From the NCBI GenBank assembly GCA_012522935.1, contig JAAYJN010000106.1:1-51100 (forward strand): a stretch of DNA of 51,100 nt, read 5' to 3'. This stretch comes from Candidatus Cloacimonadota bacterium (GTDB taxonomy: Bacteria > Cloacimonadota > Cloacimonadia > Cloacimonadales > Cloacimonadaceae). The notes below the pieces were generated by a model. That model was not told the origin of the DNA and did no database searches. It was given only the letters and a program-made list of their open reading frames with translations. This document shows, piece by piece, positions 1 through 51,100 of the stretch (positions are counted from its first letter, which is position 1; every line of letters starts with the position of its first letter). The translations under genes were made by a program, and so were the position numbers.

Positions 1-237
1 CCTGAAGAAACCTTGGCAGTGGTGATGAGAATCATGAAAGAGCATCACTTGCCCACCAACATCTCCCATCAACGGTGGATGCTGAATGCCTTGAAAGACA
101 GCGTTTTGGACGATAACAAACCTCTGGGTGTGTTAGATCGAGAAGACTTTGCTGAAGCCAAAACATTTATACTGCCTCAAAATCCTGCCATCAATGAGCT
201 TGTTTATGAAAGGTTTTTCCCCCATGGCTCAGATTAA
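1..237 (+). CDS. C-terminal part of an unidentified protein (cut by window edge)
   Basis: An open frame enters from the left edge in frame 1 and ends with TAA at 235-237, so only the last 78 residues are visible. An internal ATG lies at 25, but reading is open all the way to base 1, so the true start is probably outside the window. The visible part is charged and soluble with no signal or membrane segment and ends in FFPHGSD. I do not recognise the family. The next gene starts at 224, inside this one, so the two overlap by 14 bp and are probably translationally coupled. A role linked to the downstream phosphatase is plausible but unproven. Confidence 0.55.
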   Translation, partial: PEETLAVVMRIMKEHHLPTNISHQRWMLNALKDSVLDDNKPLGVLDREDFAEAKTFILPQNPAINELVYERFFPHGSD

Positions 238-2137
238 GTTCAACCGCAGTTCCTTCGCCTATAGCATGATCTGGCATACTGTCAGGATCATGATCATCAT
301 TTTTGCCGTCTCATTGATAGCCTTTTATCTCATTATCTCCGAAATACTCCTGCGTAACTCGCAAAACTATCTGCAAACAGAGGTGAGCGAGCGGGTGGCA
401 CAATTTGAGAACAAACTAAGCACCATAGAAATGTCTGGCAGGGTGCTGCGAACCTATGTGGTGGGCAGTGACATACAGAGTGACCAGTTAATAGCCTATA
501 TAAGTTCCATGATGCAGCATAATCCGGATCTCTTGTCTGTGTGCATTGTACCGGCTACCGAATTGATGGGGACATACAATCCGTCCATATTTGAGAGGGG
601 CGATAATGATAAAGCTCTCGCCATGACACTAAATGACGAAGATTATATATATCGTGATTGGTATCAGCTTGCCTATCTGATGAATGAGGCACAATGGAGC
701 GAGCCCTGGTTTGATGCCTTGGGAACCAAACAATTGGTATGTTCCTTCTCTCTGCCTCTGCGCAGGGAAGAAAAGATAACGGGAGTGTTGCGGCTGGATA
801 TCGCCGTGAAAGACCTCAAAGACATTGATTTGCCTCAAAAGATGACAGCCAAATCTTACTCGATGATTCTATCTGATGTGGGAACCATTATCAAACATCC
901 TGCAGATTCATTGATCATGAATTACAGCATCTTCAACCTGGCGGTGGAGTATGAGGATGACAACTTGAAAAGCGTGGGCAGGAAAATGATAGATGGTGAG
1001 AGAGGGATGGATAAAATGGAGAAGCATTCCTACTTTGCAGGGCAGTGGATATCTTATGCTCAATTGCCATCCAACAAATGGATTTTTGCCATTGTGACTG
1101 ATACCTCCTTTATCTTTGCAGATCGTAAACGCCTGCTCGTCACCATTGTTCTCGTCTTCTCGATTGCCTTTGCTCTCACTCTGTTGACGATTTATCTGCG
1201 CACCCTCCGTATCAGCCGTCCGCTCAAGAGCGTTGCCGCCAATGCCGCCCGCATCGGAGAGGGTGATTTTGATGCTGTCCTTTCCGGAAGCGGAGGCATC
1301 TTTGAGATAGATCAGCTCTTTACCGCAATCAACAAAATGAAGAACTCCCTTAAGGAATATATTGCCAATCTGAGGCAGGTTTCCATGGAGAAAGAGAGGA
1401 TACAGGCGGAGGTGGAATTTGCCTCGCAAGTGCAGCTGAGCCTGGTTCCCCACAATAGATCGCAGGTTTTCCTATCTGAACAAATCAGTTTTTATGGGAT
1501 GCTGAATCCTGCCGGAGCCGTGGGTGGTGACCTGTATGATTATTTTATGATAGATGACGATCATTGCTGCTTTGCCATCGCTGATGTGGTGGATAAAGGA
1601 ATAGTGGCGGCAATGACCATGACAATAGCCTCCACTCATATCAGAACCACGGCAGATTCTTTGAAAGATACATCACACATTCTGGCTTCTCTGAATGATT
1701 TTCTGTGTTCCAAAAACTTGGAATCCACCCTCATCACCATCATCCTTGCCATGATTAACCTCAAAACAGGAGAGATGTCTGTATCCAATTGTGGACATCT
1801 GCCCTGGTATCAAATCAAGAAAGATGGCTCCATCATCAAGCATGACCAGACAGATTCCACTGCTTTGGGCGTTTTCAGGGACATTGTTATAGAACAAAAA
1901 GTGCTGAGAATTGAAGCGGGAGACAAGCTGGTGTTGATGACAGATGGGGTAACGGAAACGATGAATGACAGGGGCGATTTTTATACCACCAAGAGAGTGG
2001 AGGATACGCTATCCACCGTGACTGAAGAGAATATAGAGACCATAGCAGAAACGCTGTATGAAAGGGTGGAGCAGTTTTCAGGCTCTGGCATCCCGCGGGA
2101 TGACCTTACCCTATTGGTGGTGGAATACAAGGGATAG
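224..2137 (+). CDS. Membrane-anchored SpoIIE/RsbU-type PP2C serine phosphatase with sensor and HAMP domains
   Basis: 637 residues from ATG 224. An upstream in-frame ATG at 149 would lie deep inside the preceding gene and add 25 residues before the natural N-terminus. Order of parts: a transmembrane helix at about 14-42, an extracytoplasmic sensor region to about 300 (Cache-like by position and length), a second membrane helix near 303-325, a HAMP-like linker (RPLKS...GEGDFD), a short coiled region, and a SpoIIE-type phosphatase domain from about 398 to the end. Metal-binding motifs are visible: GGDLYDY near 433, ADVVDKG near 452, LMTDGV near 572 and RDDLTLLVVEY at the C-terminus. Proteins of this build dephosphorylate anti-anti-sigma factors in partner-switching pathways. 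No anti-sigma or STAS partner is visible here, so the target is unknown. Confidence 0.9.
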   Translation: MAQIKFNRSSFAYSMIWHTVRIMIIIFAVSLIAFYLIISEILLRNSQNYLQTEVSERVAQFENKLSTIEMSGRVLRTYVVGSDIQSDQLIAYISSMMQHNPDLLSVCIVPATELMGTYNPSIFERGDNDKALAMTLNDEDYIYRDWYQLAYLMNEAQWSEPWFDALGTKQLVCSFSLPLRREEKITGVLRLDIAVKDLKDIDLPQKMTAKSYSMILSDVGTIIKHPADSLIMNYSIFNLAVEYEDDNLKSVGRKMIDGERGMDKMEKHSYFAGQWISYAQLPSNKWIFAIVTDTSFIFADRKRLLVTIVLVFSIAFALTLLTIYLRTLRISRPLKSVAANAARIGEGDFDAVLSGSGGIFEIDQLFTAINKMKNSLKEYIANLRQVSMEKERIQAEVEFASQVQLSLVPHNRSQVFLSEQISFYGMLNPAGAVGGDLYDYFMIDDDHCCFAIADVVDKGIVAAMTMTIASTHIRTTADSLKDTSHILASLNDFLCSKNLESTLITIILAMINLKTGEMSVSNCGHLPWYQIKKDGSIIKHDQTDSTALGVFRDIVIEQKVLRIEAGDKLVLMTDGVTETMNDRGDFYTTKRVEDTLSTVTEENIETIAETLYERVEQFSGSGIPRDDLTLLVVEYKG

Positions 2138-2233
2138 AATGACAACTGCGTGTCTGTAGTGGGTTTGAGTGAGGTTTTTAAGAAAAGTATTGACAGATTA
2201 TGCGCTCTCCTTAAAGAGTGCCCATAACAATGT

Positions 2234-2321
2234 GCTGAAGTGGTGAAATTGGTATACACGCTAGTTTCAGGGACTAGTGAGCAATGAGCTCATGGGGGTT
2301 CGAGTCCCCCCTTCAGCACCA
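2234..2321 (+). tRNA. tRNA-Leu (anticodon CAG)
   Basis: The 88-nt class II tRNA folds by eye. The acceptor arm GCTGAAG (2234-2240) pairs with CTTCAGC (2311-2317), followed by discriminator A and an encoded CCA (2319-2321). The anticodon stem CTAGT/ACTAG encloses loop TTCAGGG, giving anticodon CAG, which reads CUG. A long variable arm follows, as expected for leucine, and the T-loop is GTTCGAGTC. A TTGACA box begins 44 nt upstream at 2190, the right distance for a -35 element of a tRNA promoter, although no good -10 is seen. Confidence 0.95.
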
Positions 2322-2441
2322 TTTTTATTTGGGGTTAAAATTGTGCTTGACGGCAGAGGGCTATGGATAAATCATTGCACTTATACCTTGACATTTGCAG
2401 ATTACTGAATATCAAGCCAATTTATGAATGAGGTAAAGGTG

Positions 2442-3788
2442 ATGGAATCGCAACAAAAGATATTTATCTTGGATACGAATGTATTAATCCATAATCCACA
2501 GGCGATGTTTTCCTTTGATGAGCATCGGGTGGTAATCCCCATCGTGGTGATAGAGGAAGTGGATACCTTCAAGAAGGGCGTGGATGAGAAGAGCCGCAAT
2601 GCGCGTCAGATTGGGCGTTACCTGGATTCGCTAAGGCAACAGGGTTCCCTGCAGGATGGCGTGCCCACAGAGCGGGGAGGCATCATACAGGTGAGCGTAA
2701 ATCAGGAAGTGACGGAGGCTGCATCCCGTCTATTGTTCCTGGATAGAAACGATAACCTCATCATTGGCACCGCACTGTATTTTAAAAAGAAATATCCAGA
2801 TAGTGAAGTGACCCTGGTTTCCAAGGATGTAAACGTACGCATCAAAGCAGACAGCGTGGGTATCAATGCTGAGAACTTTGAGACCGATACCATCAAATAT
2901 GATGAGTTTTATACCGGCTGGCAGGCGATGGAGGTGGCATCTGAGGTGCTGTCATCCCTCAAAAGCAACAAGTATATATCCAATATCTGGGGAAGCTATC
3001 ATCCGCATGAATTTGTGAGATTCCAGGATGAAGCCGATGATACCGTGATCCACACGCTAAAATATATGAGCAGCAGCAACACCTTTTATCCTCTGCAAAA
3101 CTATCTGGGACAGGAAGTGTTTGGCATCACTGCCCGTAACTTTGAACAAGAAATGGCGCTGGAGCTACTTTTGGATGATACCATCCCTCTGGTAAGCCTC
3201 TCTGGCAAGGCGGGCACTGGCAAGACCCTTTTGGCGATGGCAGCAGGCTTGCAAAAGGTAGTGGAGGAAAGCAGGTATTCACGCCTGGTTATCTCCCGTC
3301 CTATTTCGCCTCTGGGAAAAGACCTTGGCTATTTGCCCGGTACCAAAGCAGAGAAATTCAACCCCTGGATGCAGCCCATCTATGACAACATGGATATCCT
3401 GCTCTCTTTGCACGATGATAAGAAAGGAAATAGCATCAAAAACAAGAAGAGGCCTTCCATCTTTGACTATATAGATTACGGTTTTCTGGAGCTGGAGCCC
3501 CTCACCTATATCAGGGGGCGCAGCCTGCCGGATCAGTTTATTATTATAGACGAAGCACAAAACCTCACTCCTCACGAAATGAAGACCATCATCACCAGAG
3601 CTGGAGAGAATACCAAGCTGGTGCTTACCGGTGACCCTTATCAGATTGATATCCCCTATCTGGATTCCCAGAGCAACGGCCTCTCCGTAGCTGTGGAAAA
3701 GCTGAAAGGTGAGGAGATGGTGGGGCACATGACTTTGGATAAAGGCGAACGCTCCAAACTGGCAGACCTCGCCGCCAAATACTTTTAA
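2442..3788 (+). CDS. PhoH-like ATPase with N-terminal PIN domain
   Basis: 448 residues from ATG 2442. I prefer this to the in-frame ATG at 2424 because GAGG (2430-2433) sits 8 nt before it and family members begin only a few residues before the PIN motif. The PIN domain (about 6-140) opens with FILDTNVLIHNP and has further acidic residues (IEEVD, DRNDN). The PhoH domain has a Walker A, GKAGTGKT, at about 255-262 and a Walker B, IIIDEAQN, near 366, followed by LTGDPYQID. Proteins of this layout (YlaK type) are predicted ATP-driven RNA helicase/nucleases. It ends 12 bp before the alanine racemase gene and likely shares a transcript with it. A TTGACA box lies at 2388. Confidence 0.92.
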   Translation: MESQQKIFILDTNVLIHNPQAMFSFDEHRVVIPIVVIEEVDTFKKGVDEKSRNARQIGRYLDSLRQQGSLQDGVPTERGGIIQVSVNQEVTEAASRLLFLDRNDNLIIGTALYFKKKYPDSEVTLVSKDVNVRIKADSVGINAENFETDTIKYDEFYTGWQAMEVASEVLSSLKSNKYISNIWGSYHPHEFVRFQDEADDTVIHTLKYMSSSNTFYPLQNYLGQEVFGITARNFEQEMALELLLDDTIPLVSLSGKAGTGKTLLAMAAGLQKVVEESRYSRLVISRPISPLGKDLGYLPGTKAEKFNPWMQPIYDNMDILLSLHDDKKGNSIKNKKRPSIFDYIDYGFLELEPLTYIRGRSLPDQFIIIDEAQNLTPHEMKTIITRAGENTKLVLTGDPYQIDIPYLDSQSNGLSVAVEKLKGEEMVGHMTLDKGERSKLADLAAKYF

Positions 3789-3800
3789 CAAGCAGGCTGG

Positions 3801-5687
3801 ATGGAAAGCAAAGACCGTTCTTGGGTGGAGATAGACCTCAGCGCATTCAGGCACAACCTGCGTGCTCTCAAAAAGCACTGTGAGCCTCATCAGCAGTTTA
3901 TGCAGATAGTGAAGGCTGATGCCTACGGGCATGGTGCCATCGAAATCAGCAGAGTGGCAGTGGATGAAGGCGCCTCCCTCCTGGGAGTGGCAAATGTGGA
4001 AGAGGGGAAGCTGCTTCGCATACAAGGCTGCAATAGCCCCATCCTCATCCTATCCCCATCCCTCCCAAGTGAGTGTGAGGAGATTGTGAGCTACCAGCTG
4101 GCAGCGTCTGTATCTGATATTTATTTTGCCAAAGCTCTAAACGCCGCTGCCGCTTCTCATAATGTATCTGTAAAAGTGCATCTGAAGATAGATAGCGGCA
4201 TGCACCGCAGCGGAGTGGCGTTGGAAGAGTTTCCAGCCCTCTGGGAGGCAGTGAGCGCTCTCCCCCACCTTGAGGTGGAAGGTATCTTCTCCCACTATGC
4301 CAAAAGCGAGAATGACATCCAATTTAGCAAACAGCAGCTTGATTCCTTCCACTCTGCCATCGCTATTTACCGTGACAAGGTCAAATACATCCACATCGCC
4401 AATAGTTCCGCCCTCATCAATTCCCTCTCAGAAGGGGACAATCTGGTGCGTTTGGGCATCCTCAGCTACGGAGTTTACACAGACGCCGGGCAGGCAGACC
4501 GCATCCAGCTGGAACCGGTGATGACCTTCAAATCCCACATCGCCCAAATCAAAGAGATCGAGGCAGGGGAAGGCCTGGGCTATAACCTGAGCTGGATAGC
4601 TCCTCACGACACTCGTTATGGCGTAATCCCCGTGGGCTATGCCGATGGTTATGACTTTATGCTTTCCAACCGGGGGAAGGCTCTGATACAGGGCAAGCTA
4701 TGCCCGGTAATTGGCAGAATCAGCATGGATATGACATGTGTGCTGTTGGATGACATCCCAGATGTGGCTTGTGGAACCACCGTAATCCTGATGGGTGTGG
4801 GTGATCCCTCCCTGCGTGTGGAAAGCCTTGCCGCCAGCTATGGAGGCTCTTCCTATGAGCTGCTGTGTCAGGTGGGACGGCGCGCCCGGCGTTATTACCT
4901 GGAGGAAGGCAATCTCTCCCATCTGGCACCCATCGCCCGCAGAGACTTTGTATCCAGTGATTTCACTGATTCCAAATTGAGCCAGATCATCCAATCCGCC
5001 ATCAGCCAAAGATTGCGTGATGAAGAGATTGGAGAGCTGATATCCCGTGAAATCCTGCGCGTCTTCTTCTTCAATAAAGATCAGGACATCCACTACCGCA
5101 AGAGCTTTATTCACCATATCAGCCTGCAGGATTCTGATAATGATCACTATTGGCGGGCACACACCCGCCTTGGTTTTAGAAAGATATTGCAAAACGACTA
5201 CTTCATAGTGGCATGCGCCACGTCTGATGCTGCCTTGAGGAAGTACTTTATGCGCAAGGATGTGGAATACCGCTGGTTGATGGATGATAGCTTTGAGCTG
5301 GATGAGGGCGCCTTTAAGCTGAGTGAGGTGTATGTAAACGACATCCGCCTGGAGGTGAAGGTAAAGCGCCAGAATAACTGCCTGGAGCTCTATTGTCACC
5401 ATCCTTTATTAGAGAGCCTGGTGGGCACAGAGGTCTCATTCCGCATTGATACTGCATCCTACTATCCCAAAGCCTCCCACCAGCTAAGCGTCTTTATCAA
5501 CGAACTTACCCACGGCGTGCAAGTAAGCCTGGATTACCCTCCTTCAATATCCAGCATGGAGGTGGTAACCGTGTTTTCCGGCCAAAACCGTTATCCCACT
5601 GTAACTCGAGAAGCCGGTAAGATAACGGTCCATACCCGGGATGAAGAGTGGGTATTCCCACAATCCGGCGTAGTATTTGCATATTAG
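3801..5687 (+). CDS. alr: Alanine racemase with an additional C-terminal domain of about 255 residues
   Basis: Residues 1 to about 373 are a complete fold-type III alanine racemase, which interconverts L- and D-alanine for peptidoglycan using PLP. The PLP lysine is in IVKADAYGHG (K38). The second catalytic tyrosine is in GLGYNLSW near 260. GYADGY, GRISMDM and a closing GRRARRYY are also present. Ordinary alanine racemases stop at about 360-390 residues, but this frame continues to 628 with no stop. The extra part begins with a helical stretch (LSQIIQSAISQRL) and continues as alternating, probably beta-rich sequence with many aromatic residues, ending WVFPQSGVVFAY. I do not recognise that domain with certainty. 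The gene sits between phoH and a small ORF plus uridine kinase, all closely spaced. Confidence 0.9.
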   Translation: MESKDRSWVEIDLSAFRHNLRALKKHCEPHQQFMQIVKADAYGHGAIEISRVAVDEGASLLGVANVEEGKLLRIQGCNSPILILSPSLPSECEEIVSYQLAASVSDIYFAKALNAAAASHNVSVKVHLKIDSGMHRSGVALEEFPALWEAVSALPHLEVEGIFSHYAKSENDIQFSKQQLDSFHSAIAIYRDKVKYIHIANSSALINSLSEGDNLVRLGILSYGVYTDAGQADRIQLEPVMTFKSHIAQIKEIEAGEGLGYNLSWIAPHDTRYGVIPVGYADGYDFMLSNRGKALIQGKLCPVIGRISMDMTCVLLDDIPDVACGTTVILMGVGDPSLRVESLAASYGGSSYELLCQVGRRARRYYLEEGNLSHLAPIARRDFVSSDFTDSKLSQIIQSAISQRLRDEEIGELISREILRVFFFNKDQDIHYRKSFIHHISLQDSDNDHYWRAHTRLGFRKILQNDYFIVACATSDAALRKYFMRKDVEYRWLMDDSFELDEGAFKLSEVYVNDIRLEVKVKRQNNCLELYCHHPLLESLVGTEVSFRIDTASYYPKASHQLSVFINELTHGVQVSLDYPPSISSMEVVTVFSGQNRYPTVTREAGKITVHTRDEEWVFPQSGVVFAY

Positions 5688-5714
5688 AGATGTAGAAAGT
5701 AAAAGGAGTTTAAC

Positions 5715-5819
5715 ATGCGTACAGGATTTTTGATGGTAGAACCACCCTTCCAAGACCGCTTGGATGCATACAAACAACGCCTCCTACAATACAAGGCAAG
5801 ACTGGATAAATCGCAATAG
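5715..5819 (+). CDS. Small protein of 34 residues, unknown function
   Basis: A short frame starts at ATG 5715 and stops with TAG at 5817-5819, giving MRTGFLMVEPPFQDRL, then DAYKQRLLQYKARLDKSQ. A near-ideal Shine-Dalgarno, AAAAGGAG (5701-5708), precedes the ATG by 6 nt. The stop is followed after only 2 nt by the uridine kinase ATG at 5822. The C-terminal half is basic and could form an amphipathic helix. I recognise no family. The ribosome site and the tight packing in an operon argue for real translation, either as a product or as a leader that couples translation of the kinase. Confidence 0.6.
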   Translation: MRTGFLMVEPPFQDRLDAYKQRLLQYKARLDKSQ

Positions 5820-5821
5820 AT

Positions 5822-6451
5822 ATGAATAACAGCCCTGCACGTCTGATCCTGATTGGAGGCGGTACCTGCTCAGGCAAAACCACCATCGCCAAAGCAATTG
5901 GCAAGCGCATTTTCGACCTCAAATCAGTGATAATCTCCCACGATAACTATTACAAAGACCTCGGTCACCTCAGCCCTGAGGATGCCAATAGGGTAAACTT
6001 TGATCACCCGGATTCCATAGATGTGGATTACCTCATGCAAGACGTGAAACTGATGCTGAAAGGCAAGGCGGTAAACGTGCCTCAATATGACTTTATCACC
6101 CATCGCCGCAGTGAAGGCACCCTCTGCATCGCCAACGCCGATGTGGTGATCCTGGAAGGTATCTTTGCCCTCTATTATCCGGAGCTGATCACGCTTTCAG
6201 ACCTCAAGATATTTGTGGATACTGATGCGGATATCAGGCTGGCACGCCGTATTCAAAGAGACACTGTGGAGCGGGGATTCGATGTGGAATCCGTGCTCTT
6301 GCAGTATCTGGAGACCGTGAAGCCCTCCCATCAGGCATTCATCGATCCCAGCAAAAAGAATGCCGACGTCATCATCCCCGGAGACAGGGAATTTGACAAA
6401 GCTTTATATATGTTAAATGCTTATTTGCAGTATAGCCTAAAAACACAGTGA
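5822..6451 (+). CDS. udk: Uridine kinase-like nucleoside kinase
   Basis: 209 residues, the usual length for uridine kinases. The P-loop GGGTCSGKTTIAKA is at about residues 12-25. It is followed by the SHDNYYKDL segment and the NFDHPDSID motif that contacts the nucleoside in the uridine kinase/phosphoribulokinase family, then QYDFITHRR and LEGIFALYYPE. The enzyme phosphorylates uridine or cytidine to the monophosphate in pyrimidine salvage. Its ATG is 2 nt after the 34-residue ORF and has no strong ribosome site of its own, suggesting coupled translation. It closes the phoH-alr-small ORF-udk run. Exact substrate preference cannot be read from sequence. Confidence 0.88.
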   Translation: MNNSPARLILIGGGTCSGKTTIAKAIGKRIFDLKSVIISHDNYYKDLGHLSPEDANRVNFDHPDSIDVDYLMQDVKLMLKGKAVNVPQYDFITHRRSEGTLCIANADVVILEGIFALYYPELITLSDLKIFVDTDADIRLARRIQRDTVERGFDVESVLLQYLETVKPSHQAFIDPSKKNADVIIPGDREFDKALYMLNAYLQYSLKTQ

Positions 6452-6541
6452 CAGAAGCAGTTTTACGCTTTTTCTTGACACAGTGATGCCCTGTTTCTTT
6501 TTGGGCTCAATAAACGTTCTCAAGGAGTTTCCTACACTAAC

Positions 6542-8617
6542 ATGGAAAATCATAGGATAGATAGCCACCCCATCCTGCCCGTGCCACAACGGGAGGAAAT
6601 CATGTTTAAATTTAACGATCAACCGCTTTTGGCACAGCGGGGAGAGATGATAGCCTCCGCCCTGATTGCCAACGGTATTTCCATATTTGGACACCATCAC
6701 AAGGATGGCAGCGCACAAGGCATTTATTGCGCCAATGGTCAATGTGCCAAATGCACAGTAATCGCAGATGGAATGCCCGTAAAATCCTGCATGACCGAGG
6801 TATTGGAAGGAATGGAGGTGCAGAGTGTGGAAGGCTTGCCCTCCCTGCCGGAATCAGATTATGTGCCGGATAGACCGCGCATTGAACAGCTGGAAACAGA
6901 GGTGCTCATCATTGGAGGCGGTCCTGCGGGGCTGTCTGCCGCAATAGAATTGGGTAAACAAAACATCCGCACCCTGGTGGTGGATGACAAACACATCTTG
7001 GGCGGAAAGCTGGTACTACAAACCCATAAGTTCTTTGGCTCCGAAGCCGACAGCCGGGCTGGCACCCGTGGACATGATATTGGCAAGATACTGGCACAAG
7101 AGGTGGCGGCATACCCATCAGTTGAAGTATGGACCAAAAGCACCGCACTCTTTGTATTTAGTGACAAAAAAGTGGGCATCCTCAAAGATGGAGTATATAA
7201 GATTGTAACGCCCTCCCGCATCCTCAATGCCGCTGGAGCCCGGGAAAAGTTCCTCAGATTCCCCGGCAACCATCTGGCGCGAATATACGGTGCCGGTGCC
7301 TTTCAAACCATCGTCAATAGAGATCTCATCCGTCCCACAGAACGTCTATTCATAATCGGAGGTGGCAACGTGGGATTGATTGCTGCCTATCATGCGCTGC
7401 AAGCTGGCATCACCGTTGTAGGCTTGGCAGAGGCAATGCCCTCCTGTGGGGGCTACAAGGTACATGCAGACAAGCTCAGACGCTTGGGCGTGCCCATCCA
7501 CACCTCCCATTCAGTTCTCTCTGCCAATGGCGAAGAGGTGGTAGAATCCATCACCATCTGCCAAGTGGATAATAGATTCAAGCCCATTCCCAATACAGAA
7601 AAGAGTTTTGAGTGTGATACCATTCTCATCGCCGTAGGCTTGGATCCATTGGCGGAATTCACTCTGCAGGCAGAAGCCGCCGGCGTACCCATCTATGCCG
7701 CTGGGGATGCACTGGAAATAGCAGAGGCATCATCCGCAATGTTCAATGGCAAGATTGCCGGGCTCAAGATTGCCGCCGATTGTTTGGCAGGAATCAGAGA
7801 TGTACAAGCCATCCCCACAGAGTGGTATGCCAAGGCGGAAGAACTGAAGAAGCATCCCGGTAAAATAAAGGAATATCAAAGCAATTTGCCCACCCAAGGC
7901 GTATTCCCCGTCATCCACTGTTTGCAAGAAATCCCTTGCAATCCCTGCACCACCGTGTGCCCCACAAATTCAATCCACACCGAAGACGGCAGCCTGATGG
8001 GCTTACCCCTCTATGACGGCAATTGCATCGGCTGTAACAAATGCCTGCTCATCTGCCCCGGGCTCGCCATAACCCTTGTGGATTACAGACAGGACGCCGC
8101 CTTCCCCACCGTCACTTTACCTTATGAAATCACCAACATCGTCTTTGCCAAAGACGATATGATCAATTTGGTGGATATAGATGCAGAGCCATTAGGCAGC
8201 TATCCCATTCTAAGCGTGCAGGATATCAGGAATCGTCAAACCCAGCTCATCAAGGTAAAGGTACCTGCACAGATTGCCAAACAAGTGGCTTCCTTCATCA
8301 TCCAAGACGCCTCCCAGAGCCAGCCTTTGCCGGAACCCATCCTGCTGCATAGGATGGCAGATGATGCCATGATCTGCCTCTGTGAAAGGGTGAGCGTGGG
8401 ACGCGTGCGTGAGCTGGTTAAAGCCGGCATTACAGACCTGAACCAAATCAAGGCAATCACCAGAGCCGGAATGGGACCCTGTGGCGCCAAAACCTGTGAA
8501 ACCCTCATGAGGGGTATCCTGCGCGAAGAAGGCATTCCCACTGAGGATGTGGTGCCCAATACCCGCCGTCCTGTGTTTGTGGAGGTTCCCCTCGATGTAT
8601 TTCCAGATGGAGAGTAA
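6542..8617 (+). CDS. Multi-cofactor FAD oxidoreductase, alpha subunit of a sarcosine-oxidase/proline-dehydrogenase-like enzyme
   Basis: 691 residues with at least four cofactor sites. An N-terminal [2Fe-2S] ferredoxin-like domain has C63, C68, C71 and C83. The FAD Rossmann motif IIGGGPAGLSAA lies near 121 and a second nucleotide motif, IIGGGNVGLIAA, near 270. A bacterioferredoxin/4Fe-4S segment with two cysteine groups (CNPCTTVCP, CIGCNKCLLICP) is at about 465-506. A BFD-like [2Fe-2S] domain (CLCERVS...GPCGAKTC) is at about 610-650. The ATG at 6602 has a better ribosome site, but I keep 6542 because family members share the HPIL segment that lies upstream of 6602. The aminomethyltransferase domain of true sarcosine oxidase alpha is absent. 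The beta subunit starts 2 nt downstream. Together they probably oxidise an amino or imino acid; the substrate is inferred only. Confidence 0.88.
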   Translation: MENHRIDSHPILPVPQREEIMFKFNDQPLLAQRGEMIASALIANGISIFGHHHKDGSAQGIYCANGQCAKCTVIADGMPVKSCMTEVLEGMEVQSVEGLPSLPESDYVPDRPRIEQLETEVLIIGGGPAGLSAAIELGKQNIRTLVVDDKHILGGKLVLQTHKFFGSEADSRAGTRGHDIGKILAQEVAAYPSVEVWTKSTALFVFSDKKVGILKDGVYKIVTPSRILNAAGAREKFLRFPGNHLARIYGAGAFQTIVNRDLIRPTERLFIIGGGNVGLIAAYHALQAGITVVGLAEAMPSCGGYKVHADKLRRLGVPIHTSHSVLSANGEEVVESITICQVDNRFKPIPNTEKSFECDTILIAVGLDPLAEFTLQAEAAGVPIYAAGDALEIAEASSAMFNGKIAGLKIAADCLAGIRDVQAIPTEWYAKAEELKKHPGKIKEYQSNLPTQGVFPVIHCLQEIPCNPCTTVCPTNSIHTEDGSLMGLPLYDGNCIGCNKCLLICPGLAITLVDYRQDAAFPTVTLPYEITNIVFAKDDMINLVDIDAEPLGSYPILSVQDIRNRQTQLIKVKVPAQIAKQVASFIIQDASQSQPLPEPILLHRMADDAMICLCERVSVGRVRELVKAGITDLNQIKAITRAGMGPCGAKTCETLMRGILREEGIPTEDVVPNTRRPVFVEVPLDVFPDGE

Positions 8618-8619
8618 AA

Positions 8620-9774
8620 ATGCAAAAGACTTATGACGTAATCATCATTGGCGCCGGATCAATAGGACTTCCGGCAGCGCTAAGCCTGGCAGAACAGAAA
8701 TTGAAAGTATTGGTAATAGATGCCGCACATGGTCCCGGGCAAGAAAACAACAAGAAAGCCATTGGCGGTGTGAGAGCCACTCACAGCGATTTTGGCAAAA
8801 TCAACGTGTGTCAACGCTCAATTGAAATCCTCAAAAACTGGCAGGAGGAACGTGGTGATGATATAGGCTGGATTTCCAATGGGTACAGCTTCCCTGCATG
8901 GGAACACACTCTTGCAACCACACTATTATCCCAGATCAAAGTCCAGCACAGCTTTGGGCTCAATATCACATGGGTGGGCGCCAAAGAATACAACGAGCTG
9001 GTACCCGGCATAAACATGGAAAACCTGATAGGATCCACCTATTCTCCGGAAGACGGCTCCTGCTCTCCCCTGCTCACTGCCTCAGCATACTATTTTCATG
9101 CGCTGAAGGCGGGTGTTGAGTTTAAGTTTGGACACCAGGTTTTGGGCTTTGAGATGGTGGATACGCGCATTGTTTCCTGCCGCACGGATAAAGGCGAATT
9201 TCATGCCGCCGGATTCATCAACGCCGCTGGCAATCATGCCCGTGAAATAGGCGCCATGGTGGGCTCTGATGTAAAGGTCTTCCCAGACAATCATGAGGCT
9301 GGCATCACGGAGCCGGTAGCCCGCTTTTTTGGACCCATGGTTATCGATTTGCGCTCCCGTCCGGGGTCATCAAACTTTTATTTTTATCAAAATCACGAAG
9401 GACAGGTCTGCTTTTGCTACACTCCGGAGCCCCCGATCTTGGGGATAGATAATCGCAGCACCAGCGAGTTTTTGCCGCATTGCTCAAAGCGTATGTTGGA
9501 AGTTTACCCCCGCCTGCGCTATCTGAAGGTGCGCCGCACATGGAGAGGGCAATATCCCATGACGCCGGATGGCTTTCCCATCGTTGGCTATATGAATGAA
9601 TGCACAAACCTGCTGCATGCCGCGGGAATGTGTGGACAGGGCTTTATGCTGGGCCCCGGTATGGGGGAATTGCTCAGCCGCATCTTCCTCACCACTGCCA
9701 CTCACGATGATATGAAGGTGATGCAAAGCTTTAATCCCTACCGTGATTATAGTGGCAAAGAAGCTTTAATGTAG
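8620..9774 (+). CDS. FAD-dependent amino-acid oxidase/dehydrogenase, beta subunit (DAO family)
   Basis: 384 residues, typical of the D-amino-acid-oxidase/sarcosine-oxidase-beta fold. The FAD dinucleotide motif IIGAGSIGLPAALSLAE is at about 10-26. GGVRATHSDFG follows, which in relatives lies next to the flavin. Near the C-terminus are TPDGFPIVG and a glycine-rich AAGMCGQGFMLGPGMGE, which close the FAD site. This subunit should carry the substrate-oxidising flavin and pass electrons to the iron-sulfur and flavin centres of the alpha subunit encoded just upstream. The nearest described relatives by layout are sarcosine oxidase beta, hydrogen cyanide synthase HcnC and archaeal L-proline dehydrogenase beta. 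The order alpha-beta with a 2-nt gap indicates one transcript. Confidence 0.88.
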   Translation: MQKTYDVIIIGAGSIGLPAALSLAEQKLKVLVIDAAHGPGQENNKKAIGGVRATHSDFGKINVCQRSIEILKNWQEERGDDIGWISNGYSFPAWEHTLATTLLSQIKVQHSFGLNITWVGAKEYNELVPGINMENLIGSTYSPEDGSCSPLLTASAYYFHALKAGVEFKFGHQVLGFEMVDTRIVSCRTDKGEFHAAGFINAAGNHAREIGAMVGSDVKVFPDNHEAGITEPVARFFGPMVIDLRSRPGSSNFYFYQNHEGQVCFCYTPEPPILGIDNRSTSEFLPHCSKRMLEVYPRLRYLKVRRTWRGQYPMTPDGFPIVGYMNECTNLLHAAGMCGQGFMLGPGMGELLSRIFLTTATHDDMKVMQSFNPYRDYSGKEALM

Positions 9775-9810
9775 TTTCCCGCCCCCTTTTCTCCCCTTTC
9801 TTCCTTATTA

Positions 9811-9880
9811 ACCACCCTTGTCTCTCCCTTGTCGAGACAAGGGAGAGACAAGGGTGGTACAAGGGAGGCTAATGGGCAAG
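9811..9880 (+). repeat. Phased palindromic repeat, copy 1
   Basis: The heptamer CCCTTGT occurs twice (from 9815, 9826), then its complement ACAAGGG three times (from 9837, 9848, 9859). All five starts are exactly 11 bp apart. The inner part is a perfect inverted repeat with 23-nt arms (9811-9833 and 9836-9858) and a 2-nt centre. The flank GGCTAATGGGCAA (9868-9880) is shared, in inverse orientation, with copy 2 at 20625. This copy lies between two convergent genes and points the opposite way to the other two. Confidence 0.9.
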
Positions 9881-9920
9881 GAGCACGCAGCTCGTGTTTA
9901 GGGGTCAGAGAACAGAGGGC

Positions 9921-9963
9921 AAAAAAAGAACCGGCATATCCTTATTTAAAGCACATGCCGGTT
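9921..9963 (-). terminator. Rho-independent terminator of the TPR lipoprotein gene
   Basis: On the minus strand a 9-bp stem AACCGGCAT/ATGCCGGTT (9963-9955 with 9937-9929) closes a 17-nt loop. It is followed by CTTTTTTT (9928-9921). It lies just after the stop codon of the minus-strand gene ending at 9985. Confidence 0.85.
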
Positions 9964-9984
9964 GCAATGTTATTTCAGATTAGC

Positions 9985-11631
9985 TTATTGGATCTGGTTG
10001 ATCATTCCATTTACAGAGTTGATACGGGAGTTGATATCTGCCAATGCAGAATTGTCTGTTGCTCTGCTGCGGGCTGATTCCAATTGGCTTTTGGCATTAC
10101 GCAAGAAATTTAGTGCAGAGCTCTTGGCAGTGTCACGATCTTTCTTGAGTTGGTTTGCCTTTTTACCCACTGCCTTATCCAGTTGTTTTTCCAAATCTGC
10201 CATGCGGTTATATTGTTCAGTTCCTTTCACTTGGGCCACAGAGGAAAGAATGATATAGGGCTGATACAACTGTGAGTTTCTGCTGATGGCAGCGTTGGCA
10301 TTGGTCTCGGCATCACCATATTTCTTTTGAGAAAGGTAAATGGCAGCCAAATTCAGATAGATAAGGGCATTGTCACCATCTATCTTTTTAGCATCATTCA
10401 GGGCTTTGATGGCTTTATTATTCAGGTCTCCAGCAGCTTTGGCATCTTTGGTTTCCTGGGCTTGGGTGCGGTAGAGCCCTGCCACTGTGAGGTAAGCTTG
10501 TGCATTATTGGGATCGTTTTTGACAATGTTTTCATAGCGAGCAATGGCTTCGTTGATGCGATTGGCTTTAAAATAGGAGGCAGCCAAGCGGTCTGTGACC
10601 AATTCGTTATCCGGGAAGATCTCGGCAGCACGTTCCAAAATGGGGATAGCCTCGGCATATTCTCCGTCTTCATACAACAAGAATGACAAACGAATCACGG
10701 ATTGTACATAGTCGGGGTTTATCTCCAAGGATTTGTTCAAAGCTTCTTTTGCCTTTACTTTGTTGCCCGCATCATCATGGAGGTTGGCAACGATCAGCCA
10801 CAATTCTTCGTCTTCATTCTTAAGCGCCAGATTCTCCATCAAGACCACGAGTTTATCAGGTTGATCTGTCTGCTCATAGATATTCAACATGGCACGTTGA
10901 TAATCTTGGTTTTCTGCATCCATTCTTATTGCCATATCCAAATTCTGTTCTGCAAGCTCATATTTTTCCTGTTTGCCATATACCATTCCAAGGTAATAGT
11001 AGGCGTTATGCTTTTGGGGATCAAGCCCTATCACTGTCTTGAAGCCAGCTTCTGCTTCTGTATATTTCTCGGTAAGATAGTTTTGGATGGCGATGTTGTG
11101 GAGCTTGTCCACCTCGATGGATACAAAACGGTCTATCTCTGGCAAAAACTCTTGTACCAAAGCATTAAGACGCTGATTCTTATCGTTTGTCACAGAAAAG
11201 GAGAATTGCTTCAGCTCATCTGAACGGCTGCTGTAAAAACGAGTGCTGATGCTGAAGGATGAGCCGCGTGTGGTGACGTTGCCAAATATCAAGACGTCTG
11301 TATCCAGCACTTTGGTAAGTTTTTGCATATCTTCTTTTTCAAGTTCATCAAATTCGTTGTAACCAGCTTCCTTAAACAGTCTGGCAGTATCACTCATATC
11401 CTGCAATCTGTATTGAGGATGGGTCTGAAAAGCCAAATCAAAATCACGCACAGACATGATTTTGATCACGTTTCGACATTGGCTGTCGTTGGCTTTGAGG
11501 GGCAGGATAGCCACTTTGGTGATGGTGCCTTTAAATTCAGCTACATCATCAGTGTTTATTTGAAGCTTATTGGTGGAGCAAGAGAATAGCAAAAGCGCTA
11601 TTGCCACTGCAATGATAATACGGGTGGACAT
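9985..11631 (-). CDS. TPR-repeat lipoprotein
   Basis: 548 residues. The N-terminus is a lipoprotein signal with lipobox LFSC (C18), so the mature protein should be lipid-anchored in the envelope. Residues 30-180 form an N-terminal domain that starts with EFKGTITKVAILPLKAND, recalling the beta strand that opens CsgG/TolB-like envelope domains. From about 185 to 460 there are repeated TPR-like units (for example AEAGFKTVIGLDPQKHNAYY, AIPILERAAEIFPDN, AIARYENIVKNDPNNAQAY). The last 90 residues are rich in Lys, Ala and Gln and probably form a coiled coil. A strong ribosome site GGAGG precedes the ATG. It is monocistronic, with a clear terminator downstream. Such proteins usually scaffold envelope complexes; the partner is unknown. 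Confidence 0.85.
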   Translation of the reverse strand: MSTRIIIAVAIALLLFSCSTNKLQINTDDVAEFKGTITKVAILPLKANDSQCRNVIKIMSVRDFDLAFQTHPQYRLQDMSDTARLFKEAGYNEFDELEKEDMQKLTKVLDTDVLIFGNVTTRGSSFSISTRFYSSRSDELKQFSFSVTNDKNQRLNALVQEFLPEIDRFVSIEVDKLHNIAIQNYLTEKYTEAEAGFKTVIGLDPQKHNAYYYLGMVYGKQEKYELAEQNLDMAIRMDAENQDYQRAMLNIYEQTDQPDKLVVLMENLALKNEDEELWLIVANLHDDAGNKVKAKEALNKSLEINPDYVQSVIRLSFLLYEDGEYAEAIPILERAAEIFPDNELVTDRLAASYFKANRINEAIARYENIVKNDPNNAQAYLTVAGLYRTQAQETKDAKAAGDLNNKAIKALNDAKKIDGDNALIYLNLAAIYLSQKKYGDAETNANAAISRNSQLYQPYIILSSVAQVKGTEQYNRMADLEKQLDKAVGKKANQLKKDRDTAKSSALNFLRNAKSQLESARSRATDNSALADINSRINSVNGMINQIQ

Positions 11632-11725
11632 TATACCTCCATATATTGTTTATAGTTTTTTACTACTGTTTTGGGCAACGCCTTTCTGTCAAGAGAAAAG
11701 GCGGCACAGAGCTGGAGGGTCCACC

Positions 11726-12877
11726 CTACCATTTCCAGGGTAGGAAGTGATCTTTTATTTCCTCATTATAATAGCGATCTGTCATGGTGGCAATGAAATC
11801 CCTCACCTGCTCTGCGGGCTTGAATCCATCACGATAAGCCTCCACCTTGTGGTCCAAAAAGTGCTTGAATATTTTGGATTCCTTTCTGCCTTTGTGGATA
11901 TCATCCAAATAGATGTCAAAGCGCATGCCCATCGTGCGGTGGATGATCTTGATTGCCCTTTTTACGTTTTCATCGGTATAGATGCGGCGATAATTGAACT
12001 TCATGAGCTCCAAGAGGTAATGGGAGCTTTCCTCATCAAAGGCAATCCAATCCTGGCCATAACTATTTACTATCACACTCTTGATGAGGGTCTCTATGAT
12101 TTGGCTGTTTGTATTGCCCAAAAATTGGGTAACATCCTTGGGTAATTCCTCTCGTTTGAGGATATTAAAGCGGATGGCATCCTCTATATCCTGCCCAATA
12201 TATGCAATGGTATCGGTAATGCGCACCACGCACCCTTCCAGAGTGCTGGGCATCCAATCAAACTGCCCTCCAGTTTTCTTGTGTGTGATATAATCCTGAA
12301 TGCGCTCCTCTGTCTTATCCTTTTCTGGTATCAGTATCGTATTATGGACTTCTCCATCATGAGAGATGATGCCATCACGAACAGGGAAGGTGAGGTTTAA
12401 GCCCTCCCCTTTGCTGGAGATATGATCCACAATGTGCAGAGATTCTATATTATGGTGAAACTGGCCGATGCCATTGGCTTCACAGCTGGCAGAGAGCGCC
12501 TTTTCACCATCATGGCCAAAGGGAGCGTGCCCCAAATCATGCCCCAAGGCAATGGCTTCTATCAATTCGGTATTCAGCCCCAGATACTTGCCAATAGTGC
12601 GTGAAATCTGGGAAACATACGCTATATGCAGGTTGCGGTTTGTCATCTCTTCATCAATGAGGTTGGTGAAGGAAAACACCTGGGTTTTACCGTGATAACG
12701 GCGATAGGCACCGCTGATAAGGATGCGGTCTCTATCCACTGCAAAGCGGGTGCGCATTGTGTCTTCCACCTCATCTTTCTTGCGATGAGCGTCTGTGTCT
12801 TTAGTGGCGCGCACGCCCAATGTGCATTCGTTCTTATCTCTGATCTGGGCGAATATTTCGTTTAACTTGTCTTTCAT
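11726..12877 (-). CDS. dgt: Deoxyguanosinetriphosphate triphosphohydrolase-like HD protein
   Basis: 383 residues. The HD-domain metal motif is in EAIALGHDLGHAPFGHDGE, and the dGTPase N-terminal signature RDRILISGAYRRYHGKTQVF is present. Further conserved pieces are IADR-like ITDTIAYIGQDIEDA and the C-terminal FIATMTDRY. Enzymes of this family hydrolyse dGTP (or other dNTPs) to the nucleoside and triphosphate, helping to set dNTP pools. The gene stands alone between the TPR lipoprotein and the divergently transcribed nadE. The 190-bp spacer toward nadE should hold promoters for both, but I see no convincing -10/-35 pair for this gene. Substrate specificity in dGTPase-like proteins varies and is not decided by sequence alone. 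Confidence 0.9.
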   Translation of the reverse strand: MKDKLNEIFAQIRDKNECTLGVRATKDTDAHRKKDEVEDTMRTRFAVDRDRILISGAYRRYHGKTQVFSFTNLIDEEMTNRNLHIAYVSQISRTIGKYLGLNTELIEAIALGHDLGHAPFGHDGEKALSASCEANGIGQFHHNIESLHIVDHISSKGEGLNLTFPVRDGIISHDGEVHNTILIPEKDKTEERIQDYITHKKTGGQFDWMPSTLEGCVVRITDTIAYIGQDIEDAIRFNILKREELPKDVTQFLGNTNSQIIETLIKSVIVNSYGQDWIAFDEESSHYLLELMKFNYRRIYTDENVKRAIKIIHRTMGMRFDIYLDDIHKGRKESKIFKHFLDHKVEAYRDGFKPAEQVRDFIATMTDRYYNEEIKDHFLPWKW

Positions 12878-13066
12878 TTGGTTTGTCTCCGGTGAATTTT
12901 GTAGCGAGGCATACTCATTAGATAAGATATCTGATTTGATAATATAGACAAATGAGATTCAGATGTTTGCGTGGCTATTGTGGATATTCCTCTTGACGGC
13001 AAATGCGCTTGCGAAAAATCTGGATTGCAGATTTGCAATCTTTACACCATCAATAAAGGCGGTATT

Positions 13067-13837
13067 ATGAGATACATAGCGATAGGTAAAGAAACCAACC
13101 GTATTGTGGATTTTATCCGTCAATACTATAACGGAGCCGGCTTTGGCAAGGCGGTGATTGGTCTCTCCGGGGGATTGGATTCCTCCGTGTCTGCAGCGTT
13201 GGCAGCGCTTGCACTGGGACCCAATAATGTCCTTGGCATCACCATGCCCTATTTCCAAAGCTCTCCACAATCCCTGGCGGATGCAGAGGAGCTGGTGGCT
13301 GCTTTCCGGATCAAGCACAAGGTGATCCATATTGATGCTTTCACCCAGCCATATTTTGATGCCCATGCTCCGGATGCCAATGCCCTGCGCATAGGCAACT
13401 GGCTGGCAAGGATGAGGATGTGTGTGCTGTTTGATCAAGCAGCCGCGTGTCAGGCATTAGTGTTGGGCACAGGCAATCGCAGCGAGCTGTTGATTGGGTA
13501 TTTTACTCAATTTGGTGATGCTGCCTGTGCGATAGAGCCCATCGGGCATCTCTATAAAACGGAAGTGCAGAGATTGGCTGAACATCTGGGAGTGCCCCAG
13601 AGTATTATCGATAAGGTGCCCAGTGCAGATTTGTGGGAGGGACAGACTGATGAGGATGAGATTGGATTGGGCTATCCCATCATAGATAGGGTGCTTTATG
13701 ATATATGCGAAGGTGGGGTTGATTCCTATCAGGAAGGTCTCCCCTACACTCGTGAGGAGTATGAGAGCGTGAAAAGAATGCTGAATTCATCTGCCTTCAA
13801 ACGCAAACTTCCGCCCATGCTGGAGCCTACATGCTAA
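13067..13837 (+). CDS. nadE: NAD synthetase, ammonia-dependent type
   Basis: 256 residues from ATG 13067. An upstream in-frame start at 12971 would add 32 residues with no family counterpart, whereas AAAGGCGG sits just before 13067. The PP-loop ATP pyrophosphatase motif is IGLSGGLDSSVSAA at about 39-52. LGTGNRSELLIGYFTQFGD, diagnostic for NadE, is near 145, and SADLWEGQTDEDEIG near 190 binds the deamido-NAD. No glutaminase domain is present, so ammonia is the likely nitrogen donor. It converts nicotinate adenine dinucleotide to NAD+. Its stop overlaps the start of the next gene by 7 bp. A short inverted repeat GATTGC-N6-GCAATC (13023-13040) lies in the leader. Confidence 0.92.
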   Translation: MRYIAIGKETNRIVDFIRQYYNGAGFGKAVIGLSGGLDSSVSAALAALALGPNNVLGITMPYFQSSPQSLADAEELVAAFRIKHKVIHIDAFTQPYFDAHAPDANALRIGNWLARMRMCVLFDQAAACQALVLGTGNRSELLIGYFTQFGDAACAIEPIGHLYKTEVQRLAEHLGVPQSIIDKVPSADLWEGQTDEDEIGLGYPIIDRVLYDICEGGVDSYQEGLPYTREEYESVKRMLNSSAFKRKLPPMLEPTC

Positions 13838-15015
13838 GGCTATTTCCCAAAAGCAACCGCTGTCGCATCTGTCATAGCGAAAGCGGCAATAGAGAATGCC
13901 CCAGCCGCAATAAATCCATTGGCTGGCATTGCTGCAACGAAATGCGGGTGGATCTGAAATGCCCCTCCAGCTGTTCCTATGCTGGCACCCGGGATAAGGA
14001 AGGTAAAAGCCCTTTCCCTGCATTTAAGTCTGAATCAACCACAGAGTTTGTCCATGCCATCAAGCTATATATGGACTTTTGGATTCATCACCCTTTGGCA
14101 GCTTTGGATGATAACTCTCCCGCTGCCATGGCAAAAGAAGATCCTTCCAGGCTGATGGACTGGCTGGGATCCTTCCGCTATCCGGCATCATTCCCCATGA
14201 ATTACCTCTTGCAGAAGCTGGGTATGCCACATCAGAAGGATTCAGATACAGACAATCCTGAATACATTGCCAAGAACTATTTGGAAGCCGTTATGACACA
14301 TGATTGGCAGGCACTTAGGAGTATGACTATCAACCAGGATGATGATAATGATTTGGCAATTCGTTATCAGGAAATCATTTCTGCGATTCCCGCCCTCAAT
14401 CGCATCAAGCATTACGAGATAATCCACGCAGGCATTGCAGATGATGGCATTACGGCTTTGGTATATTTGGAGGTCAATCATAAGTACGATTGGACAATGA
14501 TCTTTAGCAATATCAAAGGGCGCTGGCTGCTGAGACAGCAATTAGCTGGCAATCCCTCTTTGTTTTATGCTCAAAATGATGTCCACAAGTCCCTTGCCGA
14601 AGCATTGGGAGCCGGCAAAGATGAGGAGGCTTGGCAGGTTTTGGAGCCCAGGTTGCCCCTGTATCCTGATAGTGCAGACCTCCGCTACTACCTGGCGCTA
14701 TATTGGCAATTGGTAAAGCAAATGGATAAGGCACGGGTGGAGTATTTCAATGCAATGGCTTTGGATAACGACTTTTATGCCCCTGCCTTCACGTTGGGTG
14801 CCCTATACCTGAGCGAAAACAACTGTGAGGAAGCTCTCCACTCTTTTGAACGCTTGGCTCTGAAACATCCGGATGACTCCAATATCCTCAACAATCTGGG
14901 CGCTGCCTTGGCTGGTTTGGGGAGAATTGATGAGGCAAAAGCCACCTGGCAAAAGATACTCCAAATGGAGCCCAGCCATATGCTGGCAAAGAAGAACTTG
15001 GATCGCTATCCATGA
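13831..15015 (+). CDS. Cysteine-rich zinc-finger-like protein with C-terminal TPR repeats
   Basis: 394 residues. The first 48 residues contain seven cysteines (C11, C14, C23, C34, C35, C44, C48) arranged as CRIC, ECP, HCC and CPSSC, a likely zinc-binding head. A middle region (about 60-250) with a possible NTF2/DUF-like segment has no firm match. The C-terminal 150 residues contain TPR-like helices (YYLALYWQLVKQMDKARVEY, APAFTLGALYLSENNCEEAL, NILNNLGAALAGLGRIDEAK). The start codon overlaps the nadE stop, and the end overlaps the ribD start by 4 bp (ATGA), so the three are one translationally coupled unit. I do not recognise the full-length family. A role in binding or scaffolding is plausible. 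Confidence 0.8.
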   Translation: MLRLFPKSNRCRICHSESGNRECPSRNKSIGWHCCNEMRVDLKCPSSCSYAGTRDKEGKSPFPAFKSESTTEFVHAIKLYMDFWIHHPLAALDDNSPAAMAKEDPSRLMDWLGSFRYPASFPMNYLLQKLGMPHQKDSDTDNPEYIAKNYLEAVMTHDWQALRSMTINQDDDNDLAIRYQEIISAIPALNRIKHYEIIHAGIADDGITALVYLEVNHKYDWTMIFSNIKGRWLLRQQLAGNPSLFYAQNDVHKSLAEALGAGKDEEAWQVLEPRLPLYPDSADLRYYLALYWQLVKQMDKARVEYFNAMALDNDFYAPAFTLGALYLSENNCEEALHSFERLALKHPDDSNILNNLGAALAGLGRIDEAKATWQKILQMEPSHMLAKKNLDRYP

Positions 15016-16154
15016 GTGATAAATATACCCACAAGCACATCCTCAGATACATCCTGCTCGGCATGCGTGAAGCTGAAAAAGCCCGCGGAATGTGCTCTCC
15101 CAATCCCTTTGTGGGAGCTGTAATAGTGAAGGATGGCAAAGTGATAGCCACCGGACACACCCAGGCTTATGGCAAAGACCACGCCGAGGTGGTTGCTCTC
15201 AAGAAAGCTGGAACCCTCGCCCGGGGAGCGGATATGTTTGTGACCCTCCAGCCCTGTTCCCACCGGGGGAAGACGCCCCCCTGCACCGATGCCATCATCA
15301 AGGCAGGGATAGCCGGGCTTTGGTTTGGCATCCCCGATCCCAATCCACAAGTGAATGCTGAAGGCTTGGCGCCTGGCACCATCTCCGGTATTCAAAGCAT
15401 GCAGGATGCCGGCATCAATGTAAACTGGGGCTATATGGAGGAGGAGATCAGGAGGCAACTGGAATATCATCTCTGCCGTATCCAAGAGCAGCGTCCCTTT
15501 GTCATCCTAAAAAGTGCCCTCAGCCTGGATGGTAAATATGCGGCGATGGATGGCTCTTCCCGCTGGATATCTGGTGAAAAGTCCAGAAAAGCCGTGCATC
15601 ACCTGCGGGAAACAGTGGATGTGGTAATGGCAGGAATCGCCACAGTAATGGCGGATGATCCCCTCTTCACCGTGCGTTTGCCCCAGTCCAAACGCCAGCC
15701 CCTGCGAGCTGTATTGGATACAGAGCTATCAATCGATCCAAACAGTGCCTTGATCCAATCCATTGCTGAAGCGCCCATTATTATCTTTCATAAAAAGAGG
15801 CTGGATGCCATGCAAAGACAAAAGGCTGCAGAGCTGAAAGAACTGGGCGTGGAGCTGCTTCCCATATCCTCACACCAGGGAAGGCTGGTTCTGGATGAAG
15901 TGCTGCAAGAGCTGCATCAAAGAGGATTTTATAGCGTTCTGATGGAGTCCGCCGGAGGCTTGGCTGCTTCTTTCATTGCCGAACACTTGGTGGATAAATT
16001 CATCTTCTTCCTGGCGCCCAAGCTGCTGGGAGGAGGCATGGCAGCCCTGAAAGCATTGCAGCCAAACAACATCAAAGACGCCTTGGATTTGGAGATAACA
16101 GACTGTCAATACAGCGGTAAGGACATCATGATAACCGCCTACCCAAGATATTGA
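15012..16154 (+). CDS. ribD: Bifunctional riboflavin biosynthesis deaminase/reductase
   Basis: 380 residues in two domains. The N-terminal cytidine-deaminase-like domain binds zinc through H57-A-E59 and the PC...PPC pair C82/C91 (LQPCSHRGKTPPC), and it has the substrate signature SPNPFVGAVIV. The C-terminal domain from about 160 (RPFVILKSALSLDGK) is the NADPH-dependent reductase, with SRWISGEKSR and the late MESAGGLAASF segment. It catalyses two consecutive steps after GTP cyclohydrolase II on the way to FMN and FAD. The start overlaps the previous stop (ATGA). No other rib genes and no FMN riboswitch-like leader are seen here, so the riboflavin genes appear scattered. Confidence 0.93.
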   Translation: MSDKYTHKHILRYILLGMREAEKARGMCSPNPFVGAVIVKDGKVIATGHTQAYGKDHAEVVALKKAGTLARGADMFVTLQPCSHRGKTPPCTDAIIKAGIAGLWFGIPDPNPQVNAEGLAPGTISGIQSMQDAGINVNWGYMEEEIRRQLEYHLCRIQEQRPFVILKSALSLDGKYAAMDGSSRWISGEKSRKAVHHLRETVDVVMAGIATVMADDPLFTVRLPQSKRQPLRAVLDTELSIDPNSALIQSIAEAPIIIFHKKRLDAMQRQKAAELKELGVELLPISSHQGRLVLDEVLQELHQRGFYSVLMESAGGLAASFIAEHLVDKFIFFLAPKLLGGGMAALKALQPNNIKDALDLEITDCQYSGKDIMITAYPRY

Positions 16155-16171
16155 TGGCAAAAACCACGCTT

Positions 16172-16200
16172 TTGCTTATTTTAATATTAGAAATGATAAA
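16172..16200 (+). promoter_or_regulatory. Candidate promoter for the cupin gene
   Basis: TTGCTT (16172-16177) is followed after 17 nt by GATAAA (16195-16200), in an A/T-rich spacer 17 bp before the cupin ATG. Each box matches the sigma-70 consensus at four of six positions. The -10 box lies very close to the ribosome site, so the leader would be extremely short. Confidence is therefore low. Confidence 0.25.
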
Positions 16201-16216
16201 TACACTGGAGGAATAG

Positions 16217-16612
16217 ATGAAAGTCATCAATTCAATAGACGTGCCTTTGGAGCTCGTCGATGCTGAAGGCGCAGTTGGCGCCAAAATCCGTTGGTTAGTG
16301 GGGCAAAAAGACGGCGCCCCCAATTTTGCCCTGCGTTTGTTTGAAGTGGAGCCCGGTGGTCACACCCCGCACCACGTTCACGAATGGGAGCATGAAATGT
16401 ATGTGCTTTCCGGACAAGGCAAGATTGTGACCGACCGCGGTGAATTTGTGTTTGGTCCAGACGATGCGATGTATGTGGATCCCAATATGAGACACTCTTT
16501 CCACAATACTGGAGATGAATTACTGCGTTTTTTGTGCATAATTCCCCATGATAAACCCGCTGCAAAGCAGTCACTCAATCCCTTTGCGGATGAAGAAGCA
16601 AACGATTGTTGA
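16217..16612 (+). CDS. Single-domain cupin protein
   Basis: 131 residues forming one cupin barrel. Cupin motif 1 is GGHTPHHVHEWEHEMYVLSG, with likely metal ligands H53, H55 and a nearby glutamate (E58 or E60). Motif 2 is MYVDPNMRHSFHN, with H93. Small cupins of this kind bind Mn, Zn or Fe and may be isomerases, dioxygenases or sensors, so the function cannot be assigned. The ribosome site GGAGG lies before the ATG. The gene ends 11 bp before the M42 peptidase ATG, so the two likely share an mRNA. Confidence 0.85.
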   Translation: MKVINSIDVPLELVDAEGAVGAKIRWLVGQKDGAPNFALRLFEVEPGGHTPHHVHEWEHEMYVLSGQGKIVTDRGEFVFGPDDAMYVDPNMRHSFHNTGDELLRFLCIIPHDKPAAKQSLNPFADEEANDC

Positions 16613-16623
16613 AGGAATATCTG

Positions 16624-17682
16624 ATGGAAGAGAAACACCTCAAATTCTTTCGCGACCTCGTCTCTGCACCCAGTCCATCCGGGTTTGAAGCCCCTGCCCA
16701 GAAGGTGGCGCGTGCTTTCATGGCACCTTATGCTGATGAAATCACCTCCGATATCAACGGCAACCTGATTGCTTTCAAAAAAGGCAGTGGCAAGCTGAAA
16801 GTGATGGTGGTGGGGCATGCGGATGAGATCGGCTTTATCATCAACCACATTGACGAACAAGGTTATGTATACGTGAAAAGCTTGGGCGGTTTTGACGTGA
16901 ACCTCCTGCCCGGCTTGCGCGTGGATATATATCATGAAGAAAACCTGGTGCGCGGCATCTTTGGAAGGAAGCCCGTCCACATGATGCGCGGTGACGAAGG
17001 CTCTCCCAAACTGAAGCTGGAAGACCTGTGGATAGATATCGGAGCCACCAGCAAGGAAGAAGCCCTCAAGCTGGTAGCCATCGGCGATATCGCCACCTAC
17101 CACAGCCAGTTTGAAATGCTCTCTGAAGACTTCGTAGTCACCAAAGCCACCGATAACAAGGCTGGCGTGTATGTGGCAGCCCGCGTGATGCAGGAATTGG
17201 CAAAGAAGAAGCTGAAAGCAAACTACTATGCCGTGTGTTCCGTGGGAGAAGAGACCACCATGAAGGGAGCCGCCACCAGCGCCTCGCAGATCCAACCCGA
17301 TATCGCCATAGCCGTGGATGTCACCTTCACCTCCGACGTTCCCGGTTCAGACAAGCGTATTTACGGAGACGTATCTTTGGGCAAAGGCCCCACGCTCAGC
17401 ATTGGCGCCGCTTTGCATCCAGTTATCAGGGAAAGGCTGATCGCCGCCGCAGATAAGCTGAAACTGCCTTATCAGATTGAGATAGCCCCTGGCAGAACAG
17501 GCACCGATGCGGATGCCATCCATGCCCGTGGAGTGGGAGCCGCCACCGCCGTCATCGGCATCCCCAATCGTTATATGCACTCACCCAATGAGGTTATCTC
17601 GCTTAGCGATCTGGATAATGCCGTGAAAATGACCGCTGCTTTTGTTGCAGCTCTGGACGATAAAATAGACCTCAAACGCTGA
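16624..17682 (+). CDS. M42 family metallo-aminopeptidase
   Basis: 352 residues from ATG 16624, which has AAGGA 7 nt upstream. A TTG at 16606 is possible but adds only six residues. Metal-site motifs are visible in order: GHADEIGF (H65, D67), TKATDNKAG, GEETTMKGA with the catalytic and ligand glutamates, VDVTF, and a late YMHSPNEV histidine. M42 enzymes (FrvX, glutamyl aminopeptidase, TET peptidases) form large dodecamers and remove N-terminal residues from peptides in the cytoplasm. This fits an organism that degrades protein. It follows the cupin gene closely and ends at a clear terminator. Confidence 0.9.
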   Translation: MEEKHLKFFRDLVSAPSPSGFEAPAQKVARAFMAPYADEITSDINGNLIAFKKGSGKLKVMVVGHADEIGFIINHIDEQGYVYVKSLGGFDVNLLPGLRVDIYHEENLVRGIFGRKPVHMMRGDEGSPKLKLEDLWIDIGATSKEEALKLVAIGDIATYHSQFEMLSEDFVVTKATDNKAGVYVAARVMQELAKKKLKANYYAVCSVGEETTMKGAATSASQIQPDIAIAVDVTFTSDVPGSDKRIYGDVSLGKGPTLSIGAALHPVIRERLIAAADKLKLPYQIEIAPGRTGTDADAIHARGVGAATAVIGIPNRYMHSPNEVISLSDLDNAVKMTAAFVAALDDKIDLKR

Positions 17683-17697
17683 ATATAGCAAACTGTG

Positions 17698-17748
17698 AAG
17701 TGCCAGGGAAGAAATAATCGTTGACGCCCTGGCACTTTTCATTTTTCT
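17698..17748 (+). terminator. Rho-independent terminator after the M42 peptidase gene
   Basis: AAGTGCCAGGG (17698-17708) pairs perfectly with CCCTGGCACTT (17727-17737), an 11-bp stem with an 18-nt loop. It is followed by the T-rich TTCATTTTTCTGG. It lies 16 nt after the stop codon. Confidence 0.8.
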
Positions 17749-17810
17749 GGCACAAAATGCTATGCATTACTGCAATTGCAAATTAAGATAAATAGAATAA
17801 AGGAGCAACC

Positions 17811-17987
17811 ATGGCAAAGAACAATCGTGGAAAAACCCTTAGAACATTGGTCGCCCGCGGTCGCGGAGAGTGCCCTTCCTGCCATCGTACAGGCGTCAAA
17901 TTGCTTTACGAAATAAAAGCGGGAGAACAGACCTTCAAAGTGTGCAAGATCTGCAAAACCGTCCCCGCCGAAAAACTGGGCGCCTAA
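17811..17987 (+). CDS. Small zinc-ribbon protein of 58 residues
   Basis: ATG 17811 to TAA 17985-17987, with the strong ribosome site AAAGGAG 6 nt upstream. The first 19 residues are very basic (MAKNNRGKTLRTLVARGRG). Then come two CxxC knuckles, CPSCHRTGVKLLYE (C21, C24) and VCKICKTV (C45, C48), 20 residues apart, the spacing of a zinc ribbon. A basic tail plus ribbon resembles small ribosomal or RNA-binding proteins, but I do not recognise a named family. It stands between a terminator and a second hairpin, so it is probably its own transcript. A perfect palindrome TGCAATTGCA lies at 17771-17780 in its leader. Confidence 0.75.
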   Translation: MAKNNRGKTLRTLVARGRGECPSCHRTGVKLLYEIKAGEQTFKVCKICKTVPAEKLGA

Positions 17988-18005
17988 GCCCCTTTGGCAT
18001 CTTAC

Positions 18006-18056
18006 AAAGCCCGTTTTGCCCAATGGTTTTATCATCTGGCAAGCCGGGCTTTTATT
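18006..18056 (+). terminator. Probable terminator after the zinc-ribbon gene
   Basis: AAAGCCCG (18006-18013) pairs with CGGGCTTT (18045-18052). An inner GCC...GGC helix is possible, and TATT follows. The U-tract is short and the rsmA start lies only 10 bp on, so it could attenuate rather than stop transcription. Confidence 0.5.
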
Positions 18057-18061
18057 GATTG

Positions 18062-18841
18062 ATGAACAAATTTATGAAGAAGCGCCACAGCCTGGGGCAA
18101 AACTTCCTCACTGATCCTGATATCGCAGCTCAGATAGCAGCTTCAGCCGGTATTGAGGAAGGCGAGACCGTGTGGGAAATAGGCCCCGGAATGGGCATCC
18201 TCACCCAAGAGCTGCTAAAGTATCAACCCCGGCTCACCGCGTTTGAGATTGATGGAAGGCTGATTCCCTTTCTGGAAAAGCGTTTTAGGGATTCATTAGA
18301 GCACATTCATGGCGATATTTTACAGCAGGATTGGGCGGCTTTGATTGCTGGCAAAGAGCTGAAGCTGGTTTCCAATCTCCCCTATCAAATCAGCTCTCCC
18401 CTCTTGGAACTTTTACAGCGGCATCACCAGAGCTTCAAATTGTCTGTGCTGATGTTGCAACGAGAAGTGGCTCATAGGCTCACGGCATCCCCTGGCAGCA
18501 AGGCTTATGGTGCGCTCAGCCTCAGGATGCAGCTCAATTTTGATATCGAAGTGGTGATGGATGTATCCAAAGATTATTTTGACCCCGTGCCCCAGGTGGA
18601 TTCCAGCGTTGTGAGGATCACACCCCGGGCAATCCCAGCCCAGATCCAGAACCTCACCACCTTCCATAGGCTTATCCGCATCGGCTTTTCCAGCAGAAGA
18701 AAGACCATGCGCAACAACCTCCTCCCCCACTACGATAAAGCCACACTCCTAAAACTGCAAGATAGCTCCGGAATAGACTTACAACGCCGGGCAGAGACGT
18801 TAAGTGAAGCTGAATTCATCCTTCTTTCTGATTTGCTTTAG
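18062..18841 (+). CDS. rsmA: 16S rRNA (adenine-N6,N6)-dimethyltransferase
   Basis: 259 residues from ATG 18062; the ATG at 18074 is an alternative. The RsmA/KsgA signature HSLGQNFLTDP opens the protein. The SAM-binding motif EIGPGMGILTQELL is near 40-53, and the catalytic NLPYQISSPLL is near 105. The C-terminal FSSRRKTMRNNL is also typical. The enzyme dimethylates the two adjacent adenines in the 3' terminal helix of 16S rRNA, a late step in 30S assembly. No strong ribosome site is visible, and the gene begins right after a hairpin. Its last 38 bp overlap the start of the next gene. Confidence 0.93.
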   Translation: MNKFMKKRHSLGQNFLTDPDIAAQIAASAGIEEGETVWEIGPGMGILTQELLKYQPRLTAFEIDGRLIPFLEKRFRDSLEHIHGDILQQDWAALIAGKELKLVSNLPYQISSPLLELLQRHHQSFKLSVLMLQREVAHRLTASPGSKAYGALSLRMQLNFDIEVVMDVSKDYFDPVPQVDSSVVRITPRAIPAQIQNLTTFHRLIRIGFSSRRKTMRNNLLPHYDKATLLKLQDSSGIDLQRRAETLSEAEFILLSDLL

Positions 18842-20603
18842 TCTGGTTGCCTCGCTATTGGCAGCACAGAATAAAGAACTGGAGTTCTTCTTTTCCGACA
18901 CTCAAAACGTACGCAGCACCCAAAACGCCCTCAACTATCAAATCCTATATAGTCCCCGTTCCCTGATTGGCATCAAAGTAAATACCGGCACTGATGAACG
19001 GCTCACCTTTGACCAAAGAAGCAGGCAGGCATCCCTGCAAATGGATTGGCAACTGGGAGGCAGGCTATTTTCTCACTTCATCAATACGGGCTATGAATAC
19101 TTTTACGATTCCAGCTCGCTGGAACAGGAGCTTTCCCCTTATCGCAACAAAACCGCCTTCCTGGGCTATGACCTGGAGTTTTCCCCCGTGGATAGCCTTG
19201 CGCTCAACTTAGGTGGCAGCGCCATCATCAGAAGGGAAGAAGACCGCTATACTGCAGACAGGCTTCTAAAAAGTGACGGTTACCGCTTGCAAGGGAGCAT
19301 GAGGGCAGCATCTGGCTGGGGGGATGCCCAGTTTGGCATCAGGGCACATGTGGAAAGTAAAGATTTGGATTGGGAAGCTTACAGGAGAACCAACATTAGC
19401 GCCTGGACTGATTATGAGACTTACCAATTTCAATGGCAGCAAAGCTTTAACTGGGATTACAACGAAGACGATCTTTATGTGTTGGAAATGCGTCATGGTG
19501 ACAGACCCGAAGGCAACTACCGCTTCAGCGATATGCAAAAGCGCAATTCCATTGGCTACAACAGCTTTATGGAGTACCGCCATCCTTCAGACTATGTGAG
19601 GCTCTCTTTTGCAGACATCTTTTGGCGCCGCTATCTCTCCTTGCAGGAAAACGCCCCCCGCAACAACACCGATTTGATAAATCAAGCCAATCTGGATTTG
19701 GACGTCCAGATTCACCCCCGCCTAACTCTCAATAGCCGTGCCATGTATCATTACAGCTTAAAAGACTTCAGCTATCTGGGCAATACCCGCCACACCTCTC
19801 TGAGGGGATTATCCGCACGCTTGGGCTGGGAATATCTGCCTTACGATTCCCTTTTGGTACAGTATTCCATCGATTTGCAGCGCAGCCTGTATCCAGAGGA
19901 AGATCATATGTGGGATAACGACCTGCGCACCAGCTCCCTCAGCCTTGGCGTGGTACACCATTGGAAACAGCGGATGAGGCTGGGCACCTGGGTAAATTGG
20001 AGCCTGAAAGATGACGTATATATCGATGGCATCCTCTCCTCAAACAACAAGAATATCAACAGCATTTCACTGATGCCGGATTGCCGCATCCTCATTGGGG
20101 ATAGGCTGAGCTTTAACCAATATTACAAGCTGCGTGCGGAATATACGGATTATATGTATGAGGGCAGAAACCGCAGCTTTTACCGGCACCTGGGCTATCG
20201 ATACAGTCTTACCTTCGATAGCTTTCCTTTGGCGGCACGCAGCGGTAATCCCGTGTGGATGCTACTGCCCTATCGTCAAGGATATGGCAATGCGATATCG
20301 ATGGAGCTTAGTTTTGGCTATGAACAAAACGATTATGCCGAAAATATGGGCGAGTATTATCTGATCAATTCCAAAAACAAGCGCTACTCCTCCGGATTCC
20401 AAATCAAACATGATATTGATTCCCTCTATTATATTGTGGAACCCAAATATTTTTGGGGCACCTGGCAGGAATATTCCCTGCTCCTGGGCTTGGCATGGCA
20501 GTTTAATCCTCAATCCCTGCTGGAGTTTTCTCTAAATCCCATAGGTGAAAGCCTCAATTCATTGGAGTGGCGCAGCAGCATCAATCTTAGTTTACGTTAT
20601 TGA
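18804..20603 (+). CDS. Exported beta-rich outer-membrane-like protein, unknown function
   Basis: 599 residues from a GTG at 18804 inside the end of rsmA. This start is chosen because the next residues form a clear signal peptide (hydrophobic core LICFSLVASLLA, cleavage after AAQ or nearby), while no later start would keep it. The rest is dominated by alternating polar/aromatic strands with many Tyr, Trp and Arg residues (FEYRHPSDYVRLSFADI-like pieces). It ends with LEWRSSINLSLRY, whose terminal aromatic after a strand is typical of outer-membrane barrels. I infer a barrel of FCB type but recognise no family. The 38-bp overlap suggests coupling to rsmA. Confidence 0.75.
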   Translation: MKLNSSFFLICFSLVASLLAAQNKELEFFFSDTQNVRSTQNALNYQILYSPRSLIGIKVNTGTDERLTFDQRSRQASLQMDWQLGGRLFSHFINTGYEYFYDSSSLEQELSPYRNKTAFLGYDLEFSPVDSLALNLGGSAIIRREEDRYTADRLLKSDGYRLQGSMRAASGWGDAQFGIRAHVESKDLDWEAYRRTNISAWTDYETYQFQWQQSFNWDYNEDDLYVLEMRHGDRPEGNYRFSDMQKRNSIGYNSFMEYRHPSDYVRLSFADIFWRRYLSLQENAPRNNTDLINQANLDLDVQIHPRLTLNSRAMYHYSLKDFSYLGNTRHTSLRGLSARLGWEYLPYDSLLVQYSIDLQRSLYPEEDHMWDNDLRTSSLSLGVVHHWKQRMRLGTWVNWSLKDDVYIDGILSSNNKNINSISLMPDCRILIGDRLSFNQYYKLRAEYTDYMYEGRNRSFYRHLGYRYSLTFDSFPLAARSGNPVWMLLPYRQGYGNAISMELSFGYEQNDYAENMGEYYLINSKNKRYSSGFQIKHDIDSLYYIVEPKYFWGTWQEYSLLLGLAWQFNPQSLLEFSLNPIGESLNSLEWRSSINLSLRY

Positions 20604-20624
20604 AGCTGTCAATCTGACCGCTTT

Positions 20625-20697
20625 TTGCCCATTAGCCTCCCTTGTACCACCCTTGTCTCACCCTTGTCGAGACAAAGGAGAGACAAGGGTGGTTAAC
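20625..20697 (+). repeat. Phased palindromic repeat, copy 2
   Basis: CCCTTGT starts at 20639, 20650 and 20661, then ACAAAGG (one base off) at 20672 and ACAAGGG at 20683. All spacings are 11 bp. The flank TTGCCCATTAGCCT (20625-20638) is the same as in copy 1, inverted. It lies 22 bp after the barrel-protein stop. Confidence 0.9.
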
Positions 20698-20840
20698 AGA
20701 CGCGGTATCAGTTTGGGGGCATAAATACCAAAGATTCAGATATTCAGTTACAAAGGAAATTGCTTGACATTCTGCCTGTAGGCGCATCTTTTGATTTCAA
20801 TCCCAATTTATAATCAAAATACATATATAATGGAGGAACG

Positions 20841-21350
20841 ATGCGCATCGCCAAATACGCCTTGGTAGTGATTTTGTTCACCTTGTTACTTTCCGGATGT
20901 GGAAAGAACGTCACCCTGTATAAACAGGCTAAAAAACTTTATGAGGCGGGCAATTATGAAGCTGCTCTGACGGCAAACGCCCAATCCTTGCTCATCAAAG
21001 CAGATTACAAAAAAGCTCAGGAACTGCTCAAGAATGTATATCCCAAAGCCATCAAATACAGGAAGGATAACATTACCAAAATACAGGCAAAAGACGAGCC
21101 GGACATGTGGGATCTATTGGTTCCCGAATATCAGGGATTGGTGAATATCTTTGACACTATGGCAGATTTGCCCCGTTTGGTGCACCCCAAGACCAAAGAG
21201 GTGTTTAGATATGACAGGGAGGATTACTATCCCCAGCTGAAGGAAAGCCGCACCAATGCCGCTGCCTATCATTATCAGAAAGGACTGGATATCACACTGC
21301 AATCTGATGAGCCAGACATTCAAAAGCAGGCAGCCTTGGAATTTAAGTAA
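20841..21350 (+). CDS. Lipoprotein, N-terminal part of a CsgG-like gene interrupted by TAA
   Basis: 169 residues with lipoprotein signal LLLSGC (C20) and a good ribosome site, TGGAGG, before the ATG. TPR-like helices follow (YKQAKKLYEAGNYEAALTAN, YHYQKGLDITLQ...). The frame ends in LEFK then TAA (21348-21350). Reading straight through the stop continues the same helical pattern (AMDFDANYKDVKVRYEQA) into the CsgG-like part that starts at 21354 in the identical frame. So this looks like the first 40% of one lipoprotein of about 427 residues broken by a single nonsense codon (TAA where AAA would give Lys). Alternatives are two genuine separate proteins, stop-codon readthrough or a sequence error. 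Confidence 0.75.
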   Translation: MRIAKYALVVILFTLLLSGCGKNVTLYKQAKKLYEAGNYEAALTANAQSLLIKADYKKAQELLKNVYPKAIKYRKDNITKIQAKDEPDMWDLLVPEYQGLVNIFDTMADLPRLVHPKTKEVFRYDREDYYPQLKESRTNAAAYHYQKGLDITLQSDEPDIQKQAALEFK

Positions 21351-21353
21351 GCG

Positions 21354-22124
21354 ATGGATTTTGACGCCAATTACAAAGACGTAAAAGTGCGCTATGAACA
21401 AGCGCGCCGCATGGCTGTAAAGCGCATTGCCATCCTGGCTTTTGAGGATAAAACGGGTGATCGGAACCGGTATGGCGGCATCCCCGATATGTTGGAATCC
21501 AAGATAGTAAGCAGCCTTATCAATGACAAATCCGCAGCTGAATTCATGGAAATCATCAGCCGCGAAAGAATTGATACCGTGCTTAAAGAGCAGGAGCTTA
21601 GCGCCTCCGGCTTGGTGGATGAATCTTCTGTGGCAAAATTTGGACAGATCTTGGGAGCGCATGAGATCTTGAGCGGCAAAATCCTCAAGGTGGAAGTGCA
21701 ACCCTCCCGCGTGAGCTCCCAACAGCTGAAGGAAAGCAAAACAATCGAGATTGAACAGGGAGATGCGGAGACAGACCCCAATGATGAGGACGACGATACA
21801 CCAGCGCTGAAACTGAAGCAAGACATACAGGTTCTTTACACCACATACACCAAGGAAGCCTCCGTATATATCACCGCCTCTTATGAGATTGTGGATGTGA
21901 CCACAGGCAGGATAAAGGTTCAGGATACCTATACGGGAACCTACACTTGGAGCGACACTTGGGCAAGAAAAGACAGCGGAGACGACCGTGCCCTCACCCC
22001 TGCTGCCAAAGCATTGATTGCCAAAAGCGAACCCTTCCCCCCATCCGAAAGTGAAATGGTATCTCAAGCAATAGAAAACCTCAGCCAACAATTTATCCAA
22101 CAGATAAAGAGATATGTCAAATAA
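21354..22124 (+). CDS. CsgG/FlgT-like envelope protein, C-terminal part of the interrupted gene
   Basis: 256 residues in the same frame as the preceding fragment and separated from it by TAA GCG. There is no signal peptide and no ribosome site before ATG 21354, so independent expression would be poor and cytoplasmic. Residues from about 22 on (KRIAILAFEDKTGDRNRY) are a CsgG/TolB-N-like domain. This is followed by SRERIDTVLKEQ and the AKFGQILGAHEILSGKI segment found in curli-transport CsgG and related lipoproteins, where these motifs are conserved. An acidic insert (DAETDPNDEDDD) lies near 145. It overlaps the next lipoprotein gene by 11 bp. The most likely original role is an outer-membrane-associated lipoprotein working with the LPP20-like partner. 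Confidence 0.75.
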   Translation: MDFDANYKDVKVRYEQARRMAVKRIAILAFEDKTGDRNRYGGIPDMLESKIVSSLINDKSAAEFMEIISRERIDTVLKEQELSASGLVDESSVAKFGQILGAHEILSGKILKVEVQPSRVSSQQLKESKTIEIEQGDAETDPNDEDDDTPALKLKQDIQVLYTTYTKEASVYITASYEIVDVTTGRIKVQDTYTGTYTWSDTWARKDSGDDRALTPAAKALIAKSEPFPPSESEMVSQAIENLSQQFIQQIKRYVK

Positions 22125-23478
22125 GCCTCTTTGGCTGATAATAATCGGTGTGATGGCGTGTTTGCTGTGCTCTTGCACGGCAAACCGCCGTCTCCCCTCC
22201 TGGATACAAAACAAGCCGGATGCCAACCTGTATTACAGCAGTGTGGTGAAAGTTTCCAAATATACGCCGGAATACCGGGAGAAAGCCAGATATGACGCCC
22301 TCAAGGATATTTCGATGCAGATATCCGTGATGGTGGATGGATCCGTGACGGTAAGTGAAACCGAAGCCTGGGGCATCAGTGCCTCAGACTTTAATTCCAT
22401 TGTGGAGACCAGCACCCGCAACCAGCTTTCCGATGTGGAATTGGCTGGCGAATATGAAACCAAGAACGAGTATTGGGCGCTGTATCGCATCAACAAGGAA
22501 AATTACCGTTTGCAACGCCGTCAAAATGCCGAAGCTGCCATGCGTCTTGCCCAGGATTTGATGCTGAAATATGATAAGGCATTAAGTGGTTCCAGAGTGG
22601 ACTTTATCCTGGTGATCACGATGCTCTTCCAGGCGCTGGATGCACTGAGCGACTATCCGGATTATGATTTTAAGATTGTGAGCGGGGATGAGACCATCCA
22701 TTTGTATAGCGAATTGTTACACCGCCTCTGGGAGATGAGTGGCAAGATCACCCTGGAGTGCCAGCCATGTGCCTCGGAGCTGGTAGCCCGCCGCTTCCAC
22801 AACGTGAAGCTGAGCGTACAATCCCTTTGGGATCATCAGGAGGGCAAGCCGATACAAAACTTGCCTTTGACCCTCAGATTTGTGCGTGGTGAAGGCGATA
22901 TTATCCCCTCCCTATACACCGATGCCCAAGGCAAGGCGGAATTGACCATCAAAAGGATCAAGTCGTTTGATTCCCCTCAAACCCTGCAGCTTGCCATCGA
23001 TAAACAAGCCATCCTCCAGCTATCATCCCATCCTTTAGTGCAAAAGATGATCCAGGCGCAAAGCTTTGCCTCGGTGAATCTTGATTTACGGGTGCGACGC
23101 CCGCGCATTATCGTGCAGGAGAATACTGCCAAACTTAGTTCATCACACTTGAATCTGCTCAAAGATAGGCTGCGGGAATATGGCTTGGAAGTGGTTGAAT
23201 CCCTTGCCATGGCAGATTATATGGTACGCTTGGAGGTGGATTCCCAGCCAGGGGCTTTCAATAATGCCCTCAATCTTTATTCTCATCTCTGCACTCTGCA
23301 TTTTACATTGATCGATACAGAGACCGGAGAAGCCCTGGGTTCTGGCAGCGTCTCCAATATCAAGGGCAGCGGCAACACTCCAGAAATGGCACAGCAAAGA
23401 GCCCTGCAGGAGGGGATCAAAAAGCTGAATCAGGAGACGCTGTATCTGGAAGTATATACTAAAATAATAGGGTTTTAG
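22114..23478 (+). CDS. LPP20-like lipoprotein
   Basis: 454 residues with a lipobox LCSC (C21), so probably lipid-anchored in the outer membrane or periplasmic leaflet. Residues about 28-150 (LPSWIQNKPD, KARYDALKDISMQISVMVDG, WALYRINKENYRLQ) match the pattern of LPP20/FlgP-type domains, which often accompany CsgG-like proteins. The C-terminal half has a probable Ig-like strand region and then a PEGA- or LptE-like segment (KLSSSHLNLLKDRLREYGLE). The ATG overlaps the end of the CsgG-like gene, so the pair forms one operon. The combination suggests an envelope assembly or export complex. Its substrate is not apparent. Confidence 0.8.
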   Translation: MSNKPLWLIIIGVMACLLCSCTANRRLPSWIQNKPDANLYYSSVVKVSKYTPEYREKARYDALKDISMQISVMVDGSVTVSETEAWGISASDFNSIVETSTRNQLSDVELAGEYETKNEYWALYRINKENYRLQRRQNAEAAMRLAQDLMLKYDKALSGSRVDFILVITMLFQALDALSDYPDYDFKIVSGDETIHLYSELLHRLWEMSGKITLECQPCASELVARRFHNVKLSVQSLWDHQEGKPIQNLPLTLRFVRGEGDIIPSLYTDAQGKAELTIKRIKSFDSPQTLQLAIDKQAILQLSSHPLVQKMIQAQSFASVNLDLRVRRPRIIVQENTAKLSSSHLNLLKDRLREYGLEVVESLAMADYMVRLEVDSQPGAFNNALNLYSHLCTLHFTLIDTETGEALGSGSVSNIKGSGNTPEMAQQRALQEGIKKLNQETLYLEVYTKIIGF

Positions 23479-23503
23479 GGCAAAGACGGCAGGAGAGCGA
23501 GTA

Positions 23504-24448
23504 TCAGGGCTGGAAGAAGAGCTTGATTGCCACCGGTCTGTGGTCTGAAAGGAGGTTGTAATAATTATGCCAGCTACCCATCATTAGCTCCATTTGCAGA
23601 GTGTTACAGGAGCTTTGTGGATGGGAAAAGCTGCTGAAGAGCTCGTTCGTGATAAGTATATGATCTATGTGTGAAAACGAGGGTGGGTAGGAGACATTGG
23701 CAGGAGTGAGATTTTGGGCAATCTCCATATCGGCAAAGAGATACTCCTGGGATCTATTCAGGAAAGGCAAAAAGACGTTGTACTCCGGGGGTTCGTGTAT
23801 CTGGTCGTTCAAGTCTCCCAACACTATCACCTTTTCTTCATTCCAATATGTGCGTATATAGGTATCCAGCTTTTCGCAGGCGAGGCGACGGCGGCGCTCC
23901 TCATCCCAAGGATCGGTTTCGTCTATATGGTTATCTCCAAAGGCTTTGAAGTGGTTGTTTACGATGATGAGGTCTTCCCCCTGCCAGCTTAGTTCCAACA
24001 CATAGGGCGGCCTGGGGAAGGGATTGGTCTCCCCGTTATAGATTGTATAACAATTCTTTACGTCCACGGTTCGCTCATCATACAGATAGGCAAGACGCCA
24101 GGCGCTGGTGGCATTATATACATAGGCGGAGTAATGGGGAATTCTCCTTGCCAGCTCCAAGAATGAATCCTTGTCGTTAATCTCTTGAAAGGCTATCACA
24201 TCCACTTTTAGTTGGGGAATGATAGCTGCCAGTTCCCTGATGGTGCTTTCGCCATTCCAGGGGAATTCGCGCAGATTCCAGCTAATCACTTCAAAGGTTT
24301 CATCACTGCCATAATCAGGTTGGAAGCCTGTATTATCATCATCCAGCTTGGTATTGGTGCCGCATGCGCCCAACCAGAATATGCCCAGGATGAGGGCAGC
24401 GTATGGCAGGTATATCTTTATTGATACTTTCAATAAGTTTTTCTTCAT
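23504..24448 (-). CDS. Endonuclease/exonuclease/phosphatase-family lipoprotein
   Basis: 314 residues with a lipoprotein signal (LGAC, C29). All active-site motifs of the EEP fold are present in order: ISWNLRE (metal-binding Asn), AFQEIND (Glu), VNNHFKAFGDN (His), VLGDLND (Asp/Asn) and FSHIDHILI (Asp-His). Being anchored in the envelope, it could degrade extracellular DNA or hydrolyse phosphoesters. The fold also includes sphingomyelinases and inositol phosphatases, so substrate is open. It is transcribed toward the LPP20-like gene with only 25 bp between stops, and away from the C25 peptidase gene. Confidence 0.85.
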   Translation of the reverse strand: MKKNLLKVSIKIYLPYAALILGIFWLGACGTNTKLDDDNTGFQPDYGSDETFEVISWNLREFPWNGESTIRELAAIIPQLKVDVIAFQEINDKDSFLELARRIPHYSAYVYNATSAWRLAYLYDERTVDVKNCYTIYNGETNPFPRPPYVLELSWQGEDLIIVNNHFKAFGDNHIDETDPWDEERRRRLACEKLDTYIRTYWNEEKVIVLGDLNDQIHEPPEYNVFLPFLNRSQEYLFADMEIAQNLTPANVSYPPSFSHIDHILITNELFSSFSHPQSSCNTLQMELMMGSWHNYYNLLSDHRPVAIKLFFQP

Positions 24449-24584
24449 AATATACTGCTATATGCAAGTTTTCCGCCATATTGCAAACTGAATACAGATA
24501 GCGATATAACTTGGCAAAAAACATCAAAGGAAATATGGGAATGATTATTGCATCCTGTTTGTGTAATTCAATCAAGGAGGATAA

Positions 24585-27500
24585 ATGAGATTCCAACTTA
24601 CTTTGATAATACTGCTGGTAGCGTGTTTGCTGCCAGCTCATAGTGCACAGCGCATAGAACACACCGCCAGTGGCATCAGAACCTGGCTGGATTTTGCCCA
24701 AAGAGCGCCTGTGCCTGATAATAAAATACTGGATGAAGACGGCGTGGACACCACCAGCTTTAGCTCTCAAACCTATGCCCTGCCTTATCAGGACGTAAAC
24801 GTCGTCGTGAATAATATCAAGTGGAATGTGTTTGATACCCAAGGCAACCTGCTGTATCAAGAATCCCAACGCCACACAGAGACCGTGGAGGTGGCAAACA
24901 GCTTTACCTTCCGGGAAATGCGCGGCTTCACCATCCGCTTGCGCAATCAATTTGCCCAGGGAGATCTGCGTTACGTATTGTCCGACGTTGATTATAGCAT
25001 CAGCGGACAAGGCATCATCGAGCTGCCCTCCCGGGTATCCCCCGCTTTTGTGGATGCATACAAGATTTTGGCAGATAACTATGATAGCTCTTACTTACGT
25101 GGGCTACCTGTCTCCCGCCCCAAAATGCTCATCATCTCCCATCCCAACCTGGCTAATTATCAGCAGGATTTCATCAAGTGGAAAAAGTCACTTGGCTTTG
25201 ACGTGACTGTGGTTAACCGTGTGGATATCGGCGATACAGTCAATCAGATAAAGGCCTTTTTGACCTCCCACTATCACCAGCATCATCCCGATTATCTGAT
25301 GCTGTTTGGAGACGTCACGGGCAGCTATTCCATCCCCACCGCCTTCTTCCCCTCGCCAGAGTTTCAAGAAAACGATGCCGATGACCACCAATATGCACTC
25401 ATAGAAGGGGATGACTACTTCCCCGAGATGTTGGTGGGACGATTTTCCTTCAACGATATTTCCGAGCTGATGAGCATGGCAAACAAGACCATCGTCTTTG
25501 AAAAGTCTCCCTTCATGGGCAATACCAACTGGATGAAGCGCTCCATTGTGGTGGCTGGAAACTATGCCAGCGGCAACCTCCACCCCAGCACCCCCATCCA
25601 GATGTCCCGCTGGTTGCGTGATAAGATGCTGGATCATGGCTATGCCCAGGTGGATTCCGTTTTCTTCCCGCCCACCTATCCCGGCAATACAGAAATCGCC
25701 AGCGTTATCAACCAAGGCGTCCAATTTGTAAGCTACCGTGGCTGGGGCGATGCCAATGGCTGGCACTATCCCAGCTTCAAGGTTCCGGATGTGAGCTCCT
25801 TGGTAAATTACCAGCGGATGCCCATCGTCTATTCCATCGTTTGTAATACTGGAGACTTTGCCAACACGGTGAACCCCTGCTTTGGTGAAAAGTGGATGCG
25901 AATGGGAAGCGTGGCACAGCCCAACGGATGCGTGGGATTTGTGGGACCCTCAGACCTGCATACCAAGACCCGCTTCAACAATTCCATCTCCAGCGGAGCT
26001 TTCCGCAGCATCCTGGATTATGGAGTGCGCGGCTTTGGCTCCAGCGTGTTGATGGGCAAGATGGAGCTTTATAAGAACTTCCCCAACGATATCGGCCACA
26101 ACCAATACGTGGGCTTCTACTTCCACGTCTACAACCTGCTTTCCGATCCTTCCCTCAATATGTGGGTGTTGGTACCCAATACCATCTCCCCGGATTTACT
26201 GCCCGCCACCTACGCCTCCTCCTCCAGCCATATCACCATCACGGCTGCCCATCTGGAAGGCGCAATGGTATCCGGCACCAAAAACAACGAAACCTACACC
26301 TATGCCAGAATCGTTGACGGCACCGCCATCCTGCCTATCAACCCGCAGGAAGATGGCAACCTCACCATGACCATCTCCAAACCCAACTACGTCCCCTTGG
26401 TGAAGACCCTTACCAGCGAGGATGACGGCGGCTTGGCGATCATTGCCAACAGCGTCTCTGATGCCTTTATAGACCCCAATCAAAGCCTGAACGCCTCCCT
26501 CACCCTGCAAAACTTGGGTGAAGGCACCCTCTCCCTGGATTCTGTAACGATAGAAGGCAATGAAAAGCTGAGCGTCTCTCAGATAAACAACCCCTCCTCC
26601 ATCGCTCCGCAAGCTACAGCCCAGCTACAATTCACCATCAATGCTTCAGCCGATATCATCCCCCGTGAGCCTCTCGACCTGAATGTGCAGATCAATTCTC
26701 TGCCTGTAAAGAGCTTCAGACTTTGGGGCGGCGGAGCGGAATTTACCGTCACTGGCAATGAAGGCAATTACCCCATTGGAGAAAGCAGCACAGTGGAATT
26801 CACCATCTTCAACCACAGCCAAACCCCTGTAAATAACGCTTCCGTGCGTGTGATCACCCTCACAGAGGCAGCCACCTTCCCCACAGATGCCGTCTCTCTG
26901 GGTGCCATAGCTCCTGGGGAATCCAAGACCTTCACCAGCACCGTCTCAATAGGCGCTGAAGCTTGGAACGGCCGCCATATCCCCCTCAAAATGCAGCTTA
27001 CAGATAACAACTATAGCACGGAATTCTTCTATTCCCTCACCGCCGGCACCGTATCCACTTCCTCACCCACCGGTCCTGATGCCTACGGCTATTACGCCTA
27101 TGACAGCTTTGACCTTGGTTTCACCTCCACACCGGTTTATGAATGGGTGGAAATCGATCCCCTCTTGGGAGGCAACGCCTCCGTATTCCTTGATCCGGAT
27201 GATGCCTCAAAGGTGATAGACCTGCCCTTTACCTTCAGATTTTATGGCAGAGACTTTGATCAAATCACCATTTGCACCAACGGCTGGATCTCCATGGGCG
27301 CAACCGATATGGTGGATTTTTATAACCACTACATCCCCGCCGCCTTGGGTCCAAACTCCCTCATCGCCGCATACTGGGACGACCTCAAGGGCTTGCCCCT
27401 GGGCTATGATGAGGATAACAATCAAATCTTTGATAATATCAGAATCCTCTATTGGCACGACACGGCAAACAACCGCTTTATCGTGCAGTGGAACGATGCT

Positions 27501-28067
27501 TACAACCAATACAACCTCACCTCGCTGGAAAAGTTCCAAATCATGCTCTATCCCAAAGGCGGTGATGATGGCGATATCCTGATGCAATACCACACCATCG
27601 ACAACCCCGGCATGACCTCAAACTACTGCACGGTCGGCATCGAAAACCACAACCACACCGTGGGACTGGGCTACACCCATGGCAATGTTTACGATCCCAC
27701 TGCCACGCCTCTGCAACCCGGTTTGGCGATCAGATTCACCACCACTCCGCCCGATAATTACACGTCAAACGATGATGCCTTGCAGACGCCCGTGCTCAGC
27801 CTCTCCCAAAACTTCCCCAACCCCTTCAACCCCAGTACCACCATCTCTTTCCAGTTGTCACGCCCTGCCCATACCAGGCTGGCTGTTTACAACCTGAAGG
27901 GCCAATTGGTGAAAGTATTGGCAGATGGCAATCTGGGCGCCCACCAGCACGATTTTGTGTGGAATGGACTGGATGAAAAGGACGAGCCCGTAGCCTCCGG
28001 AATGTATCTCTACCGCCTCCACACCGATGGCAAGACCTTGCAACGCAAGATGCTGTTGATGAAATAA
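24585..28067 (+). CDS. Large secreted C25 (gingipain-like) protein with T9SS-type sorting domain
   Basis: 1160 residues: signal peptide (1-21), propeptide-like region, C25 peptidase-like domain at about 180-540, beta-rich Ig-like domains at about 545-815, another beta domain to about 1060, and a C-terminal sorting domain (about 1077-1160) with NFPNPFNPSTTISF, LAVYNLKGQLV and SGMYLYRL. In the peptidase, YRGWGDANGWHYPSF (387 = W, 394 = H) aligns with the gingipain GHG-catalytic segment. The Cys in SIVCNTGDF (C420) and the CFGE motif are conserved. The usual catalytic His is a Trp, so activity is uncertain. The ribosome site AAGGAGG precedes the ATG and a strong terminator follows. The protein is predicted to cross the outer membrane by T9SS and be released or attached. 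Confidence 0.88.
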   Translation: MRFQLTLIILLVACLLPAHSAQRIEHTASGIRTWLDFAQRAPVPDNKILDEDGVDTTSFSSQTYALPYQDVNVVVNNIKWNVFDTQGNLLYQESQRHTETVEVANSFTFREMRGFTIRLRNQFAQGDLRYVLSDVDYSISGQGIIELPSRVSPAFVDAYKILADNYDSSYLRGLPVSRPKMLIISHPNLANYQQDFIKWKKSLGFDVTVVNRVDIGDTVNQIKAFLTSHYHQHHPDYLMLFGDVTGSYSIPTAFFPSPEFQENDADDHQYALIEGDDYFPEMLVGRFSFNDISELMSMANKTIVFEKSPFMGNTNWMKRSIVVAGNYASGNLHPSTPIQMSRWLRDKMLDHGYAQVDSVFFPPTYPGNTEIASVINQGVQFVSYRGWGDANGWHYPSFKVPDVSSLVNYQRMPIVYSIVCNTGDFANTVNPCFGEKWMRMGSVAQPNGCVGFVGPSDLHTKTRFNNSISSGAFRSILDYGVRGFGSSVLMGKMELYKNFPNDIGHNQYVGFYFHVYNLLSDPSLNMWVLVPNTISPDLLPATYASSSSHITITAAHLEGAMVSGTKNNETYTYARIVDGTAILPINPQEDGNLTMTISKPNYVPLVKTLTSEDDGGLAIIANSVSDAFIDPNQSLNASLTLQNLGEGTLSLDSVTIEGNEKLSVSQINNPSSIAPQATAQLQFTINASADIIPREPLDLNVQINSLPVKSFRLWGGGAEFTVTGNEGNYPIGESSTVEFTIFNHSQTPVNNASVRVITLTEAATFPTDAVSLGAIAPGESKTFTSTVSIGAEAWNGRHIPLKMQLTDNNYSTEFFYSLTAGTVSTSSPTGPDAYGYYAYDSFDLGFTSTPVYEWVEIDPLLGGNASVFLDPDDASKVIDLPFTFRFYGRDFDQITICTNGWISMGATDMVDFYNHYIPAALGPNSLIAAYWDDLKGLPLGYDEDNNQIFDNIRILYWHDTANNRFIVQWNDAYNQYNLTSLEKFQIMLYPKGGDDGDILMQYHTIDNPGMTSNYCTVGIENHNHTVGLGYTHGNVYDPTATPLQPGLAIRFTTTPPDNYTSNDDALQTPVLSLSQNFPNPFNPSTTISFQLSRPAHTRLAVYNLKGQLVKVLADGNLGAHQHDFVWNGLDEKDEPVASGMYLYRLHTDGKTLQRKMLLMK

Positions 28068-28092
28068 ACTGCAATTACACAAGATAAATGAT

Positions 28093-28131
28093 GGAGTGGG
28101 ATTGCCTTCATTGGCGCCCACTCCTTTTTTT
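28093..28131 (+). terminator. Rho-independent terminator of the C25 peptidase gene
   Basis: GGAGTGGG (28093-28100) pairs with CCCACTCC (28117-28124), an 8-bp stem. A possible inner GCC/GGC helix is present, followed by seven T residues. Confidence 0.9.
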
Positions 28132-28185
28132 GCTTGACCTCAAAACGCTTTGTTTTACATTGCCCAAAACAAATTTAAGGATTTC

Positions 28186-30501
28186 ATGATGAAAAGAATA
28201 TTGATTCTATTATCTGTCTGCTTGCTCGCATTCTCCGTGCAAGGCAGTGTGATACCACGCTATATCATCGGCGCATACAGCCAATACCAGCTTCACAATG
28301 CCCACCAAACAGAGGAAGTATTTTCAGAATTGGCACAGCTGTTGGATGATGCAGGGTTCAACACCATGCTCTATTCCACCTACTATCAGGAGGTGATAAA
28401 TGGCAGGTTGGAGTCAGCTCTCAAAGCCCTCAATGAATATCAGATGGGCTCCATCATCGACGATTGGGCTTTTGATCCAAACCGTCCCGTGGGCGTCACC
28501 GCCATGGCAAATGGAAACTATCTGAAAATGGAAGCCGAATACCATTGGTCTCCCCAGGCGGAAAGATACAATCCGGAAGCTTTCCAGGGTGATAAGGCAG
28601 AAAACGACCTTTACAACATGGTATTCCGTCATGACACTGGCAGGCGTTCCTCTGCTGATCAGACAGCATATTCCAATTCCTTCGCTTGGATTTGTGATGC
28701 CAAACAAGGCGATAAAGCCGGTGTGGCACTCAGTGATCCACGCTTCAGATGGAAGCCGGATAACACCCAATACCCCCGCCTCCTTTCCTATGACCTCAAG
28801 TTTTTCCCCACCGCGCGGGATAACAGGCTCTACCTAAGGTTTGCCCTCAATTGGCAGGATTTGCCCGCCAATGCTCGTGTGGCAGAGGTAAAGCTCTATG
28901 TGCTCAGAAACACTCAGTTTAAGAGCAACCAGGATGGGCTGCACGGGCTCTATCCATCCTCCGCTTATCAACAGCTGCCACTATATTCCACCCAACCTGA
29001 TCTATACGACACCCTCATCCTGAACCAAAATATAGCCCAAATACCCAAAGACCCTGATACCGGTGCCTTGATTTTGGAATACTACACCCCCATCCCCCAG
29101 CCCGGCTCCAAGGAACATGCAGAGCTGATCACCTCAGATTATTTCAACCACCTCTCCCCTCATGTCTATTGGTTTGGCCAAGGCAGGCTGGAGCTGGATT
29201 ATGTGGAGCTGGAAGACAATATCTTCCGTGCCCTCAAAGCTGCCCATGACCCTCTCAAAGACAGGCTGGAAGATAGATTGAAAGAATACACCGCCATCCC
29301 TGGCTCAAATTCCATCCTCTATTTTTATGGCAAAGATGAACCGTCTCAGGGACAATTTGCCACCTATAAGCTCCTGAAGGGCTTTTTGGAGGATCGTGGC
29401 TATGGGATCATCACCGCCACCCACTTGGAAAATATGTCTTATAAAAAAGGTGACCAGCTTCCCGATTACTTTCACTTTGGATTATTTCTGCAAGAGGCAA
29501 ATCCATCCGTGGTAATGCTGGACGCCTATCCCCTGCAGGAATGGGGCAGCGGCGCCGGCACCTTGCTGCGCTGGAACCAGGATTTTGACCACGTACTATT
29601 TGTGCAAAACAGAATCCAAAACTATGTCTGTAATAACTACCACGTTTTGGCAAGCTCTGTAAAAGGACCCGATGCCCTCAGCAGAAACACCGACCTCTTT
29701 TTTGTGCCACAAACCTTTGGCGAAAAGTTTGAACCAGTGGAAAGTGCTGAGTGGCGCTATTTTATGCCTCCGCTCAGCATGCAAAAATGCCTGCAATTGC
29801 TCCCCCTCTGCTATGCCGCTGATGGGATTATTGATTTTGCCCTCACCTCAAACAGGGATCAGAGCTTTCCAGCCGGAGAACGCAGCTTCAGACGCCTCAC
29901 CCCCATCTCTCACAAAGAAAACTATCTCCAGCCTCAAATCCATGACAACGAATCGTTCTATCAAAACCTCATGGAAGCCAACGCCAAAATCAAGGTCTAT
30001 GGTCCCATCATCTCCCGCCTTCACTGGCAGGATGCAAACACCCTGATGATAGACGGCAAAAGCTCCAGCAGCAAATTAGCACGATACAAGCTCAAGAGTC
30101 TGGGAGTGGTACAGAAGAAGAACGGACCCTACGAGGGCTACCTCGAGTGTGGCTATTATCTGGATGACGAAGACGTCCCCTCTTTGATGGTGGTCAATCG
30201 CCGGGCTGTGTATAGAACGGAAGGCGAGGGATCCGCACCCTGGAATGTGGAAGAGCATTTCCAAGACGCCGATCCTCAGACTTTGCGTGTGGTGTTGGAC
30301 AAATCCACCTTTGGAGACAAGGATTACGGTTTGTACGATCCCTTTATGAGGCACACTATCATCAGCGATGATGATGTATACGATATTGAGATTGCCGCTG
30401 GCGATGGCATCCTTTTGCAATTGGTGGAAGTGGTAAAGCTGCAATCCCAACAGCCAGCCAAAAAGCGCAGTTGGTTCAAGCAGCTCTTTGGCATCAAATA
30501 G
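28186..30501 (+). CDS. Large exported protein of unknown function, possibly a TIM-barrel glycosidase relative
   Basis: 771 residues from ATG 28186 (28189 is equally possible; AAGGA at 28177-28181). The longer frame from 28150 would put 12 residues before an obvious signal peptide (core ILILLSVCLLAFSVQ). Mature residues open with IPRYIIGAYSQYQLH, and LLDDAGFNTMLYSTYY looks like the first barrel turns of glycoside-hydrolase-type proteins. SILYFYGKDEPSQGQF near 384 and VVMLDAYPLQEW recall the acidic DEP motif and strand ends of DUF4091-like glycosidases. The C-terminus is basic (KKRSWFKQLFGIK). No sorting domain is seen. The assignment is inference from pattern only. A TTGACC box lies at 28134. 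Confidence 0.75.
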   Translation: MMKRILILLSVCLLAFSVQGSVIPRYIIGAYSQYQLHNAHQTEEVFSELAQLLDDAGFNTMLYSTYYQEVINGRLESALKALNEYQMGSIIDDWAFDPNRPVGVTAMANGNYLKMEAEYHWSPQAERYNPEAFQGDKAENDLYNMVFRHDTGRRSSADQTAYSNSFAWICDAKQGDKAGVALSDPRFRWKPDNTQYPRLLSYDLKFFPTARDNRLYLRFALNWQDLPANARVAEVKLYVLRNTQFKSNQDGLHGLYPSSAYQQLPLYSTQPDLYDTLILNQNIAQIPKDPDTGALILEYYTPIPQPGSKEHAELITSDYFNHLSPHVYWFGQGRLELDYVELEDNIFRALKAAHDPLKDRLEDRLKEYTAIPGSNSILYFYGKDEPSQGQFATYKLLKGFLEDRGYGIITATHLENMSYKKGDQLPDYFHFGLFLQEANPSVVMLDAYPLQEWGSGAGTLLRWNQDFDHVLFVQNRIQNYVCNNYHVLASSVKGPDALSRNTDLFFVPQTFGEKFEPVESAEWRYFMPPLSMQKCLQLLPLCYAADGIIDFALTSNRDQSFPAGERSFRRLTPISHKENYLQPQIHDNESFYQNLMEANAKIKVYGPIISRLHWQDANTLMIDGKSSSSKLARYKLKSLGVVQKKNGPYEGYLECGYYLDDEDVPSLMVVNRRAVYRTEGEGSAPWNVEEHFQDADPQTLRVVLDKSTFGDKDYGLYDPFMRHTIISDDDVYDIEIAAGDGILLQLVEVVKLQSQQPAKKRSWFKQLFGIK

Positions 30502-30515
30502 TTTCTCGCCCATTG

Positions 30516-30588
30516 CTTGCCTATAAGCCTCCCTTGTACCACCCTTGTCTCACCCTTGTCCAGACAAAGGAGAGACAAGGGTGGTTAA
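30516..30588 (+). repeat. Phased palindromic repeat, copy 3
   Basis: CCCTTGT starts at 30531, 30542 and 30553, then ACAAAGG at 30564 and ACAAGGG at 30575. All are exactly 11 bp apart, in the same orientation as copy 2 and with the same off-consensus fourth unit. The left flank shares only AGCCT with copy 2. It lies 15-90 bp after the exported protein's stop. Confidence 0.88.
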
Positions 30589-30719
30589 TGAGGAAGAACC
30601 AGCCAAAAGCAATGCCGGACATCCGGTTTTGATGCTTGCACACAAAACAATTGACAAAAGCGGGCAGATTAAAAATGTGCCTGTAATAGAATATAAATTA
30701 TTCCAAGGAGTAATAAACA

Positions 30720-31664
30720 ATGAAAAACATCTTAGTAATCGGCGCTGCCGGGCAAATCGGCTCTGAGCTTGTCCCTTATCTGAGAAACATTTACGGAGAA
30801 AGCCACGTGGTGGCTACCCTGCACTCTACCAAAAATCCGGACCTAATGAATGCCGGCCCCTTCGAGATTTTGGATGCCACAGATGCCAACGCTTTGGCAG
30901 CAGTGGTGCGCAAATACAACATCGACACCATCTTCAATTTGGTTGCCGTTCTTTCCGCCAAAGGTGAAGCAGATCCCTACCTATCCTGGCGCATCAATAT
31001 GGGCGTTCATTTCAACGCCTTGGAGATTGCTCGCGAGATCAAAGGTGCCGTCTTCACACCCTCTTCCATCGGTGCATTTGGACCCACCACCCCGTTGGAC
31101 AACACTCCCCAGGATACCATCATGCGCCCCACCACCATCTACGGTGTTTCCAAGGTGGCAAGTGAGCTTTTGGCAGATTATTATCACCTCAGATTTGGCG
31201 TGGATGCTCGTGGACTCCGCTATCCCGGCATCATCAGCTATGTAACCCTTCCCGGTGGTGGCACCACAGATTACGCCGTGGAAATCTATTACAAAGCCTT
31301 GGAAGAAGGCAAATACACCTGCAACCTGCCCGCAGGAACATATTTGGACATGATGTATATGCCGGATGCCTTGAGAGCAGCCGTGGAATTGATGGAAGCT
31401 GACCCCTCCAAACTCATCCACCGCAATTGCTTCAACGTGACAGCCATGAGTTTTGATCCCGAAACCATCGCCGCAGAAATCCGCAAGCATATCCCCGATT
31501 TTGCTCTGGATTATAATGTGGATCCCGTAAAGAAAGCCATTGCCGATAGCTGGCCAAACTATATGGACGATAGTGCTGCCACCAAGGAATGGGGCTGGAA
31601 ACCAGAGTATAACCTGGAAGCCATGACCGCCGATATGCTGGAAAAGCTGAGAGCTCGCAAGTAA
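30720..31664 (+). CDS. L-threonine 3-dehydrogenase, short-chain (SDR/epimerase-like) type
   Basis: 314 residues. The NAD-binding motif VIGAAGQIGSELV is at about 5-17. The catalytic Tyr-x3-Lys is Y141-K145 in IYGVSKVASE. The substrate-side signature GLRYPGIISY followed by PGGGTTDYAVEIYYKAL is characteristic of the bacterial and animal extended-SDR threonine dehydrogenases rather than of the zinc-dependent type. It oxidises L-threonine to 2-amino-3-ketobutyrate with NAD+, feeding glycine and acetyl-CoA. No 2-amino-3-ketobutyrate CoA ligase gene is in view. The ribosome site AAGGAG lies before the ATG and a TTGACA box at 30651. The next gene follows after 11 bp. Confidence 0.9.
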   Translation: MKNILVIGAAGQIGSELVPYLRNIYGESHVVATLHSTKNPDLMNAGPFEILDATDANALAAVVRKYNIDTIFNLVAVLSAKGEADPYLSWRINMGVHFNALEIAREIKGAVFTPSSIGAFGPTTPLDNTPQDTIMRPTTIYGVSKVASELLADYYHLRFGVDARGLRYPGIISYVTLPGGGTTDYAVEIYYKALEEGKYTCNLPAGTYLDMMYMPDALRAAVELMEADPSKLIHRNCFNVTAMSFDPETIAAEIRKHIPDFALDYNVDPVKKAIADSWPNYMDDSAATKEWGWKPEYNLEAMTADMLEKLRARK

Positions 31665-31675
31665 TTTGAAATAAT

Positions 31676-32668
31676 ATGAAACTCAAGCTTGGCATAGCCG
31701 GTGTGGGCTATCTGGGACGTCATCATGCACGCAAATTCAGCGCCATGGCAGGCGTGGATCTGTGTGGTGTTTATGACGTTAACCCTGATAATGCCAAACA
31801 GATAGCCGAGGAGCTAAACCTGCATATTTTCAGCAGTTACGACGAGCTTTTGGCGGCTTGCCAGGCGGTGGATATCGTAGCCACCACCTCTGCCCACTTT
31901 GAGCTGGCACACCAAGCTTTGCAAGCGGGCAAGCACGTGTTTGTGGAAAAACCCATCACGGCAGAGCTGGCACAAGCCAAAACTCTGGTGGAGGTGGCTG
32001 CCCAGAACAAGCTGATCTTGCAGGTGGGGCATATCGAGCGTTTCAATCCGGTGATCTTGGCAGTGGAAGAGGAAATCAAAAACCCGATGTTCATCGAATC
32101 CCACCGCCTTTCCACCTTCCAGCCGCGAGGCACCGATGTGCCTGTGGTCTTGGATTTGATGATCCATGATATCGATCTCATCCTGGACTTTGTGGATAGC
32201 CCCGTAAAGGATATCCATGCCAGCGGTGTGGGGATTCTGACGCCCAGCATTGATATAGCCAATGCGCGCATAGAATTTGCCAACGGCGCCATCGCCAATG
32301 TAACCTCCTCCCGCGTGAGCATGAAGCAGGAGCGGAAGATTAGGTTTTTCCAGAAGGACGCTTATTTCTCCTTGGATTTTGGTGCCAAGCACGCCACGGT
32401 CTTAAAGCGAGCCCCTGATGCCTTGAAGTATCTGCCCCGCATCCTTGCCGGAGATAAAGACATCAAGGCAGAGCATCTGGTGGATATACGCAATTTTGAC
32501 CTTTCCGATACGAACAAGGATGCCCTCACCCTTGAGCTGGAAAGCTTTGTAAACAGTGTATTAAACGATAAACTGCCGATAGTGGACGGCCGTGCAGGCA
32601 GCCGCGCCTTGGAAGTGGCACTGCGCATCATAGAAACCATAGGTACCCAACCAAGAACACATATATGA
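31676..32668 (+). CDS. Gfo/Idh/MocA-family NAD(P)-dependent oxidoreductase
   Basis: 330 residues. The Rossmann motif GIAGVGYLGRHHARKF is at about 5-20. The family lysine motif is HVFVEKPIT, with EKP near 97, and the HIERFNP segment and VLDLMIHDIDLIL carry the substrate-side histidine. The sequence style (GxGYLGRHH, VGHIERFNP, LMIHDID) resembles members found with lipid A or UDP-GlcNAc metabolism such as UDP-GlcNAc 3-dehydrogenase, but no lpx gene is near. It lies between the threonine dehydrogenase (11-bp gap) and AsnRS (9-bp gap), which suggests one transcript. Substrate is not determined. Confidence 0.85.
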   Translation: MKLKLGIAGVGYLGRHHARKFSAMAGVDLCGVYDVNPDNAKQIAEELNLHIFSSYDELLAACQAVDIVATTSAHFELAHQALQAGKHVFVEKPITAELAQAKTLVEVAAQNKLILQVGHIERFNPVILAVEEEIKNPMFIESHRLSTFQPRGTDVPVVLDLMIHDIDLILDFVDSPVKDIHASGVGILTPSIDIANARIEFANGAIANVTSSRVSMKQERKIRFFQKDAYFSLDFGAKHATVLKRAPDALKYLPRILAGDKDIKAEHLVDIRNFDLSDTNKDALTLELESFVNSVLNDKLPIVDGRAGSRALEVALRIIETIGTQPRTHI

Positions 32669-32677
32669 GGTAACAAA

Positions 32678-33973
32678 TTGACATATATACAAGTTAAAGA
32701 TATTCCCAACCATCTGGATCAAACGGTTAGCCTGCGTGGTTGGGTGAGAAATATTCGCCATAGCGGCAAGCTGCTTTTTATCATCTTTAGGGATGGGACA
32801 GCAGATTTGCAGTGTGTGGCGTTCCGTCCGGAGATAGGCGATGAAAAGTTTGAGCTGGCACGCAAATTGACCATCGAATCCTCCGTGATCATCACCGGCA
32901 TCCCCAAGCCTCATCAAAAGCTGGAGGGGCAATATGAGCTGGCTATTCAAGACGTTCAGCCGGTGCAGATTTCGCCGGAATACCCAATAGGAAAAAAAGA
33001 GCATGGACCAGACTTTTTGCTCTCCAACCGCCATCTCTGGCTGAGAGCTCCCAAGCAATGGGCACTGCTGAGGCTGCGTCACACCATCTACTATGCCATC
33101 TGTGACTACCTCAATCAAAATGGCTTTTTCCGCTTTGATTCCCCCATCCTCACGCCCAACGCCTGCGAAGGCACCACCACCCTCTTTGAATTGGAATATT
33201 TTGACGAAGGAATGGCATACCTCTCCCAAAGTGGGCAATTATACTTGGAAACAGGGATTATGAGCCTGGGGCGGGTGTATGATTTTGGTCCTGTATTCCG
33301 CGCTGAACGCTCCAAAACCCGTAAGCATCTCACAGAATTCTGGATGATGGATGCCGAAGCCGCATGGGTGGAGCATGAAGAAAATATGCAGATACAGGAA
33401 GGGCTGATCCGCTATGTGATTCGCACCTGCCTGGAGCGCTGTGACGCAGAACTCACCATTTTGGAACGTGATAAGGAAGTACTAAAGGCTGCAGATGCAC
33501 CGTTTAAGCGGATGACACACTATGAAGCCATCGAATATCTGCGCTCCAAAGGCAGCCAGATTACCCAGGGCAGCGATTTTGGTGCAGCCGATGAAACCCT
33601 GCTCACCGAAGGCTCTCCAGTGCCCATCTTTGTGGAGAAATGGCCCAAGGAAATCAAATCCTTCTATATGAAGCGTGATCCGGAAAACCCCAATCTGGTA
33701 TTGGGAGATGACCTCATCGCACCGGAAGGATTTGGCGAAATCATCGGTGGCAGCCAGCGTGAAGACGATTATGACCTCCTGCTCAAACGAATGCAGGACG
33801 AGAAGATGCCCATCGAGGAATACCAATGGTTTTTGGATATGCGCAAATATGGAAGCGTGCCCCACAGTGGATTTGGCGTGGGCCTGGAAAGACTGATTAC
33901 CTGGATTAGCGGCATCCACCATATCCGTGAAACCATCCCCTTCCCACGTATGTTATACAGGATATACCCATAA
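32678..33973 (+). CDS. asnS: Asparaginyl-tRNA synthetase
   Basis: 431 residues starting with TTG at 32678. GAGG (32667-32670) lies 7 nt before it and no nearby ATG fits. The N-terminal OB-fold anticodon-binding domain covers about 1-105 (VSLRGWVRNIRHSGKLLFIIF). The class II catalytic domain has motif 2 in FGPVFRAERSKTRKHL and motif 3 in GFGVGLERLITWISG. FYMKRDPENP is the AsnRS-type replacement of the AspRS signature, which decides the amino-acid assignment. It charges tRNA-Asn with asparagine. It is the last gene of the tdh-oxidoreductase-asnS run and is followed by a long hairpin. Confidence 0.92.
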   Translation: MTYIQVKDIPNHLDQTVSLRGWVRNIRHSGKLLFIIFRDGTADLQCVAFRPEIGDEKFELARKLTIESSVIITGIPKPHQKLEGQYELAIQDVQPVQISPEYPIGKKEHGPDFLLSNRHLWLRAPKQWALLRLRHTIYYAICDYLNQNGFFRFDSPILTPNACEGTTTLFELEYFDEGMAYLSQSGQLYLETGIMSLGRVYDFGPVFRAERSKTRKHLTEFWMMDAEAAWVEHEENMQIQEGLIRYVIRTCLERCDAELTILERDKEVLKAADAPFKRMTHYEAIEYLRSKGSQITQGSDFGAADETLLTEGSPVPIFVEKWPKEIKSFYMKRDPENPNLVLGDDLIAPEGFGEIIGGSQREDDYDLLLKRMQDEKMPIEEYQWFLDMRKYGSVPHSGFGVGLERLITWISGIHHIRETIPFPRMLYRIYP

Positions 33974-33999
33974 GATATTATATTGATAATAAACAAAAT

Positions 34000-34058
34000 A
34001 GCAATAGCCATATAATGTATTGCCTCAAATGTGAGGTGTTATTATATGGCTTATTGCT
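34000..34058. repeat. Long imperfect hairpin between asnS and the aminotransferase gene
   Basis: AGCAATAGCCATATAAT (34000-34016) pairs with ATTATATGGCTTATTGCT (34041-34058) with one bulged base. An inner CCTCA/TGAGG stem (34023-34027, 34032-34036) encloses AATG. There is no T-run. It could be an end-of-transcript or leader structure, or a small mobile repeat. Confidence 0.7.
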
Positions 34059-34097
34059 TATTAGATGATAATAAATAGAAAATAAATAGAGGTAAGA

Positions 34098-35306
34098 ATG
34101 AATTACGCCAAGGATTTTTCCCGCGTTACCCAGTCCATGGGTTCATCCATGATCAGAGAATTGGTGGCATCCACCAAAAACATTGAAGGACTCATCTCCT
34201 TTGCCGGTGGCTTTCCAGCACCTGCCACCTTCCCCAAAGATACTCTGGCAGAGCTGTATAAGAAGGTGGTTCAGGAAGACGGCTATGACGTGTTGCAATA
34301 TGGAGCCAGTGAAGGCGATCGTCAGCTGAAAGCAGAGCTCATCAAATGGGAAGGCTATCCCATTACTCCTGAGGAAATGCTCATCACCGTAGGCGCCACC
34401 AATGCCATTTATCTGTATTCCCGTGCCCTATTGGATCCGGGGGATGTGGTGATCTGTGAGGCGCCCACCTTCCTGGGCTCCCTGGTGGTTTTTGATTCCA
34501 TCCAAGCCGAATTGGTAAGCGTTCCCATCAACGATGATGGCATCAGCATCCAACATCTGGAAGCCGCCGTTCAGCGCTGTAAGCAGGCCGGCAAGCGTGT
34601 CAAATTCATCTACACTATCCCAGACTTTCACAATCCCGGCGGTGTAACCATGAGCATGGCGCGCAGGCGGGAACTGATTGCCTTTGCCATCCGCAATGAA
34701 ATTGGCATCCTGGAAGATAATCCCTATAGCAGGCTCCGCTTTTCCGGAGAGCCGCTTCCCACCCTCTATCAGGTAAACAGAGATGAATTTGCCGGATTTG
34801 AAGTGGTGACGGAAGTGGTCTCTTTTTCCAAAATCTTGGGTCCTGGCATGCGTATGTCTTTTGCCAAGGGAGCAAAGAGCCTGATCGCCAAGATGGAATC
34901 CTGGCAGCAGAAGGTGAATGTAACCCCGGATTGTGTTTCCCAGCGTGTGGTGGCAAGGTTCCTGGCTGATGGACACATGGAAGGGCACCTGAAAATGGTG
35001 AATGAACATTATGCCCCATATCTGAAAACCATGCTGGACAAGCTGGAAGAATATATGCCGGAAGGTGTGAAATGGACCAAGCCTCAGGGTGGCATCTTTG
35101 TGTGGCTGGAATTGCCCAAGCACATCAGTGCCGATGATATCTTCCCCAAGGCAGCAGAAAACAAGGTTTCCTTCATCCCCGGCAGCAAGTTTTACCCTGT
35201 GGGACAGGAGGAGTTTAACACTCTGCGGCTAAATTTCACTTTCTCATCTTTTGAGCAAATTGATACCGGCATCCGCAGATTGGCAGAGCTGTTGAAGGCT
35301 TTATAG
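34098..35306 (+). CDS. PLP-dependent class I/II aminotransferase (LysN/ARO8-like)
   Basis: 402 residues. FAGGFPAPATFP at about 35-46 and VLQYGASEGDRQLKAEL are typical of the MocR-like/alpha-aminoadipate aminotransferase group. YTIPDFHNPGGVTMS contains the PLP-binding Asn/Pro segment, LEDNPYSRLRFSGE the Asp and Tyr that contact the cofactor, and SFSKILGPGMRMSF carries the Schiff-base lysine K245. Members transaminate 2-aminoadipate, leucine, aromatic or kynurenine-type amino acids with 2-oxoglutarate. In this organism a role in amino-acid fermentation is likely, but the substrate is open. The ribosome site AGAGGT lies before the ATG. The upstream hairpin may be part of its leader. Confidence 0.88.
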   Translation: MNYAKDFSRVTQSMGSSMIRELVASTKNIEGLISFAGGFPAPATFPKDTLAELYKKVVQEDGYDVLQYGASEGDRQLKAELIKWEGYPITPEEMLITVGATNAIYLYSRALLDPGDVVICEAPTFLGSLVVFDSIQAELVSVPINDDGISIQHLEAAVQRCKQAGKRVKFIYTIPDFHNPGGVTMSMARRRELIAFAIRNEIGILEDNPYSRLRFSGEPLPTLYQVNRDEFAGFEVVTEVVSFSKILGPGMRMSFAKGAKSLIAKMESWQQKVNVTPDCVSQRVVARFLADGHMEGHLKMVNEHYAPYLKTMLDKLEEYMPEGVKWTKPQGGIFVWLELPKHISADDIFPKAAENKVSFIPGSKFYPVGQEEFNTLRLNFTFSSFEQIDTGIRRLAELLKAL

Positions 35307-35307
35307 C

Positions 35308-35336
35308 TTGACAGCATTGCCGCTGGCGATTATTAT
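35308..35336 (+). promoter_or_regulatory. Sigma-70-type promoter of the small exported protein gene
   Basis: TTGACA (35308-35313), a 17-nt spacer and TATTAT (35331-35336) match the consensus at six of six and five of six positions. Transcription would start near 35343, about 40 nt before the ATG at 35382. It is the best promoter in the window. Confidence 0.65.
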
Positions 35337-35381
35337 GTAATTACATTCACTTGCCGCATTACAAACGGTAAAGGAGACAAG

Positions 35382-35825
35382 ATGAAAAAGCTGATGATTT
35401 TACTGTGCCTGCTGGCGCTGGGCAGCCTCTCGCTAATGGCACAGATAGATATGCCCAAGCCAAACCTGAGTCTGATGCCCCAGAGGGGATCCAGCCTCTT
35501 TGATAAAACGAGGCTTTCGATGTCCCATTCCATGGGTTTTGAAGCAGGCGCCTCCTCCATGGGCGGCTACTATCTCTCCCGCTATACAAACCACCTGATG
35601 TATCAGCTCAATCCCAAGCTGGATATGAAGCTGGATTTGAGTGTGGTAAATTTTGGCAGCACCAGCACCTCCTTCAAGATAAATGACGATAATCGCAGCC
35701 GCATCATCCCCAGCTTTTCCCTGGATTATCGCCCCACAGAAAGCATGAGTATCCACATTGGATACAGACAGGCATCACCCTTCTGGGGAGACACCAAACC
35801 CTGGTATATGCAGGATGAACGCTAA
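35382..35825 (+). CDS. Small exported protein, unknown function
   Basis: 147 residues with a clear signal peptide (core LMILLCLLALGSLSL, cleavage near MAQ). The mature part of about 125 residues has amphipathic beta-like stretches (LDMKLDLSVVNFG, PSFSLDYRPTESMSIHIGYR), which suggest a small outer-membrane barrel or barrel-like periplasmic protein. It is preceded by the strongest promoter in the window and the ribosome site AAAGGAG. The prepilin peptidase gene starts 18 bp after its stop, so the two are probably co-transcribed. I recognise no family. Confidence 0.8.
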   Translation: MKKLMILLCLLALGSLSLMAQIDMPKPNLSLMPQRGSSLFDKTRLSMSHSMGFEAGASSMGGYYLSRYTNHLMYQLNPKLDMKLDLSVVNFGSTSTSFKINDDNRSRIIPSFSLDYRPTESMSIHIGYRQASPFWGDTKPWYMQDER

Positions 35826-35843
35826 GCAAACAGGAAGTGTCTT

Positions 35844-36608
35844 TTGACATTGATCATAGTCTTATTATTAGCTGTCTTGGGAGCCTCCCTGGGCAGCTTT
35901 TTTAATGTGTTGATCCATCGCCTGCCCCAAAGGAAGTCCATCATCAAGCCCGCCTCCAGCTGTGCATCTTGTGGCTACAAAATCCCCTTCTACCTCAATA
36001 TCCCCATCCTCAGCTATATCATCCTTAAGGGTAAATGCAAGAAATGCAATGCCACCTTCCATTGGCATCATCTGGCTGTGGAGATAGTCACCCCTGCGCT
36101 CTTGATTGCTCTCTTTTTCAAGTATGGGCTCACCGATATCCTCTTTTATAAATATGGCTTGATGACCCTGATCCTGATCCCCATCTTCTTTATTGATGTC
36201 TTTCATCATATTATCCCTCACGTGCTTTCCATTCCTCTGATTCCCATCGGTTTACTCTTCTCTTTGAGCCAAAGAAGCGATGTGGGCATTATCAACGCTG
36301 CCATCACGGCAGGCGTGGTGTTTATCTTTCTCTATCTCTTGGCATTATCCTATATGCTGATTCGCAAGCAAGAGGGATTGGGAGGCGGTGATATCTGGCT
36401 GCTCACGGGTTTGGCAACCTTTTTTGGAGCCTTAAACATACCCTTTGTGCTCCTTGTGGCAGCATTGCTGGGGATAATTTGGTTTGTTCTCTTTGTGCGG
36501 AACATGGAAATGGAGTTTGCCTTTGGCAATTTCATCGCTTTGGCAGCGATATTCTGGGCGCTGGTTGGAGACCTCTTGATGAGCAAAATCTGGTTTGGAC
36601 AGTGGTAG
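35844..36608 (+). CDS. Prepilin peptidase (A24 family)
   Basis: 254 residues from a TTG at 35844, with AGGA upstream. The N-terminal GASLGSFFNVLIHRLP is the family signature. The CxxC...CxxC zinc site is present (CASCGYKIPF, KCKKC). About seven membrane helices follow. The two catalytic aspartates are D118 in FFIDVFHH and D183 in GGGDIW. It cleaves the leader of type IV pilin-like proteins or pseudopilins and methylates the new N-terminus. No pilin genes are in the window. The IPN-type motif after the first Asp reads IPH here. Confidence 0.9.
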   Translation: MTLIIVLLLAVLGASLGSFFNVLIHRLPQRKSIIKPASSCASCGYKIPFYLNIPILSYIILKGKCKKCNATFHWHHLAVEIVTPALLIALFFKYGLTDILFYKYGLMTLILIPIFFIDVFHHIIPHVLSIPLIPIGLLFSLSQRSDVGIINAAITAGVVFIFLYLLALSYMLIRKQEGLGGGDIWLLTGLATFFGALNIPFVLLVAALLGIIWFVLFVRNMEMEFAFGNFIALAAIFWALVGDLLMSKIWFGQW

Positions 36609-36685
36609 CTTTATGCCCAGATTACTATCATATAACCATATCTAATAACAGACCCTTAGCGATATAAGCTTGAACAGTATAAATC

Positions 36686-37636
36686 TTAGTTTTTTGTGAT
36701 CCTTGTTCCGGTGATGCCGGCAAAGGCATCCACAACCTTTTCCACCGAGGTGATCAACACCTCTTCCCCACCTTTTTCCAGATAAGCGATGGCAGCTTTT
36801 ATCTTTGGTCCCATACTTCCTTCCGGAAACTGTCCTATCTCGTAATAGTGTCTTGCTTTCTGGATGGTAATCTCATCCAATTCCCGTTGTGATGGCTTGC
36901 CATAATCTATACAGACCTTTTCCACTGCGGTGAGAATCACAAAGAGCCGGGCACCAATATCCAACGCCAACAGCATGGAGGCATAATCCTTATCTATCAC
37001 GGCATCAACGCCCATCAGCGTGTTTTCATCCTGATAACATACGGGGATGCCGCCCCCTCCGGCAGCTATCACTATTTTGCCTTCATTCACCAAGCTTTTG
37101 ATTGAGTCTGCGGGGATGATGCGCAGTGGATAGGGTGAAGGCACCACTCTGCGCCAGCCTTTGCCCGCATCTTCTTTCAAAACCCAGCCATAAGCCCGCA
37201 TCAAGTTTTGAGCTTCCGGTTTGCTATAATAGCTGCTGCCGATAAACTTTGTGGGGTTTTGCATACTGGGATCGTCTTTATCCACCAACACTTGGGTAAC
37301 AATGGTGATCACATCCTTCTTTATGCCCATAAAGTTCAACATATTCTGCAAACCCTGCTCAATCATATAGCCCATCGTCCCTTCCGTGGCGGCATTGAGC
37401 ACACTCAGGGGCAATGCTGGGAAACCAGCTTCCATGCCTGCTTCTTGTTGGCGGAGGAGGTTGCCCACCTGGGGCCCATTACCATGAGTGATGGCAAGTT
37501 TGTAGCCCATGGAAATTAGTTCTGCCACTCCTGCCAAAGAATTTTGGGTATTTTCAAACTGCTCTGTGATGGTGCCCTTTTGCCCCGCTTTGATGATGGC
37601 ATTACCACCCAAAGCCAAAACCGCTGTCTTTGTCAT
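36686..37636 (-). CDS. arcC: Carbamate kinase
   Basis: 316 residues of the amino-acid kinase fold. LALGGNAI at the N-terminus, THGNGPQVGNLL near 50 and the VPSPYP plus IAAGGGGIPV segments are diagnostic. DAVIDKDYAS near 218 carries the lysine and aspartates at the phosphoryl site. In catabolism it makes ATP from carbamoyl phosphate and ADP, releasing ammonia and CO2, which suits arginine, purine or hydantoin fermentation. It lies downstream of the cyclic-DPG-synthetase-like gene on the minus strand but is separated from it by a terminator-like hairpin. No arcA or arcB is present here. Confidence 0.93.
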   Translation of the reverse strand: MTKTAVLALGGNAIIKAGQKGTITEQFENTQNSLAGVAELISMGYKLAITHGNGPQVGNLLRQQEAGMEAGFPALPLSVLNAATEGTMGYMIEQGLQNMLNFMGIKKDVITIVTQVLVDKDDPSMQNPTKFIGSSYYSKPEAQNLMRAYGWVLKEDAGKGWRRVVPSPYPLRIIPADSIKSLVNEGKIVIAAGGGGIPVCYQDENTLMGVDAVIDKDYASMLLALDIGARLFVILTAVEKVCIDYGKPSQRELDEITIQKARHYYEIGQFPEGSMGPKIKAAIAYLEKGGEEVLITSVEKVVDAFAGITGTRITKN

Positions 37637-37654
37637 CCAAAACCCCTTTTATGG

Positions 37655-37691
37655 ATAAAACAAGGGGCAGAACCGCTGTTGGCTCTGCCCC
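37655..37691 (-). terminator. Terminator-like hairpin between the cDPG-synthetase-like and carbamate kinase genes
   Basis: Minus strand: GGGGCAGAGCC (37691-37681) pairs with GGTTCTGCCCC (37674-37664), 11 bp with one G-T pair. The 6-nt loop is AACAGC, and TTGTTTTATCC follows. It would end or attenuate transcription just before arcC. Confidence 0.75.
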
Positions 37692-37709
37692 ATTATTGGT
37701 TTCTATGAT

Positions 37710-39023
37710 TTAGAAATCTTTCAAGACGTCGGCAATGGTGGGTCTGCCAATTTCTTGAAGTTCGTATTCCACCTGACAGGCAGGATGCTTTATATTCACG
37801 ATACGGCGCAGGTCGATGGGAGTTCCGATGATCACGGAATCACATTCGCAAGCGTTGATGGTGGCTTCCAGGTCTTTAATCTGCTGTTCGCTGTATCCCA
37901 TTGCGGGGATGAGATCGCCGATGGTGTCGTATTTTTCCAAGGTTTCAGTGATTTCACCAACTGCCCAGGGTCTGGGATCCACAAATTCGATTGCGCCATA
38001 CTTCTCGGCAGCAATGGTTCCGGCGCCATAACCCATATCACCGTGGGTGAGGGTGGGACCGTCTTCTACGATGAGCACTCTCTTGCCTTCGATGAGCTCG
38101 GGCTTGTCCACAAAGAGCGGGGAAGCGGCATCGATCACCTTGGCTTTGGGGTTGATGCGGCGGATATTATCGCGCACTTCGTTGATGTCTGCAAGGTCTG
38201 CGCTATCGATTTTGTTGATCACGATAACGTCTGCCAAGTGCACGTTGGTCTCGCCAGGGTAGTAGGAAACTTCGTCGCCAGGACGGTGGGGGTCTACCAC
38301 CACAATATTCAGCTGCTTGTCTGATGTGTAGAAGGGGATGTCGTTATTTCCGCCGTCCCAGATGATCACGTCAGCTTCTTTCTCGGCTTCACGCACGATG
38401 GCTTCATAATCCACACCTGCAAAAACCACGTTGCCTGCTTGGATATGAGGCTCGTATTCTTCCATCTCTTCGATGGTGCAATTGTGTGTTTTGAGGTCTT
38501 CGATTTTGGCAAAACGCTGTACTTTCTGTGCCACAAGATCGCCATAAGGCATGGGGTGACGGATCACCACCACTTTCAATCCCTTGGCTTTCAGCTCGTT
38601 CACCACGGTGCGGGTGGTTTGGGATTTGCCACAACCTGTGCGCACGGCACAAACAGTCACCAAAGGCTTGGTGGTTTTGATCATGGTATTTTTGGCACCC
38701 ATCAGCATAAAGTCTGCGCCCATTGCGTTTATGAGGGCTACTTTGTTGCCCACTTCTTCATGATGGAGATCACTGTAAGCCAAGATCACGAGATCAGCAT
38801 TATGTTCTTTGATCAATTTGTGAAGGTCAGCTTCAGGATGGATGTCAATTCCGTTGGGATAGAGTTTTCCAGCCAGTTCGGCGGGATATTTCTTGTCGTC
38901 AATTCCGGGGATCTGGGTGGCTGTGAAGGCTACCACTTTATAATTCTCATTGTCTCTGAAATAGACGTTGAAATTATGGAAGTCGCGCCCTGCGGCACCC
39001 AAGATAATCACTCTGCGTTGCAT
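37710..39023 (-). CDS. Cyclic 2,3-diphosphoglycerate synthetase-like P-loop NTPase
   Basis: 437 residues. The N-terminal RVIILGAAGRDFHNFNVYF is the family opening. The nucleotide site AVRTGCGKSQTTR has G130-K133-S134. VIIWDGGNNDIPF, VVDPHRPGDE and VIVINKIDSAD resemble the G-domain of SIMIBI GTPases. Proteins of this family are usually annotated as cyclic 2,3-diphosphoglycerate synthetase, a product best known from thermophilic methanogens. In bacteria it is often found beside amino-acid or purine degradation genes, and its true reaction there is uncertain. The ribosome site AAAGGAG precedes the ATG, and TATAAT occurs 18-25 bp upstream of it. Carbamate kinase follows on the same strand after a hairpin. 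Confidence 0.8.
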   Translation of the reverse strand: MQRRVIILGAAGRDFHNFNVYFRDNENYKVVAFTATQIPGIDDKKYPAELAGKLYPNGIDIHPEADLHKLIKEHNADLVILAYSDLHHEEVGNKVALINAMGADFMLMGAKNTMIKTTKPLVTVCAVRTGCGKSQTTRTVVNELKAKGLKVVVIRHPMPYGDLVAQKVQRFAKIEDLKTHNCTIEEMEEYEPHIQAGNVVFAGVDYEAIVREAEKEADVIIWDGGNNDIPFYTSDKQLNIVVVDPHRPGDEVSYYPGETNVHLADVIVINKIDSADLADINEVRDNIRRINPKAKVIDAASPLFVDKPELIEGKRVLIVEDGPTLTHGDMGYGAGTIAAEKYGAIEFVDPRPWAVGEITETLEKYDTIGDLIPAMGYSEQQIKDLEATINACECDSVIIGTPIDLRRIVNIKHPACQVEYELQEIGRPTIADVLKDF

Positions 39024-39360
39024 TAGATTACTCCTTTATTTAATTATAGTTACAACTGTGGCGCATTTTTTACGTGGGCAATTTGGAGTCAAGCAGAAAA
39101 TTTGGAAAACCAAAAATATGTGTGTATTGCCCTGGTAAAATCACCTTTTAAAACCGCTTGCTTTAAGATGGGTGAGGACTTTACTTTGCCAATGCGTTGA
39201 TTCCAGTTATATTCTTTGGATATCCTTCCTTGGCTCAGCCTTTGGCATCAAAAGCCAAAAAGCTGATTGCTGTAAGATACAAGATTAGATATAGTTTATT
39301 GCCATGGGTTGTTTTCTCTTGACAATTTAACAGGGGAGCCAAAACGTGGTTACCATTAGT
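39024..39360. other. Intergenic region without a visible gene
   Basis: 337 bp between the minus-strand cDPG-synthetase-like gene and tRNA-Leu(CAA). I find no coding frame with a ribosome site. A TATAAT on the minus strand lies 18-25 bp upstream of the 39023 gene, and TTGACA (39319-39324) lies 42 nt before the tRNA. The rest is A/T-rich with no repeat I can see. Confidence 0.5.
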
Positions 39361-39447
39361 GCCGAAGTGGTGAAATTGGTAGACGCAGCGGACTCAAAAT
39401 CCGCCGAGCTTCGGCTCATGCCGGTTCGATTCCGGCCTTCGGCACCA
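39361..39447 (+). tRNA. tRNA-Leu (anticodon CAA)
   Basis: 87 nt. Acceptor GCCGAAG (39361-39367) pairs with CTTCGGC (39437-39443), then discriminator A and encoded CCA (39445-39447). Anticodon stem GCGGA/TCCGC encloses CTCAAAA, giving CAA, which reads UUG. The long variable arm and the D-arm GTGGTGAAATTGGTAGAC are typical of leucine tRNAs and nearly match the first tRNA-Leu in the window. Confidence 0.96.
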
Positions 39448-39627
39448 ATAACGATAAGGAGTATAAGCCTTTTTTTTGATCAGTGAGAGCAGTATTTCTG
39501 TGAAAAGTCACGCGCATCCGCAGAATGGTGTTTACTTTCCCATGCAAATGCGTATATTATCCTTAATACTTCTTGCAGAAAGTGTATTTTCCCCACTTTC
39601 TACCATTACTATTCCTGGAGGAATACA

Positions 39628-40665
39628 ATGCTAAATCGAAAAATAATAGTGACAGTAGTGCTTGCCATGATGTTGATATTGCCCTATGGGTTGGTTGCGA
39701 TATCACAGGGGGCGTTGCTGTTTTTGACCTTTGAACCGGGTGGCCGTGCCAGCGGCATGGGACGCGCCTATTCCGCTATTGCAGATGATGCTTATGCACC
39801 TTGGTGGAACCCCGGTGCCACCGCTTTTAACCGTAAAACTCAATTGGCTGGAACCCATATCCCTTGGTTGCAAGGTGGTGGAGCCGGTTTTGACGATATC
39901 TTTTATGAATACTTAGGCTGGAATCAATACTTTGAAGGGATTGGCAATATCAACGTTCATCTCACCCTGTTGGATGCCGGATCACAGCCTCAGATGGATG
40001 AATCTGGAAACTATCTGGGAGATTTTCATAGCTTCGATTTTGCCGCTTCCGCAGGCTATAGCTATGAATTGATTCCCAACAATCTGGGACTGGGTGGCAA
40101 TTTTAAGATGATGTACAGCTATCTGGGGCCCGGCACCGGCAATACGGAAGATGATGGCAGTGCCATTGCTTTTGCCTTTGACGTGGGTGCCAAATATAAA
40201 GACCTCTTCCTGCCCAATCTGGATGCCTCATTGGTGATCCAAAACGTGGGACCCAATGTCACATTTATAGACCAATCCCAATCAGACCCCCTGCCCATGA
40301 CCTTTAGAGCCGGACTGGCATACAAAGCGATGGATACCCCCATGGTGGGTCGTCTGATCTTTAGCGCAGAGGCCAGCAAAATCCTTGCCAATGAAGACCC
40401 CCTCCTCAAGCGCTTTATCACCGGCTGGAAACACATGGATGAGACCATCTTCAGCGCTGGTGCGGAATACACCTATCTCGATCTGCTCTCCTTGCGCGGA
40501 GGCTATTTTGTGGATAGTGCCGGCAGCGTGGTTGGTCCCAGCTTTGGTGCCGGATTGCAATACCTGATAGACAAAAAGTATCTGATCACCGCAGATTTTG
40601 CCATGATCGTTGCTGGAGATTTGACAGACTACAACAAGATTTTCTCTGTGGGATTTGAGTTTTAA
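39628..40665 (+). CDS. PorV/PorQ-like outer-membrane protein
   Basis: 345 residues with a signal peptide (hydrophobic core TVVLAMMLILPYGLV). GGRASGMGRAYSAIADDAYA followed by PWWNPGA is the N-terminal signature of the PorV/UPF0164 group of FadL-like barrels. Repeated aromatic strands follow to the terminal FSVGFEF. In T9SS systems PorV takes cargo from the translocon and passes it to the attachment complex, recognising C-terminal sorting domains. The next gene encodes such a cargo, an M6 peptidase, 17 bp downstream, supporting a dedicated cargo/shuttle pair. The ribosome site GGAGG and a leader hairpin (AGAAAGTG/CACTTTCT, 39577-39601) lie upstream. Confidence 0.85.
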   Translation: MLNRKIIVTVVLAMMLILPYGLVAISQGALLFLTFEPGGRASGMGRAYSAIADDAYAPWWNPGATAFNRKTQLAGTHIPWLQGGGAGFDDIFYEYLGWNQYFEGIGNINVHLTLLDAGSQPQMDESGNYLGDFHSFDFAASAGYSYELIPNNLGLGGNFKMMYSYLGPGTGNTEDDGSAIAFAFDVGAKYKDLFLPNLDASLVIQNVGPNVTFIDQSQSDPLPMTFRAGLAYKAMDTPMVGRLIFSAEASKILANEDPLLKRFITGWKHMDETIFSAGAEYTYLDLLSLRGGYFVDSAGSVVGPSFGAGLQYLIDKKYLITADFAMIVAGDLTDYNKIFSVGFEF

Positions 40666-40682
40666 AACCAAAGAAGGAAATC

Positions 40683-43600
40683 ATGCAATTTAAACATCCC
40701 CTCCGGGCTTGGCAAGAGGCTTCGGAGGGGTACTTTTACCGCCTTGTCTTGGTCACCTCATTGCTACTTATGCTTATGATGCACGCGGGGCTCTTTGCTG
40801 ATAACCAAAAACTGATTCTGCAAAAACACGATGGCTTCAAAAAGCCCAAAATCCATCCCCACACGCCACAATTGGCAAAGCCGAGTATTGCCTCAGAAGC
40901 CAAGAGAAACTCAAATTACGAGCGCCTTTTGGTGATTTTGGTGGAATTTGCTGAAGAGATACCCGACGATCCCCTCACCACTGGAAATGGACTATTCCAA
41001 AGAACCCCAGATCCCACTTATTTGTACAGCATTGGCAGCCCCCCTCATGATAGGGAATACTTTATGGCAAATCTGGAAGCCATGCGCCATTACTATCAAG
41101 CGGTCTCCAGTGGCCATTACAACCTGCAGTATGACGTGTATCCCGATGATGGCAGTGCCATTCGCCTCCCCCATCCAATGGGCTATTACAATCCCCCTGA
41201 TGCCAGCTCTGCCCTCTTTGTGGAGCGGATGGAGGAATACTTTCAAGCAAGCTTCAGTTTGGCAGACCGGCAGTGCCCGGAAATAGATTTTGCCAGCTAT
41301 GGACACTATATGATAATCCATGCAGGATCAGACTGGCAGCATGACGTCTTTGGAGACACTCCTTCCGATATCCCCTCCTTCTTTATCAGGGTGAGTGAGG
41401 ATAAAGCGGTGAGCGTGAATGGAGGCAGCCACCTGATAACAAGTGCCTGCAACGTTCCTGCCACCATCTCCCAGGATTTTTATAGTGAAGACTTGGGCGG
41501 AGCTCTCTTACATAGCGGGTATGGCGCGCTCAATTCCGTTTTGGTACACGAATTTGGACATTCCCTGGGCTTGGTGGATTTGTATAATGTATACGATTTT
41601 CAGCCCATGGTGGGTGTGTTTGACATCATGGATAGTGGCGGAGGCGGTTATCTGTTGGATCAGCTGGAGGATGGCAATTACGTAATGGTGGAAGGCATCC
41701 TGCCCGCATTGCCGGGTGCTTTTTCACGCGCACTGTTGTTTGAGGATTTCTTCCGCAGCGAAGGGCTTATGAAAGATGCAGGGGAACTGCCGCTTTATTC
41801 CCAGCTTGATCTTGCAGCTTCCAGCATGAAACAAACTGGTGCCATCAAACCCAATATCATCAAGATACCCTTGGGAGACAAGGAATACGTACTGCTGGAA
41901 AACCGCAGCGTGGACCCCGATGGAGATGGAGCCACAGCAGTGTATAGCACCTTGGATTCCCGGGTGATCCTCTACCCCACTCCCATTGATGATCCCACCA
42001 ATCAGCCTTCTTATGAATATGACTACCTCTTGCCCTCCTTCCAAAAGGTCAATGGCGATGCCGTGGGCGGAGGCATCCTTGCCTGGCATATCAATGAAGA
42101 CCTCATCTATCATCAGGGCGTCTTTGATGCAGACGGAAGCTGGGTCTCAAATTATGAAAATAATACCGTCAATACAGATTACAACAATCGTGGTATCAGG
42201 GTGATAGAGGCAGATGCCATGCCGGATATTGGCAATATCTTTTCCTGGCATTGGACGGGCACGCCCTATGAATACTTTTTCAAATCCAAGCCCGTGCTGA
42301 ATACCGAGGGTGCATTTGCAAATTGGTCTCTGCTGCCTTGGACACCAGTGTTTAATGCCACCAGCAAGCCCGCCCTCACCGATTATAACGGCGTTCCATC
42401 ACTGTATTGGCTGGATGGCATCAGCAATCCTGCTGCCGTGATGAATTTTACCCTCAAAAGTGGCTTCTTCGATGAAGGCGAGGCGTTGGCGATACCTGCT
42501 GGAGCCAAAACTGCGCCCATAATCGATACCAGCTTTGCCACAAACCTGCTGCCCCTGATCACGCCAGAAGGGATATATTTGTATAGCACTGAACCCAACG
42601 GTTGGTTTGACATGATGGGCTTGTACCCCCTTGAGGGTGGGGCAGGCAGATTCCCAATTAGCAAAAGCAACCAAAGCTTTCACCCTTACCCGGAGCTGCT
42701 GATCACCCTTGATGACCGCATCAGGATAGTGGCGTTTTGGGATGACGATCTGGATTGTGTGGATATAGATTTATCCCTGCCGCCCAGCATCGAGCCCCTG
42801 GCATATCAAGATTATGTTTTCGCAGCCACCCAAGAGGCTGTATTTAGAATTCAGGATGGCTCCATTACTGCCATCCTCGATTATCCCAATGCTCAAAAAC
42901 TGAAAATGGCAGATGGCAAGCTCTTCTTCTTCGCCGGCAGAAATATGAAAACGGTGAATCCCGTCACAATGGAATATATGGATAGCATCCTCCTGCCGGG
43001 AGATTTGGGAGATTTTGAACCTGTGATATTCAGAACCCCCGGAGAGGAGACCGTTGTCTTTGTGCCGGATAATAACGGCAATATCTACCTATTACAAGGC
43101 AATAGCTTTACACGGATATTCAACAATAATACAGGACATTTGCCCACACAGCTGGGGATTATGGCAAATGAAACCCATAGCCCGATCCTCTTCTTTGGTT
43201 TGGGAGATAGAGCCTATGCCATGCAGATGGATGGAACCCTGCTGGATGGATTCCCTTACCGGGAAGGGCGCTTTTCCTATCAGACTGGCAGGCAGGTGTT
43301 TGCCCTTGAGACCCCTGATGGGCTCATGATGCAATTGCCCATCCCAGGCAAAGGGTATCTCGCCATATCCCTGGATCCCTCATCCAATCCATATTACTCG
43401 CTGAGCTTGCCTACCGATCTTGGCAATGAACAGATCCATTATGATGCTGCCTCTAAGCTCTTGTATTGGCATTACACAGATGAAGATAATCGACTATATT
43501 ATCAATCTGTAACTGTCCACGAAGACCCCTTGCTTTGGAGAGGACATCTTAATGGAGAATTCTTGGGCAACATCCAAAATCCACCGGCATCGGATAAGCC

Positions 43601-43856
43601 GCTTACCGCCTATGTATATCCCAATCCCGTGCAGGCTTCTCCCCTTCGTGTGAAACTGCAGAATCTCATTAAACAGCCCATCACCGTCAATATATACGAT
43701 GCGGGCGGCACCCTCGTCTTTAAGCAGCATTATGATGATAACGGCATGGCAGAGCGTGATATACAGATAGCGCATCAATTTGCCAGCGGTGTGTACTTTC
43801 TTACCGTTCAAAATGGTTCCCAACGCTCACGGCTCAAATTTGCCGTGATAAACTAA
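40683..43856 (+). CDS. Secreted M6-family metallopeptidase with T9SS sorting domain
   Basis: 1057 residues from ATG 40683, with AAGGA 5 nt before it. The signal peptide is preceded by an unusually long 20-residue N-region. The metzincin-type zinc motif HEFGHSLGLVD lies near 289, within an immune-inhibitor-A (M6) domain that includes LLENRSVDPDGDG and GGGILAWHINED. A long middle region (about 600-960) has beta-propeller-like repeats. The last 80 residues (AYVYPNPVQASPLRVKL, VNIYDAGGTLVF, FASGVYFLTVQ) form a type A sorting domain. It is predicted to be exported through T9SS and to degrade extracellular protein. It follows the PorV-like gene and precedes three related exported proteins. Confidence 0.9.
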   Translation: MQFKHPLRAWQEASEGYFYRLVLVTSLLLMLMMHAGLFADNQKLILQKHDGFKKPKIHPHTPQLAKPSIASEAKRNSNYERLLVILVEFAEEIPDDPLTTGNGLFQRTPDPTYLYSIGSPPHDREYFMANLEAMRHYYQAVSSGHYNLQYDVYPDDGSAIRLPHPMGYYNPPDASSALFVERMEEYFQASFSLADRQCPEIDFASYGHYMIIHAGSDWQHDVFGDTPSDIPSFFIRVSEDKAVSVNGGSHLITSACNVPATISQDFYSEDLGGALLHSGYGALNSVLVHEFGHSLGLVDLYNVYDFQPMVGVFDIMDSGGGGYLLDQLEDGNYVMVEGILPALPGAFSRALLFEDFFRSEGLMKDAGELPLYSQLDLAASSMKQTGAIKPNIIKIPLGDKEYVLLENRSVDPDGDGATAVYSTLDSRVILYPTPIDDPTNQPSYEYDYLLPSFQKVNGDAVGGGILAWHINEDLIYHQGVFDADGSWVSNYENNTVNTDYNNRGIRVIEADAMPDIGNIFSWHWTGTPYEYFFKSKPVLNTEGAFANWSLLPWTPVFNATSKPALTDYNGVPSLYWLDGISNPAAVMNFTLKSGFFDEGEALAIPAGAKTAPIIDTSFATNLLPLITPEGIYLYSTEPNGWFDMMGLYPLEGGAGRFPISKSNQSFHPYPELLITLDDRIRIVAFWDDDLDCVDIDLSLPPSIEPLAYQDYVFAATQEAVFRIQDGSITAILDYPNAQKLKMADGKLFFFAGRNMKTVNPVTMEYMDSILLPGDLGDFEPVIFRTPGEETVVFVPDNNGNIYLLQGNSFTRIFNNNTGHLPTQLGIMANETHSPILFFGLGDRAYAMQMDGTLLDGFPYREGRFSYQTGRQVFALETPDGLMMQLPIPGKGYLAISLDPSSNPYYSLSLPTDLGNEQIHYDAASKLLYWHYTDEDNRLYYQSVTVHEDPLLWRGHLNGEFLGNIQNPPASDKPLTAYVYPNPVQASPLRVKLQNLIKQPITVNIYDAGGTLVFKQHYDDNGMAERDIQIAHQFASGVYFLTVQNGSQRSRLKFAVIN
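40698..40737 (+). terminator. Terminator-like hairpin inside the 5' end of the M6 gene
   Basis: CCCCTCCG (40698-40705) pairs with CGGAGGGG (40723-40730) over a 17-nt loop and is followed by TACTTTTA. It lies 33 bp after the porV-like stop and 15 bp inside the M6 frame. Confidence 0.5.
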
Positions 43857-43878
43857 GCATATTTGTGAGGTTACTGAT

Positions 43879-44892
43879 ATGAAACGCTTTATCTTAATTA
43901 TCTTAGCCATCTCATTTCTCTTTTCGTTATGGGGCGAACAAAGCATTGAGGAGATGATCTTTGGACCGGAGGCAGGTAAGGAGCAAAAGCCTGATTTTTC
44001 CGCTGAGGAAGACCTCATCAGGGTAAACTTTCAAAAGAAAGATGCCCGCAGGGCAATGCTGTATTCGATGATCTTGCCGGGTGCGGGTCAATTCTATGCA
44101 GATCGCGGTGCCATCACCACCTGGGTCTTCCCCGTGATTGAAGCTGCTATGATCGGCGGCATCGTTTACTATAATATCTCCGGAAACAAAAAGACCGATG
44201 ATTTTGAGCACTATGCAACCGAAGAAACCGTCACCCATACCTTCAGCTATACGGTAAATGGCACGGATTATGAATATGAATACACGGGTAAGCGCTATGA
44301 TAGACACAGACAGATCAGGACGCAGGAAGTGCTGAAAGGCATGTATCCTCATGATATCTATGATGATTCTTACTTCAGGCTGGATAGCGCCAATACCCAA
44401 CACTTTTATGAAGACATAGGCAAGTACAACAAGTATCTCTTTGGTTGGGCGGATTGGTATTATAACTTTGCCACCCACCCCGCCACAGGTGAATTCATTT
44501 TGGATAATGACGAGTTTAAGGATGTGTGGTTTTTCAGAGATGAACAAGATCAGCAACACCTGCGCTGGGAAGCAAATGTGAGGATTGAAGACTATTTGAA
44601 CCACCCCACAGATTATCAAGCCTACGGCATCCTTCCCAGCTCTGTGAAGGCCTCTCCCTGGCGTCAGGAATATATCCAAATGCGCAAAGATGCCAATGCC
44701 CAGTATGCAAACGCTCGTTTATTTACCATAGGCTTGGCTTTCAACCATCTGGCAAGTGCCTTGGATGCTGTGAGAGTGGCAAACAAGGTGAATAAAACAT
44801 ATCTTACCCAAAGCATGCTGAGATTCAACTATTATGCCACCGTCAAAGATGGCAACCTTCAGCCCAATATGGGTTTGAGCCTGGTTTTTTAG
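43879..44892 (+). CDS. Exported/membrane protein, first of three tandem relatives
   Basis: 337 residues with a signal peptide (core FILIILAISFLFSLW). After an acidic linker comes MLYSMILPGAGQFYADRG, the LPGxGQxY pattern of DUF5683-type proteins, then a hydrophobic VFPVIEAAMIGGIVYYN. A long middle region is rich in Tyr, Asp and His. Near the end is ANARLFTIGLAFNHLASALDAVRVANK, which corresponds to the C-terminal hydrophobic segment of the two following genes. The order LPG motif - hydrophobic helix - Tyr/Asp-rich middle - hydrophobic segment - strand is shared by all three. It begins 22 bp after the M6 stop. Function unknown; envelope location likely. Confidence 0.8.
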   Translation: MKRFILIILAISFLFSLWGEQSIEEMIFGPEAGKEQKPDFSAEEDLIRVNFQKKDARRAMLYSMILPGAGQFYADRGAITTWVFPVIEAAMIGGIVYYNISGNKKTDDFEHYATEETVTHTFSYTVNGTDYEYEYTGKRYDRHRQIRTQEVLKGMYPHDIYDDSYFRLDSANTQHFYEDIGKYNKYLFGWADWYYNFATHPATGEFILDNDEFKDVWFFRDEQDQQHLRWEANVRIEDYLNHPTDYQAYGILPSSVKASPWRQEYIQMRKDANAQYANARLFTIGLAFNHLASALDAVRVANKVNKTYLTQSMLRFNYYATVKDGNLQPNMGLSLVF

Positions 44893-45549
44893 ATGATGCG
44901 CACCATACTTTTTACCTTGGTCTTACTCTTTTGTGCATTGCCGCTTTTTGCTTTGCCCCGCATTGCCTATGTGGGAATGTCTGCGGCTTTGCCTGGAACA
45001 GCCGAATTGGCATTGGATAAGCCCATTAGAGGCGGTGTGATGCTCACGGCAGATTTGATTTCCCTCATCACCTGGATGGGCTATCGCAATGAAGTGGCAG
45101 ATTATACAGATGGCTACAAACGCTATGCCCAACAGTATGCCGGGGTGCCCATCACCACTGGTGACCTCTACTATCGTCATATTCAGTCATATAATAGCAG
45201 TGACGATTTTAACGCCAATCAGGAAATGATGGCGCGCAACTACTATTTATTGTACAATTATGATCCCGAAGCCTTTGCCCAATATCTGGAGGCAAATCTC
45301 TATACCGAAGAGGAAGCCTGGCTGTGGCAAAGCCCTGATCATCAACAGGAATACCGCTCCTTGAGGCGCAACCGGCAAAAGGCTGCCATGTATCAAAACC
45401 TGGCTTTGGGTGCCCTCATCTTGAACCGTGCCATCAGCGTGGTGGATGCCCTCTTCCTCAGCAGCTCCTCCGGCAAAAAAGCCATCCCCGTCTCTTTTGA
45501 GGTGACGCCGGATAACAGCGTATTAGTAAACTACTCTTTGGAATTTTAG
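44893..45549 (+). CDS. Exported/membrane protein, second of three tandem relatives
   Basis: 218 residues; the ATG directly follows the preceding TAG. The signal peptide (core TILFTLVLLFCALPLF) is followed by YVGMSAALPGTAELALDKP, the counterpart of the LPG motif, and a hydrophobic GGVMLTADLISLITWMGY. The middle has YKRYAQQYAGVPITTGDLYY, similar in layout to the third protein's YDYALKYANI region. Then come NLALGALILNRAISVVDAL and a final NYSLEF strand. Its middle is about 120 residues shorter than in the first protein. It is translationally coupled to both neighbours. Function unknown. Confidence 0.8.
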   Translation: MMRTILFTLVLLFCALPLFALPRIAYVGMSAALPGTAELALDKPIRGGVMLTADLISLITWMGYRNEVADYTDGYKRYAQQYAGVPITTGDLYYRHIQSYNSSDDFNANQEMMARNYYLLYNYDPEAFAQYLEANLYTEEEAWLWQSPDHQQEYRSLRRNRQKAAMYQNLALGALILNRAISVVDALFLSSSSGKKAIPVSFEVTPDNSVLVNYSLEF

Positions 45550-45562
45550 GATTGTGATAGCT

Positions 45563-46210
45563 ATGAGAAAATATATTCTACTTGCCTTGATGCTTGTCAT
45601 AGGTCTCTCATTATTTGGTCAAAACAGGGGTGTGAAATTTGCCAAGTCTCTTGCCATGCCTGGCATTTCCCAGATTTCTGATGGCAAGAGCTATGGCTAT
45701 GCAATGCTTGCCAGCGAAGCTGCTATCATCGGCAGCATGATCTTTTTGAACAACGAAGAAAAGCTGAGATATCAAGAAGCTTACGATTACGCCCTCAAAT
45801 ATGCCAATATCGCCCCAGGCAAATATCCTGAAACCTATCTGCGTGATTTGGGGAGGTATAATAGCGGAGGCTTTGATGCGGATGGATACAACTCCCGCAT
45901 CCTCAAGGATGCCATCAATCTGTATCCCCACGATCCAGAGCAGCAGCAAGCCTATATCAATCAGAATGCCTATTCGGAAGAGCTTTTTTGGGCTTGGGAT
46001 TCACCTGCCAATCGGGCTCGCTATGGTAGCATCAGAAAATCAGCCCATAATCTGAGGGATTATGGCAAGCTGGCAATAGGCGTACTCTTGGTGAACCATC
46101 TGGTGAGTGGCATTGATGTATTGAGGTATAGTGGCCAGGAAAACCGCCCCCAGCTCTCTTTGGGTATTAAAGACAATAACCCCATCTTAAACCTCAGCAT
46201 AAAATTCTGA
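45563..46210 (+). CDS. Exported/membrane protein, third of three tandem relatives
   Basis: 215 residues from ATG 45563. A GTG at 45554 is also in frame, but AGGA (45548-45551) is too close to it. The signal peptide (core YILLALMLVIGLSLF) leads to AKSLAMPGISQISDGKSYGY and a hydrophobic MLASEAAIIGSMIFL. Then come the Tyr/Asp-rich middle, LAIGVLLVNHLVSGIDVL and a final NLSIKF strand. The parallel order and the near-equal length with the second protein support an old tandem duplication. It is the last gene of the porV-M6 run; no terminator is clear downstream. Function unknown. Confidence 0.8.
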   Translation: MRKYILLALMLVIGLSLFGQNRGVKFAKSLAMPGISQISDGKSYGYAMLASEAAIIGSMIFLNNEEKLRYQEAYDYALKYANIAPGKYPETYLRDLGRYNSGGFDADGYNSRILKDAINLYPHDPEQQQAYINQNAYSEELFWAWDSPANRARYGSIRKSAHNLRDYGKLAIGVLLVNHLVSGIDVLRYSGQENRPQLSLGIKDNNPILNLSIKF

Positions 46211-46302
46211 TCCAGATAATACTATAAAGCTTCCTCTTTCCACACTTTAGAACTAATCTTTGTGTTTCTGGTTTGTTATGATTCCAGCTTCACTATAAAG
46301 TA

Positions 46303-46493
46303 TCACCCAAACTTGCAAATCTGCTTGATCAGGGACGCTTCATTCATAAGGTCCTTGTATAGCTTGAGCTCGTCATTTAGTTTCTTATAGTGTTCGCAAA
46401 GCAGGTTGTGTGTCACCTGCAATATCCAGGCTCCCGTGTTTCTGTCAAGCCAAGAATCCGTTTGGAATCCCGATCTTATAAAGCACCCAAATC
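46303..46493 (-). pseudogene. Relic of a coding region (about 62 codons, no start)
   Basis: On the minus strand a frame open from 46493 to the stop at 46305-46303 reads RFGCFIRSGFQTDSW, then LDRNTGAWILQVTHNLLCEH and YKKLNDELKLYKDL, ending IKQICKFG. It looks protein-like but has no start or ribosome site and is closed upstream by a TGA. Similar sequences (TATAAAG...CACCCAA) flank it at 46293-46310 and 46477-46490. I cannot name the parent gene. Confidence 0.3.
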
Positions 46494-46570
46494 TTCATTT
46501 GCCAAAAGTTTGGGGACAGGGGGCGCAAGCGGCTATCACTGAATTCTGATGTTTGTAATCCAAATAATTA

Positions 46571-47321
46571 AGACCGTTGAGCAATTCATGCTGCATCGAG
46601 TTGCTCAATGGTCTTTAGATGCTCTTCTTGCCTTTCTTGAGCCATCGAGCATCGGTATCTTTGGATTCCTCCACCCTAAGTTCAGTAGTCTGGAAGCTTG
46701 GGTGTTCCGGGATTTCCTCATCTCCCACAGGCTCAGTCTCGATGATCTCTTTTTTTCGGGGACGGGCATGGGACTCCACCAGGATGGCATCCACGATCAC
46801 ACCTTCAGTGACCTTAATATTGTGCTTACTCAACTGATGATTGATTTCCTGAAGAAGTTTTTGATAGATACCTTGGTTGGAAAACCGACTGCGCCAACGG
46901 CTAATCGTGGAATGATCAGGCACAGGATTCTCTAAGCTCAAATGGCAAAACCACAGAAATATATTGTTGTAGTAGAGCTGCTCTTCCATTTGATAATCGG
47001 AAAGCTTATACCAAGACTGGATCAGCATGATTCGAAACATTACCTCCGCTGAGAATGCGTCTCTGCCGGCAACCGAAGTCCGCCTGATTTCAACTTTATC
47101 AAGTACCTTGTTGATTCTCTTCCAATTTATTAGTTGATCTACATCTTTGAGAAAGTGTTTGCGGCTTGCCAAGCGGCTGGCAAGCTCTTGGTCTGCCAAA
47201 GTAATAGTTTGCTTTTCCATGATTAGCTCCTGTGTAATAATGGAGCCACTTTAGATGATGTATCGATCCTGTCAAGAAGTATTTACACATACTTTTTGTC
47301 CACATTTATGTGCAACGGTCT
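46571..47321 (-). mobile_element. Internally deleted IS5-family-like insertion sequence
   Basis: The ends carry inverted repeats AGACCGTTG (46571-46579) and CAACGGTCT (47313-47321), flanked on both sides by TTA (46568-46570 and 47322-47324), a possible 3-bp target duplication. Inside is a transposase gene that stops after about 200 residues, against roughly 300 or more for complete IS5-type transposases. The 751-bp length is also short. A further inverted copy of the end, CAATGGTCT followed by TTA (46605-46616), sits at the truncation point. The element is probably immobile on its own but could move in trans. Confidence 0.7.
46615..47220 (-). pseudogene. Truncated IS5-family transposase
   Basis: 201 codons from ATG at 47220. 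The N-terminal DUF772-like region (EVMFRIMLIQSWYKLSDYQM) is followed by the conserved PVPDHSTISRWRSRF. Then comes the first catalytic Asp strand in EGVIVDAILVESHARPR, and the frame runs to DARWLKKGKKS. Complete relatives continue there with a GYK.H segment and the remaining D and E catalytic residues. Here the frame ends with ATC TAA, exactly where IS-end-like sequence begins. So the C-terminal third, including the catalytic glutamate, is missing and the protein should be inactive. Confidence 0.85.
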
Positions 47322-47352
47322 TTAATTGATCCAGCAGGCACTTTGATCCTTG

Positions 47353-47435
47353 CCCATTAGATGCGGTTGTGATGCCGTTGTGATACCCAGCAAACTACTG
47401 GATATCACAACGGCATCACAACCGTATCTAATGGG
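47353..47435. repeat. Long near-perfect palindrome with 38-nt arms
   Basis: The left arm (47353-47390, starts CCCATTAGATGCGG, ends TGATACCCAG) and right arm (47398-47435, starts CTGGATATCACA, ends TCTAATGGG) pair at 36 of 38 positions. They are separated by CAAACTA. Each arm contains two GTTGTGAT units 12 bp apart. It lies beside the IS remnant and downstream of the nqr operon. Confidence 0.9.
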
Positions 47436-47449
47436 AAACCAAGCAGGAA

Positions 47450-47513
47450 GCCTTGACCGCAGTAAAGCGGGCAAGGCATTTGTGAGAGCCTGCCATATCA
47501 CGTTACGCAGGCT
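47450..47513 (-). terminator. Tandem hairpins at the end of the nqr operon (possible terminator)
   Basis: Two stem-loops, GCCTTGaCCGC/GCGGgCAAGGC (47450-47477) and AGCCTGC/GCAGGCT (47487-47513), follow the last nqr-operon gene on the minus strand. Neither has a good U-tract in that direction, so termination is only a suggestion. Confidence 0.35.
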
Positions 47514-47526
47514 GTTTTAAGGTATT

Positions 47527-47979
47527 TTAGAATATGGCTTCACACAGGGTATGAGGATCCAAGCGGAACGTGGAGCCCTTGCCTTCAAAGAATCCGTGAG
47601 CCTCTATGAGGTGGATATTGAGAGAGGTCCACCGGATGCTGATGATGTTCTTGGTATTGGTGAGGGTGGTGATGGCTTTGCGGTAGATGCCGGGGTGTCC
47701 AAAAGGACAGGGCAGCTTCCCCCTTACTACATCGGTACTCACCAAATAGTGCTCATCCACCATTATTTCTTCGCCAAATGATTCCCAACTGGCCTTGGAA
47801 AAGTAGTTCATTCTATCGGCTATTTCCTTGGTGGTCTTCCCCAGTCTTTCCAGGCTGAGTTCATCATCCTGGATAATATCAAAGAGGTTGCGCCTGTCGT
47901 CTCCCAAAAATCCATTAAGGGTTATCACGCCGGGGCGCATTTTCGCCATTATTGTTAGCTCTTGAGGTGTTGCTTTCAT
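47527..47979 (-). CDS. Conserved-looking 150-residue protein at the end of the nqr operon
   Basis: 150 residues from ATG 47979, which lies 4 nt after the nqrF stop. A TTG start at 47991 overlapping nqrF is possible. No signal or membrane segment is seen. Features are MRPGVITLNGFLGDDRRNL, an acidic IIQDDELSLERLGKT and a C-terminal GKLPCPFGHPGIYRKAITT with one cysteine in a CPFGHPG motif. I do not recognise a named family. Position directly behind nqrF suggests a linked function, for example in assembly or regulation of the complex, but this is inference. The DNA has normal coding character like its neighbours. Confidence 0.75.
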   Translation of the reverse strand: MKATPQELTIMAKMRPGVITLNGFLGDDRRNLFDIIQDDELSLERLGKTTKEIADRMNYFSKASWESFGEEIMVDEHYLVSTDVVRGKLPCPFGHPGIYRKAITTLTNTKNIISIRWTSLNIHLIEAHGFFEGKGSTFRLDPHTLCEAIF

Positions 47980-47983
47980 AGGA

Positions 47984-49087
47984 TCATCCAAAACTGTCGT
48001 AGTATATTTTTTCTTCAGGGACGCCTAATTCTTTCAAGGATTTGGTGACGGCATTGATCATGCCCGGGCTTCCGCATAGGTATGCCTCGGTATTGTTTGC
48101 ATCACGAATCGCATCCTTGAAGTATGGCATTATAAAGCCTTTTTTGCCATCCCACACATCATCCGGTTCAGGGTGGGAAAGCACCGGCTCATACTTGAAA
48201 TTGGGAAACACCTTTTCAAAGGCGCGCATTTTATCCGTAAGGTACAGATCACGCAATGCTTTGGCACCAAAGAAATAGGTCATTTTGCGGTCACATCCAG
48301 TTACCTGGAGGTGTTCCAACATGGATTTGATGGGTGCTTTACCGCTGCCGCCAGCCACAAAGATGACATCAGCATCGGTATCACGCAGATAAAAATCTCC
48401 ATAAGGTCCGGTAAATTCCACCTCATCCCCCACCTTCAGATGGTTGTGCACCCAAGTGGTGCAAATGCCTTCCGGCACCAGGCGGATGATGAGCTGGATA
48501 TGGTCTTTACGCTCTGGGCCAGAGGAGACAGAATAGGCACGGCTCACGCTTTGGCGCACCTTGCCATAGGATTTGGTATTCAATTGCACATATTGGCCTG
48601 CCAAAAACTCGATTGTATCCCCATCCAAGAGCTGAAAGGTGATGCCCTTGATATCGTAGGTGTAATCGATGATTTCGGTGATTTTACTGCGGTATTTGCG
48701 GATATTAAAGATTTCATTGGGGATGGTGATGGAAATCTCGTTTTTCACCTTTACCTGGCAGGAAAGGCGGATATCATCAGCCAATTCTGCTTTGGAAAGC
48801 ATAGGCCGCTCTGTGGGTAACACGGGGCCGCCACCTTCCGATACCTTACACTTGCAGGCGCCACAGGTTCCTCTGCCGCCACAAGCTGATGGCAGGTAGA
48901 TCTGTTTTTCTGCCAGCGAGCTGAGCAGCGTGTCGCCACCTTTCACCACGATATCACGCTTGCCATTGATATTGATTTTGATATCCCCATAGTTGTTCAG
49001 CCATCTTTCTGCAATCACCAGCATAACGCCCAAGATGGTGGAGATGGCAGTGAGGACGCCGGTATCTTGTATAATATTTACTATCAC
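47984..49087 (-). CDS. nqrF: Na+-translocating NADH:quinone reductase subunit F
   Basis: 367 residues. An N-terminal membrane helix (about 8-27) is followed by a plant-type ferredoxin domain with [2Fe-2S] ligands C69, C75, C78 and C110 (ACGGRGTCGACKC, SCQVKV). An FAD-binding domain has SRAYSVSSG, and an NAD-binding domain has IFVAGGSGKAPIKSML and a late AYLCGSPGMINAV. It is the NADH entry point of Na+-NQR, passing electrons via FAD and the iron-sulfur cluster toward the membrane subunits. It is about 40 residues shorter than the proteobacterial enzyme. It follows nqrE by 12 bp. The presence of this subunit separates NQR from the related RNF complex. Confidence 0.93.
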   Translation of the reverse strand: MIVNIIQDTGVLTAISTILGVMLVIAERWLNNYGDIKININGKRDIVVKGGDTLLSSLAEKQIYLPSACGGRGTCGACKCKVSEGGGPVLPTERPMLSKAELADDIRLSCQVKVKNEISITIPNEIFNIRKYRSKITEIIDYTYDIKGITFQLLDGDTIEFLAGQYVQLNTKSYGKVRQSVSRAYSVSSGPERKDHIQLIIRLVPEGICTTWVHNHLKVGDEVEFTGPYGDFYLRDTDADVIFVAGGSGKAPIKSMLEHLQVTGCDRKMTYFFGAKALRDLYLTDKMRAFEKVFPNFKYEPVLSHPEPDDVWDGKKGFIMPYFKDAIRDANNTEAYLCGSPGMINAVTKSLKELGVPEEKIYYDSFG

Positions 49088-49099
49088 AGCATTTCCTCC

Positions 49100-49687
49100 T
49101 TATTGCACCGCTTGGATGCCGGAAAAGCCGATAAAGGCGAGTGCCATGATGCCTGTGATAATCAGGCTGATGCTTGCGCCCCGGAGTCCTGCCGGCACAA
49201 GCTTTTCTTTGAGGCGGTGGCGGATACCGGCTAACATCAGGATTGCCAACAGCCAGCCCAAGCCGCTTCCCGCACCAAAGGCGATGCTTTGCAGAAAGCC
49301 ATAGTTGCGAATCACCAGAAAGAGGCTGACGCCAAAGATGGCACAATTCACCGTGATCAAAGGCAGGAAGATGCCCAGGGAATAGTATAGGGCGGGAACG
49401 TAACGCTCGATGATCAGTTCCAAAAGCTGCACAAAAGCAGCAATCACGATGATGAACACGATGAATTGCAGGTATTCGATCTTAAGCGGCACAAGGATGT
49501 ATTCATTAACCATCCAGTTGAGCCCGGCGGTGACAGTGAGAACAAATGTGACTGCGATGCCCAGCCCAGCGGAGGATTCCACTTCTTTGGAAACAGAGAG
49601 GTAGGAACACATCCCCAGGAAGTTTGTGAGCAGGATATTACTGGTAAAGATGGCTGCCCAGAAGAGTACAAAAGGGGTGATTCCCAT
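49100..49687 (-). CDS. nqrE: Na+-translocating NADH:quinone reductase subunit E
   Basis: 195 residues from the ATG at 49687-49685, which overlaps the nqrD stop region by one base. A longer frame from 49789 would read through nqrD and is not natural. Six membrane helices are evident. The conserved TSNILLTNFLGMCSYLSVS near the start and LPLITVNCAIFGVSLF in the second half each carry a cysteine that, in NqrE/NqrD and RnfA/RnfE, helps bind an intramembrane iron centre. It forms with NqrD the central electron-transfer and Na+-coupling part of the complex. The ribosome site GGAGGC lies upstream in nqrD. Confidence 0.92.
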   Translation of the reverse strand: MGITPFVLFWAAIFTSNILLTNFLGMCSYLSVSKEVESSAGLGIAVTFVLTVTAGLNWMVNEYILVPLKIEYLQFIVFIIVIAAFVQLLELIIERYVPALYYSLGIFLPLITVNCAIFGVSLFLVIRNYGFLQSIAFGAGSGLGWLLAILMLAGIRHRLKEKLVPAGLRGASISLIITGIMALAFIGFSGIQAVQ

Positions 49688-50283
49688 TATTTTGCCTCCT
49701 TGTAATAATAGGTATTGATAGCCCAGATCATCAGAGCCAGGATGAAGAAGGCACTGGGTGCCATCACCATGATAGACCAATTGATCCATCCCTCACCCAT
49801 CACGCGCACACCAAAAAGTGTGCCAAAGCCCAGCAGCTCGCGGATGAAAGATATCACCAACAAGACCAGGGTATAGCCCACGCCTGCACCGATGCCATCT
49901 ATCATGGAATCCAAGGGCTTGTTTTGGGCGGCAAAGGCTTCCGCACGCCCCATCAGGATACAGTTTGTGATGATGAGCCCCACATAGGGTCCCAATTGTT
50001 TGCTCACGTCTGGCAACCAGGCTTTGAGCAGGATATCAACGATGATCACATAGGCACCGATGATGAGCGTTTGTGCCATCATCCTCACACTGCGGGGAGT
50101 GTATTCCCGTATCAGGGAGATGGTGAATGTGGAAAGCGCCAAGGCAAAGATCACGCCCAAGCCCATGATGAGGCTATTGAGCATGAGGTTGGTGACCGCC
50201 AAAGTGGAGCAGATACCCAGGATTTGCCTCCAGACGCTGTTATCCTTGAAGGCACTAACGACGAAGATTTCTTTTTTAGTCAT
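49687..50283 (-). CDS. nqrD: Na+-translocating NADH:quinone reductase subunit D
   Basis: 198 residues with six predicted membrane helices. QILGICSTLAVTNLM and YVGLIITNCILMGRAEAFAA contain the two conserved cysteines of the NqrD/RnfE family that contribute to the intramembrane iron site. VGYTLVLLVISFIRELLGFG is also typical. It is an integral subunit beside NqrE. Its ATG overlaps the end of nqrC by 4 bp and its stop touches the nqrE start, so the cluster is translationally coupled. Chain termination with charged YYYKEAK is usual. Confidence 0.92.
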   Translation of the reverse strand: MTKKEIFVVSAFKDNSVWRQILGICSTLAVTNLMLNSLIMGLGVIFALALSTFTISLIREYTPRSVRMMAQTLIIGAYVIIVDILLKAWLPDVSKQLGPYVGLIITNCILMGRAEAFAAQNKPLDSMIDGIGAGVGYTLVLLVISFIRELLGFGTLFGVRVMGEGWINWSIMVMAPSAFFILALMIWAINTYYYKEAK

Positions 50284-50951
50284 GGCATAGCTCCCAGAGT
50301 GTTTTGTTCAAATAGTTTTTGCAAAGAGTCTTTCAACATGCTGATTACCGCCCCGCTGCTGATGGTGGCGCCTGTCACCTTGTTGATCTGACCATCCTTG
50401 CGTTCCTGCTTTTCAGAAATTAATTCCAAGGTTACAAACTTGCCCTCGGCAATCACCTGCAGGTCTTGGAACTGCTCCTGGAACCAAGGTTCAGAGATTC
50501 TGGCGCCCAGCCCGGGAGTTTCCATCTGTTCATAGATGGCAAGCTTGCGGATCTGGCTGAGATCCGGGGATACAGCCACCAGGGCACGCATCTTATCCCA
50601 CAATCCTTTGCCGGGTATATCCACTACGCGTACTATCACAGAGTCATCAATGCTGACCGCAAATGACGGACGGTCTTCCCCTTTCAGAGATGCCTGTTTG
50701 ATATATTCATTGTAGCTTTGGGGAAAAGCAGAGATGATATCCGCCTCGTTCAAACCTGTGGCAGTAGCGATGGAAGGCGCACACAGGTCCAAAACTATCT
50801 TTTGATAGCTCTCTTCCTTATAGGTTTCCACCTTCTCTTTTGTGGCGTGATACATCAATGCCAATACACCCACAAAGATGATGCTGAGGATGATCATAAA
50901 GATGATGGGATAGATCAATGTCTCACGAAAAGGGATGCGTTCGTTGCTCAT
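50280..50951 (-). CDS. nqrC: Na+-translocating NADH:quinone reductase subunit C
   Basis: 223 residues: one N-terminal membrane helix (about 12-34) and a periplasmic FMN-binding domain. The covalent FMN site motif is VTGATISSGA, with T196 the likely flavinylated threonine. GKGLWDKMRALVAVSPDL and ETPGLGARISEPWF are family signatures of NqrC/RnfG. It relays electrons between the iron centre and the FMN of NqrB. The ATG overlaps the end of the nqrB fragment (ATGA) and its end overlaps nqrD. Flavinylation would need an ApbE transferase, which is not in this window. Confidence 0.92.
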   Translation of the reverse strand: MSNERIPFRETLIYPIIFMIILSIIFVGVLALMYHATKEKVETYKEESYQKIVLDLCAPSIATATGLNEADIISAFPQSYNEYIKQASLKGEDRPSFAVSIDDSVIVRVVDIPGKGLWDKMRALVAVSPDLSQIRKLAIYEQMETPGLGARISEPWFQEQFQDLQVIAEGKFVTLELISEKQERKDGQINKVTGATISSGAVISMLKDSLQKLFEQNTLGAMP

Positions 50952-51100
50952 GCCTTTGCCCCCTTTTTCTTGCCGCGTTTATCCAGGAAGTATTCGATCA
51001 TGGGCATAAAGGAATTGGTGAGCAGCAGGGCAAACATAAAGCCTTCTGCAAAGAGGGAGTAACGCCTGATGAACACGGTAAGAAAACCTATCATAATGCC
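50948..51100 (-). CDS. nqrB: Na+-translocating NADH:quinone reductase subunit B, C-terminal end (cut by window edge)
   Basis: Only the last 50 residues are visible, entering from the right edge and ending at TGA (50950-50948). They read as a final membrane helix (FAEGFMFALLLTNSFMPMIEYF) shortened here as FMFALLLTNSFMPMI, then a basic tail DKRGKKKGAKA. The SLFAEGFMFALLL...PMIEYF pattern fits the NqrB C-terminus, and its place directly before nqrC agrees. NqrB carries covalent FMN and riboflavin and the Na+ and quinone sites, none of which lie in this fragment. Confidence 0.85.
   Translation of the reverse strand, partial: GIMIGFLTVFIRRYSLFAEGFMFALLLTNSFMPMIEYFLDKRGKKKGAKA

Follow-up and report, generated by a model that had tools for sequence, protein, structure and literature searches.

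Intergenic repeats phased at exactly 11 bp look like an undescribed group of elements in the Cloacimonadaceae, with the spacing apparently being their conserved rule. We analysed them starting from a 51,100-nucleotide stretch of a Candidatus Cloacimonadota genome (hereafter the window, which is contig C76 of the 2.13 Mb, 170-contig genome G000), where three copies of a palindrome built from the heptamer CCCTTGT/ACAAGGG occur. We lean towards the view that these repeats are lineage-specific palindromic elements derived from mobile DNA, with the phased words retained as an array of protein-binding sites.

Copy 1 occupies positions 9800–9881 on the minus strand, with heptamers starting at 9815, 9826, 9837, 9848 and 9859 (two CCCTTGT and three ACAAGGG as read from the sequence, the three-unit arm being the right one). 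Copy 2 lies at 20624–20705 on the plus strand (heptamers at 20639, 20650, 20661, 20672 and 20683, three-unit arm on the left) and copy 3 at 30516–30597, also on the plus strand (heptamers at 30531, 30542, 30553, 30564 and 30575). The sequence-only reading had counted five heptamers per copy with starts 11 bp apart, and all steps are indeed 11 bp in the three copies, the centre of symmetry included. Its placement of the copies also stands, but the whole elements extend slightly beyond the intervals it gave because terminal inverted repeats, CTTGCCCATTAGCC and GGTTAACAGGGAAG, enclose the heptamers. The element is about 82 bp long and oriented, comprising CTTGCCCATTAGCC, three units, a loop, two units and GGTTAACAGGGAAG. 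The terminal repeats are about 14 bp long with CTTSCCYRTTARCC at both ends and some variable positions, while the outermost CACTC/GAGTG, present in about half of the copies and weaker, may also be part of the element. With arms of three and two units, the hairpin leaves one 11-nt unit unpaired. Folding of the heptamer elements gives z-scores from −5.5 to −8.5, and two stem mismatches are kept among the aligned copies (A.A in 52/57 and C.A in 51/57), which suggests that most copies descend from one master, itself an imperfect hairpin. Copies 2 and 3 had been considered closer to each other due to a shared off-consensus unit; however, most copies in the genome have this unit, ACAAAGG (51 of the 57 aligned), so it points to no special relation between them.

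A search of the entire genome with the 11-bp-phased pattern, which had been proposed as a check, revealed a large family with rigid spacing. At least 84 heptamer elements were found in G000 among the matches listed (29-base core pattern, no more than one mismatch, strand pairs merged), and three-heptamer sites with up to two mismatches numbered 126 (60 + 66), compared with 0 for a reversed-pattern control. We estimate the copy number at about 120, and the elements are dispersed over both strands and many contigs. We located 73 copies in 877 kb of sequence and parsed 71 of them. Of the 276 steps between neighbouring heptamers, 271 measure 11 bp and 5 measure 22 bp, with none drifting, and the 22-bp steps represent one unit too diverged to be counted. 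The cores form length classes of 56, 67 and 78, i.e., in 11-bp steps (67 in 68/71 copies), and the arms are arranged as FFFRR in 52 and as FFRRR in 10 of the parsed copies. Restriction to three copies with no conserved phasing in relatives, or a freely drifting spacing, had been named as outcomes adverse to the idea; instead, there are far more than three copies, the phasing is conserved in related genomes and the spacing does not drift.

The CCCTTGT family is shared by G000 and G004, a relative with about 95% identity within the window and about 80 sites, and is absent from the congeners G001, G002, G003 and G005 (about 72% identity). Copy 3 is in place at the orthologous G004 site, the alignment to contig C406 passing through it. 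Wherever both flanks were found on one G004 contig the element is in place, further shared sites were also seen, and the flanks of 25 G000 copies, joined without the element, gave no junction-spanning match that would indicate an empty site in G004. The shared insertions suggest that the family spread before the split of these two genomes, and its absence from the other congeners that it did so after the split from those. We rejected recent transposition between G000 and G004 for the sites compared, where the elements are shared in place; with no empty site between the two, transposition itself was not observed. No target-site duplication was detected at any fixed offset for lengths 2–9 in 70 copies (best z 3.4, shuffled-flank maxima 2.4–4.9); it may have decayed or be hidden inside the terminal repeat.

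Some ortholog comparisons deserve separate mention. The five-unit interior is inverted between the G000 and G004 orthologs L035:8736-8817 and L281, with the termini and flanks unchanged, and two paired flips of A-T to T-A separate the orthologs L189 and L015; both cases could stem from conversion by another copy. Compared with window position 20606, the G004 locus L083 diverges just past the gene preceding copy 2 and continues as L194-like sequence, representing either a rearrangement or an assembly join at the repeat.

The heptamers evolve more slowly than their surroundings. Differences between G000 and G004 orthologs amount to 268/2847 (9.4%) in the flanks, 27/366 in the terminal repeats, 12/192 (6.3%) in the spacers and 9/420 (2.1%) in the heptamers, which are therefore 4.4-fold slower than the flanks (p = 1.7e-8) and also change less than spacers and terminal repeats taken together (7%, p = 4.7e-4). 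All nine heptamer changes are confined to positions 3 and 7, so that the kept word is CCYTTGY. Among the 57 aligned paralogs, non-consensus bases make up 1.5% in the heptamers versus 6.5% in the 4-bp spacers, and heptamer 2, which lies outside the core pattern used for parsing, has none in 399, with the caveat that the G000 copies were collected by pattern and that the independence of related copies is incomplete. Part of this constraint could come from ectopic gene conversion and from the pattern-based collection. Gene conversion may lower the rates across the whole element, but it should not split 7-bp words from 4-bp spacers, and the constraint on heptamers relative to their surroundings favours a recognised site.

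The same figures bear on a neutral origin of the array, according to which a palindrome of tandem 11-bp repeats arose once and spread as a MITE, its step being inherited and its low divergence maintained by gene conversion among copies. The variation of unit number in steps of 11 agrees with such an origin, as does the inverted interior of L035/L281 with its same termini, an outcome to be expected from recombination of arms or of copies with each other. However, conversion would even out whole elements and would not spare heptamers above spacers, as both the paralog and the ortholog figures require, and between genera the words are wholly different while the pitch is not. A purely inherited spacing is conceivable, though it leaves the slower change of the words unexplained, and we consider this origin improbable.

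The constancy of the pitch was first apparent in a tandem-period scan, where period 11 is far above the other periods in G000, G011 and G012, although the stretches scanned were chosen for holding such sites. A fairer analysis took in all hairpins of 44 bp or more across 2.09 Mb of Cloacimonadaceae sequence, clustered by likeness and scored for self-similarity at lags 5 to 20 with a cut-off of at least 0.50. It yielded 65 clusters, 10 of them strongly periodic, comprising 8 at lag 11, 1 at lag 12 and 1 at lag 20; under a looser grouping, 8/8 were at lag 11. Two of the eight lag-11 clusters (the CCCTTGT family and the G011/G012 family, with the words CCCTCGTGATT in G011 and CCCTAGTGATC in G012) were found via the heptamer pattern, and the other six were not. 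Other lag-11 clusters are the TCAATACGGAC family of G013, G014, G017 and G045, the TTAATCAAGC hairpin of G013, CATTCCCATAT in G014, ACCTTAGTATA in G006 and CCGAGTCTTCA in G023, while the TTACCCATTGC hairpin of G014 (about 43–48 copies) and the ACTATACTGCA hairpin of G008 fall just under the cut-off. In the G013 element, which folds with z −15.9, the five phased units are arranged 2 + 3, like the FFRRR form of the CCCTTGT family. No lag-11 cluster occurred among the 12 clusters of a small control set (0.38 Mb) drawn from other families and other phyla, and 11-bp hairpins were not seen in about 105 kb of G007 and about 115 kb of G009.

One more lag-11 cluster is represented in the window itself, at 47349–47450 (no strand assigned; palindrome 47350–47438), with a fold of −70.6 kcal/mol and z −13.1. 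This palindrome has a terminal inverted repeat as in the CCCTTGT element (CTTGCCCATTAG/CTAATGGGAAA) and a different 11-bp unit (GATGCGGTTGT, GATGCCGTTGT). Its family has three copies in the G000 sequence examined (the others at L171:7147 and L185:161) and resembles a family of the congeners G003/G005 (GTGATGCCGTGG). By eye, the outer ends CTTCC...GGGAAG are alike in several genera, and the families may have a common descent. Matches in other phyla were rejected as the same element: they were found by the phased pattern and are mostly single tandem 11-mers without a palindrome. A possible exception is L129:2885-2961 from Pedobacter sp. BAL39 (Bacteroidota), a hairpin with lag-11 AACCCCTTGTC units, which was found by pattern and does not represent independent evidence.

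Each of the window copies lies after a gene end, about 25, 20 and 14 bp past the stop, as had been noticed; genome-wide, however, there is only a mild tendency of this kind. Practically all copies are intergenic: by crude ORF calls, 2–4 of the 71 are inside ORFs (non-coding fraction about 13%), and elements lie within 40 bp of a stop-facing neighbour in 19/73 cases versus 3/54 for start-facing neighbours (p = 0.004, random expectation about 16–17%). Tandem, convergent and divergent gaps hold 28, 16 and 13 copies, about as gap length predicts, and the copies in tandem gaps have no orientation bias (16 same, 12 opposite). A terminator or 3′-end role as the sole cause was rejected, the preference for stops being weak and divergent gaps not being avoided. 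The sequence-only reading had offered an architectural or chromosome-organising site as one example of what a cooperative DNA-binding protein might occupy; the analysis linked no binding protein to the element. Regular chromosomal spacing was rejected as well: in the one complete related genome, G014 (a single contig of 2,246,820 bp), the gaps between the 43 elements match random placement (gap CV 0.90, expected 0.97). Another dispersed hairpin, CTTGTACCCCCCGGCTAAAGCCAGGGGGTACAAG, often adjoins heptamer elements in many G000 intergenic regions (for example, L178:181-214), and 7-bp tandem runs of CACTGTCC/CCCCTGT-like units occur along with it.

The preference for stops, together with the strong folds of the heptamer elements, the second family and the G013 element, agrees with a functional hairpin of RNA (or extruded DNA), in which a transcribed stem is read on one face per turn by a dsRNA-binding protein or nuclease and ends or stabilises transcripts. 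A turn of the A-form RNA helix takes 11 bp and not 10.5, so the exact step of 11, in place of alternating 10 and 11, also suits an RNA stem, and for this reason we retain the idea; the paired flips in L189/L015 also agree with it. Against it are the use of divergent gaps (13/57, near their share of intergenic length), the indifferent orientation in tandem gaps, the conserved A.A and C.A mismatches, the frequent mispairing of the terminal arms and the lack of an Rfam match: with Rfam 15, no element scored above the gathering threshold, and the only hits in the window were two tRNAs. Taken together, we see an RNA role as unlikely, albeit the most serious competitor of the protein-binding array on DNA.

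The idea of a REP-like mobile hairpin, raised by the sequence-only reading, is supported in form and abundance and fails in anatomy and in linkage to a transposase. REP, BIME and REPIN sequences are likewise short intergenic palindromes that form lineage-specific families, with about a hundred copies in a genome and both strands used (PMC3733652, PMC2817692, PMC3116915). The defining mark of REPs is a GTAG or CGTC tetranucleotide left unpaired beside the stem (PMC3733652); neither tag is found at the ends of the consensus CTTGCCCATTAGCC...GGTTAACAGGGAAG, and the heptamer element is 82 bp long in contrast to the 20–40 bp of REPs, with arms of 11-bp modules and terminal inverted repeats. Our search for a mobiliser covered the Y1 transposases. 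The single Y1 (IS200/RAYT-type) transposase of G000 is a 153-aa ORF on contig C77 (L029:8820-9281, minus strand). A heptamer element lies about 0.6 kb away; nevertheless, the gene is enclosed (L029:8418-9640) by another hairpin in inverted tandem copies of 76–78 nt (GAGTCTCGGAGAGAC-GATAGTTCAGGTCAAA, also GAGTCTCGGAGAGAC-GATAGTTCAGGTCAAATA), which is more probably the repeat it serves. The check for a nearby REP-type transposase, proposed with the sequence-only reading, thus linked none to the heptamer element. GTCCC...GGGAC hairpins similar to this flanking repeat adjoin Y1 genes in L289, L292 and L295.

We found Y1 genes in 30 of the 41 Cloacimonadaceae genomes, and 11-bp hairpins lie within 1.5 kb of about 8 of the 30 Y1 loci, near what density alone predicts; no Y1 transposase was found in G004 and G005, though both carry 11-bp-phased elements. 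We therefore rejected the Y1 transposase as the cognate mobiliser, its own flanking repeats being different and the 11-bp hairpins not being clearly enriched beside it. Although the palindromic form, the intergenic place and the roughly 120 copies make REPs the nearest known elements in abundance and position, mobilisation of the heptamer element as a REP by a RAYT/IS200-type Y1 enzyme is very improbable with both the tag and the flanking RAYT missing.

Bacterial MITEs (ERIC/RU and similar, PMC2229807) are also small, non-coding, dispersed and potentially hairpin-forming, with terminal inverted repeats; unlike them, the heptamer element has no detected target-site duplication or linked transposase, and its interior consists of phased, constrained modules. 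Plasmid and phage collections gave no match, and in the openly accessible literature we came across no account of these repeats, though an earlier mention, for example in the first Cloacimonas genome paper, is possible.

Short words one turn apart, so that the bound proteins share a face of the helix, are characteristic of iterons and phased operator arrays. The heptamer element likewise repeats a conserved word at a fixed distance of one turn, and differs from such arrays in having two converging palindromic arms and about 120 dispersed intergenic copies not limited to a replication origin. Returning to the protein-binding array, we suppose that the Cloacimonadaceae carry a group of short palindromes, non-coding, derived from mobile DNA and MITE-like in form, to which the heptamer repeat belongs. 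Their plan would consist of short terminal inverted repeats (CTTGC/CTTCC...GGGAAG) around two arms of one-turn (11 bp) modules, each bearing a lineage-specific word of about 7 bp. A trans-acting activity presumably spread the element in the ancestor of the G000 species and its 95% relative, after which the elements would have stayed put. The words, either now or while the element was mobile, may be contact sites for a DNA-binding protein, with subunits side by side on one helix face; such an arrangement would keep both the word and the 11-bp step. A more speculative extension, which we doubt as it stands, is that arrays of one-turn modules are read throughout the Cloacimonadaceae by a modular, fast-evolving protein that binds nucleic acid (DNA, or dsRNA in view of a pitch that is exactly A-form). 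The genera would change the word but never the pitch, and each lineage would have its own set of about 50–120 chromosomal or transcript sites.

Sequence is the usual basis for classifying palindromic repeats of high copy number. Here the word varies between genera, and at least eight unlike hairpin clusters retain a spacing of exactly 11 bp. Such a constant step with changing words points to a structural rule set by the reader or the maker of the repeats, and it offers a handle for finding these elements, namely the search for hairpins with 11-bp self-similarity instead of shared sequence. If the reader is found, this little-studied phylum would yield either a repeat mobiliser of a new kind or a new system that binds chromosomes or RNA.
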